Assembly (NCBI GenBank): GCA_964035545.1
Contig: OZ037765.1
Coordinates: 11,650,698 to 11,714,697, forward strand
Length of the DNA: 64,000 nucleotides
Reading direction: 5' to 3'
Origin: Bugula neritina
Taxonomy: Eukaryota > Bryozoa > Gymnolaemata > Cheilostomatida > Bugulidae
Under the pieces are notes generated by a model that did no database searches, was not told the DNA's origin, and was given only the letters and a program-made list of their open reading frames with translations. Of the stretch, positions 1 to 64,000 are shown in pieces. The translations under genes and the position numbers were made by a program. Each line of letters opens with the position of its first letter. Positions within the stretch are counted from its first letter, which is position 1.

Positions 1-3000
1 TCCTTGGATTCGGTGCATCTGTAACTACTATGGAAGAGGTGTTCATCAAGTGAGTGTAAAGTTGTTGAAATTAAACAATCCATGTATGTAATATGTTTAA
101 TCTAGTTGAGTAAAAACTAGATGCATCAAAGAAATAAGTACAACATGTCAGATTATATAATTCCTCTCTCTTATATTTGTGTGTTGTGTATAATCTCAAT
201 AGTGTCGTGGGGGAAAAACGTAAATTAGAATTACTAGACACCTGCGACTCTACAGTTATGTAATACTTGTATAAATTACTTTAGCTTTATTTATCTCTGA
301 CAGACACAATCAACTTTTTAGACCTCATTTTTCACTCAACATGTTTTATACTTCTTTATTCTGTTGATAGCTAATCATAACATAAAATTTTGAGGTTTTC
401 AAATAATTTTGCTTTTAAAAGAATATTTAAGACATTTATAGTAGAAAAATATAATGGCATATAAATTGTTTTTTGACAAAGAAATTATAAAAATGCTTAC
501 TTGAATATGAAATGTCCAACTTTCCAAATCTTAAAATACCTCCTTTCATAGAATTAATTTAGAGTTATCATCTCAAAATGTAGTGATCCACAAGGATAGA
601 AATACTTGGAGATTTGGCTATTTGTTAAACAGAACAGACTAACTTTATTCTGCAAGAACTTTGTCTAACTTATAACTGCATTCTCAACTTCTATTACTTG
701 TCAGAGTTGGCGAAGGGCAGATAACTGAGCAGGAAGAAGAGCAGGTGGAGAATATACAAGGTAGATATAATAACAAGTTGAATACAGCAGCTGCAGAAGA
801 TGATGTTTCCCAAATTGATATTGCGGAGTCTTATCAAAAGAAAGAACCTGCTGGTAAAAGGTCCTATGTTTTTCTTGGGTTTATAATGTTTTTACATAGA
901 TTTATGTGTCTATATTGTAGTTGATCAAAAGACAGAAGGTATGCTAGGCTTATTTTATGTACCTCTATACTTCAAGTATTGTACCATTGTTTCTCGTTAG
1001 TAAATGTTTGAATTGTGTGTGACTTGTGATATGTTACAATGGTTTCAGCACCTATATGATCACAGACATACCCCCAGTACAGCTTTTTCTCTTCTTTCAA
1101 ACTTCGCTATCAAGATTCATGTTCAACTTTATCTATTTATGTTATTTTCATTTTATGCACTATCCATACGTAATGTCAAAAAAAATGATATAAGTTATAA
1201 TGAAATGTGCTTAAACTTAGCTTTATTGCAGAACTGCTATAATATGTAGTAATATGTGTGAAAATGGCTGTTTCAATTAAAATAAGAACCTAATCTGAAA
1301 CACATTGTAATGTCCTACTGATATCAGAATAAGTTTCAACTAATTTTGAAATTAAAGATTACATGACTCAACTATTTGTCACTCCGTATTGTCACACCTT
1401 CTTTCTTAGTTTTTATTCTATCATTTTATTCAGATTTTTATTTGCAGTGTAACCCAAGTGTGTAGTCATATCACCTATTCTCTGGGTGTTAACTTGATTG
1501 TACTCTCAGCATAGCAACCTGCTTTGTGAAATTCTTTAGTGATGACAGAAGTGACCAAGAAGACAGGGTTTGCTCTGCATGCTCTACAATTTAAGGCCAT
1601 GTTCTTCAAGAGGGCCATATTCACATGGAGAAACAAGATATTAACTCTCTCACAAATTCTCCTACCAATCTTCTTCACTGGACTAACAATTTTGATCTTG
1701 AAGATTCGACCTGATGATAAGGGTGTAGCTCCTTCACGTCCCATAAATCTGCTCATGTTTGAAGATTCTGAGGTACACTTTTGATAAATACATTTCTCTA
1801 TTAGTATTATTTCATTCTATAAAGCATTTATGTCTTAAGTCTATGGACTGATCTAACATTTTATCGCAGCTTTTATTTTCAAACTTTATGCTGTATTTTG
1901 AAATTATTTCATAATATTGCTTTGCACTTTTACTTCATGGTTAACAACCTTATATATTATGTTTTGTAATTCAATAGTTTCGAAATTGATGTATTATTCA
2001 TTTAATTTAATTTTTTCGTTATTATTGTTAGGGTTAAAAAATTCAAAATTGAACAAAACCAAGTATTGCATTGCATGATGGATCTTGATGTGCAGCATAT
2101 ATTATACATGTTGTGATAGTGCTCTTACTCAAGGACATATATTAAGTGGCTAAACTTTGTTGTTTATTGTTGGCAGGTTCTGTTCAACTCTGGGACATCC
2201 TCTTCGCCAACCTCAAAGATATCTAAAGTATTTGCAGATCAATTTGATGCATTAGATTCACACGCAGCGAAAAAGGTTGATGATCCTCGGGAAGAGATCT
2301 TAGATATTGCTGATCGTAGTTTGAAGGTTCGACTCTCAAAATAACTTTGTATAATATTGTACTAGAATTTGTCCTTGTGTTGTAGCAGTGCAGTTTGTAC
2401 ATTTATAGAAAGTAAATGGAAGTTTGATAGCTTCGACAATACGCTGTGATCACTTAAAGTTAAAGTTCCGTAGCTAGAATTTTATTCGGTTACTTTTCTT
2501 TTACTTAAAGCCATCTTTGCTTATTTTGCTAGGAGTACAATTTCAACACAATTTTGGCTACAATTTACAACTACTCTGATATAACCATACTCTTCAACCC
2601 TACGCCATATCACAGTGCACCTGCAGCTCTACTCTACTCCGATCAGTCTTTACTTCACCACTACGTCAATGACTCGTACAACTTTGCGGCCACCAATCAC
2701 CCCCTCCCCCAATCAGCAAATGCCGAGATTGAAACCGAGGCTAGCGACACATTCAATGGCAACTCATTTGCCTACTCTTCTAATATGATGTTTGGATTTT
2801 CATTTCTGGCTGCAAGTTTCGTATTCTTCCTTATAAATGAACGATCACAGTAAGTAACATTTCATATTCAAAATTTTTGACTCAAAATAAAGAATATTTG
2901 TCATGTTTTTGCTTCTTTATGGTTTATAAGTGTAGCTGTTGTAATACCAAAAGATGTTTCCCATCAGTATTATGTAAATGTGGTATTCAATGCTTGCAGG

Positions 3001-6000
3001 AAGGTGAAACACAGTCAGATTGTGAGTGGAGTAAAGGGACTGAATTTCTGGTTATCTACATTCTCATGGGATTTCATCAACTACATGATACCTTCACTGT
3101 TGGTTATCTGTCTGTTTGCTATAGCAGATGTCAAGAATCTAGCAGGTAAATTTTCTTGAAAACCTGTGCACACATTTTTTAGGGTTGAAATTATCTTGAA
3201 GATGAATTTATTATGACTCTTGGAAAGAAATTACCAGATGAATTGTTCAACTTGGTTAAGAAAATTTGGCATAAATTTTTTATTTGCAGCCACTCCTTCT
3301 AGCATAATCATAATTAGTTGAAGTTAAAGTCTGTCTTCTCAACTTTGAGTTAGAACCCAATAACTAAGTGATGCCAGTTTTATATCTCTATGAAAAATCG
3401 ACATATGAGATATTTCCAGCCTATCACTGCGTTTCCAATCTTAATTACGCAAATGGAGTTTTCATTCAATGTTTAGAAACAGTCACATGGAATGAAGCCT
3501 CAGCCATAAGTTCATGCAAACCCCAACTACAAATTAATCTTTACGGGCCTCCATTCGCATCGTTTGAAGTAATGGAAATGCAGTGTACACCTTTTTACGC
3601 AAATTTTTTCAACACTAGACGGATATTATTAACTTGGGGAGAGGGTGTTGGGTGTGTAGTCTGAATACCAATCAGAACTGAGTGAGTTTTGTGCTCTATA
3701 CTGTTCTGTGTGATAAAATAATACTTTCACTCAAAGAGTTTTATTCAAATATTTGTCAAAAGTTATTAAAAAATTATTATGAGAAATTGCAACTCAACTC
3801 AACATAGTCAAAACATATTAATTTCAAAAGCTACACTCATATTATGATAAAAATAATGTGTATAAGTAGCTAACTATTAATTTTTAATAATTATATTATC
3901 ATTTTATGTGAGCTATAGTAATATCTACATATTAACTTGAATATACATTTAAAAGATGTCTAAACTAATATTGATTTTTGTAAAATAATTGAGCTCTCTA
4001 ATATAACTTATTTTTATTTGTGTCAAAAAACACTTGAAGATTATCGGGATTTCAGATGTACAAATTAGTAACTTTTTGTACTCATTTGAACACTTTGTGT
4101 GAGATTGGAAAAAAGCCACATGTTTGGTTTTACAGATCTTTATTAACTTGCAGTATGGCCAACAAATAAAATATTAATATAACAAATTGTCTTTTTAAAA
4201 TTATAACCTGTAATATATTCAATTTAATTTATTTGATAAAAAATATTTGCTTTATTATTGAGAACGCGATTGGCCCTGTTAAAAATACAGACAGCAACTC
4301 TTACAAATCTGTTATTTAAAATGTTTATATACTTTGTAGATATAAAAGATGGTAACAAGCAGCCCTTGTATTTGTTTCTACTCATGCTGATGTATGGCCT
4401 AGCATTTCTACCTTACATGTATGCCGTACAGTTTGCCTTTACTGGACCAGCTACTGGCTACGTAGTCATGGTGTTTGTCAACCTCCTAACTGGTATGATT
4501 TTTTATAGGCTGTGGTGCTTATGTGAAAACTGATGCATGTATTATTATGTAAAATGTTTAAAGCTGTTAATAGCTTAAAATTTTTAGTTAATTTATGCGA
4601 TCTAATGTTTTGCCATGCATGTAAAGTTTTTTTCGATGGCTGTTTTTTGGACTGAAAATTTTGAAGGTATAAATGCAACTTTATGCTTTTATTTTGTAGG
4701 AATATTCCCTCAGCTGGTGGTAGTCATATTGCTGGCTATAGAGAGTACACGATCAGCTGGAAGGGTACTTGACTGGCTATTTATAGTTATCTTTCCCAAC
4801 TACAATATGGGGCAGGGTGTAGGCAACCTCTACACAAATTATGACTACTTGGAGCTTTGTCTTAAGAAATTTCCTGAGGATGGGTTTGACATGGAGCCTG
4901 GGAAAGAGTCATTGGATGAAATATGTGATTTAATAGAAAAGGCTGGTCGTGAATTCCCTTGTTGTAAAGGTACTCTGCACGTATTTGACTGTATTCTAGT
5001 TATTGTGAACTTTTTCTGCTGCTTGTGTTTTAATGTGAAATAATAGTTTAAGACATTAGCACATAAGCTATAGTGTCTATTTATCTATTGCAGGTTATCA
5101 CTTTAATTTAAATATTCAATTAAAAATTGATTTGTCTGGCAGGCATGTTGTCAATTATATATAATAGTTATAGAATGTAGCTGAAACTAAAATAAACCTG
5201 TTCAAAAATCAATCATACATTTGGAGTGTAAAATATATTACTTTAAGTTGTGACAAGTTGAATAAACCTTGTCATTAGTATTGCCAACTGAAATGTTTTT
5301 ATTGTCGTGTGTAGTTTTTAAATCACATGTACTTGGTTTTGCAGATAACTGCGGAAGTAACTGTCTGGATTTTCAAGAAAACTATTTGGACTGGGAAAAT
5401 CTCGGAATTGGTCGTTCTCTCCTCTTTCTTGCTGTTCAGACTGTCTTCTTCTGGATTATTGTTATCTTCATAGAAAGTCAAATATTTATAAAATTGTTTT
5501 ACTTGATTCGTCCAAAGATAGTGGTTGTACCTGACCAGTAAGTGGTATTTATTATATTTGTTATTTAAAAATATTTTCTGCTTGTGCTTGTTAAAATTTT
5601 TTATATTAATAATCACTTTTTGCAATGTCTTGTTGCTTGTATCTATGTATAGATAATATTTGTTTAGACTGGAGGTGAAAGAAGATGAAGATGTGGCCTT
5701 TGAAAGAAATAAAATCATGGAGCAAGCAGAGAATGATCTGCTGGAAGACAACCAGGTGGTCATTTCTCGTCTCACCAAATATTTTTCCAACCACAAAGCT
5801 GTGAATAATGTATGTGTAGCTATTCCTAAAGGGGAATGCTTTGGCTTACTTGGTGAGTTTTTATTCATCCCTCTTCTATTTTAAGCCATTTAGATAATGC
5901 ATTTATTTTGGTAATTTTGTCTCTTTTCTCATTTATTTTGTTTAGTGCAATATCTAAATATAGTTCTAATACTTTTTTTTTAAATAAAAAATTTGAAATT

Positions 6001-7913
6001 TGAACTACAGGTAAACAAATTAATCTCACTCTTATGTATTATAATTACGGTATAATTTTGCTTAACCTGTATAAGCAGTCGAACTTTAAACATAATTCTA
6101 GTTATTAGCCATGTTATTTTGTTGCCTGAAAATGTTTTATTGCCTGAAAACAGGTGTAAATGGAGCTGGTAAAACAACTACCTTTAAAATGCTGACTGGA
6201 GATGAAACCATATCCGGTGGAACTGCTTACATGGCTGGACAGAATGTCAGAACAGATATTCATGAAGTACAGAAGTCTATAGGCTATTGTCCTCAGTTTG
6301 ATGCATTGATTGACCAAATGACTGGAGAGGAGATGCTGTACATGTACGCACGTCTGCGTGGTGTTCCAGAAGCTTCTATTCCTCCCATCGTTGAAAGACT
6401 TCTAGCAGCTTTCTTGCTCAACAAACATAGAAACAAACTAACTAAAGATTACAGGTAAAATTGATTTGCTCCTTTTTGTTTTCTGTAACTTGTTGAATAA
6501 ATGATAGTATTTTTAAAGGAGTTTAACTCTGGTTAATATGTTTGTCCATTTACCTTTTTCTTGTGTTTCAAGATTAGAAAGGATTTTGCAAGAGCATCTT
6601 GAATAGTTATCTGAATCATTTTAGTAGTATAATTGGCTATGATGATGCATATTTTAGTTCATACTTTTATACTTACATCATACACTGTTTGTATGCTATT
6701 GTATTCTTTCTTTCTTAAATCTTTATTGTTTTAATCCTTTTGTAACATCCGTTTTTTGTTTACTTTACTGTTATTTGCTAACAGTGGAGGGAATAAAAGA
6801 AAGCTGAGCACTGCTATAGCATTGATGGGAGATCCACCAATAGTATTTCTGGATGAACCGACTACTGGAATGGATCCTGTAGCCAGGAGGATGTTGTGGC
6901 AGGCTCTGACTCAAGTGAGGGAGAGTGGCAAAACTCTTATCCTCACGTCTCACAGGTGTGACTTCGTAACAATTGGGTTTCAAAAGCTGTTCATATAAAA
7001 AAACTAGCATGTTACTGGAAAAATTATAAATTTGAGCATTTAATTCATCTTAATATAGTTAACTCATTCCAAAAAATTATTAATCTAGGATTTTAATGCT
7101 AAAACCACTATATTTCCATCGATAAAAACACACCAGAGTTGTCTTCTCAACCCATTTTTGGTTCACTGTTCATTTTGTACAATTATACTGTATTAAATGG
7201 TATTTGTAAGCAGCACACAGATTTTTTGCATGCTTTTAATTTAAGTGAAAGGTGTAGTATCTTCTAGCATAAATTTCTGGCCCATTTTGACATCTTATGC
7301 TCTAAAAGTTGTCTATAATTTTTTACACTAGCATGGAAGAGTGTGAGGCGCTGTGTACCAGAATGGCAATAATGGTGAATGGACAGTACAGATGTCTTGG
7401 GAGTACACAGCATCTGAAGAACAAGTTTGGAGCTGGATACACTCTAATAGCTAGAGTTAGTTACCCTGCAGATGGATCTCTGCCTGATATTGAAGCTGTA
7501 CAATCCTTTGTTGACGAAGAATTCCCAGGTTCTGTCCTTCAAGATAAACACCAGAATCTCGTTCAGGTATTTGTTCATCTGTAACTTTTGAAATGTCAAC
7601 AGATCTGTTTGCATTCTGAATTATAAGTTAAAATTTGAAGTAAGTCTCAATGATCTACAATTATTTGTAGTATCACATTGAAAAGGGCAATGTGACATGG
7701 GCAAATGTGTTTGAGAAGTTAGAGGCCCGTAAGAGTGATCTCAACATTGAGGATTACTCCGTCAGTCAGACTACGCTGGAGCAGGTGTTTCTCAACTTTG
7801 CTCGTGCACAGGTCCCTCCTAATGACAGCAAGCCTGGCGTCTGCAAGCGTTTCAGAAACATGTGTTGCTTGTGTTGTGTACCAGAGTATGTTGTGGATCC
7901 CGGAAGCCATTGA
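1..7913 (+). CDS. ABCA3-like: ABCA-subfamily (ABCA3-like) lipid transporter, C-terminal half, 5' partial
   Basis: ABCA proteins are full-length ABC transporters that move lipids across membranes. Exons (joined in phase): 1-49, 705-853, 1540-1772, 2177-2326, 2533-2849, 3000-3145, 4340-4492, 4700-4969, 5345-5537, 5668-5852, 6154-6454, 6785-6955, 7332-7566, 7671-7913, giving about 930 aa and a TGA stop. The first exon carries the end of nucleotide-binding domain 1 ([11 protein letters not shown]). Next come the first helix of membrane domain 2 ([20 protein letters not shown]), an extracellular loop of about 150 aa, a helix bundle from NMMFGFSF onward, then NBD2. The loop length fits the ABCA3 class rather than ABCA1/ABCA4, which have much longer loops; this class call is inference from family knowledge. 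All key NBD2 motifs are intact, so the gene looks functional. Everything upstream of the first exon lies outside the window. Confidence 0.93.
50..4339 (+). other. Introns of the ABCA gene
   Basis: Introns over 300 bases in this gene are 50-704, 854-1539, 1773-2176, 3146-4339, 5853-6153, 6455-6784 and 6956-7331. They are AT-rich, and I see no further coding exon, RNA gene or recognisable transposon in them. The donor after 2326 (AAG|GTTCGA) is weak but required by the frame. Confidence 0.6.
5668..7913 (+). other. ABCA nucleotide-binding domain 2 (five exons)
   Basis: ATP-binding and hydrolysis domain of the ABCA gene. The exon 5852/6154 junction splits the Walker A motif (GVNGAGKTT). Exon 6154-6454 also carries the Q-loop ([10 protein letters not shown]). 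Exon 6785-6955 holds the ABC signature ([14 protein letters not shown]), Walker B with D-loop ([11 protein letters not shown]) and the H-loop (TSHS, its serine split by the intron). Exon 7332-7566 has the usual ABCA follow-on ([14 protein letters not shown]). The last exon has [15 protein letters not shown] and a Cys-rich tail ending in DPGSH. No catalytic residue is missing. Confidence 0.93.
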
Positions 7914-8370
7914 AACGCTCAAATATCATGCTGCATCTCAACATTACCAACTACATGTTACATGCAGCATTGATATAAAATAGTGTTTTGCTTTTTAAAA
8001 AGAAATTAACATTGGTAAATTCATGTATGTTGTTAGTAAGTTATGTATATCGTCAAGTGCCAAAGAATGTATTCCATGACTTAGCATTCATTAATATATG
8101 TTTATTGCCCATAAACTTGTCCTTTTGTAATTTGTATTTTATGTTCCTTCAATATCACCGCTGGGCCCATTTTTTGTTGACGCTTTTTAAATCAATTTAT
8201 TTTAAGAATCTCTAATTTTCAAATCTCTATTTTGTTAGCATACTTTATGCTATTTAAATGTAGTTTTTGTATCAAATTGTTTTGCTACATTTTGTAACAA
8301 TTCTCATGATCTCACATAGTTTATTCTGTTTGATCTATCCTTTTCAAATGTGTTCTTTATTTTGTTAGAA

Positions 8371-8376
8371 AATAAA
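8371..8376 (+). promoter_or_regulatory. Poly(A) signal of the ABCA gene
   Basis: AATAAA about 460 bases after the stop codon, followed by GT/T-rich sequence (TTGTGATTGTTTG). It is the first good canonical signal downstream and so the likely 3' end of the transcript near 8395. Confidence 0.65.
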
Positions 8377-8395
8377 GATGTATAACTTTGTGATT

Positions 8396-9678
8396 GTTTG
8401 AAATGTTTTCTTAATATTTTTTTAAACTAGCAACAACCGTACTATTATAGTTTATGTTTGACCCTTAATATAGAAATAGTATGTTTGGTGGGTTTAATGT
8501 TAAAAAATTATTCAACTAGCTAATTAAACATAATAGTTTAGTCCTGTAAGCCAAAATATCTTGTCGGGTTTGGAAAATTTGAAAGGCTGCAATTTTTTTA
8601 AAATCACTCAAAAAGGTTTGTATAATAAACCAATTGCTCTCTAAATACAAACCAAAAGTTATAAACTCAAGCTTAGCAAAAATGTACATCTCTACAGATA
8701 AAAGAAAATTGAAGTTTAATGCAAGTGTCTATTACATTATTGTTATAATTTTATGAAACTAAACAAGTTTTATTTCACTAATCATTGGAAAAAATTATTA
8801 ACAAATTGTTCCTAAGTTAATGTTAAGTCAATCTTGTGTTGGAAAATTTTATTCTCTGGTCATCTTATCCAACTTAATCTGTGAAAATGGACATTAGAAA
8901 ATCCAAACTGTCAGATTTAGATTACCTCTTCACATTTCCTATGACAGATGAACTTTTGACCTCTCAAGCTACTAATGTTCAACCCTTTTGATGATACTGA
9001 TGTGAATTAGGAGCCAACAGCTAAATGTGCCAAGTATAAAATATGCAAAAAAGGTATAGTAGAGTTGGCTGTTTTCTACAATCACTTTTTAATCTCTAAC
9101 CTTCTAGTTATTCACATATGTAGCTAAACTTATGGCATATAATATGTATGCTTATATATGTATATAACATGTGATTGTGCTAACAAATGTTTGCAGTGAA
9201 TGGAGTATGCTTCATTGTGTAATTGTTTAAATGGATGACTGCATTATATATAACTTAAAAACAATTTCCTGCTGCAGCTGTACCCATTTACTTGCTGCCT
9301 AAATAAAAAACAAATAGGTTGTGCAATGCTAAGTACATACAATACTTAGCTTTGCTCATCTCATCTGTATAAACTATGCTTATTCACTGAGATAATATAA
9401 ATATGAACATTGAACCTATTCCCTTTTCACTTGCTCTTCTGGATGCCACATTACTAGTCACTAAGTAGACATCTTAGAAGAGTGAGACATAATAATATAT
9501 AGTTATTCTATTGCCAGTTTCACTTCATAGTTGGCTCTAATGAGAAAATAATACTATAGAGCATTTAGCTGTTTAGTAGTTTGTGATTGTCAAATATAGA
9601 CTCTGAACTTATTTCTGTCATATAACAAAGATGATTAGTTATATACAGTCTGCAATACACTCTGATTCTACTTACTAG
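8396..9678. other. Intergenic region between ABCA and ARHGAP genes
   Basis: About 1.3 kb of AT-rich DNA. It should hold the ARHGAP promoter and transcription start, but I see no clear core promoter motif. A 34-codon ATG-started frame at 8887 has no usable donor and is not called. Confidence 0.4.
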
Positions 9679-9723
9679 GACAGCTGGAGAGGTCATCAAT
9701 TGACGAGCTGGAACTCTTGTCAG
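9679..9723 (+). other. Candidate 5' UTR exon of the ARHGAP21/23 gene
   Basis: A 45-base stretch bounded by a good acceptor (CTTACTAG) and donor (CAG|GTTAGT). Spliced to the PDZ exon at 10480 or 10483, it puts a TGA (9701-9703) in frame upstream of ATG 10484. That makes it untranslated and supports 10484 as the true start. Predicted from splice signals only. Confidence 0.4.
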
Positions 9724-10483
9724 GTTAGTTTGTATAACCACTTGAAAACTTTTTGGTTCCCGAAGTAAAGCCTTTCAAGGTGTTGGGAAATGAGAATAAT
9801 ATTATGTTATGTTGAATAATAATGCAGCCACCATATTGATGACTAGGTAAAAAAAAATTCAATCTGAAATTTGAGTACATGTGAATAAAATAGATCATGA
9901 TAGCAGAAATACAACATACAGATATTGTTATTCATTTTATGATACCAACTTAATAGCAATTTTAATTTTTTCATCTGTGAGGTTGAGCTATTGATGCTGG
10001 TAAAGTTCAATAGCTTCATGTACTCATGCATTAAGTAATTTATTTAAGAAATTAATTGATAACTTTAAATTAACAAAGCAGCCTTAGGTCTTATCTTCAA
10101 TTGATGTCCTAATTATCTTCAAGCAAACGGCACATCTAACTTGAAATCCTAAGCTTTGAGAAAGCCATATGTTTTATTATGCCTTTTTCTATGATAGCTA
10201 ATTTTATTTCTGGGTAGTGTTAAAAACAGCCTTTAGTTGAATGCCATGATTAAAAACATAAATTAGATCAATTTTTTAGTGGGGGCTCAAATTTTATGCT
10301 GTATCACATCAACTTCATAACTTTGGGCTGCAGCTGCTTGAATACTACAATGATTGCACATAGGCATGCAGATGACTCTACAGCAAGTTGTCAACAGCAA
10401 CGTGAAATGTATTCAGAAATGTGTGTTACAAACTGCTAAGCACATTTATTATAAATTATATGTGCAATTGTATGTTCAGCAGC

Positions 10484-13273
10484 ATGGAAGAGTATCGGCA
10501 AGGATTCGCTCTCCGGCATATCAATATTGTAAGAACTGCTGTAGGATTTGGATTTGTTATACGGCTTATTGTGGAGAAAGCCCCTCCTAGTCAAGGTACG
10601 TAGAATTAAACTCAGAAGCTATATTTTATTCTCTGCATATTTACTTGTTGAAACTGTAACAAAAAGCCCTATACCAAGTATTACTGAGGCTTCTGAATAG
10701 TAGTACTCAATTCAATAAATGTTTATGGCATCGTTTATCACATTGCAAAATACATATGTTGATTAATCACAAATTAATTTTATTAAAATTTACTAAAAGC
10801 AGTTGAAATTGCTGTTTTTAACCAACTGAATAGTTAATCTAACACATATATCAAGAGCACTATATAAAATAGAAATATGTAAAAAGCACTTACAAAATCA
10901 AACAAAATTTACTCATCTTTTTATTAGTGATATAGGAAAATCATGAAATAGTTTGCACGAACAGATTAAAAGCCATGTCTAGTTTTGCCCTTCTAGCTAG
11001 TCTAAATAATTGAAACTAATATGTTTTGACATGATATATAACTTACCTTTTGCCATCATATCAAAAACTGTTTAAAAGCAACTTGATGTGATTTAAACAA
11101 TTTATTTTTAAAAGCACAAAAAATATTAGCCCAAAAAGAAAATAACAACTGAAGTCTGTTTAATAATACTGTGAAGTATGGACTGACAGTATGCAACCTT
11201 GGTTTGAGTTTTTCAGCTGTTCTAATCTGGAGCGACCAAAATCTTCTCCGGCACTTTATACTTAAGTAAACTGTCACATTATTTTCATTACTGGTGCTAC
11301 TTCTACAAAAATACATCTGAGTTGTTTTTCATAAACATTAGTTATAGTTAAAGCAGCTATATTCACTTGTTTTACTTTTAGCTCATCTTGGGAGCATGAA
11401 AACATATTTTGTGGGTGACATCATAGCCAATACTAGTGCTGACAATGCTGACATGTGCACAGGTGACAGGATTGTTTCTATCAATGGAATTCCTGTTACT
11501 AACCTAAAAAATGATGCTGTACTTGCTATAGTAAAGGCCAGGTATGTGCGCTGCCAAAAGTCAATGCTCTATAGATACAAACTGCAAAGTTGCACTGAAA
11601 TGGAACTGATTAATTGCTATTTAGTATAAGTCATTTGTTTATACAGCAATACCTCACACATAAAGAATCTACTGAATTGACAGAAAATACTAAAACTAAC
11701 CTGTATGGTGCAAAAAAATATATAAATTTATCTTTAGTTTGAGATTTTGAATATTGTGATCACATATCAGTTTATAAGAGCATATTTTTCAAAAATCAAA
11801 TTTTCAATATCATGCTATCAGTATCTGACAAAGCTATAGGCCTACAAAGTGTTATTATCATGTATTATCCTTTTGAAGTTGTCTACTCACAAACAACTGT
11901 TTTCCCATAATAGTTGGAAAATTTTAGCTACAGAATCTGAAACTGTAAATATATTGGGTAGCATTTATACCAGTGAATATTGCAAGTGGTGTGTGCTATA
12001 CATATCAAGCGTAAAAATGTTTATGCCTACTTACTGTAGCATGCTTAAAAAGGAGAAATAAAAGAAAAAAAATTTAAAAGAAAGTTTTTTCTTATCAATA
12101 GAAGATTTAAATACTCTGATACAAAAAACCATACCTACAACTTTCTTTTTATTCAAATTCCTTTCCAATAGAATCAAGTTATATTTTGTGCAATTTTAGA
12201 AAGGTGAAACATATATGTAAAAGTTTTATAATTTCACATAATATATATTGTACCTGTAGAAAGATGTATTTCAAATAAATTTTGTTGTTGGTGTTTTTTT
12301 AGTGTGTTAAGACAAATATGATGTTATTAGTTCTATTACACATTCAAGTCCAGTAGCAGTAAAATTATAATGGTCTAATTTCATTAGTTTTTCTAAGGAA
12401 CTTTGGTTTGAGTCACATGTTGAAATTCTTGTGAGAAGATAACTTCTTTGGCTAAATTTCTCATTTAAAATGGTTTCATCTCACATAGACACTTTCCACT
12501 AAGATGCTTCCCAGTTAGACGCTATTTTTTATTTGAGTACCATATATACTATATTATAGTAATATACCTATTTATACCTATAGCTAATATGCTAATAGCT
12601 ATAACAGCTAATATGAATTATTTAGAACAATATTTCAATTTTCAGGATTTTTGTGGGACACAAACAGTAATACATTAATAATAAACATTATCTTTAATGA
12701 ATACTTATTAACGAAATATCTTTTCAAACAACAAGAGGTATAAAAATGCAAAATCAATAAATTATTACGGAACAAAGGAATTATGGGCTAAATAACAAGC
12801 AATTGATCCAAGTTTATATAAATATACATACATTTCAATAATATTCAAATAACTTGCACATAAAATATATATTATTGTACCAAAATAAATAAATAGCGTC
12901 TAATCAGGAAGCGTCCATGTGGGAATTTAGCCAAACGTCTAACTGGGATGACGCCTCTGAAACGTAGGCTTTTCCCAGTTCATCCATTACTGTACCTACC
13001 TCTTAGTTATAGAGTAGAATTACATTTTAAATCTAGGGCAAAATATATGTTTCTGATATAGGTGTTATATAGGCTAACCTAAACAATTTAATGTTGTAAG
13101 CCTATATATAACCATTTGTTTTGAGCAATTTTAGAGACTTTTAAAACAAGTTTATATGTAGAACTTAATTCTTAATTTGTAGTTTTATATCGCTTTCATT
13201 TCAACCTATTAAATGTTGCAGCACAAACTTGGATTTATTACTGATCCCATGTGGAACTGAGACTCTTGGAATG
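10484..13273 (+). other. PDZ domain of ARHGAP21/23 (three exons)
   Basis: The pieces are GFGFVIR (carboxylate-binding loop region), VGDIIANTSADNADMCTGDR, IVSINGIPV, and the closing strand TNLDLLLIPCG. The MCTGDRI..INGI segment matches the LCTGDRI..VNGE core of ARHGAP21/23 PDZ domains. The long insertion seen after the first strand in vertebrate members is absent here. It presumably binds C-terminal peptides of junction or membrane proteins. Confidence 0.8.
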
Positions 13274-16200
13274 GTAAGTGTATATTGTATAAACTAACAT
13301 ATAAGTACAACCAATAGATCTATATATGGTTCAATTAAGTTTCGACTGAATGTAAAGGATGGAGCTCTGTAAAGATAAAATTTATAACAAAAGTTCCATA
13401 AATGCTGAAACACAGCAAATATAAGTAATATAGTAATTATATCTAAATAAACAGATTAAAAAGAATATTGAAATAAAATATTATATGTAGCTTTACTTTA
13501 GAGATGATATTAACATAATAATATGTTTGTGTGTTTTACAGTTATTAAGCCTGTTCCCTAAAGACAAATGTTTTTTGCCTATAACAGCTTCTTTCCCTCT
13601 CTCTTTTCAATTTACCCAATGGTGGTGTGAAGAGATCCTTTTTATGATACTAACTAATCAAGTTACCATTTGGTAACATGAGAAAGAAGATCTTTTGCAA
13701 CAATAAAAGGAAACTGAGAATATGTGTTATGCTGCCTTCAAACATAATTCTTCAATTTTTAAATTACTCAATTGCATAGGGGCTTTATACTAAGAGTTGC
13801 TTTTATTGATGCAGCATAACTTAATAACCATATTTCACATCATAATTTATATGGCTGATGCACAATTGATTATTGCATGTTAGTCAAGCAGTTAAAGTTA
13901 TCATGCATTTAATATGCTTGCAGTCAGCACAATGTAGACAGCTCCAATTAAGGAAGTCAAAATCAAAGTTATATGAGAAGAAACTTGGCTACTTTTCACA
14001 GCAACGTCTTCACTCAATATTAGGTATGGGCATATAAAATCCTGAGGAGTTTATGCTATTGATAATGTTATCTTGATATGTTCAGGGAGTTATATAACTC
14101 TCAACTAAACTTTTATATTCCGATATGCTGGGAAATGTTATAATTACTGGAGGAAAGCAATGCCTTCGCCTTCTCAATGTGATATATCTTAGAATAAATC
14201 GAGCTTCAAAATTATTTTATGCAATTTTGAGCTTAATGCACTATGCACTAGTATATCAAAATATCTAATTATACATGCACATGCTAATTATAGTCTTATT
14301 AGTTCAATAAACCTACAGGCAAAGTTTGTTATGCAATATTTAATGGCAAGTTTTATATCTTTAACTTGTAAAGCTGGTAATAAAAATGATTTTTCAAAGT
14401 CTTATTAACGCAAATATTGTTATGAGTTTGCAATTTTCAACTAGAGCTTCTTACATACTCACCTTATATATTTATGAATATTCAGGTTGATTGAAATATT
14501 TACTGCTCATGAGTTATCTTTATTAATCCTTATCAGAATGTTGTTGATAAGATATATGACATATTTGCTACGTTATTGTAAAAACCTCTGTTTCTATACA
14601 TGTCACTTCCTTTTCTGTTCACCTCAGCCAAACTAGAATTTGCTTCATAAAACTTGCCTAAACTGGGTACAACTTCAATATCTGGCAACATTGTGAGCAT
14701 TACTTACAGCATTGATGCTCCTCTCAAAATTTCCAACTTGTATACTTTGAAGATATATTAGTCAGTTGTAAATGACCTAAGCTAGAAACTGTTTTTATTA
14801 CCTTTAAGAGTTGTCTTTTCAACAAGCTTTGACCAATAATTCGTGCTACTTACTGCTTTGTGCTGGATTATTCAGTTGTAATAAATATGAAGTTAATTTA
14901 ATATAATAGTATTTTTAACTTCCTACTTCATTTTATTTGCTACTTCAACTACAGGTTTTGAAACTACAACTGTTACAAGTAGTTTATCATAATATTTTAC
15001 TACCTGTTTTTATATTTCATTTCATCACTTTACTCTATTTTTCGTGAAACTGTCAAGTATTAAGCTAAATTCCCAGGTATTTAAAAGCACTTCACTCATA
15101 ATTAAACTTATATCAAAGATTTATTCGTACTGGAAACTTTAGTTACTTAAAAAGAAATAATTTATAGTAGCTTGTTGAAGGTATGGTTTAGCTTTGTATT
15201 GGCATAGTCATTGGCTATACTCATACACAACTCAGGGGCCTGCTTATGTAACAGCTATCTTTGCTTCTTCAATACCATATATGATATCTAAACACACATA
15301 TCAAAATTTGCTTTCTATTCTGTTGACAATATACCCACTTTAGACCAGCTGTAGCACCACTTCAGACTATCCACTGCCCACCATTATAACATTACTTTGC
15401 AGTACAAGTTCGCTGTGGTACAAAGTCTAATTATTTTCACCCTCCTATCACTAAACTTGCTAGCTATGAGTTATATGACCTGTGAAGTTAAGGTAATCTT
15501 AATCTTTATTCAAACCACCTCGAATAAAATTGTATGCCTTCAACTCTTTATCTACAATTTTATTGGTGTTGCACTTTAGCTTTTGCATTTCAAGTAGGTA
15601 CACTATGCATACACAGGTTCCAATACCTTCCTAGGTTTATGCTCTGTTATTGTGTTCTTATATTGACTCAATACTCTTTGATTACATCCACAGATTACTA
15701 ACTTAATAATTGAGAATAGGTGTTTGGTTGTTTGTAATTCATTTTTGATCTCACCATGAAGTTTTAATGCATACTAAGGGTAAGTTGAACATACTTTTAG
15801 AGTTGCTCATAATAGTAGGCTAATAGAGCTCATTAAATTAGCTAGTTCCTGATGTGTGCTTACAAGCAAATTACTTGTGATTTTATCTTAGTTCTCATGT
15901 TAATCACTTATAATTAAAGTATATAATATTTTTTTGTAAATAATAAGGGTTATCTCATTCTGGAATGAATCACTATTAGGCTTTTAAATTCTGCTGCTCT
16001 CAACCTTCACTAGTCGATCTTGTTATTTTACCTTGCTCACTTGTCTCAGGTATATAAGTTCTATGACTGCTCAATTTGCACCAACTCTCTGGGGGCCAAT
16101 CTGAGTTAAAAGTTTAATAATTGAGCATGTAGGTGTGCTGAATAAACAGGTTTAACTTATTTGTATTATATGCTAGAGATATTGATTATCCCTCTGGGAA

Positions 16201-19200
16201 AGTCTATTAACTAACAGGAAATTCAATTGCAAAGTATCTTTTGAACTGGCAGCGCACAATGCCTAGATAACTCTTAAAATAGGTTGTCGATTGTTTTTTC
16301 TGTATCATCTCCCCTGTCTAACTGACAGCTTAGTACTTTGACTGCATGGGTTATATATTATGAATATGCAACTTAGGCTCACTATCTGCTAAAACATTAT
16401 AGCTTCATATAAGTCATGTCAGTTCAACTTAATTACTAGCTGTGGAAGTCTGCATAATATTATACTTCGGCAAAGCTGCCACGTGATTAATGGCTCTGGT
16501 ATTAGAATTTTAATTATACACAATATAGCCATTCTTGAACCTCCTTCACTGCATCATTAATAGCCAGGCAATGTCCATGTAGCTTAAAGCATTATTGATT
16601 GGTGTGTGATGAATTGAAACTGACTATAATACTGGAATACTGTTGTTCTGTTACATTGAAAAGGTTTATTTACATCAGACTACAAATATAATGTACATTT
16701 TAGTTTTACTAAACCTGTAATACAATAATAAATGCTCTGTAATAGACAGTAGTGAGTCTGTACACAATATTTATCTATAGTTTATTTTGTGCATTGGTTT
16801 TGTGTGTAGCCATTATAGCTTCGCTATGCAGAACTTACTGCAGCAGGGGACACTGCCCTGCCTCACCCCAAACCCCAGGTCATAGTTTAAAATACTATGT
16901 AGATTGGCCTAGCAACTATGTTTTTTAACCCCAATCCCAAGTGTAGGATATAGACATTCAATCAATTTAAGAAATATCAAGTTTTCCACTAGTCTTGTGA
17001 TATTTCAACTATTAGGCTAGTTAAATTATTAAACTTATATGTATTGGAATTTCAAAGTACTACTATTTTTCTTTTGTCGAAATCACACATTGAATACCAG
17101 CAAAAACTGGTTTACATCTAAATACCAACATGTAGAAAAATGGTAAAGACTAAAGGGAAATATTGTACATTGTTTTTAATTTAAAATAATAATTAGTTAA
17201 ATTTTTTGACAATGAACTCTTTAATTATAAGAGTTCTTCTCTTTTTTATAGCTTAATTAATATGTTTTTGCAAACATGCAGCTAAGAGCTAAGTGGAGAT
17301 ATGCAAATGTTTATTTATATAATTATGATGTGTTCTACTTCAGTGAATAAACACTGAGTTTCAAATAGTTAGTTGAATAGTAGGCTACTAGCTGTAGAGT
17401 GTAAACTGTAGAGATTTCTGTCATAGCGCTTCGTACTCCTGAATGTGTGAGCTTAGTAAACTGTTGATGTCTACGAATGAACTAATTTCATGGCAATGAT
17501 TGACTTCATGAAGTGATGAAACGCATTTCTTCTTCAACAGCTAACTTGTGGCTATTTCAGTTGTCGAGTACTTGTTTTTTTTTTCAAGAAAATCTTGAAA
17601 ACTTGAAAGTTATTCTATGCAATTTTGTCAACATACTTTACATTTGGGGACATTAACATTGCAATTGTTGACATTGATGGTTAAACACAAGGAGATTGTG
17701 AAAGCATTTCTTAATAATTGCACACTGTTGAAAAGTTTGAGTCATTCTACACACTCATCATTAGAAACAACAAACCGGCACAGTTGAACTTTGGTGCAGC
17801 CTAGAATGAAATAGTGTGATAAAAACCTGGGAAAGGTGATGCAGGAGATATTTTAGAATAGATAAAGTTGTGATAAAGTTATTTCCCATTAGTTTGTATA
17901 ATATTAATTGTAATCATAAATCAATAAGATATGGTGACACAGTGGTTACTGCAGTTTTGATGATTTAAAATGTAAATTGACTAAGGTTCTTTGTTGCTAC
18001 ATGCATGCGGACAGTGAATGCCAAGGCCACAATTGTTACTGATAGATAAATGGGTCAAGTCTAAAATATGTGTGGGTAAAGTTTTACCAGTTGACGTTAG
18101 GCTTGTTTAAAAATCCAGTCCTGTTAATGGCCGGTACTTGGACTTGAAATACAGTTCAAAATCAATTTTACTATAGAACTTTGACAATTTTAAACATTTT
18201 CCAAGCAACAGCTGCCATTTTGTGCAACTAGGTTTTGATGTGTTCGTTTAATTTTAGTATAAGAAATTGTCTGACCTTTAGTTGTTGCAGGCTTGCCAAT
18301 ACAATGAAATTAAGAAGAGTAGTTGTGGTGCAAAAACTATTAGCTGTTGACTTGCTAATAGTTACTTACATGTAGATGATGGATATCTAGTTTTTCCTGG
18401 CTTGAAATAAACTTAATTTCAATTTTTTAACCCAAAGTTGTCAAATGAGTGAATGCAGTAGAGTACATGATAAATAATATTACATAGCCTTCATTGTACG
18501 CATTTTATTCTTTAGAAAAAACAGAGACTAGCCGTTTCAAATTTCAAGGTATTGTAGTAATATCTAGCGTGTCATAAAGCAAGGAATATGTTTTAACTAA
18601 ATGAAAAATGAAGAGTGTTTGGCTGTATTGTGTATTCAGTTCTTTTGTGCTTATATAAATGACATGTGAGAAAGCTGATTTCTTAAATTACTCAACACAC
18701 AAGGATTCCAGTCGACTGGAAAGTCTATTAATCTTGTTGATTACTGTCTGACGAAATCTAATAGGACTGTAAGTGTTATCACTTATATACTTGACATCAT
18801 CTTTATAAACTTTTTATACATCTAGCAATGTGTGTATCTACTTTTTTGACTTTAATGTTCATTGCCTGTTCTCTACTTGTATAGTTTCCAAAATCAATTT
18901 TCAAGTTGTTGGTTCGGTTAGTGAACACATCTGAGTTATATTATGCTATTGATTCTCACAACTGCTATAATCACCTTATACTTCAACCCGTTAAAATAAG
19001 AAAAAAAAACCTATGAAAAAACTAGCCTCTCTGGTTGAGGTATATATTATGGTAAACAGAGTAGCAACTCATGAGCCTTTTTAACTTTGTCCACAAAGAT
19101 TAGTAGTCTGCTAGCCAACTATGAGTTATGAGATATGACAAAGCAAAGTATAAACCCAAACTGTAGTCAGTGATAATAAATAAGTATATTTATTATCTGT

Positions 19201-22200
19201 AGTCGCAACTTGCTAGTGGTTGATGGTGATTTTCCTTGTCAACAACCATGACAAAATTATTGTTTGATGTCATGGTTGAACATCGTCTACAATGATAAGC
19301 ATGGCTGATGAACAGTGTTTATGGTGGTAATAATAGAGGCATTAGCTGAGGTCATTGGACCAAAACAATGCTAAATCAATCGAGTTGAAACACATTATTG
19401 TTATAGTAATTGTACTCGCAGGGAGATGCACATCTACTAAGAGTGTAATATTAATACACGCGTTTATTCTATCTCTAGCTCACAGTAGTTACACCTACTG
19501 GCTACGCCTACTCCGTTTTGAGCTCGAACTCAAAAACCAAGTGGTTTACAATTTAGTTTTACTTTAAACTTTAGAGGATTTTGACATCCTAAATTTACTT
19601 GAAATTGGGTGAGTCCTAGAAATATCCTTCATTCTTTGTGTTTATGTTATATTATTATTAATATACTTATACTATTTGCTTCAAGTTCGAAGCTCAAGTC
19701 TTATACTTATAGTCATATCAGTTAAAGTTAAACTTTTACTAATAGTAATACTTAAAGTTAATCTTATATCTGGCAGTTCATACTTATAGTTAATAGCTAT
19801 ACATGTATTTGTAAAGTTCTACAAGTATAGCTTGTAGTTGTAAGTATAAGACTAAGCATAACTTTAGACTTAGTTCTGTTTTTAATGTTCGCGTCAATTT
19901 AAATTTTATCTCAGCTTTACTTACTCTTAGCTTAGGTTTACCTATGGGCTATGGCTAGCCTCAGGTTTTGTCTGGTCAACTTTTGGCATTTACTTTTCTA
20001 TTAGTATTAGTATTTTTCTACTGCTTTCCGACCCTGCCATCCTTGAAAGAGAAAGTGAAACTCTAACTAGTAACACCAAGTCTAACTACTAACTAGTATA
20101 CTCATACTGTAAGTGTATTAGTATACAACTGCAAGTACAAGTCTTCTAGTAATACTTTTAATAACATATAACTAATAAGCCTAAGGAGTAAGGAGTTTTG
20201 GCTAAACTGTTACTGTTAGTCAATGTTCAATATTGAATATAAATTTCATTGAGCTAAATCACTGGGGACTGATTACTATGTCCATTATGATAATTTAGTC
20301 CATGTGTATGATTATTTAACAAGAATGTAATTGTATGTATGTAGTTGGAAGTCTGCATGTTAACTATTATAATTATAACAATCACAGTGCTTTGTTTTTG
20401 TGGTTGTCACTTACAGTCACAGTCAGTGTCACTTGAACTGTTACAACAACATGAACTTGAAGCTAATTTAAATTAAAATTGGTAATTAGTTACATCAAAA
20501 TCAAAATGTTCATGTTCATGTTGATGGTATTTCTACTTGTAGTTGTTAGAAATTCATGCTGATACTGGTGCTGTACCATATATTTATAAATTTTTATTTT
20601 ATACCTATTATTATCATCGTTATGCCATTGCCATAGTAGTTTATTATAAATCATTGATGTTATTTTGACTTACTCTTGGGGACTGTCATAGTCATACTGA
20701 TACTCATTAAGATTAATAAATAAAATAGTAATACTTATACTGATAGTAATACGTGACTTTACCAAGATGGCTCTCAATATCACTTGCTTATTATAATTAT
20801 CAGTTATCACTACGATCAGTGTGAATATTATTATAAACTCAAACTAAAACCCTTAAAGTTAATCATCATCATGGTTGCAAATGCAGTGCTTGTGAGCATT
20901 AGTGTTCAGCGACCATGTTTCATTGTTTGTTAAATTTACCTTATATTTGCTCAATTTGATCTAATCAGAATGGTAACCAAAAGCAAAAGCTAAGGAATGA
21001 TGAGTACGAGTTTCACATTTCTCTACACTTTATATTGATGTTGTTTCATTTTGTATTAGTATAAGTGTATAACTATAACATTAATTCTAACTATGTTTTT
21101 TTCCCCAATAATAATTATAATGATTGAATAGTTATAGTATATCAGTATTAAATTTAATGTTATGTTTGCCTTTGTTTTTACTAAAACAAGTGTAACTACT
21201 TTAAAAGTTTTAAATTTACCTAATGACCACTTTTCTAGTGAACCAAGTCTGATTAGCAACTGCTGTTGAAACTTGTATTACTTTTTTTCTCAAGTGTAGT
21301 AGTTATTTCCTTGGCTTTTTGAAAGCAAATAAACGGCAGTCACAGTAATACCAGTCACTATGAGGAAACGCAGTTGTAGTACCTACACCAATTCTACTTA
21401 TAGTTGTGTTTCAAGTTTGAAACTCATCGCACATTCGTTTTCTCAGTTGGGCCTTATGGTTGGTCATGACTAGAGCTTTACAAAAGGAAGATTGTTAGTT
21501 AATGATTATGCTGGTACTTGCATAAACTTATTTTGCTCAGCAACCTTAGGTAGGCAGTATAATCTTGAAATTATATTCACTTGCACCAATTGCATACCAT
21601 CAAAATGATATCATATAGAAATATGGAAGGGGTATGGGTGTAGCTGAAATGAATTCGGTTTGCTTGTGTTCAAGTCATTATAATACTAAAATGATAGTTT
21701 TTCTAGCTTTATGCTTTATAATTGATTGGCATTTTAATGTAGATGTTATAATTATACAATAAAATGTAATTTACAAGGGCTAGTCAGCAGAAAGTTAATA
21801 CATTATTGAAACAGTATATGGTTATTTTCACGGTGAAACGAGGTTACTAGATAAATCTTTAAAAAAGACACTGTCTAGCACTCTAGCTACTCTCTCTAGC
21901 TATCTAGCAGGCATGGTTGACATCCGGCAGTTAGCTGCATCTGATAATTATAGGATTTGCAGTGGGCTGTGCCAGCTGTAAGGCTGTCACTGTCTATTAA
22001 ATCTTATATAAGCAATACAATTATTGTCTAGAAATATGATATGATTGTTTTGAAGAACAAGCGTGTCACTCAGGCCTACAAATGAAAGTGAATTACCTGT
22101 TAGCACTTGTCATCTAAGCTAATATTTTCCTGGGCAAAGTAACAGTTTTATCTTCATAATATGTAAAACGCAAATAACATAACTTTTTTCCAGCTTTAAC

Positions 22201-25200
22201 TGAGTTCACTTAACTATTTTGCTTAGTGGGTGTACTTCACGAACGATATGTTAATTTAGGCAATAAATTTCTAGCTCAATTGTAGCTGTTTTGTGGGTGT
22301 TATAGTTATTTATAGCAATTCAAGATTAGAATGTCCCAATAAAGTTGAGCAATTTAGTTCAGAATCAGCAAAACAAGGCTCTTCATGTCATTACATAGAC
22401 AGTAGATATCTCTATTTAGTTATCTGTAATGTATAAACAAGTTGTAAAATAGATTGACAGTCAGCTGAGCATAGAATAATGCAACCTTTTGCTGAATCAA
22501 TAGTTAATAGCTGCTCAAGTCTGCCACGCAGTCACTGATTTCATTGGCATGTCGTAGGGAGTTATATTTCTTCTGTACAGTTGAGCCGATTGAGATGAGG
22601 AGAGCCTAAATTCTAAAACATTCGAGTGTCAGGTCCTTCTTGTTTATTAACTTTTGCTGTGCATTCACACCATCTAGTTATTATTAACTCTAGAGTCTAG
22701 TTGTTGTGGTTAATGTGGTATTTGTTTGATAAAGGTTTGTGGTTTGTGTTAGTTAATAGATAGTCGTTTTTCGATAGCACTGTCCAGCGTGAAACTGTGG
22801 GTAGCTTGCCAAGTGCCGATCGTCTGTCGTCTGCAGTAGTCGTCTGCAGTGGTTGCCAACTGCGCAAGGCTGCTAAGTTTCTTAATTAACTTATTCCGTT
22901 GCAGGGATTTCCTTGTTTTTAGTCTTGTGTAGTTTTATTCAATAACAATTAAAAGTAGTGACCAGTGACTATTTTTAGAATGTAAAGTTTCCCCCAACTA
23001 ATTGACTTACAGTGATTGCTTGTGTAGTGACTCAAAATCACATATGTATTCCATAGGTTCTTCCCGGGCCATAGTTTTCAGAGATGTCTGACTCATAATT
23101 GTATGAGGTCTGGCAATTGATTAATACAACTAGTGGACCTACACATACATACATACATACAGGACCTAAGCGTACATACGTACAGTCTTCTACTATGCTT
23201 GCTGGTTTGCATGAGGAAATTTCATACCCAGTCATTATTTGTATAAGTGGAAAGTTTGTTATCAGGTAATTAAAGGATAAGATATTAGTAGACTTAAGTT
23301 GTGGTAATGAAGATGTTAGCACTTTCACAAGGTGTCAGCTGGTGTCACTCCGAGTACCTTTAGTCGTTCAACCTTACATATCTACTAGCTGTCACTTTCC
23401 TTTACCTTAATAGCTATTTTTAGCTCATTATAAAACCTAACTTTTTGCTTTATGAAATCTCGTTGCAATATTTTGCCTAAACTATGGAGGTTAGTAAGCT
23501 GGCAGCTCAAATGACTGGACTTTCTAATAGCAAGTGCAGAGTATGTAAACTCAACGTACTAAAGTTGCAGTGCAAACATGGGTTAGAGTGAGTGCATTTG
23601 AGTTTACAGTTTGCTTATATCATTATTGGCTGAATCTCACATTAAATCAACAGGATTTTTATTCCATTTCCTGTTAGTTGTAACGTCTTCCTTAGCAAAT
23701 AACGACAATCAAACGAGTGATGAAACTACGGTCTCTATTTAGGGCATGGTGGATTGACATTACTCTGTACACTTGAGAACATTTGCGATCATGTTCAGTC
23801 ATCAATTGGGTTACTCATATGTGGGTATTGATTACACAGCCTGGCCTCTTGCTCAAGGAACTAACCCAGTGTTTCAATTTTGTAAAGCGTGTTTACTTGT
23901 TGACAGTAAACAAATATAATTCCAATGTACGCTCCACATTCACTCGTTATCAAAGTGAATGTGAACGTTGTTCACGGTGAATAGGTTTACAATGCCTTTA
24001 CAAGTTTGGTATGCATCACCTTCTATTTCTTCACTTTGATGCAGACTGAGCAAGCTTGATCACCCAGTCTTTTCCGCGCTACACAAATACAATAAGAGCA
24101 GGTGATTTAGTTTCATTAGTAAGCTTTTTGGTTCACACCCCACTCCATTTCACTACTTACACTCGTCATCAGAGTTATGAAAGAGGAAACCAATACCTCG
24201 TGCCATCAAGTGTTAGAAAGTGCTATTAATATAATTTCAAGGGAATATTGTTAAATGACAATAAAAGTTGACATTTCCTTAATTGCTTCACCAGTGACCA
24301 ACCTATAGTAGTGGGGAAGAGTTATTTGAGTAAAAAACAACATTTTATTGGTCATTTAAACTATTGATAGATATTTTGAGTTTCACTGAGAGTATTTTTA
24401 GTTGACTGCATTGCTACTTTAGCTAGTTACTAGTTGGGTGTCCACTCTGTTCATTGTTCTCATGTCTAACAAGTTAATAGCATTTCTTCCTAATCTGTAA
24501 AGTCAACGTAGACAGGTACTGTTGATTCAGGTAAGGATTACAGCATTAGGTGTATGATTGAGGTCTAAAACCCATGCTATTTTGATTTCACCAATTTTGT
24601 AGCTGTCATATTAAGATTGAATCTGGGAGATTGAAGGAAGGCTGTTGTAAAGCATTTCTTTGATTGTAAATAGGCTACAAGAGGGTTATTGACACATTGG
24701 GTTCCAGAAATGAAGTGATATATATGCAGTGGGGTGATGATAACTTCTCAAATGTTGTGAACCTGTTAAAAGTTGTCTGCAATGAATGGTTATATAAGCA
24801 GCTCCGAGTTGGAGGTGATTGAGTGCAGTAGTTTGTGGTTCTCGAGTACAGAGTTAAGGGGTTTTAATAAACTCCAACTCCAAACTCCAGAATTGCAAAC
24901 TGCTGCACTCAATCACTCCCAACTCGGCGCTGCTTATAGAACCATTAGTCCTCAATGGATGTTTAGTGAATAATTACTAACTACTAGATATGGGGGGGGG
25001 GGGGGTGGGAGTGCCTAGTTGTTTAGTGGATGTGGAACCCTAATATGTGCTTGGATTAACGCTAAATCATGTCAACGAGCAAGTAGACTTTTTATAATTA
25101 CCAAAGTTGTATGTACTGAATATAGCATCGGTGTATAGTTTACCAACACATCTACGTTACATTCAGTGCTCTCAGCATTTACAATACATCTGTATTGTCA

Positions 25201-28200
25201 GTTGTATGCCTGTCACTGTCCAAGAGGTAGAGACTGATATACTGGTAACACACAACGCAGCTACTGCAACTGTTTACTCACGACTTGTCATGTTTTATAA
25301 ATTGCTCTTCCATGGCTAACGACCTCTACTGCGCATCCAGTAACGGCTGTATACTGGGAGCAGCTGGCTTGCTCTACACTGCATATTGGCAGGCAGTGCT
25401 TCTAATTATAATATTTATAATATCTATCTGCTGGTAAATATTGACTGTTGTAATAAGGTGTATAAGTGCCTAGCAAAATAACTCTGCAGTTAGTATGCTG
25501 TCAAGTATGGAGTACCAGCATAGTACTTTGTAAATAACCTGAAGTCTACTGATACGCAGTCATCTAGGAATATAGGCTAACTTTTCCTCCATCCTCTTCA
25601 GTTCTCTTGGAACTGTCTTTGCCCCAAGTTGCTGTTTTTACACTTCCTATACTCATTGATGAGCTCGGTGAACCTATTTTCTGGCTGCATAAGCAACCGA
25701 GGTATTGAAGCGGTAGATATATCCACAGTTTCAACTAAAGCATATAAGAAACTTTGTGTTGTTAACATTTTGAGCTAGCTATCATATGAAATGCTTACAC
25801 ACCTTCCTGTAACAGTTCTATATGCTGATTTCTCTTTCCATATTTAGCAGAAAAGGTCATGAAAAGATAACTATACTTAATCTGTATTGTTTCAAAAAAT
25901 ATTTTAGTTGCTTCTAGTTCTCAACTTTTCTTCAAAAAGTGTGTAAACTCTAAATCACTTTTGTAGCATTCTTCTCGTTACTCCATGAAAACTTAAGCTA
26001 TTGGTGACAGACTTTACTTGCCTTGAGAGCTTTCTATAGGGAAAGCTTTACATATTGTTCACAAATCTGCTGTGAGGTGGATAGTATGGGATGTTGGTTA
26101 ATGTTTATAGGAATCTGTAAATATTTAACAATGTAATTCTCTTTTGTTAGTATATTAAGCAATAAGTCAAGACTCTGTATTACTTGCCAAGTAAAAATTG
26201 TGTTATTTTCTCTTTTTTGACACATCTCACAATAAGAAATTGCTACCTGTTGCTGTATAAACAGCTAGGTCAAAACCTTTGTATATTTGAGTTGCATTTT
26301 TTGGCTAAGATGCAGTAGTTGGCCTTTTGCCATGTTTATACTGATACAGTTGCATTATTTAATAACGCCTTGAAAGTTACCTAGAGACTAGAAACTGTAG
26401 GAGGTATAGCTTGCTGTCACCAGCTGTACAGTTGGCTGACTTGCAGTATATGACCAATTCCTAAAAGCTTCTGCAACTAGGAACCTTGGCTAATATATTT
26501 TATTGCAATGAGTAAAACATAAATCTCTCAGTTCCTGAATTGCCAATTTTAATTTTTTTCATTTGGTTGCTAACCAGTTCAGTTGAGTTGCTACTCAGCA
26601 CTAGGCAGGCATACTAACTGATTACTAGACTGTACAAAGGGTATGATCGCTGTCAGTGGACTAAGGACTTTGGATTAACTTAAAGCTGACCACAACTCAC
26701 TCTCCAAATCTTCTCCTGATAAATATGCAGTACTTACTAAGCTGAGGGTGTGACTGTGGTGTGTCAGCCCTAAATTCTAGTTATGATGGTAGAACTTTAT
26801 AGATCTAAAAAAGTAGTATTAGTTCTAGCAAACACAATTATGAGTATTATGATTACTTGTTTATGAAATCAAGTGGTTGTGCTTGAACCAAGTTACAAAC
26901 TCAAGCTACAGAAAAATTTACATTTTAGTTTTCAAGATAAATATTTGACTTTGTACTTGGAATGTTAGAAATCACTATTATAATCTGATGCCTGTTCCAT
27001 AAATGATGTCTCATTTCTTTATCCAAATGAGTTGGGTGGTACCATTACTCTGTGGTAATGTCGTCATGACTAACATAGATGGTGGATTTTTCAATCCAGT
27101 ATCATCACCAGTTTCTGAAAATAATTAGTGAACATGTCATGATCTGGCAGGTTTAGGTTTCAAACATCAATTATTTAATTTGTTTACCAGGCATTTAGTA
27201 AAATGGATTTGCAAACATCTAGATTAGGCTGTGTTATGTCCTGTTATCAAGCTGTCTAGAATCTAGATGATTTTCAAAACTATTCCATTCTATAGTTTCG
27301 AAAACTTGGCCCAGGAAAAGAGTAATAAGCCTTTTACAGAAGGTATTTCTCAGTCTATGGTCGAGATTAGCCTGACTTCCATACATTTTATGAAATAAAC
27401 AAAAAATGATATTGGAAATGCGCTTCCTAAACTTTTTTCTTTGTTTTAAAATATAATAATATAACAATTTACATTTGGGTCCAGTTAGTCATTGAAGGCT
27501 GGGGCCAGAGGTGGGTTTTGTTTATCAACCTAATTAGTATTAATTATTTGACATTTTAGTCACATAATTGGCTGCTTATTTGACATCTCAAGTGTAAGTT
27601 ACTCAGCCGTTCACAACTCAGTCCACCCACTTTGCTCTCAAAGCGTCCACTCCCCTTGCATTCTTATGTGTAATTATCAGTTACAAGTTTTCTCATGGTA
27701 TTTCTATTACCAATATGATCTAAAAAGACAATCCACGATATACAAGCCTACCTATTTTCTTTCTGCTAAAATTTTTTACTTTATAAATCATGTGTAAATG
27801 CCAAAGCCAAAACCTTGCATGAAACCAAAGAAATGTTGGTCAGGTCAAAAACTTTTCAGGCTTGTTACTAAAAGTTGTTTGACAGAAAATGTTAACTACA
27901 GATGTTACACTAGGTCTTCTCTAGCCATATTTTGATAATGTAGCAGCTGCTGTTGTTGCCTTCACTCCCAGTATGCTCTGGCCTTATCCAAATACACAGA
28001 GTGCAATGTGTACAAGTTATTAATTTAATTTTGCATTACTATGGTTTTCCAATAGCAGAAGCTGCTATGGATTAATTTTTCTATATAGTTAAAATAATGA
28101 CTTGCTACAGGGGATATCTGAAATACAGCTGATGTATGAGTCTTTATGCCTTCTACTATCTAACATAATCCTGCAATTATAATTAGTAGAGATGATGTTA

Positions 28201-31200
28201 TCATTTTAGAACATGGTGAACTAGTGTTGCAGAAGCAATCCATTGCCAGCAGGTCTATGGTATTTTGTCAAACTTCAGCTACTAATCATTCTAACAAAAT
28301 GGATGCACCAGCTATGCTTATTCCAAATGACCACAGTGATGATAAGAAAACTCCTACAAATGGCACAGACTCTATAGAATTTGATTCATCTAGAAAAGGT
28401 ATGTCCCTCAACCCTTCCCGAAAGACTTTGTCAATCAGTCGTTAGACATTTACAAGAAATTTTAGAGTTTAAATTTACCACATGGCACATATACATTTTA
28501 TCCTGAGCTGTTCATTTCGACAGCTGTTTGCTGAACTGTAAGACCATGAACTAAAACTATTAGGGTACTCAACTTTGCCCCCTATTGGCCAGGAGTGCCA
28601 CAGCTCCCTCTAAAGGGATTGTAAGGTGATGGGGTTCATTGCCATTGATTTAACTTCCAGGGCTCCAGGACAATACACAACAGAACCTCAGCTTAAAATA
28701 TACTAATAGCTACAATACTAGAGTTATAGGGTGTAGTGACTTGGGTTACCTCACCATCAGTTATAGAGTGGCAAGTGGCCTAGTCAGTGCACCCCTTTTT
28801 GACTTTAGTAAGCTTGCCTTAGTTCACAGTCTTTTTACTTTGAACCTGTCTTTGCTAAATGCATTCGCTAGAGCAGGGGTGGGCAACTTCGGACCCCAGG
28901 GCCACCTGTGGCCCTTTGCCCATTTTTCAGTGGTTCTTTTAATGCTTAAGATAGGTAAAGACTGTTATATGCATTTTGATTAGCACAGTATAGGTTTGGT
29001 GACAGATTACTTTATTATAATAAAATTTTATATGGGTACAATAATGTGGCTCTTTGCTTTGGCTGACTTCTGAACTTGGCCCTCGTGCAAAAGAAGTTAC
29101 CCACCCCTGCCCTAGAGTCCTCACAGCATCCCTACCCCTTTCTCACATGCTAGAGCTAAGTCTTACTCCCTCCCAGTACTTGCTATTAACACTATTCTGA
29201 GATGGAAAATGACTCTGTTGAAGGCTAGTTTTAAAGAATTTAAAAAGCTTGACAGTTTTTAAGAATAAATTGTACTTTTATTGCAAAGTTGAACTAGTAA
29301 AAACACTCTTTGAGGATATGTTTAATGTGAACAAACAGAAAGAATGTGTTTTATTTTTATTGTTGACTATTTTTCTACAAATTATTAATAATCTGTGCAT
29401 GTTCCATTAGCTCACTTGTTTTGTAAATCCACTGTTCTATCATTACATTGGGAGTTATAATTATAGTTTTGCTTGTGGTTTTAGTGGAAGGCTAATGCTG
29501 AAAAAATTAGTACCTTCTGTCGTGTAGATTAGGGTGGAGCTGCCTGGAGTATATGCCATATTAAATACACTCTATACTAGCATAATTTACTCTATTATTA
29601 TGATAAAGCACTAAACTTGTAAATCAGATGAATGCTGAAGTAGCCTGGCAAAAAATATTAGTGATTTTTTTCCTCATCTTATTACTAGATTTAATTAAAA
29701 AAGAATATGTTTATAAACAAATGATCACAGAGCTTATGAATGTTTATATTATCACAGTTTAAAATCCCGAGGAGTTACGTCTACGTCTGCATATGCATGC
29801 TATGCAGTCTGCATTTGCTCTCAAATTATTCTTCACTACTGACGTCATGCATTCAGGTTGTGTCATTTTTCAAGCTTTGCCATTGTAAGACTAATAATTT
29901 GAAATATTAGTAAAATAAGGTATTTTGATCGTCACTTGAATGAACTATGGATAATGAAAATGTTTTAACTCATTTATGCTGGTAGTAGACAACTCTCTTC
30001 AATTAATTTCTCAATACAAATTATCTGAGTTGCAGTGACATGATTACAGTTGTCCTTCCTGAGTTGTTAATATATGTTTAAATAATTACACTAAACCGAA
30101 TGCAGCCATTGTCTTTGCTCTAGTATTAGCTACAGCCATGCTACCTGTTTTCTTGCCTTTTTATTTTCTCCTCAGCCTCTTCTTTTCTGATCTGTCACCA
30201 ATTAATTTAGACAGACTTAAAGTTTTGCTTAAGATTCTAATAGGTGTCTATACATCTTTATCGTATCGTAGAGTATCTTCAACAGTAAATACAGCTTTGA
30301 CACCGGACCGATTTTTCATACTTTTTGAAATGCTTGTCAGGTAATCTATGGTGTGAAACATACATTGCAATTGAGAATGGTAGACCAGGAGTTGTATGCT
30401 CTCATCTATGCATTATGACATCGGTTGAAAATCTTGCTATATTACTCACCAATAAACTATATACATCTACAAGTTTTGCTTTAAAAAGACACTGAATGTC
30501 TATGACCCTATTTACTTGTGAATAAGTTTAGACCAGAACTTTGTGGCACCATTATAATATTAAAAAATATAAGTTCATAACTACAGACATGCTTGTTGTT
30601 TTCATAGAATATTTGTAAAATAGATGGTTAGAGGTTTAGTCAATTAATAGATACCCGTGGGTTTAGCAATTTTTGTCATACTTTTTATTTCTAAAAGGGT
30701 TTATCAAAGTTGTTTATTGCAAGCCATTTTAGTAAAAGTACATTTAGTTGTTTAACTCACATAAACTGCTTTCAAAATTGATTGTGGTCATTACAAATGA
30801 CTGTTTTTGCCAGAGCAAACCCATGAAAAAAGTTAATGCAAAATTAGCTTCTGGCTTCTCTGTAAAACAGTTATTAATCAAGTGAGCTCTTGTTTCAAGT
30901 TAATGAAGTTATTGCTCAACCAAACCGTCTCTGCCTACGCCCAATAGCCTTCTTCCATCTAAATGGAGGCAACAAGTTAAAGCTGTGCCAAGTGAGACAA
31001 AGTGATAGTGAGGTGCAGCAACTATTTAAGCTCCTACATTGACTAACATAATTAGTAGAGCTCCTCTATAGTAAATATTTTCAAGTCACAAGTATTTCAG
31101 CAATCGATACCACTTTGCTGTCAACTACAGCCAGGCCAATGACAATAACAAATTGTCAATAACCATTACTGTATCCTCACTTACACACAGCTATGTGATG

Positions 31201-34200
31201 TGTACTAAACTTGTTTGCAAACATTCTTCTTGGCTATTCACTTAGCTATTAAATCCAATAAAGTGTTCAATGAATTGTAGGCTTAGACAAAAATCTTTTT
31301 CTCATGCTCATTGTGTGTCATTATTGTGCTGATGTCAACAATGAGAACAAAAGCTAGTCTATGTGAAGAGACTGTATTAATAGGCTCTCGGCACTAAGAT
31401 AACAGTGTGTGCACAATCACACTCCACTACTTCAACTATTTACACAATTACCTTCAACACTTTCAGCACCAAAGTTTGAGTCACATATCAAAGTGAATTT
31501 GAATATATTACCAATTGATTATACAAATATAAAGTGTTATAAGTGGGAGTGATGAGTCGTTCCTCTTGGACATCTCGATCACTATAACATGCAGTACTGG
31601 AAAAGTTTGTAGTTATTTAGCCTTCGTATGCCCTTAAAGGCTAAAAATAGGGACTTTTTCGCGATCGACCCTGGAGTTCTATTCATTGGTAAGTAAGAAC
31701 TTTCGATAATTTTCAACTCAACTTTTCGGAAGGAAGTGCATTCTTTTTTAACCGTTGAATAGCCTCCATGTGCTACGCTGCTAACCGTCTCCGAGTCGAT
31801 TGTATAAAATTGGAAAAGCTTGCTGTCCTAATGACATGTTATTATTGGTTCATTTTGATTTGCTTGGCTGATTCGCAGGTGTTTTTGTCTTAACATGGAG
31901 CTCATCATTTCATTGAATTAGTAAGTGAACGTGGTCATAATCCGCATAGTTGATTAACTTGAAGTTGATAGAGCTGTTGGTTGAACTTAAGTTAATAGTC
32001 ACCTTAAAGTTGATATTTTACGGCACTGGAATGGGTGGAAGGTCCGACATCAGCGATCATTGCTGAGGTAAATAAGCTCTAAATGTTACTTATAGTTATT
32101 ATGTAGCTAAATTGAGAAGATTGGAACCTTGTCCAAATGACAATCTAAGTAGTAACTGTAAGTGTAAGTCACTAAGTGTTAGTGTAAGTAGTAGATACTA
32201 TTACTATCAGTATTTTGCTATACCAAGACTAGTAAACTAGTATTAAATTTACGTAACAAAGTTCAAGTTGAAATGGTAGGCAACCAAAGTGAGTCTAGAT
32301 CAGTAGATGAGAAATGTACCAAGTCTTGTAGTTGTATACTATAGCTTTTAAAGTTGAACCATGCCCTAATGCTGTAATACTAATAATAATACCAATAGAC
32401 AGAGTGATATAGTGGTTAAACACGTTGAAGTTTCATGCCACAATACACTTGCAGCTTGAGCTTACATTTCAATTTTAAAGTTTTTATCCTGTGGTACAGT
32501 GTTAGGGGGAGGAGAACCAGTGACTGTGAGACTGTCATTTTGATTACATGACTATACTAATACACACTTTTAGGATTAGGATGCCTTGTAGAAGCTTCTT
32601 TTACCAATATTCACCGCCAGTCTGCTGTATTAGCTGAACTATTTAATTTTCACTTTTGTGGAGATAAATGTGGCTTTAATGATTAGTTTTTAATTTCAAT
32701 GTTAACTAAATATTTTGTTCTTAGTACTCTTTATAGTTGACTGCCATTTAAAAGGATCACAATAATGGTTGGAATGTTCACTAACATCCTTGGGTTTTGT
32801 TGTTTATTAGTGAAACCCCTTACATGGTTAAAATACCAGCTGCGATTTCCAACAGCGTATTTTGAGCAAGTTAAATATGTTAAATGGAAATTACAATAAA
32901 TGTTTAACTACTTCAAACTAACATTTAAAAGCCTAGGGTTTACCCGATTTTCTCTACCAGCATTTTTCAAGACTTTTCAAGTTGAGCAATGATGACCTAA
33001 GATTGACTTGATGAGTAATGGCTACCAAAGTCACTGAAGCAGTATCCAATTACATGACATGTTTATAAGACAAATTAATAATAGTTTGCTGCATGGGTTT
33101 GCCTACACAAGAGTTTATAATTTGCTAGAATCCTTTTTTTACCTCGCCAGAATTTGCCAGAATTTGCCATAGCTGACGGCTAAATATAGCCTGTGTTCTA
33201 AAGATGAACAGCTTGGTATTCATGTGGACTCTGCACCAAAATTAAGCTAACATGTAGTAAAGAACTTGGCTACTACTTTTAAATGACTTCAAATGTCAAG
33301 CAGAGACTGAAAAATCTTGTGCTTTCTACAGCAGAATAATCACCAAAAACTCATGGTGGCAATGAGTGTTGATCAGTTTTACTATTGAGTTTATTTATTT
33401 GAATAAAGAGCAGTATTTTGCCTTCTTGTCAAGGATATAGTTGACCATAGACTATTTATTCTCTGCTAGTTATTATATAACTGTAACTTCTTGGACTCAA
33501 CTTAGTCTAGATCTGTTGTTTTTTTTTCACAGCAGCTTCAGCCCTAGGCTCAGTAAACTAATATTCAAAGTTGTTTTTGATACGGGATAAGATTATGATA
33601 CAAGCGAGCCTGTTTTCCATCAGCTGAGATAACTTGGCACTTTACAAAGCTGCCTTGCATTACAAATTTCATTGTATTGTTGGCAATGAACAGCAGATGC
33701 TGTGCAGTATTTTTTTAGTGCCTTCGTAGATTGCAGTTTTCATTCATTGACTGCAGACTTCTCTTCGAGATTTATCGGCTGGCTTTTTGTTTATTTGTCA
33801 AGTGAAAATAAGACGGCCAGCCCCGGTGCATTGTTAAAGCCTGTAATTAGAAAATTTAGTTTTATTTGGCTTTGAATGCAGTTAGAGATCTTATTTTCAT
33901 TGCATTATAGACTTTATATACAAGCTTATGGTGCATAGCTTATCCCCATTCAGCAGCAACAATGATCCAGTGAATAAACCTAGTGTAATGGTTTGCTTGA
34001 GTAATATATTGGGAGACCTGCATTCTACTGACATTCAATCAATTGGGGTCAGGCTTGTAGGGTTACTTGTTCACTGCCGTCAGTAGCTGTCAAGATCTAT
34101 CTACTTTTACATTTACCAGTCAAGTGACACGAACTAAATATTCAGTTTAACTACCAACACATGGTCTATTCTGCCTGGTTGATAACTTATACTTTGATGA

Positions 34201-37200
34201 CAATGATAAATGTAAGTCTAAGTTATTCATTTGGACATAACTTATAGGTGATAATTTTATGATTTAGTAAGTAGATATTTCATAGGAATTTCGATGTGGT
34301 GGTGATGCTGTATGTTATTTCATTATTATGCATACATGTGAATATAGTAGAGGTAACTTCTGCATTGCTATGGGCGTGTTGAGCTGTGTTCTAATAGTGT
34401 TATACTTTCTGTATAAATTATACTAGGTGAGCTGTAAGAGTGCTGAAACTGCTGCTGGGCCGATAGTTGCCTTCTGAGGCCATACTACTGGTGGTTAACA
34501 TTTCACTGTTAAAAGGTCACTAGAAGCCACATTAAGTCACCATCAATGTTTATACTTGCTAAGGCAATGTTATGGTGTTATCACAACCTTACATTAGTGA
34601 CTCTCTAATAACACACAGCCAGCAAGTCAGTCGATTTGCACTCGGCTAGGCAGACATGCTCATTAACAACGCCCTACCTATGTTTTATAAACCTCACTAA
34701 GCTGCATTTCAGCCTACAACTTCTTTTCTGCACCAGTAAGCAAAATTGAAAAGCTTATCAAATCATAATAATCTCCACTTCTGACATTCCTGTCATTTTA
34801 ATGTCTATTTCATGTTTTTGTGGTTTACCAGTAAATAGTCAATAACTATTAGATTCAGTTCTTTCACTGCTACTTTACCAATTTATACTAATGTGATGTT
34901 TATTGTAGCAGTCAGATCTCATAGCTGTGGTAACATTCAAAAAGAACTTTCTCTACCTCCAACCTCTCTAAGATTGGAGGCCGGTGCTGTAGAACACACC
35001 AGTGCATCACCCACTCTCACCCCACCACTTGCATCTGCCGATACCCCACTGCATCACACATCTCCCAAACTCAATAACCACTTCCCTAAGAAGTTACATA
35101 CTCATTCTTCATCTGCCTTGACTGGCTCAAAGCTAGTTGATGGAGCTTTCAGCAGCAATACGTTGCAGCGCGTGATAGCAGGTGACATAGCTGAGCCCAG
35201 GGCGCCAGTTGCCACAGCAGAAGCAGATTCACCAGACTTGGAACAAGTGGATCTTGTGGAGGCGTCCTCAACTTACAGCTCCGACTCTTTTGATGAGGCT
35301 AAAAAGCCAAAACTTCAGCACTCACAGCCATCTACAAATAGTGACTCAACGGTTAGTTTATGGTTCTCTAGATGTGGATAACTTAGCAAAACATACCTTG
35401 CTAGATTACTAAAGCATTAGTTTATTAGCTGCAATTTAAATTTAAGTTGCTCACAATGCAATGTCAAGTGGGAGGTGGGTGTAGCATGCATTTTAGCTAC
35501 AGCCTAACTAATTTGTGAACTGGAGTTTTTCAATGGGCTGTGTTGGCATCTTTGAATTTCCACTATTAAACAGCCAAGGAATTCAGTACAATAGTTAAAA
35601 GTGTGAAGCTTTACAATGGTGATAGATTCTTATCTTTTATTAATGAACTTGGGGCAAGTGCTTTATCTAAGACACATAAATTACTTTTGTGTAATCAAGC
35701 AAATAATTTTTCAGGGCTGTGAGGTTAAAGGAAATGTGAAAAACAACAGTCAAGTAAAATTTTTGCCTGCATATAAAGATATAAGTGTTCAGAAAATGAT
35801 GGAAGACCAATCACCAAGAGCTGTGTGGCACCACAGTAGTAGAACTGTGCACAGATCACAGTCAACAAGGACTAGAAGTCCCCACACCCCTAGCCCCTAT
35901 TACTACAACAACACTGGTACAAACAGCAGGTTGATGGCAGGTGGCAGCAATACTATGAGCAGCAGCAATGTCCATGTTCCACACGGTAGAATATACACAC
36001 CTTCACCTCAACAATTTAGACCATTCAATACTCTTAGTCGAAGCCGTCCTAGCAATGGAAGTATTCGTGTCAATGATGGCACCCATCCCAGGATGCCCAT
36101 GAGGGCGATGCAGCCACAAACTTATCACGGCATCCCAGTGCACCTGCAGGCACATGCTCAGAGGCACACCTCCCCAACAAATTATGACAACAACTATGGG
36201 ACTGTGAGACGAAACCTGCTCAATTCTCAGTCACCCTCTCAGCCTATGAACTACCACCACAAGGCCCAGTCTCACGGCGATATGAGAGCTCACAGAGGGA
36301 GACTTTACAGTGACAATTCTTCTCCTTCCCACCAGCAGGTTGACAGGCACCCACAGGTGTCTACAAGTATTAGAAACTCTAATAGTGAGCCGGATATTGA
36401 ACAAGCCCAGCCAAAGCAGCGACAAATGGGCAGAGCTTATAGAAATAGGATGCATAATGCAGGGAACTATGCCATACCTTCCGGGACTTATGTTGCATCC
36501 AGCAGCATGACTAATATTCCCCAGTTTGCCCAGCTGATGCCTCCAACGCTGGCGTCACCCTCCAGATCAGACTCCTTTGGAACTGTTCAGAGACCACACG
36601 CGCTGTCACTGTCTCCGGACCTTCCCACAGACAGACATAAACACAACTCCCAGAACAGTGCTTACAGCTCACAGTTCAGCTCCTATGAAGATGTGTTCAA
36701 TGACTCATCTCTAACTCGTACTAGAGGGAGCACAACTCCAACTTCTCCTGTCGGCAGACAACCTTCCTATCTGACAGCCATGAACTCTCCATTAAAACAT
36801 CGTAAGATTACCAACAGTGTTTATACTTTCTATTCAATGAGGTTTTCTAGCCAGTTCTCAACCTTTAATTTCTTTCCTAATAATAATAGTAATAGCTTGC
36901 ACCTGGAATGCAACCTATTAACAATCTTACTGTTTTTATGATTTGGTTGTGCAATCCTTTTGGTAAAAAATTGTTCATCAAATTGGTGCTAGTTTAACAG
37001 AAAAACTTGCGTGGATTATTGCCCAAGAATTGCCTACTCAAAAAAGTGGACAACTTACCATATCTGTTTTGTGATGAGTAATGGTACATGAAATCATGCC
37101 GATCCTATTTACAAACCAACAACACCATGCTGTATTGCTCTTATATTGGTCAGCTCATTGGCAGCATTCTGATCAGATATTTGATGTGTAAAGCTACACT

Positions 37201-40200
37201 AACATTTTCAATGTTATCTTCGAATAGATCAACTATAATGCTTGCATTCCTCACTATGAGTAGTACAGTTCAACAGCTGAGTTTTAAAGCCTTACTGCTT
37301 ATGGTTATCATTATTTGTTTATTAACATTTTTATCTTCTAGGAGGCTTTCTAAGTCCCAGAGAGAAAAATGGTGACTTGAATTATGCTGACGGGCAAGTT
37401 GTGTTTAGAAACAAGCATGGTGACCTATCAGGTAAACACACTATCAGTTTGATTACAATTTTCTCAGTCATGATTATTAGTGGTTTTAACAACTTGTAAC
37501 TTTTAGAGAATAATAAGTCATACCTTTAGAGTATAATTAGGAGCACTTTTTATCCTTTATGATATTGTAGCCATGGTCTAGATTCTAGAATCTAGATTGA
37601 AAGTAATAATGTACTTTTAGGAATTGGAATGGTAAATAAAACTTGAAATTTTCCGGTGAAATTTATAATTAGTCATAAAGACTTTACTTGACGTTTTGTG
37701 GTAATTCTACCATAACAAAAATTCCTCGAAAAGAATTGCTTTTAATTTTCAAAACCAGACAAATGTGAAAACTCAAACTAATTATATTGGTTACAGCTTG
37801 GAAAATCAACTTTCATGACTTGTCAGGCTTATGGAAGCCATTTGCAACTTATTTCAGTGATTTAGGAGTTATCTCTCTCATTGTTGGTGTTTTTATTGCT
37901 AGAAGATGAGAATCAGAAGAAAATTTTAAGACGAACTTCATACCTAATGGCTACATCCAAGCCAGAATTCAATGTGGAGGACGGAACTAGAACAGCGTAA
38001 GCATACAGCTGCTGTCAGCAGTGAATATTGTCTTGAATGTGCAGATAGCTTATTGGGGCAACTTCTTGTTGACTGACTTTAAAAAAATTATAAAATGTAT
38101 CTCATTTTTTCAGTCAAAAGTCGAGAAAATTGAAACGGTTCTTTGGTGAAGGCAGCCCAGCTATAAAAGAGGCCCAAGAAAAAGCCATATATGGCCAGCC
38201 CGACTCTTTTACTCTTCCTGATCATTTGGATGTCCAGAAAACAGGCATCTTAGCTGTTAAGATAGTTAGTATTGAAGGCAAGAAGTCCCCCTCCAGGTCG
38301 TGGCGAGGCATGGGTGCTGTTCTGAGTAGAGATATGCTTTACCTGGTTAGAGACAAAAAAGAAAATGCTACTATGGTAAATATGTATTGGTGACATCATC
38401 TTGAATTTCCTGTGTTGATACATTGTTGATGGCTTATTCATATAAAAAATACCAATTCTATCCCACTAAACATAACTATTCTGGGGGTTGTTTGTCATTG
38501 TGTAACACATTCTGAGTATCTATAACATAACATACTCAATTAAACCTAATGATGCACCCAATCGATTTTAATGTGTTTCAACGTCTTTAGGAACATGAGT
38601 TGGTTTAATGTTTTTGGATGCTGTCATGTATTTTGGTAAAATTACTCTGATGATCTTGTTGAAATATACAAGTCAAAGGTTTAGATTAATATAACTGCTA
38701 TTAGAATTATTTGCTGTACAACTTGGCCTGTACTAATGAATTTGAAAATTACCCAGTTTCACATCATATACTCTCTCATCTAAACTGCCTGATAGTTTAT
38801 TCAATAGGTAACATTTGCTTAAAAAACAAGTTATCTATTTAATATAACCTTCTAATAAACTATGACTCATCAGTGTTATTCTATGCCTGGCAGCGCTATG
38901 AGGTCATGGAAAGTTCTATAAGTTAATGAGATATCATCAATCCTGTTCACATGATGTTTGTATGCTACAGTACTAAGCTGAGACACTGTTTATTAGAAGA
39001 AAATGTGTAATAGTTATTGCATTGAAGGTTAATGTTTTATTGTTGTGCAGCTCACTACACAGTCTGGATCTTTGAGCATCGATGAGAAGCCCATCAACAT
39101 CATAGCTTGCTTTGTGGCCATAGCACATTCATACACCAAAAAACGACATGTCTTCAAATTACGGACTTCGACTGCTTCTGAGTATCTCTTTCAAGCGGAA
39201 GATGATGATGACATGGTGGACTGGGTCAAGGCCATAGAGGCAAACCGGCACCCTGATAAAGAGGTAATTAGCTGAAGTCAAATGCTGATTATTCAGTGAA
39301 AGCATTCTAGTTATGGTAGCTTCAAATTACCTTCTGCTTGCTTAGTATTTCATTTTACCTGTTGCGTTGCTAATACTAGGATTCAAAATGCAAGACCAAG
39401 TTACTGCCTACCCATATAATTGGCTGTAATATGACATATTGTATTACTATGCTAGATGGAGAATCAACTATCTAACCAATAGCAAGGCCGAATGCAATCT
39501 GCAGAAAGTCCTAATAACCCAATTTTCAATAAGCTAAACAAAATCAGGACATTAATTATCTGTGCAAAATTATTAATAGTTCCATCTGGTATCTGCATGT
39601 ATACTGTGGGTCACCTATCAATCTTATCACCCTTATTGTTTCTATGGAGGTCAGCCTTTACCATAATTACTAAATGCAGAATACATTGTGCAAACAATAT
39701 GCAAAGTAGCTTTGCTTTTTCAATGTCTACTAACTGGATGCAAGCATTCAGCAATGAGTTAGTACTATTTTTCACCATCAGATTTGTAATGAATTGAAAT
39801 ATTAATTTTATATATTTGCAATTTAAATGAATAATCATTTCACTCTTTGCTGGGGAAATGTTCGCTTCCAGTGCATGTAATTTTTGGGCTAGACTTTACT
39901 GTTGTTTCACTTTTTTTTGCATGCAATCTACAGAGATCTTCTGGGATAAAGGTAGTATTGCTTACTCTGTTGTTTAGTGTTCATGGACATGTTGGCATTA
40001 CAATGACGTGCAATCCTGCATGCATAGCATTTAGTTAGTGATGATAGCTACCCTCTCTTCCTTTCACCCATGCCTACTACCTCTTTAATAAGTAGAGGAG
40101 CTTCTTGATTACACCTTTTCTGTTTAAATGAATTGCTATTCTGAATTGGGGTACTTTGGTATTTGTCTATAGCTTTTGTCATGGCAGCTGAAATGTACGA

Positions 40201-43200
40201 TGCTTGGCTAGTATTTCTTGTGCTCATTTTATATAATGTTGATTCCTGTTTTTGCTTATCCAACCCCTAGACTTTGCAACCTTTTGTAGTTTGGAATGAC
40301 CCTAAGGTAGACCAAGATTTCAGAGTGCTGTCTTTTGTAGTTGATTTAGAATTTTATGCGCATGATTGGTGGTGGGTGATATTTTCTGTAGCTACATTTG
40401 AGCGAAGGACAGGTGTTGAATAATTAATGTTTGACTTTTAGTCTGAGCAACTGAGCAGTGCAGATCTAGTAAAGAGAATTAATGATCAACAACAAAAACT
40501 CAACCAATCTAAAAAGAGGACTCTGGGTAGCCTGTCATTTAAATCCAAACAGCCACACTCTTCGCCCAAAACCAGTGGTAAGTATTCTGCGGATAGATAA
40601 TGCAAATCTGTGGATGTGCATTTATTTGTCTCCTTGTTACTTGCAAAAAAGATAATTCATTAGGACATAAATCAAATTGAACGTTTCTATTTTGGAAAAT
40701 ATTGCAAAAACTGAGTTATTTAGTTGTGCCTGTTGACCATCACATAGCCGTCACTTATTTAGACTCACTGAAAAAGGATGATAAGGACAAAAAGAAAAAG
40801 TTTGGACAAGGCAAGTTTTCACCAGGTGAATACAACTCTGAGCCAGCGTCTGGAGATTTCGGCATTCCCATTCACGAGTGTACTCCGTCTCATGAGAATG
40901 AGTTTATTCCCTTAGTAGTCGAGTTGTGCACCAAGGCTATAGAAGACAGAGGATTAGAATTTGTAGGCATATACAGAGTTCCTGGGAACAAGGCTGCTGT
41001 GGAGCTTCTCAAAAAGGAACTCAATCAGGTATTACACGTTAACAAATGTTTTTTATTTTTATACGCGTAATAAAGTTTACTTTATTGATTATTTTACATG
41101 AACGATAGGTATAAGAGGGGGTGAAATTGCACTGCACATCAATTGTTACCAGAGGTAGAGCAGTGGTAAATACTAAAAAGAAGGACAAAGACAAATTGCT
41201 TAGTGCTTATGTAAAATGAATAATTTACATACTGATTACTATTTTGTTTTGCTAACATTGAACTACAGTCTATTTGAAGATGTATAATCTTATAAATGAA
41301 TATAATATTCTAACTTAAAACACTGTGAGAAACGCCCATGTAGCTCTATAATAAAATAGTTTTTCTTGTTTCACCATTGACCTTAAATTGAACAATGATT
41401 TATTCATAGATAATAGTTTTATCACTTAAGCACATTCTACAGCTTAGTTATGTGCTGCAGAGACATTTTGGCAGTTGCCAAACTTTCAATATTTATTACT
41501 GTGAAATAAGATTCACATATAAATAATGAAAAGCCTTTAATCCAATTGAATTTATTAAATAAATTAAATTCTATGGAACGAATTTGGAAAATTTCACTCC
41601 TTACAATTTTTCTTCTTAAATAAATGCTCAAAATTTTTAGATAGTGCATCAATACTGGTTGATATTTGTTTTAGGGCATTATTGACCTAGAAAATGACAG
41701 ATGGAGAGACGTTAACGTTTTAAGCAGCTTATTGAAAACATTTTTCCGCCGACTTCCAGAGTCACTTGTAACTGCAAAAAAATACAAGGAATTTATAGAA
41801 ACCAACAAGCTGACGGATTCTAAAGCTCGGCTCTTTGCTTTGAAAAAACTTCTTGCCTCATTGCCTGAGTATAACTTTGAAACTCTGAAATATTTAGCTA
41901 TTCATTTAAGAAAAGTAGCTGAACATGGAGAATTAAACAAGGTAACATAGTCTAGTATATATTTAGTTATGCACACCATTGAAGATGGTGTCAGCTATCT
42001 TGCTATGTGGTTTTTGTCAGTATTTATAATCTTGTCATTCATCATAGTTAAATGCATGTTATGCAGTTTCTGGTTATACTTTTAAAGATGGACACAAGGA
42101 ATCTTGCCATAATATTTGGGCCAACAATAATCAGATCTGGGGATGCAAGTTCTGATGATGTCAGGGAATTGATAGCGGACATGTCCGACCAATGTAGAAT
42201 TATGGAGACTATGATCATATATCATGAATGGATATTTTCTGCTACTGACTCTGAACCTCCAGCTTTAGACGAAGCTGACATAACTGCCTCATGTGCTCCT
42301 ATCAGCGAAACAATAAACAACATGAGTGCTGATATCGCATTAATCACAAATGACAGTAAGCTAGTAATTCTAAATTGGTAATATGTATAAATACAGGATT
42401 AGAAAAAATAGAAGTTGATTAATTTACTGCTCTAATTCATCAATGTTGTGTTCTTTAATTGATCCTTATCTGGTTTAGTTTACATATACTTCCTAAAATC
42501 ATTAATTTGATTGTTATATTACAGAAAAGAAAAGTGGCTCTCAGCTGATGTCGGCCTTTTCCAATGCAGCCAACAGAAATATTAGCAAACCTTTAATGCC
42601 TTCTGATTCTGTTCTTCCAAACAAGCCAGAGCAGGATGATGAGCATGGATTTCGGAGCCAAACTCTTCAACAAGAGGCATGTTGTACTCATATGGTTATA
42701 ACTTGTACAGTTTTGAAGCTACCTACTTGAAAGGCTGACTTCTCATTATTTAGTATTGAATTACTTGTCTAATGATTTTCGTAGTTCTTCCAACATCTAA
42801 ATATGTTTAGAGCTTTAAAAACATTGAGGAAAAAATTGATTTTTTTCATGGAATGCAATTTTCCATGCCACCATCTACAAGATCATATCCAGATGCATTA
42901 TCTTTACAGTATATGTTTACCTAGCATATGCTCCTCCAATCACATACCTGAGCTCTTTCACTAGTCAGCTAAAATCACTCCGATGAGTGGCATGTAATTT
43001 ATTTTATAAAAGCTATAAAACAATGTATCGAACTATTGAATTTCAATAAATTTACAGCCATGGAAATGGTACCAAATACTTTAAAGTATATAAATTTTTG
43101 TTAATGGAGACACTGAATATATTTTTCACATTTTTAATATGTAACTTTATTCTATTTTCTAGGTTGCTGCTCGAAACCAGAAGCTTATGGAGGTAAGAGT

Positions 43201-44584
43201 AGAGAAATCTAGAGAAGCGTGGCGTGTGTCCCAAGAAGCTCAACCTGCCACAATAGCCGATCAATTAGGTAATGAGGTTTACATGCATCATCCCAACTTA
43301 CACAGATGGCAATCTGAAGAATCAGTGTTAGCAACTGGTGACCACCATAGGGTAACACACAACTTTTATCCTTACCATGCAGAGTATAAACAGATGTCAA
43401 CATCTGATAGACAATCTAATAATGGTACTCCACCTCCTCCCATTCCAGCTCGAGGTGCTACCTCGAAACCTCCACTTCCTCCCAAACCGATGCAGCTTTA
43501 TCATGCAACACCAACCCATATAGAAGAGGACAATCTCCCTAACAAGTTCTATGAAAATTATGAGCACTTGCAGTTAGAAATGCAACCAGCAAAACAGCCC
43601 AGGACACTGCGTATAATACATAATCAATTGAAGGGTCCTAGCTTCCGAAGAGGTTCGTTGGACTCTATGATGGATAACCTCGAGTCATTCCAAAACTATT
43701 CCTCAAGTTCTAGCACAGAATCACATGATGGTTCAGATCTTCTATCTAGTTTGACCACCACATTTGACCAAAAACTTAAGTTATTAGTTGATCCGAAGTA
43801 TTGTACAGATAGCCAAGGTAACAGGAGGCTAAAAACTAATAGTGACAGCTCCAGTGTTAGTAGCAGTGCTTGGAGTCATCGAGACCCAGTCTCACATCAA
43901 CCGTACAACAGTGTATCCGATCAAAGCCGGGAAAGTCTGCTGAGCATTCTCAGTAATAAAGAGAATATGCATGGCTGCGAGTCATTTTCTTCTAATCAAG
44001 ATTTCGAACCTGGTTATTCTGGGTCTGCTTCCAGTTTAGGGAGCCTACCTCATCGCCATGAGGCTAAAATAGGCATAGCCTCTAGAATAGAGCGGAAAGA
44101 TATCAAACCTTTGGTTTATGCACCTGTATACAATTCATCCGTTACTAGAGTAGTTAATGCAACAGGTAGTGTAATCTCTAACAATCAGAGTAATGTGGAA
44201 GATTTAAATAGTGAAGAAGACAAAGATTATGCTAACAATAATGCAATAGATTATCATGGCGCGCCTTATAAGCACCGTAAAATAAGTCAAGAAAAGAAGC
44301 GAATTCGGCGTCGACATACTGTGGGTGCAGCAGATTTTAATAACTCATTAGTTAGCCATAAGCAAACTGATGCTAGCCCTCTTACTCCGCAGGAAAGTCT
44401 CTCAGCTTGGCAAAGGTTGCAGCCTGGTGGTGGTATGGAACCATTGGGTTTCAAAGGCTGGATTGCTAAAGAAAGGTGTCGAGCAAGTTCACCAGAGTTA
44501 CATAGTCATGTGACACCCAATATTATGCATATACATAAAGTGGACCAATCTTTAGTCAACTCTCTTTTAGGATCACATATGTAA
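10484..44584 (+). CDS. ARHGAP21/23: Rho GTPase-activating protein 21/23-like (PDZ-PH-RhoGAP), complete
   Basis: Switches off Rho-family GTPases by stimulating GTP hydrolysis; relatives act at Golgi and cell junctions. Exons: 10484-10595, 11382-11541, 13222-13273, 13924-14023, 28210-28398, 34909-35351, 35715-36801, 37342-37431, 37903-37996, 38114-38375, 39051-39263, 40442-40577, 40763-41028, 41675-41941, 42088-42355, 42525-42676, 43163-44584. They total 5313 nt, or 1770 aa plus TAA. Domains: PDZ about residues 10-107; long Ser/Pro/His-rich disordered region about 205-775; PH about 818-934; RhoGAP about 1012-1210; SH3-ligand-like proline run (PPPPIPAR) near 1387. A C-terminal motif, RRRHTVG (about 1679) followed by WIAKERCR (about 1730), matches the end of vertebrate ARHGAP21/23. 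PH rather than C2 between PDZ and GAP excludes SYD-1/RhoGAP100F. The 42677-43162 intron uses a GC donor. The start is supported by an upstream in-frame stop in the candidate 5' UTR exon. Small extra exons inside the long introns cannot be excluded. Confidence 0.92.
12450..12960. repeat. Imperfect inverted repeat, possible degenerate MITE
   Basis: The left side (12450-12535) contains TTTGGCTAAATTT and, further in, CCCAGTTAGACGCTATTT. The right side (12889-12940) reads back as TTTGGCTAAATTC, CACATGGACGCTTCC and GATTAGACGCTATTT. The arms match in order but with gaps. The short word GACGCTTCC/AGACGC also recurs outside the arms (12940-12965). No target-site duplication is clear. Confidence 0.4.
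19640..20760. repeat. Degenerate AGTAT/ACTTA-rich low-complexity tract
   Basis: Dense in short words such as ACTTATA, AGTATTAGTA, AGTAATA and ACTTAAAGTTA, without a fixed period. It resembles the hexamer arrays at 48770-50500 and has probably decayed from similar simple sequence. Confidence 0.45.
23143..23160. repeat. CATA microsatellite
   Basis: ACATACATACATACATAC, 4.5 units of a tetranucleotide. A related CGTACATACGTAC follows about 10 bases later. Confidence 0.8.
24785..24946. mobile_element. Short foldback/MITE-like element with about 50-bp inverted arms
   Basis: The arms 24793-24835 and 24896-24938 are reverse complements over 43 bases with about 4 mismatches (TATAAGCAGCTCCGAGTTGG against TATAAGCAGCGCCGAGTTGG). 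Pairing continues outward to AATGGTT/AACCATT, so the unit is about 162 bp with a 60-base loop. There is no coding content. It is either a small non-autonomous DNA element or a long RNA hairpin within the ARHGAP intron transcript. Confidence 0.6.
24992..25005 (+). repeat. G14 homopolymer
   Basis: Fourteen consecutive G followed by TGGGAG, in an otherwise AT-rich intron. It could form a G-quadruplex, and its length may be a sequencing or assembly uncertainty. Confidence 0.85.
28874..29109. mobile_element. hAT-type MITE, 236 bp
   Basis: The left end CAGGGGTGGGCAACTTC and the right end, read in reverse complement as CAGGGGTGGGTAACTTC, form terminal inverted repeats of 16/17 bases. CAGGGGTGGGCAA is a well-known hAT superfamily terminus. 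Flanking 8-bp sequences CGCTAGAG (28866-28873) and CCCTAGAG (29110-29117) match at 7 of 8 positions, the target-site duplication length of hAT elements. No transposase is present, so the element is non-autonomous. Confidence 0.85.
31640..31900 (+). promoter_or_regulatory. Possible internal promoter or alternative first exon of ARHGAP21/23 (weak)
   Basis: A CpG- and GC-richer patch inside the AT-rich 6.5-kb intron, including TTTTTCGCGATCGACC at about 31667. A strong donor-like site (CATTG|GTAAGTAAG) follows at about 31690. A first exon here would give a transcript lacking the PDZ exons. This is inference from composition and one splice site only. Confidence 0.2.
38114..39263 (+). other. PH domain of ARHGAP21/23 (two exons)
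   Basis: Exon 38114-38375 carries TGILAVKIV, SWRGMGAVLSRDMLYLVRDK (strands 1-4). Exon 39051-39263 carries INIIACFVAIAHSYTKKRHV, FKLRT, EYLFQAEDDDDMVDWVKAIE, which is the closing strands and C-terminal helix with its invariant Trp. The pattern matches the ARHGAP21 PH/ARF-binding region. The basic GWL-type first strand of vertebrate members is weak here (TGILAV). Confidence 0.88.
40763..42355 (+). other. RhoGAP catalytic domain (three exons)
   Basis: The domain begins at FGIPIHECTP. It contains the arginine-finger loop GIYRVPGNKAA (Arg about residue 1049), then WRDVNVLSSLLKTFFRRLPE, LPEYNFETLKYLAIHLRKVA, and MDTRNLAIIFGPTIIRS with the conserved asparagine after NLAI/FGP. It ends near YHEWIF. 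All signature residues of an active RhoGAP are present. Confidence 0.92.
42677..43162 (+). other. GC-AG intron in ARHGAP21/23
   Basis: The frame runs open through ..LQQE and then needs a phase-0 junction to VAARNQKLMEVRVEK. The only donor that fits is GAG|GCATGT, paired with the acceptor TTTTCTAG|GTT. The nearby GT at CAT|GTTGTA has the wrong phase. GC-AG is the commonest non-canonical U2-type class. Confidence 0.7.
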
Positions 44585-44857
44585 CTGTAATTGGCATGCA
44601 CTGCTCACTTAGCATTTAGTAATACATTTTTTATGTCCCTGGATATAAATATATATATATAATGTGCCACACATAATATTTAGTTTTACACGAAAGATAT
44701 TTTTTGTAGCTATTGCAATATATGTCGACTATATTATATGCATGTAAATAGTTATTATACTTATAGTCAATTTGAGTTGATTGGTCTTATATCAGAAGCC
44801 TTACTTTATACTAATGGACACCTTAGTCACATTGTAAAATATTTCTTTATTTACACT

Positions 44858-44863
44858 ATTAAA
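44858..44863 (+). promoter_or_regulatory. Candidate poly(A) signal of ARHGAP21/23
   Basis: ATTAAA about 275 bases after the stop, a common variant signal. No AATAAA is nearer on this strand. Confidence 0.4.
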
Positions 44864-45292
44864 GAAAATATGCTACCATAACTATGTGATATTTTATGGA
44901 AAAGCTAAAATACATTATAATTTATAACCATGAAAACTTCTTTAGCCTAATGTGCATCATTTTTTGGTAAGGTAGTATTTCTGTTCTTTAATCCCAAAGA
45001 CTTTCCAGCAATAAGTCATCAAATGGCATATTCAGCAGTTCACTATTTGATATTATTCTCACTTTGACACTTGAATCCATCACAAGCTTCATCTTACTAT
45101 AATGATATTTTTACCATTAGAACTTTTCAAATGGAAGCTGATGTAATGGGATGACATATTTCAACTATTTGCATAATTACTAATAACACCTATAAATACC
45201 TTTCAAGAGACACTTTATGAGAGTCCAATGGTATACCTAGATCAAAATGAAGAAACACAAAACTTTATAAATATACGGTCTTTGAGATAAGC
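44864..45292. other. Space between two convergent gene ends
   Basis: About 430 bases of AT-rich sequence between the ARHGAP 3' UTR (+) and the last exon of the unknown gene (-). TTTATT at about 44850 would be an AATAAA on the minus strand, so the two 3' UTRs may overlap. Confidence 0.4.
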
Positions 45293-48200
45293 TCATTTCA
45301 ATTCTAAAATTTGCACAAGTGTTACCAAGAGAATTACAGCAGGCAATACCTGAACATGCCTTAATACAAAAGGAAAGTGTTGTACAGCTTTGGCACCTTT
45401 GTTTAGATAACAAATGGAAGGTTGACAAAGAACTACTTTGGGTCAAATGTGAATAAAAAAATTCTGCTGTGTTTTAAAACCTAACCAATGTATCACATTG
45501 AAAATATTTTTTGTAAATTTAATTTTTTTAAACCATGAATTACCTGATGTATTTTTGTTGGAAGACATGTCGCTTATTTTGTCCACTTGAGTTGATGTCG
45601 CTAAGGGACCACCTATAAAAAGGACAACCTTTAATTTGTATAATATATTTGTATAATTTGTATTCTTGTGGGCTGCTAAACCATTTTTCTATGCAAATAA
45701 GCATTTATTAAGGTTTTTGCAATAACTCAACACCAACTATATTGAAGTTGTCTAAATCTATTAATCATGTTCATTACTTAATGTCGGTAATTAGCAGATG
45801 TTGCGAAGTTCTTTTAAGTTCTAATTAACAGCAATCAAAGTACAATTTTACTTTTATTACTAATATCTAAACTCATACCTAAACCGTTTCCAGCCGATGA
45901 ATGAACATGACCAAATGAGCTGTTTGATTTGTAGTTCAGACTCTCATTTTCTTTTGGAAGAACTTCAAACAACCCGGTTGCATTTAGTTGTTCACAAGGT
46001 GACTCTAAAGGTGAATAAACACTGCGGGCAGGTGATGGAAATCTGGCACAAATTTTATGAGGGGGCGAGGCAAACATTTTCCCATTGCATTGTATAATGA
46101 TAGGGTTTTGGGGCAAGGGAATTTTAGCAGAAGTCTTGCATACAGATGGTTTGGAGTGAACTTGACTTCTTGAAGAACTGTCTTCGAATAACTCATCAAA
46201 AACAAGCTGAGCAGCTGACCTGCAATAACAAGTCAGCGCTGATAGGTTTGACACCTTCCAACATCAAAACATGATTCATATATTCATTTTAAATAAAATG
46301 GTTAACATGCTCCATATGACAAGTTGTATAGAAAAGTCAATTTAAACCACAATAAATGTGTTATAGCTGACTAGAGTGGCAAAATTATTTAGCTTATTAC
46401 TTCTGTGTCGATGAAACAGTTTGGCTCGCTTGTGAATACAACGGTTGGCTAAATGGCAAAGATGTAATCTCTTTAGGAGGAGAAGCAATAGTCAGAACGG
46501 AATAGTCAACTTCTGTGCAATTTGATGCATCTAAATCAATAAAAAGCACGGTAAAATGTTAAAAATGATTGAAACTGCCAGTTATACTCGCAACACAAAG
46601 AATGTAAAGCAATAATATGTTATTAGATATATGAAATAACAAAGCTGTGACTGCAACAATTACAGAAGCTTCAAGATATAACCATAACTTCATTGGTGTA
46701 CAATAAAAAGTGTATATTAATTATAATATTGCATAACCAGCTGTACGTATATAAGACATACCTGAACTGACTGTTTCTGATTTATTCAAGAGTTGCTGCC
46801 TCACTTCATTAAACTGACAACACAAACGTTCATGAATCTTCACCAAATTAAGGCATTTTGTCAATCTAACACAATGCATAATACATATATAAACATTACA
46901 AGTTAGAACTAATGTTGGGCTTATTTTCAATATAGCTTTTAATGACAAAGAAAACGCCCATAAACATGCAATTAAAAATTAATCAACTTATTATAATGAG
47001 AAACATTGAATCTACTTTACATGATATACTAAATGTTTCAGTATAATCTGACTGAAATATTATTACACTAGCTTAATTGAGCTCAACCTTGTGTTAATTT
47101 GGAGTTGTTTTCTTTTGATAGACCTTGCAGAAAATCTGGAAGTGTTGGAGAAATTCTGACTATCACTCAATTCCTCTTTTGTCGACTTAAAGACTCGTGA
47201 CAATCTGCCCAGAGCTTCTTTAATGGCATCTATTTCCATTTCAACAGGCTGAACTTATGAAATTACACAAAAGTTACAAATTAACTACAGATATAAGAGA
47301 ATACTTTTGGTATCTTATAGAGTCAATAGAGCATTTGAAGTCAATTCTTGACACGCCTGAATATTAACGCCAATAAAAGCAAATACTATAAAATAAAAAG
47401 CAGGCCCACTTCCTCAACAATTCACATGTAATAAAACTTTGCATATAAGTAAGTCAACCTTCAGCTAACGAGTCAAATGAATCTTTCATAGATTCTGATA
47501 CTTGCTCCTGTCGCTGCTGCAAATGATACAATATAGCCATTGCTCTGCTGTGCTTCTAAAATTAAAAAGACCCCAACACAGACATTTATAATGATGAATA
47601 TTATAGGAAATTGCTAGTCTATTAGTATACAGCAGAATATTATTGAGTTAGTGAACAGCATAATGATTACATATCTGCATGTAAAAAGTTCTACAATAGT
47701 TTTATGTAGAAATTTATTTTTCATATATTATAAAAGTTGTTTAGTGTAAGTTAGGATTTAAATTTTAACATTACTAGTAGCCATAATGCAATAAAACAAT
47801 GAAAATGTAATGCATAAATAACCAATCAAAATCGATGTATATATTACATTTTAGTGAATACTAATGGTAGACGAATATGCTTTAGGCATGAACGATGTTT
47901 GAATTATTTTGTTACTTGATCATCTGCTTTTTCTTCTGCATAATCAGAATCATTCATATGACACAGTCTTTTGCTAGCTTTTCGAGTTGAAGCCCTTGTC
48001 TTTCTAGTAAATGGAGATGATTCAGTTAGCTTAGTGTTTTGAGATGATGCATCATGTTTTGTTGGGGAAAGTTGAGATGCAGAGGTGATTTCTGTTTGTT
48101 GCAGATTGTCCATTAAATATGCTGATCTAAAAAACACATGCCGTGGTAAAATATATACACAGAAAAATGGCTAATATAGGAATGAGTAAGACATATACAG

Positions 48201-48641
48201 TAACTAAAATGCTCATCTGCAATAAAAATGTGAACATAAAATAGTAACACAATTTCTAGTTGAAATTAGGCCTATAATAAAAAAGTAAAAACACTTATTT
48301 TCCCTGGTCTAGGTTAGATTTGAATTTACAGTTTCTATACATACTTTTTATGCAAGAGTTTAGCTAAAGGCACTAGTTCAAGAAGTTTGGGTAATTTATA
48401 AGTTATAAAAATATATTTTTTGAAATAATACATCAAAATTTAATTTCTTATTTTTATGATATAAAAGCTATTTAAACTTTTCTGTGATAATAAGCTAAAA
48501 TTTAGGTCAACATACAAAATTCTTCGTCGATTTGATCTAACAATGTCTGAACCAAAACTTCTTTTTGAGCAGTGCACAGTCTGGGTATCAGTATGCTATT
48601 ACTTACACACATTGCTCTGAGGCAATATCAGGAGAATCCAT
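45293..48641 (-). CDS. Uncharacterised protein, about 418 aa, nine exons
   Basis: I do not recognise this gene. Exons in transcript order: 48641-48607 (ATG at 48641), 48126-47916, 47555-47459, 47253-47088, 46865-46762, 46530-46401, 46219-45879, 45612-45544, 45396-45293, all junctions in phase. Residues 1-82 are hydrophilic with a basic stretch (TRKTRASTRKASKRL). About 83-204 is probably helical and possibly coiled-coil (MAILYHLQQRQEQVSESMK; LTKCLNLVKIHERLC). About 205-384 is Ser/Pro-rich and disordered. The last exon would add a hydrophobic C-terminus (HVQVLPAVILLVTLVQILEL). If the final donor (ACATCAG|GTAATT) is not used, the frame instead reads on to a stop at 45443-45445 (417 aa). There is no signal peptide or known domain. 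A nuclear or cytoskeletal scaffold is possible, but that is a guess. Confidence 0.68.
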
Positions 48642-48769
48642 CACAGTCACTACCAAGTCCAACTTTATTGAAACACTAAACTAAAAAGTAATGAACTGGT
48701 ACGATTAGTGGAAAATAATCGAGCGACACAAACCTAAAGAGGGAATTGCACAAACAAAAAATCATATTA

Positions 48770-49080
48770 CTTAATCTTATTAGTCACTACTGACAAATGA
48801 TAAGTCATTATCATTACGATTACATTTACTTTGACACTTCTACTTTTAGTGATGTACTGTTTATTGATACTGATAGTAACTACGAGTATGACTGTCACTA
48901 TGACTACCACTATGAGTTCGAGCATAGGATGATCATCACAAAGTCGCATAAGTGATAAGACTAAGAATAAGTGTCATAAACTCATTATCATCATCATGAC
49001 TATTAGTATGAGAATCAGTATCACTATGATTCTACTATAACTATAACTATAAGTATAACTATGATCATGATGATGATGGT
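48770..49080. repeat. Degenerate ACTATGA/ATCATGA array
   Basis: A run of imperfect 6-base words (ACTATGACTACCACTATGAG, then TATAACTATAAGTATAACTA, then GATCATGATGATGATGGTGA), without exact copies. Confidence 0.6.
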
Positions 49081-49589
49081 GACTAATGCAATTTCAATTT
49101 ATTTCCAATGATGATAAAAATGCAATAAATGTTTTAGCTTCCTCGCAACAATATAAATACATGCATAAGAATTTTGAAATTATTCTATTTTATAATGACC
49201 TTATGATTACGATGATCTTAATTTTGAACGGCTCAATTTATATTATTAATATTATCTACTCAAGCCTCAAGTTGAAGAAGTTAAGCTCGGAAACGGGTCA
49301 AGAGAAGATACTTCTGCTTTTTAGCCCGTCGTTTCACATTAATGCGTTTTATCACTTTTTGAAACCGAAAACCAAAGGACGCAAAATCAAATATTATTCG
49401 TAAATTATTGGGCTCGATAAAAATAATGTAATGTTCTTAGGCTTAGAGTTTATAAACTTCAAATCACTGAACCAGAAATCATAAAATTGAAAGAAATAAG
49501 TATTAGATTCAATCTAACTTTAAGTTTATATGGCTTTGCTGATGCACTTGTATAATTATATATATTAAATTTCTATCAACTATGTCTAT

Positions 49590-49745
49590 TGTAGTTTTAG
49601 AAACAGAGTCACTCTCAGAGTGACACTGACTGGGACTCTGGGAGAGTGAGCAATGCTCACGCCTCACACTCAGTCCCACAGTCCTGAGTCACTGTCAGTG
49701 TCACCACAGTCACTCTGACTCAGTCATTGTCAGAGTCCAGGCCCT
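49590..49745. repeat. GC-richer degenerate (AGTSAC) array
   Basis: Words such as GAGTCACT, CAGAGTGACACTGACT and GTCAGTGTCACC repeat with G/C exchanges. Base composition is clearly richer in GC than the flanks. Many short stretches are self-complementary (ACTCTCAGAGT), so the tract could fold. Confidence 0.6.
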
Positions 49746-49794
49746 AGATATGGGGATTTGAAGCCTGAAGCTGAAAGCCAAAGAGAATAATCAT

Positions 49795-49935
49795 TATTCA
49801 TTAGTATTAGTATTACATTTACTGTATTAGTATTATTAATAGTATTACTATTACTATTAGTATTATTATTACTATTACTATTAGTATTACTATTAGTATT
49901 AGTATTACTATTACTATTACTATTAGTATTAGTAA
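49795..49935. repeat. Hexamer array (TATTAS)n
   Basis: About 20 consecutive units of TATTAG or TATTAC with some triplet slippage. The G and C versions alternate irregularly on the same strand. Confidence 0.8.
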
Positions 49936-49959
49936 CTGAACATGAATATCAATAGACAT

Positions 49960-50500
49960 ACTGTGATACTGATACTCATAGTTTCAATATGAATATAGAA
50001 ATATCCTCTATAAGTCTTGCTATCACTATGAGTATGAATTATGGGTATCAGTATGAGTATGAATATCAGTTTCACATAAAATGTAACTTGCATTGAATGT
50101 AAAACTGATAGTCAGGCTCAAACTGATCGACTTACACTTATGGCCTAGTGTATCAGTATCAGTATGGCTATGAGTATGACTGTTACTGTTAGTCTTAGTG
50201 TGAGACTGTAAGTGTACAATAAAATTAAACATAGTATTAATTGTAACACTATAAGTATGGCTCATACTCCTAAGGATAATGATAGTCATAGTGATAATTA
50301 TAGTCACGCTATCATTATTAGTCTGAATATGATAATGGTGATTGTCTTGGACTATCAGCTTCAGTATGACTATGAGTATTAGTGTCTAACTCTATGACTA
50401 CTAGTATTCGTGTTACCATATTAAATTCAATGCAGATATGACATCTTGTTCATGATTATCAAGATCACTATGATTATGAATATTAGTATCAGTATGAGTA
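49960..50500. repeat. Degenerate hexamer array (TATSAN)n
   Basis: Units such as TATCAG, TATGAG, TATGAA and TATGAC recur in clusters (about 49960-50080, 50150-50200, 50335-50390 and 50460-50505), separated by decayed sequence. Same G/C exchange pattern as the neighbouring arrays. Confidence 0.65.
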
Positions 50501-51068
50501 TGAAAAGATAATCATTGATTGTTGTTATGATGAATACAGAGTGTGAATGTAAATGAGGTTCAAGTTACTGTCAGAGCTGAAATGAGATTAAATTGAGTCA
50601 TGACACTGATGAGAGTTATTTTTGTAACAGCCTCCTTACCAAACTCAAAGGTAAGTTGAGTTTGAAGCTGGGATTTTGTAACTTACCTTTAGTTTTATGC
50701 CTTACAAACTCTGTAAATGCAACAGTAAGTGGTAAAATTGATTTGATTTTAAATCTCACTCAAATTCGAGCAAATCTAGCGTTGATAAAAGCTAATCTAA
50801 ACTAATCAAAATAAAAGACTATAATTAGGACAAAATAAGGTTTTATTTTAGAAATGATTCTTTTATTTCATGATTAAAATATTCCTGCTTTTAACTGAGA
50901 TTTTAATATGCTTCATGTAGTAAAATGTAGTGCAATATTTGGCTGTAATACTATGATTAATTAATATGCACAATTAAAAATTTTATTGGATCATTCATAG
51001 TGAAAGGTATGATTAATGCAAGTATTGGAAAGTCACTGCTAAAAAACTGAGAAAAGACATTGTATATT

Positions 51069-54000
51069 ATGGGTCAAGCTGAGAGTCGCCAAGAGCAGTT
51101 TTGGGAAGCGTGTGGCTTTGGCCATGTTGATAAAGTACGGGAATTGCTTGAAGAAGGAGTTGATGTCAATTGGGTTTCCAAGACGGTAACATATATTAAA
51201 GCAATAGATATAATTCAATATTTATTAATTTAGTTTGACAAAGATCTAAACTTTAAAGCCTTTTTTCCAGAAATAAAAGCGTAATATTTATTTCAAAACA
51301 TTTTTGTAGCATGATTCCTGTCCTATACACGCTGCTTCTCAAGGAAAACCGGAAATTGTGAAGATGCTAATTGAAGCTGGTTGTGATGTTAATGTTAGGG
51401 ATGAGGTAATTTGTGTTACCATACTAAATTTAGTTTTACGTGGCATCTTTGTTGATGGTAAACTTCTTTATTTTTCTGGTTTTTCTCTTCAGTGGTAGCC
51501 AAAGGAGATTAACTCTTTTTAGATTTTCTGATTTCTGGCATCTCTCACCTTAAGTTCTAGCTTTTTCATGTCATTTTTTACTGCACCTTTCAACTTTTTC
51601 TATAACTTTCTTTCCCACCTAGTCTTCTCAGCACATGACCATATCACTTCTTTTAATTCCACACCTGTTGTTCTTTTCATGTACTCATTTTTAATACTAT
51701 CTGTTCTTGTCATTCAAATTACTAGTTTAAGCATTCTTAGCTTCACTATCTCCTGTCTCCCAGTCCGTCTCTCTGTTTATGAATCATACATTACTTCTGA
51801 ATATCTTTTCGTTCAACCTAATCAACACATTATATTTCATATTGTTTCTTAGACTCTTAATTTATTTCAGCCTACTTGTACTGCTCCTCTAGCTGCAACT
51901 TCCTGCATTGTAGCTCTAATTTGATGTCTCTGGTTTTAGGAAGCCACGCTCCTTGCACTGTGGTTTGAAAATTCATACGCAAGTACTCAGTCTTTACTTT
52001 ACTAATTTTTTATTCTCTTGCTTTCTACTGCCATTCTCCATTTTTTTAGACTTTCTTCAAACAGCTCTTTACTTCTCTTACATTTAGCAATGGCATCTGC
52101 AAATGATATTGTTATATGGGGTCTCCTGTCTCACTTCATCTGTTAGTCTGTCTATCAATACTGCAAGTAAGAATGGGCTTAGCCTAGGGCCACACGGTGC
52201 GTATTTCCGCATGCGAAAATTGAACTCACAAGTAGCAAAGGTGTCCACTGTAGCGTCAGTGATGCGTGATAAATAAAGCTTTCATTTTTAAATCACACTC
52301 GCTTTCAATAAAACGCAATTTACTGGAATGTAGCACTAAAATAAAGAAATTGGGCTCGCTGAATAACTACCAGCCAATTAGGTAACGACGACAGAGACGA
52401 TTCGCACTTGCGTTGAAAATGCTGAGCGACAAGTGTGAATGTTTTCTCAACGCGCACAGTGGACACCTTTGCTACTTGTGAGTTCAATTTTCGCATGCGG
52501 AAATACGCACCGTGTGGCCCTAGGCTAAGAGCTAAATGTGATGCAGACTAACTTATATATAAGCTCCTACTGTACTCCTTATTGCTGTAACACTTCCCTT
52601 GTATATATCTGGTACTACTCTCACATTTCCCAGGTACATCTGAGATTCTTTAACTGTGCCATAAATTAGCTATTGGGACACACAGTGCAAATCATGTTAT
52701 TTTCTATGTTTTTTCTGTGAGCATCCTCAATGGAACTATTGCATCTGCCGTGCCCTTTCTAGACATGAACTCATACTGTTGTTCAAAAATCTCAACTTCT
52801 AATTTTTTTCTTCACAACTCTTTCTTATGCCTTCATGCTGTGACTTATAGTTTTATGATACTGTAGCTCATATAGCATTGTTCATCCCTTTTGCTCTTAT
52901 AAATGGGTACCAGCATGCTCTGTCTCCATTCTTCTGGCATCTTTCTCCTTTTTAAGACATGGTTGAATAGTCTAGTCAAGTATTTTACTCCTCACTCTCT
53001 TATAATAAACTGATTTTATATAAGACTTTGTAAGCTAACTGAAAAGAATTACAAATAAACTTGCATATTTACAAATATTTTTTTATTGTGATACTTGGTT
53101 AATTATCATTGTCTTTAATGCACAGCATCTCCTATTTAATATAAGTGTAAGAGTTAATTCCAGTGACAACCCATCTTAATGCTCAGTGAACTGATGATCT
53201 ATAAGCAATCTCATTGTTGTTTGTTTTAAGAATGTGTTGTTTATTCTGTTTGTCTGTATTTTAGAGAAAAAGTACTGCATTACATCATGCTGCTATGAAT
53301 GGATACACTGACTGTGTTAAACTGTTGATTGAAGCTGGAGCGTGTGTTAATGTGGAGGATAAGGTGAGATGTAGCAGTGTGTAAATTAATATTGCACTGC
53401 TTTTTGATTGTCTGTGACAGGGTTTACCAACCTTATTATATTACAACTAATTTGTGTACTGTAGAACAGCTGGACCCCGTTGCACAATGCAGCATACTGG
53501 GCTCATTCTGAAGTTACAGAAATTCTTATTTCACACAAAGCAGACTGCACTATAAAAAATAAGGTTACACCGGATATTATTTACCATTTATCTTCAAAAA
53601 TGCTAGTTGGGTAATTTGCACCATTCCATAAATTGTGTGTTTAAATTTAAAGTTCAAAGAGTTTTTATAAAAAAATATATTTTTAGGGCAAATAATTTTG
53701 ACTTATTGATTTTTATATGAAGATATACTTTACCTTGAATAAGTTTTCTAAGATTGTGAAATATTTGCTTTACAATTTAGGATGCACGATTGCCATTGCA
53801 TGAAGTAGCACGTAGTAGAAGCACAGATGAGAAGAGTATTGAAAGAATAACGGAATTGTTGATTGAAAGAGGATGTGATATAGAGTCCAAGGCTGGCACC
53901 GATGGTTTCAGTGACTTTACAGCCTTAATGTTTGCCAGTTATCATGGCCATGTCAGTGTAGTTCAACAGCTGCTGAAGGCAAACTGCAATGTCAATGCTC

Positions 54001-54702
54001 AGAGCTATGTAAGTTTATCAATCTAGCATTGTATATTATATTATATTATAAGTTTCTCAATCTAGTATTGTATATAGTATTATGTCAATTTATTATTATG
54101 TACCAGTTCTGATGGTTTTCTCGTTTTTGAAAATATTATAATTTGTCCATGTAAATATTATCATTGACTGGTTTATTGAATGTTAATTTCACATTTATGC
54201 CAATTTTTTGTTTACTGTTGCATGTGTTGCAGAACAAGTGGACTGCTTTGCATTGGGCTTCAGACAGATCTCATGCCGATGTAGTTGAGCTGTTATTAAA
54301 GAATGATGCTGAGGTCAACATTCAAGGAAATGTAAGACTTCAAATATAAAGCAAACCTGTTATTGGTTTAAGAAAAATCCCTCAAACATAGAATATAATT
54401 TCTACATTGTATTGTAGAGATCTGAGTTAGCTATAGACAGAGCGAAAAATGAAGAGGTAAAAGCTCTCTTTATAAAACTAGCCAATCAATCTCTTCCAAT
54501 CAAGAGTTCACCATTGAATAACTCAAAACCGGAAGAAGTTGCTGAAGTGGGACCTTTGCCAGATGAAATGCAGAGTTCTATGCGCAAGGATGTTGATTTG
54601 CTTAATGATACCTCATCTACTGAAACTCATTCTGCTGATTCTTCAGACAAGGAGTTGTTGAATGAACATCCATTGGCAAATCCAAATACACCTAATAATT
54701 GA
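51069..54702 (+). CDS. Ankyrin-repeat protein, 340 aa, complete
   Basis: Ankyrin repeats bind partner proteins; the partner here is unknown. Exons: 51069-51185, 51310-51405, 53265-53363, 53465-53563, 53781-54008, 54233-54331, 54418-54702. Every junction is phase 0 and most exons carry one 32-33-residue repeat, a typical ankyrin gene design. Repeat cores seen: FWEACGFGHVDKVRELLEEG, PIHAASQGKPEIVKMLIEAG, ALHHAAMNGYTDCVKLLIEA, PLHNAAYWAHSEVTEILISH, PLHEVARSRSTDEKSIERIT, ALMFASYHGHVSVVQQLLKA, ALHWASDRSHADVVELLLKN, with a half repeat (ELAIDRAKNEEVKALFIKLA) starting the last exon. The C-terminal 70 residues are acidic and disordered. The N-terminus is MGQAES, which fits the N-myristoylation pattern (Gly2, Ser6), so membrane attachment is plausible. 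I do not recognise a specific orthologue. Confidence 0.9.
51480..53020 (-). mobile_element. Degenerate RTE-like LINE relic, split by a MITE
   Basis: On the minus strand, 52980-52890 reads TRLFNHVLKRRKMPEEWRQS, then MLVPIYKSKRDEQ. 52150-52020 reads ITISFADAIAKCKRSKELFEESLKKWRMA-like sequence (the YADD box decayed to FADA). About 51720-51680 reads MTRTDSIKNEYMKRTTGVEL. These match, in order, conserved blocks of LINE reverse transcriptases and the C-terminal tail common in RTE-like elements. Frames are broken by many stops, so it is long dead. It lies antisense to the ankyrin gene in that gene's second intron. The clade name is from memory of motif style and is tentative. Confidence 0.75.
52182..52525. 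mobile_element. MITE with perfect 70-bp terminal inverted repeats, TA target site
   Basis: The 344-bp element starts GCCTAGGGCCACACGGTGCG and ends with its exact reverse complement. The arms 52182-52251 and 52456-52525 match at all 70 positions. The flanking bases are TA on both sides (..CTTA / TAAG..), consistent with a TA target duplication. It splits the RTE-like relic, so it inserted later. The internal 200 bp is non-coding. Superfamily unknown; TA sites suggest a Tc1/mariner-like or related donor. Confidence 0.82.
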
Positions 54703-55396
54703 TTTCCATAATGACTTGACCAGTGTGTAGTTTGAACTGTATAATTATTATTTTCATTATTGATATCCACATTGTATTTATACTAAATATGCCTTGTACT
54801 CATCTTAACACCCTCGGCTGCTTGTATCTATATGAGGGCTTGCCAATTACAAAAAATTAAATTCACTGTATGTTTTTCAACAGTTGGTGCTAAGTTTTTT
54901 AATTGGTTATCTTTTTGGAATTTAGTCACAATTTTAAAACTTTAGATATCTAATATTTCTTCAAGATTGCTGATCAAAATTTACTCCATCTGCCCAACAT
55001 AAAAATGGGTGTATTGGTGTGATTTTTTTTCTTCAAAATTGTCTTTAGTATTATACTTATAATATATTCCAAATAACCTATTTAGAGCTTTAAAACTAAA
55101 CTCTAATTGTAACTCGTTGTAGCAACATTAAAAGTAATTATTGCATAGTAAATACTATACATGTACAAATTAAAAAAGATATTTCAAATAATAATTGAAT
55201 GCATTATTTAAGCACATATTATTACACTTTAGGAAAGCCATTTTTGCTTTTATACATTGATAATTTTTTTGTTTTTATATTGTACATAACTTGATACTAA
55301 ATAGAATAAGCAAATCTCAAAGATACAAAAGTATTAGGTGCTAGATTTTCTTTTACTTAGTTATTCTGGTTTACATTAATTTTAAATTTTAAATAA

Positions 55397-55402
55397 TTTA
55401 TT
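55397..55402 (-). promoter_or_regulatory. Candidate poly(A) signal of the LANCL gene
   Basis: TTTATT on the plus strand reads AATAAA on the minus strand, about 280 bases after the LANCL stop. Confidence 0.4.
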
Positions 55403-55477
55403 TTAAAAATATACTATTCTGACACAACAAAAGGCTATATTTTGAAGATATAGCTTTTAATTTAAGTACTTGTCACA

Positions 55478-55483
55478 AATAAA
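55478..55483 (+). promoter_or_regulatory. Candidate poly(A) signal of the ankyrin gene
   Basis: AATAAA in CACAAATAAAGTATCAG, about 775 bases after the stop. It is the clearest canonical signal on this strand. Confidence 0.4.
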
Positions 55484-55679
55484 GTATCAGTACTTTTTGC
55501 CAACTTCTATATCTATTATGAATTACATATTTCTGATGAAATACTATTCTGTAAATTTGGCAAATAGATAAAAAGTGAAATAGAATATTATAATACGGAA
55601 CTACTTAACATGTAGAATCGAGTATTAATATTAATGACATTTCTGAAAAATACTATCATACTATTATGTGGATGTCAGA

Positions 55680-58600
55680 TCATACTTCAAAAGCGGGGAA
55701 CTTTGACGCAGCAGGACTTAAGATATCGTACAGGAAGTATGCGGTACCAGCCATTCCTACAAAAAGCACTAGCAAATAAAACACTTCAAATCTACAACAT
55801 TGTGCGTATTTATTAGTTCTACTAACAAAAGGCCTTAGGAAAATCCTACCTTCAAATAAAGAGTACGGCCTGTCCGGTGTACGACACCCATGTCGCCCAT
55901 AATCACAGCACCACAAGGCAAACTGAAAAAAAAAAACTTTCAGAAAGTAAAGTTATGCTCATAGACCAACTGCAATAGTTTCAGATATTATTTGATGTCT
56001 TCACAAGGTAATTGGATATTACAATGTAAACTTGAAAGTTGAAAATAAATATAATATCAAATATGCCAATATCCGACTCTTTGAGAGCAAATTCTACTAA
56101 CTTACTAAGTAATAATAATAGATTATGCAATAGCATAGTATTACAAGTCTAGCACTTTAGCTCAAATCTGTGAAGCTGATGAAATGAAAAAAAATTAATG
56201 AGCTGAGATTCGGCAAGTGCTAATTTATTTTTGTGTTGGCAAAATTCTGTCATAAAATATGTATTAGACAGAAACACAAGTATTCTATAAACTTGATTTA
56301 ATATTAGCATAATATAATAATTACCTGACAAGCTCTGTGAAGATGCTTTTTATCTTCGGAAAGCTTGTAGAGACTGAGAAATGTGTATGCGTTCCCAGCA
56401 ACACCATGGCAGATTCCATATCCTTTTTTTAATAACCCTCTTTTCCAAACAACATCCCCGCATGCCATGGCTGCCTGTTTGTAATTTTCATTCTTGTATT
56501 TCTACAGCAAGAATAAGTAGTTGCTCAAGCTATATCATAAATGCCTTAAAAATTCATGCAATATAACAAAATTAATCATATCTTAGTGCCTAACTAGACA
56601 AAACTAAGGGCTTCATAAAACTGATTGATTGATTTATTACATATCACAAACATGACAACACGTTGCAAAATTCAGTGTAAATACTGGCTATAATAAGTAG
56701 GAATGAACAAAAATAAGAGAAAAAATCAAAACTCTGTTGGATTATTTAAAATAAAAGCTCATTTAAAGTATTTACAAGATGCCGCAAGAAGCTATCTCTG
56801 CCCCATGCCCCTCTATATTTGATGGTTCGATATCTTCCAGAAGGGCATTGACTAAGAAAGTTGTTGATGAAATGGTCATTGTCTGTTATATATTTGATGG
56901 CAAGTTCTTTAGTGAGTTTCTGAATGTGCAAATCAATGTTTAGATACTTAATTCCGAGTTTTGAGCAATCTTTGAGAATTCTTCGAATAGCCTTTTTATC
57001 ACTGGCATAGATACAAGTAAAAATAGTAGGTAGACAATAGGCGATGCGGGACATGATGAAACTTTTGAATAGCATATTTGCTAGAGGTTTAGAGCTAAGA
57101 TACGCAAAATTCTTCACAATATACATTCTTCTTGATGCTGTTGTTACTACTGATTGTACATGTTCATGAAATCTCAAATTCTGATCCACTAACACACCAA
57201 GATATCTCACTTTTTCAGACAATACAATGTTTGTTCCATTCAATACGAGAGTAGGGGTATGAGGTTTAGCACGTTGGGTTGAGAACATCATTTCTTGGGT
57301 CTTGCTAGGGTTTAATAATAGATTTAAATCATCACATTGCTTAGAAATTCTTTTAATCTCGTCAAAGTAAATATTTAGATCAGACTGTTTGCCAATGCAG
57401 CCAATAATGCAAGTGTCATCTGCATATTTAATTACGGTGATGTTGCTCTGGCTTGAGGTAATCCTATTAGTGTAGATAGAAAACAATAGTGGAGATAAAC
57501 AGCACCCTTGGGGAGTTCCTGTGTTAGTTATGATTGGATTTGATGTTATGCCATCCACTACTGTGCGCTGTACTCTGTTTGTAAGAAAGCTGTAAATCCA
57601 CTCAGTAACATTGGAGTCAAGATGAGTTAGTTGCGTAATGAGGTCTGGAATAGATATAGTATTGAATGCAGAAGAGAAGTCTAGAAAGAGGCACCTTGCG
57701 TAATTGGATGCTTTCTTATCAATGAAACTTGTCACAGTTGTAGTTAGACATAACAGCGCATCTTGTGTAGAGCGATTTGTACGATATGCGAACTGATATT
57801 TGTCCATAGGTGTATAAGTTATAATGTAGTGTTTGATGAGCCTTTCCAGCATTTTGCATATACAGCTTGTGAGAGCAATTGGACGATATTGTTTAAGTAG
57901 TTCAGGATTTTTGACTTTAGGAAGTGGCTTGATCATTGCAGATTTCCATGAATTTGGAGTTGTCTTAGATTGGATGGAGAAAGTAAACAGTTTTGTAAAG
58001 ACAGGTGCTAGTTGATAGCAGCAGATTTTTAAAACTTTCGGAATGAGACCATCAGGACCTGCACCTTTTCGTGAGTTTAGTCCCTTTAGCTGTTTGAGAA
58101 CAGCGTCTTCTGATATTTCCAATGGAGGTGCACTGATAATGTTTCTATCAAAAACAGGCTGATGAGATATAGGCTTTTCATATCGGGTGAAGAAGGTATT
58201 TAGGTCATCAGGTGTAAATGGGTTAGCTTTAGCAGTAGTTGTCTTGCTGTGTGGTAGACCACTTATTTTCTTTATATCAGTCCATGCTTTGGCTGGTTGA
58301 TTTACTAATTGTAGTTGAATTTTCTTAGAGTAATTAACTTTGCTGTTGGTTATAGATCTGGTGATGTCACGTTTGAGCTTATTATATAGTTTACGGTTTC
58401 CATCTTTGTGGGCTACTTGTTTTTGATAGATCATTTCTGTAATATGTTTAGTAATCCAAGGTTTCTGATTGGTACATGTTCTGAAGCTTTTCGTGGGTAT
58501 GCAAATATCTGTGCAGAAGTTTATATAGTCTGTTACAATTTCAGTTTGTTGATGGATGTTATCATCATCAGAGAGCAGATTATTCCAGATAGTAATGTCC

Positions 58601-61600
58601 AATGCTGCTTTCAGCTTTTCACAGTTCTCTTCAGAATATATACGTCTGGTGACTCGAGTTGGTTTGTATTTAGATAATGGTGTGTAGGTTGGTATGAGAT
58701 GTGTTATAAAGTGATCTGACCCACCAAGCTTTGCAAGTTGATGGCATTGTTTGAAGGCATCTTTGATTCTGATATAGCATTTATCAAGAATTTTATTGTT
58801 GCGGGTAGGTGTTTTGACTGTTTGATAGTATCCATCAAGTTTAATCGGAAGCTGATTAAAGTCTCCCATTACAAAAATGCAAGAATCAGGGTGCTTTTTT
58901 TCTAGTTCTTTAACATGTGTTGATATTGTTTTAGCTGTGGATGAAGCATTTTGTTTTAGTCTAGAAGCACCGGTGAAGGGAGTATAGCATGAAACAGTGA
59001 TAATTGAAGTAAACTCTCTTGGAAGCCAGTCAGGTCTTGATTTAATTGTCATAATTTCACAGTGATTGTCCATATAGTTGAATATAAGATTGTTATTTGT
59101 TGACCATTTGTTGTCAATATAGACTAGAATGCCTCCTCCACAGGTTTTACCGCTAGCATCTGGAAGTCTGTCCATACAGAACTGCTCATAACCTTCAAGC
59201 TCAGTTCTTGAATGTAGCACATCTGGAGTAAGCCAGGATTCTGTTATACAAATAAGCTGAGATTGGTTACTAAGTCTTTTAGTTTTAAGGAGACCATGGA
59301 GTTCGTCGAGTTTATTTCTTACAGATTGTGCATTAGTGAGCACAACTGCAGGTAGTGGTACTTTACCAGTTTTAGTACTGTGGTTGACTCTAACTCCGCC
59401 ACGCTTGCCCCTCTTTCTAGATCGAAGAAGTCTCGGATCAATAACCTTTACTGCGTGTTTGTAGTTAGTGTTCCAAATATCTTTCAGCTGATGTCGAGTC
59501 ATAGAGCTTTTAATATCCAACAGAGCTTGATAATCCATAATAATATGTTCAAGGCCTTTCACTCCTCTTGGCTTGTAAATGAGGGTGATTATAAGCCAGC
59601 ATAAACAAAGGCTGCAATAACTGCGCCACAATGTCAACAGTAAAAGCATTACAGAGAGCATTGAAAACACAACCTCCCTCTGCGAGAGCCAACTGCCAAA
59701 CAAATAACAAATTAAGCAGCGAGTAGAGAGAATTGGCTTAAGTTTTAACAGCATTACTTAAAATCGTAGATCTAAAACTTATCAAGAATAATGCAGATGA
59801 AGTTTTAATCAAAAGATAGAGACCTAACAGCTAGCAGCGACTAGTTTAACATTCAGTACGCCTCCAACTTCCATTTTTTAACAGTTGAGCGACAAAACAT
59901 AACCAAATCTGCTAAAAGGCAAATTTTGATAAAATTAACATACAAGCCGAAAATGTCAAACCACAGAATATAGAATGCCAATAATGGGTTTGAACGTACA
60001 GAGCAGTGTGGGAGGGAACCCTTCTTAACTAGGTCAACTTTAAAAAAGTGGCTGGATAGTGAGCTTAGCATAAGAACTCATACCATACTACACAGGGGAT
60101 CCCTTGCTAACACTGTTCAGTTGTACTTGCCATCAGCAAGCAACTTTAGTTAGAATGAGTTTTGTTCACTTATAGTTTGTTATATAATATTTAGGTTACT
60201 TATTATAGTAGACCAAAAAACCGGATATGATTATCATGTAATGTTATTTCCTTTACACTAGCTAAATTTTTATATAGCTAAAATTTTAGTTTTACTTGAT
60301 TAAAATTGTACTAAATGAAATGTTGCTAATCTTCAGTTAATGATATCTATAGTTTCATACACAAAAATACATTTTACTATATTAAATAACAAGATTCAGG
60401 AGGGCCCTTGTTGCATCAAAATCTGAATGTTTCCTGTTTGTAAGAAACATCATTCACTCTAAAGTCTCTACTAATTAATATTAAATTAAAATTGAGCAAG
60501 TTTTGTTAGCATAAACTAACCTGATAGGCTGCAACAAGCATATTCACAAAGCCAGGTGCTCCATGACACCAGTGAACAAGTCTATCTCTTTCACCACTCT
60601 CAAAAGAAGATGGGAAGTTACCAGAAGGAAATTGTAAATCAACTAGATAGTCTATCGTAGGTATCAGCAGAGAATCTATATTCAATTCAGGATATTTGCA
60701 GACAACCTACAAAGTAACTCAAATATTCTAAAAACACGTTAAAAAACCACCACAAACAAAAATGGTGGTAAATCAGTTAAAACAAAGTTGAGTTGACAAC
60801 AAAGATGATCAGTTCATGTTATAACTCTCAATAAAATTCTGAGTTTAGCTATAATATACTAGAAACATTTTAGATTAGTAATTAATTTTATTACTAACCA
60901 CATAGTATAAAACTATTCTCAAATCTATAAAACCAAAATATATTTGCGAATGACCAGTCTTCAAGTTCGCCTTTAATATAATTTGAGCAACGCTGGTATA
61001 GTATTCAACAGCAAAGTTTTTCATATCTGAGTTCACTAGTACCTTAAGCAGCAAATATATTATGCCAGCATAACCATGTGCTGCTCCATAGTATTGCTTG
61101 TCATGCCAAGTGAAAAGCAGAGGCAAGCTTTGTCTACAATTCTTAGCAGCTTGTGAACCACACATAACAATGGCTTGAGCAACCTTTGTTGGAGAGAAAA
61201 ATTAAAGCAATTATCACAAAAATGTAAAAATAACACTCATCACTTGATTCCTCAGACTTCAAGCTAGATAAACATTAAATAAATTCTAATTCTTATTTCT
61301 TTATTTATTGGTGACAATTTTTATTGTGAAAAGTAGCTAAAAGCTAGAAATGAGAAATCAAGTGATGATATAAAAGGAATCAGTGAGTCACCTTAAGCAG
61401 CAAGTAGATGATACCAGCATGGCCATGGGCGGCCCCAGTGTAATACTCATTATACCAACTGTACATTAGGGGGCATCTACTCTTTAACTGTCCAGATAGC
61501 TGATGGCCAAATTTAACTATGGATGTGGCTACCTGGTACAGCCAAAGATTGAGATATATACAAGTTAGAAAACATCTGAACAGTAAAGCATGTTTTTTTA

Positions 61601-63502
61601 TTTCTAATTGCAGCATTCACATATTTTTTGTTTCTAGCAACTAGCAAAACAAACATGATAAATATTAAACTAATGGTTAAAATCGGCTTTAATGATTTTA
61701 CGATTAAATGTTACATTTGTTAGTATTTAAGATTGAATAAAAGTGTAAACAGATCTATTTCACATTTTGTGAAAAGTATAAAACTTTTGTAGAAGCACCT
61801 ATATGGCTTGCTACCTCCCCCCAATAATTGAAATTATAATCTATCGTATGTAACTCTTGTATTACTACCATACTTACATTTATTATGCTCTGTTTGCTGA
61901 TAGTTGTCTCCCCTAACTCAGTCTGTAGTAACAACAGAGTGTATAAGTAGCCAGCCCGACCATACAGCAGCTCATTAGGTAAGCTAGAGCTTTCACACAC
62001 TTCTTTTTCCATTTGAATAATCCTAGTGAGCAAACCAGACATACAATGACATCAGAAATTTTCCTTTTCAAATCCAACACCAATTTGTGCAGTTTCAGCC
62101 GCCTTACATATTCTTTCGTTAAACTGAATCGCATTTTATGGCCATAGTTCTATAATTTGGCATTAATTGTTGCTAATATAAATGGAACCAGCAACATGAA
62201 ACATTGAATATGTATCAGAGAGCAAGTGTAAACCCTAATGCAATATGTTACTGTATCTTATAAACCTGGCAATACATTGATCTCTTTGGGTGATGTACTG
62301 AGTACCAAGTCTGTTATATGCCAAAGCAGCCACTGCCAACGGACCACAGTCTCCACACAGGAAGGTACAATCTTTATGTTTACCTCGCAAATGTTTAAGC
62401 GATGCTTGTACTAAATCTAAAGCTTTCTGGGAGTTTCCTAACTTTAGGCAAAGCAATGCTACACCTGTAAATATAAGAACATAATAATTACAAAACACTA
62501 TAAATGAATAACATTACTCTACATTCGAGACAGTGCTTATTAATGCTGAACAAAGGGCATAATGATGGCAACAGCTGGATTTGTCTTCTCATTCTCAGCT
62601 GCAAAAGCTTTTATAATAATTACTTATTGACTGTTGCTCTCGAAAGTTTAAACTTCGATTCTATTGGTTAGTAGTGTTTTAGAGATATGAGTATGTCTAG
62701 CAACTCATGTTGATAACATTACACTAACAAACTGATTAAACTGATGATGGTATTCAGAATTCTCATCTATCAATTGAGTCTAAAGAACCTTACTCTATTA
62801 CTCAATAAACTGTACAATTATAACTTAAAATACTTCAAAGCTACAGCAGTCAGGGATTAGAACACCCTTGATTAATTAAATATATCCAGCAAAACTATTT
62901 TAGCTTCTGCATTCTACTGAATACTAGTTAATAGTATAAACCTGACAAGTTTATTCAACTGCATATTAGTATTACACTAGTGGAAGCATAAATTTATGAA
63001 TTGAGTGTAAACTATCTTTAACGAAAATTTTAGCCTGCATGCATGTCTCTGATTTATGAGGATACAACACATACTGTAACTTGGACAATTGATCAGACAA
63101 ACCTGAGTAGCCAGTATACACGCTGTAGTCATTTCCATCAACAATAGAGGGATTAGAATAAGCTGCCATAACTTCATTCAGCATCTTGTCTGCAAACGAT
63201 CTTAACTTTGCACTGTAGTTTTCACTCAGACACTAAAATTGTAAAATTTAAACATTGTGAAAATAAATATTTATTATCTAATATTTTTCTTAAAATTGCG
63301 AGCAAATTTGTCACAATAGTTTAAATTTGCAATTTAAAATAGTAATAGCATTTTTATTGCAAAACCACTGAAACATAAGTACGCAATAATATAGAAAGTA
63401 AAACTATTTGCATACTTCACCAGAACTGTCCAACAGGCTATCCACAATACTGCCATAATCAGGTAAATGATTTACAAAAGCTTTTTCATCTATGTTCTCC
63501 AT
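55680..63502 (-). CDS. LANCL1/2: LanC-like protein (LANCL1/2 type), 404 aa, with a duplicated exon
   Basis: LANCL proteins are zinc-dependent glutathione transferases that add glutathione to dehydroalanine and dehydrobutyrine in proteins; they are relatives of bacterial lanthionine cyclases. Exons in transcript order: 63502-63416, 63232-63103, 62464-62266, 62022-61878, then either 61532-61392 (5a) or 61183-61043 (5b), 60706-60521, 56501-56325, 55922-55850, 55756-55680. With one copy of exon 5 this gives 1215 nt (404 aa plus TGA), against 399 aa in human LANCL1. Motifs in order: [40 protein letters not shown] (exon 5), [10 protein letters not shown] (first zinc Cys), [15 protein letters not shown] (second zinc Cys and His), [20 protein letters not shown] and the C-terminal FPAFEV. 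All zinc ligands are present. The N-terminus lacks Gly2, so it is not myristoylated, unlike LANCL2. Intron 60520-56502 hosts a LINE. Confidence 0.95.
56620..59760 (-). mobile_element. CR1/L2-like non-LTR retrotransposon (LINE) in a LANCL intron
   Basis: The element lies on the same strand as LANCL. Its 3' end has a short AATC tandem tail (on the plus strand CTGATTGATTGATTTATTAC at 56621-56640) rather than poly(A), as is usual for CR1/L2-type LINEs. The left boundary is near 56620. The 5' boundary is unclear: sequence up to about 60100 may belong to it, including a 72-codon frame (60071-59853), but no ORF1 domain is recognisable. No target-site duplication was found. Confidence 0.8.
56746..59754 (-). 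CDS. LINE ORF2 polyprotein: endonuclease and reverse transcriptase, 1002 aa, intact
   Basis: Nicks target DNA and copies the element's RNA in place. An APE-type endonuclease starts near residue 133 ([22 protein letters not shown]), with GDFNQLP near 296 and the catalytic SDH triplet (GGSDHFITH) near 345. Reverse transcriptase blocks follow: [18 protein letters not shown] (about 620), [28 protein letters not shown] (about 690), [18 protein letters not shown] (about 745) and the active-site YADD (about 776). The tail contains a Rex/CR1-like RKIL..L segment. No stop or frameshift interrupts 1002 codons. An in-frame TAA lies two codons upstream of the first ATG. The first 70 residues are hydrophobic and unlike a LINE, so translation may really begin at the Met of [10 protein letters not shown]. 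The style of the RT motifs fits the CR1/L2/Rex1 group. Confidence 0.92.
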   Translation of the reverse strand: MLLKLKPILSTRCLICYLFGSWLSQREVVFSMLSVMLLLLTLWRSYCSLCLCWLIITLIYKPRGVKGLEHIIMDYQALLDIKSSMTRHQLKDIWNTNYKHAVKVIDPRLLRSRKRGKRGGVRVNHSTKTGKVPLPAVVLTNAQSVRNKLDELHGLLKTKRLSNQSQLICITESWLTPDVLHSRTELEGYEQFCMDRLPDASGKTCGGGILVYIDNKWSTNNNLIFNYMDNHCEIMTIKSRPDWLPREFTSIITVSCYTPFTGASRLKQNASSTAKTISTHVKELEKKHPDSCIFVMGDFNQLPIKLDGYYQTVKTPTRNNKILDKCYIRIKDAFKQCHQLAKLGGSDHFITHLIPTYTPLSKYKPTRVTRRIYSEENCEKLKAALDITIWNNLLSDDDNIHQQTEIVTDYINFCTDICIPTKSFRTCTNQKPWITKHITEMIYQKQVAHKDGNRKLYNKLKRDITRSITNSKVNYSKKIQLQLVNQPAKAWTDIKKISGLPHSKTTTAKANPFTPDDLNTFFTRYEKPISHQPVFDRNIISAPPLEISEDAVLKQLKGLNSRKGAGPDGLIPKVLKICCYQLAPVFTKLFTFSIQSKTTPNSWKSAMIKPLPKVKNPELLKQYRPIALTSCICKMLERLIKHYIITYTPMDKYQFAYRTNRSTQDALLCLTTTVTSFIDKKASNYARCLFLDFSSAFNTISIPDLITQLTHLDSNVTEWIYSFLTNRVQRTVVDGITSNPIITNTGTPQGCCLSPLLFSIYTNRITSSQSNITVIKYADDTCIIGCIGKQSDLNIYFDEIKRISKQCDDLNLLLNPSKTQEMMFSTQRAKPHTPTLVLNGTNIVLSEKVRYLGVLVDQNLRFHEHVQSVVTTASRRMYIVKNFAYLSSKPLANMLFKSFIMSRIAYCLPTIFTCIYASDKKAIRRILKDCSKLGIKYLNIDLHIQKLTKELAIKYITDNDHFINNFLSQCPSGRYRTIKYRGAWGRDSFLRHLVNTLNELLF
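59761..60520. other. Rest of LANCL intron 6, 5' of the LINE ORF
   Basis: Probably LINE 5' UTR up to about 60100 and then ordinary AT-rich intron. No exon or other repeat seen. Confidence 0.4.
61043..61183 (-). other. LANCL exon 5b (alternative copy, LANCL2-like)
   Basis: Also 141 nt and phase 0/0, acceptor ACAAAG|GTTGCT and donor CTTAAG|GTACTA, 208 bases downstream of 5a. Encodes 47 residues with [20 protein letters not shown] and ends IIYLLLK. It is identical to 5a at 24 of 47 residues. The WH.KQY.GAAHG pattern resembles human LANCL2 as I recall it. There are no stops or frameshifts, so it is not a dead copy. Confidence 0.9.
61392..61532 (-). other. LANCL exon 5a (alternative copy, LANCL1-like)
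   Basis: 141 nt, phase 0 at both ends, acceptor TACCAG|GTAGCC and donor CTTAAG|GTGACT. Encodes 47 residues with [20 protein letters not shown] and ends IIYLLLK. The WY..YY.GAAHG spacing resembles human LANCL1 as I recall it. The His of GAAHG aligns with the active-site His of NisC. Confidence 0.9.
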
Positions 63503-64000
63503 TATTTTTTCTTTTCTACTATTCTAAAACTTGTACAAACTGATGAAAATCTAAAATATAAATCCCAAAGTTAATTTTAATTTCATACACCTAGAATTTG
63601 CCATCAACAAAATAACATAAATATTAGGCAACATGAAAGATGTTTATGCCACTAGATAATAGCAGCTTATTAGCAAAAAATCTGTTTAATGAACTTCAAA
63701 CAAATATCTTTATGATAATAGTATAAATGTAAATTTTTCATATTATTTAATTACTATCAGTAAAACTTTGAAATATAGACCGAGACAAGCCCTGTAGAGC
63801 CAGGACTAAGAAACAAGTGAACCACAACTCTAACACTTATGTCATTGGGTGCACAACAATTCAATATTTGTTAGAGCAATTTATTAATTATTGTAGAGAT
63901 GAATTCCTGCAGCTGTAATTCCATTGATTTAACATTAAAATAGAATCTACGGAACTCCAATTTCAGTGTTTGGTTAACTATGGTCTGCTTTTTGTACCAC
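63503..64000. other. Upstream region of LANCL
   Basis: Should contain the LANCL promoter and 5' UTR (minus strand). AT-rich; no clear core promoter motif and no gene of its own seen. Confidence 0.4.

Follow-up and report, generated by a model that had tools for sequence, protein, structure and literature searches.

Why does one LANCL gene of the bryozoan Bugula neritina carry, side by side, two exons that encode the same piece of its active site? The window analysed here, a stretch of 64,000 nucleotides, holds on its minus strand (63502-55680) a complete LANCL gene of 10 exons, running from start to stop codon, with GT/AG borders at every intron (Table 1). The initial annotation had proposed that two of these exons, 5a and 5b, are alternatives, and that splicing might make LANCL1-like and LANCL2-like enzymes from a single gene. 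Our reading, which we hold with considerable confidence from the sequence, is that a tandem duplication of the exon carrying the catalytic histidine left two copies, which persist as mutually exclusive exons. We regard 5a and 5b as real alternatives for the active-site segment, apparently both maintained, and their mutually exclusive splicing as very likely.

Table 1. Exons of the LANCL gene and elements of the intron between exons 5a and 5b (window positions)
Feature	Position	Strand	Basis or remark
LANCL exon 1, start codon	63416..63502	-	gene model
LANCL exon 2	63103..63232	-	gene model
LANCL exon 3	62266..62464	-	gene model
LANCL exon 4	61878..62022	-	gene model
Exon 5a, 141 nt, phase 0/0, VATSIV...LLLK, Y-x-E type	61392..61532	-	gene model
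5a-5b intron, 208 nt	61184..61391	-	gene model
5a donor and next bases, intron nt 1-18, partly resembling arm A	61374..61391	-	weaker alternative partner of arm B
Hairpin arm A, intron nt 24-41	61351..61368	-	17/18 complementary to arm B; A:B -26.1 kcal/mol
Hairpin arm B, intron nt 138-155	61237..61254	-	partner of arm A or of 5a donor
Candidate branch point TGATAAT, intron nt 176-182	61210..61216	-	pattern match only
Exon 5b, 141 nt, phase 0/0, VAQAIV...LLLK, H-x-K type	61043..61183	-	gene model
LANCL exon 6, HWCHG: zinc Cys and enolate His	60521..60706	-	gene model, residue alignment
LANCL exon 7, zinc Cys-His and glutathione Lys	56325..56501	-	gene model, residue alignment
LANCL exon 8	55850..55922	-	gene model
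LANCL exon 9, stop codon	55680..55756	-	gene model

The anatomy of the pair is largely as first described. The adjacent exons lie where they had been placed, of equal length and phase, both open, with AG/GT borders and with ends on codon boundaries, and they share the claimed 24 of 47 residues (85/141 nucleotides are identical). Either copy alone gives an intact LANCL of 404 residues, so that a single one does suffice for a protein of standard length; the product would count 451 residues with both and 357 with neither, all of them in frame. Because the product with 5a and 5b keeps the frame, a frameshift followed by decay is ruled out as the cause of exclusivity. The splice sites had been called good, which is true of the AG/GT dinucleotides at both exons but not of the 5b donor (AAG/GTACTA), which is weak and scores -0.5 against 4.3 for that of 5a; on the same generic matrix the donors of exons 1, 2 and 3 score 0.2, 1.0 and -3.4 and those of exons 4, 6, 7 and 8 from 3.6 to 4.6 (4.6 for exon 8). 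A repeat search of 60400-62100 recovered the exon pair as 83 nt at 72%. No third copy appeared when each exon peptide was searched against the whole window by tblastn, the matches at E < 0.1 being the exon itself and the other copy. A second LANCL locus within the window was considered and rejected: tblastn of five relatives gave E < 0.01 solely at exons of the gene described here.

The window has other contents. Intron 6 of the LANCL gene holds, on the same strand as the gene, an uninterrupted frame of 1003 aa (56746-59757, minus strand) with a match to RVT_1 (reverse transcriptase) of 114.5 bits, apparently a non-LTR element. The start of a RhoGAP domain lies at 40681-41067 on the plus strand and, with the long open frames of the same strand at 34839-36941 and 43163-44584, may form one gene. 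An inverted repeat at 24785-24946, with arms of 51 nt, is MITE-like.

Exon 5 is not a chance reading frame, because each copy completes the LANC_like domain and because the chains of LANCL1 and LANCL2 align through it, with a gap of two residues. The match to PF05147 (LANC_like) is a single stretch of 280.9 bits in the 5a isoform and of 268.9 bits in the 5b isoform (gathering cut-off 23.2); it reaches 292.1 bits with both exons and 215.1 with neither, in two stretches in each case. The nearest solved structures are those of LANCL2 (6wq1) and of LANCL1 (8d0v, 3e6u and 8czk). According to the available text of PMC9934072, LANCL enzymes protect the proteome through the addition of glutathione to dehydroamino acids. 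For LANCL1 the same text gives His219 as protonating the enolate, Cys276, Cys322 and His323 as holding the zinc, His277 as hydrogen-bonding the carbonyl oxygen, and Arg4, Lys317, His274, His323, Arg364, Asp367 and Glu374 as binding glutathione. The equivalents in the Bugula gene are C281, C327 and H328 for zinc and, in either isoform, H223 for the catalytic histidine, and six of the seven glutathione-binding residues are kept (Arg4 aligns to Lys7). Among these active-site residues exon 5 contributes only the equivalent of His219, all others being encoded by constant exons and, Arg4 apart, conserved.

What the exchange of exons changes is the neighbourhood of this histidine, as had been claimed. 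Ahead of it stands a coupled dyad, made of the residue after a Trp and the residue two further on, which reads H-x-K in 5b and Y-x-E in 5a. Among 142 motifs, drawn from 5a, 5b and 138 listed proteins, two of which contribute two each, the dyad is H,K in 130, Y,E in 7, Y,T in 2, and Y,Q, H,T and H,S in one each; H-x-E and Y-x-K are found in none of the 142. These counts must be read with care, since the motifs are not independent: the 138 proteins are the matches listed (best 120 each) from searches totalling 2685 and 2711, and vertebrate LANCL2 consequently dominates the set. Splicing of exons 4-5a-6 would give a Y-x-E enzyme, with WYNEYY ahead of GAAHG, and splicing of 4-5b-6 an H-x-K enzyme, with WHDKQY in that place; the chemistry of the two forms would presumably differ. 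The idea of LANCL1-like and LANCL2-like enzymes from one gene is thereby retained for the dyad but not for the protein, which as a whole is nearer to LANCL2 with either exon (421.6 against 369.6 bits for LANCL1 with 5a, and 419.7 against 360.1 bits with 5b), nor for the exon, since trees put 5a with the bryozoan exons. Similarly, 5a does recall LANCL1 and 5b LANCL2 in a few motif residues, but over the 47 residues, with the gap placed by hand, 5a is identical to each of them at 22/47, and 5b at 22/47 to LANCL2 and 17/47 to LANCL1.

These likenesses raise the matter of origin. One might suppose that the pair is ancient, early bilaterian, and that LANCL1 and LANCL2 each inherited one of its types, splicing having come first and gene duplication later. 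This concerns where the pair came from and is compatible with the claim on splicing. In its favour, 5a, the second copy found in Timema (see below) and LANCL1 share the dyad, and approximately unbiased (AU) tests do not reject 5a with LANCL1 (p 0.48 unmasked, 0.275 masked), 5a with Timema copy 2 (p 0.376 and 0.144) or all three together (p 0.373), nor do they reject 5a with Watersipora (p 0.367) or 5a with 5b (p 0.095). The trees themselves point elsewhere. They were built from 40 exon-5 segments of 36 of the 138 proteins, hand-chosen for taxon spread (51 columns), from a core of 35 rows (34 proteins plus the window, Gonioctena and Halyomorpha excluded), and, in a masked version of 47 columns, without the four residues that follow the conserved Trp. 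The relative that matters most is the best match of 2685 (2711 with the 5b isoform), the LANCL2 'isoform X2' of the bryozoan Watersipora subatra, at 62-63% over full length; the remaining matches listed have identities of 42-53%, in some cases over part of their length. Exon 5b pairs with it in the unmasked tree (99/87) and 5a joins next (96/84), while in the masked tree the same pair (99/87) lies in one clade of bryozoan exons that includes 5a (97/87), on few columns and with a bootstrap that had yet to settle. This branching order suggests that the duplication took place on the bryozoan line, before the split from Watersipora, and that the likeness to LANCL1 and LANCL2 is probably convergent. 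Homology of 5a with LANCL1 is thus not favoured, for all that the AU tests do not reject the grouping.

In the masked exon tree the passage from H to Y takes at least five changes, which we read as those of 5a, Timema copy 2, Pomacea with Littorina, vertebrate LANCL1 and Halyomorpha. As most named invertebrate matches listed carry W-H-x-K, mostly as a single H-x-K copy, which also speaks against an ancient pair, 5b is probably the older state and 5a the changed one. Among gastropods, Pomacea and Littorina have the W-Y dyad and Haliotis and Elysia W-H-x-K; Pomacea and Littorina may hide an alternative exon.

The closest parallel comes from an insect. In the predicted LANCL2 protein of Timema genevievae (424 aa) one exon-5 segment directly follows another, the first with WHGKYYIGGAHG and the second with WYGEYYVGAAHG. 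Like 5a and 5b, these are one W-H-x-K and one W-Y-x-E segment in tandem, with ends that align to those of the Bugula exons, and we infer their exon borders since they are known from the predicted protein only. The order of the types is the reverse of that in Bugula, and the two Timema copies group together, weakly in the unmasked tree (45/94) and at 98/92 in the masked one; convergence at the dyad would be expected to have this effect. The Timema pair is apparently a separate duplication, and the reversed order and the two separate clades make an ancient origin of the bryozoan pair improbable. Tandem types within one predicted protein are the pattern expected if a gene predictor had joined alternative exons. 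Two other proteins show repeats of a different kind, namely the LANCL1 of Halyomorpha, where two segments occur as in a fusion of larger LanC repeats, and a Gonioctena protein with its C-terminal part repeated; these are possibly further tandem events, or else errors of the gene models. A region search among 182 candidates returned none at E <= 0.001 that resembles 5a and 5b jointly, a weak test that also missed the Watersipora protein, and no relatives were found among genome contigs.

If the duplication belongs to the bryozoan line, are both copies really in use? One of them, most likely the changed copy 5a, might be an occasional cassette or be decaying, the other alone being really used. 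The bryozoan relative examined fits this, as its isoform X2 fills the position of exon 5 with 45 residues of the 5b type only, and so does the fact that 5a alters motif residues identical in 130 of the 142 motifs. The record of Watersipora comprises two member sequences on one contig, and the second may be an isoform X1. Against decay of 5a, its frame is open and its donor is stronger than that of 5b. PLMY, W, Y, GAAHG and AGI are all retained in 5a, and the Y-x-E dyad that it carries is the one of LANCL1, an active enzyme in the available text of PMC9934072. The 56 differences between the copies, out of 141 sites, fall 15, 13 and 28 at the first, second and third codon positions; in 20000 neutral simulations that placed 56 differences at random on 5b, at least 28 third-position changes had P 0.00085, 7.6% of the trials left an open frame and none kept 24 of the 47 residues. 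Divergence between the copies looks purifying (Nei-Gojobori dN 0.41, dS 1.74), with a dN/dS of about 0.24 that is rough because dS is near saturation and that comes from one pairwise comparison, from which we infer constraint on each copy separately. Occasional use or decay of one copy is hence a quite unlikely account of the pair.

Constant inclusion of both exons would give a LANCL of 451 residues with an additional helix-loop-helix. The frame is kept, PF05147 scores higher with both exons than with either single copy, though split in two stretches, and the Timema protein was predicted with both segments. Against this, the isoform of Watersipora carries a single copy, and among the 138 matches listed two segments are found only in Timema and in the fused protein of Halyomorpha. 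Structure also speaks for one copy at a time. The AlphaFold model of the Watersipora protein (mean pLDDT 91; TM about 0.91 to 6wq1, 3e6u and 8d0v) places exon 5 at residues 189-233, which comprise part of helix 183-201, a loop and most of helix 224-237. In the toroid the exon thus spans a loop together with part of an outer helix and the greater part of an inner one, which leaves room for one copy but probably not for a second. In the model of the double-copy Timema protein confidence is high for the first copy and lacking for the additional unit: pLDDT is below 50 at residues 217-245 and 250-257, within or just past the second copy, and by blocks of ten residues it averages 30-57 over 211-260 and at least 83 outside. 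Residues 211-260 hold nearly all of the second copy, and the low values partly reflect that no other aligned row covers them (the structure alignments held 33 of the 138 proteins each). Joint inclusion as the rule seems to us very improbable. An artefact of assembly or a haplotype duplication can be set aside, given that the copies differ at so many sites and that their flanking intron sequences are also unlike. Exclusive choice, as the initial annotation claimed it, is well supported by anatomy, namely by equal length and phase, purifying divergence, a full-length protein with either copy and a single-copy isoform in a bryozoan, and it is predicted for the transcripts.

How would the choice be enforced? 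Pairing within intronic RNA is an established control device for mutually exclusive exons in the available texts of PMC9741552, PMC5740500 and PMC6071210, and structure in the intron RNA would be the likeliest device in this gene. The 5a-5b intron has an 18-nt inverted repeat (17/18) that was reached by 0/300 dinucleotide shuffles, against 64 to 286 of 300 in six other introns of the gene (all but 6-7 and 8-9), which are ordinary. Its whole-intron folding energy is unexceptional (z -2.54, against -2.80 for intron 5b-6 and -2.73 for 7-8). Across the 64 kb 13 repeats reach a score of 13 with a span of at most 208 nt, of which three outscore the 5a-5b hairpin and two tie with it, and eight of these 13 strongest repeats fall in one low-complexity tract at 49.8-50.1 kb. 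That region, delimited as 49600-50130, is a low-complexity tract with many overlapping inverted repeats.

Arm B of the hairpin might also pair with the 5a donor. This pairing is predicted at -16.8 to -17.5 kcal/mol and was matched by 0/300 shuffles, against 2 to 282 of 300 in seven other introns (the 2 being intron 3-4), a result that is not independent of the hairpin test because arm B is common to both. In the predicted ensemble the A:B pairs have probabilities of 0.76-1.0, and this dominance, together with the higher strength of A:B, speaks against a balanced two-state switch; the donor pairing could prevail over the stronger hairpin only with the aid of a protein or of co-transcriptional timing. 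Two effects can be envisaged. With the hairpin formed, the 5a donor would come to 23 + 26 = 49 nt from the best match to a 5b branch point (a second match is at about 58), which is about the steric limit reported in the available text of PMC5740500, where distances of less than 50 are treated as a potential source of steric interference. Alternatively, arm B could cover the 5a donor, so that 5a would be skipped, by the weaker pairing and with the help that it would need. RNA control of exon choice is thus possible, and the hairpin would be its most plausible element. Docking with neighbouring introns was tried and rejected: mononucleotide shuffles equal the pairing of arms A and B with introns 4-5a and 5b-6 in 101 to 192 of 200 cases, and whole introns pair with each other no better than shuffles either (22 to 64 of 100). 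No RNA family was found at gathering score over 55000-64000.

One might go further and speculate that the exon was duplicated independently at least twice, in bryozoans and in stick insects, each time reaching the coupled states H-x-K and Y-x-E that LANCL2 and LANCL1 represent in vertebrates, and that the bryozoan choice is set by arm B, which would pair either with its hairpin partner, crowding then blocking the joining of 5a to 5b, or with the 5a donor, forcing 5b. Taken as a whole this is tentative, and we think it rather unlikely that all its parts hold together. A gene in which nothing but the segment around the catalytic histidine is exchanged, all zinc and glutathione residues being constant, would isolate the effect of the difference between H-x-K and Y-x-E. 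And should the swap have had a separate origin in each of bryozoans, stick insects and vertebrates, its two states would probably represent functional alternatives and not the outcome of drift.

The statement that no report of alternative active-site exons in LANCL genes was known agrees with what we found: the literature on LANCL splicing, exons, isoforms and bryozoans gave no such report, an entry being possible in supplementary tables or in subscription papers, which lay beyond that scope, and the word 'lancl' is absent from the main texts of PMC9741552, PMC5740500 and PMC6071210. The arrangement itself is familiar. Tandem duplicated mutually exclusive exons, as described in the available texts of the same three papers, are neighbouring homologous exons that match in length and phase, of which one enters each protein. 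The docking-site/selector structures of Dscam, 14-3-3zeta and others (PMC6071210, available text) likewise offer one intronic arm a choice between two mutually similar partners. Our candidate, known from a single locus, differs from them in that one partner is the donor itself, that all elements lie in one intron and that one of the pairings is far stronger. The remaining comparison is with vertebrates, whose LANCL1 and LANCL2 share the domain and the catalytic histidine and carry W-Y-x-E and W-H-x-K, respectively, ahead of GAAHG. There the two types are separate genes, whereas in Bugula they are two exons of one gene, whose origin was, by the exon trees, probably independent.
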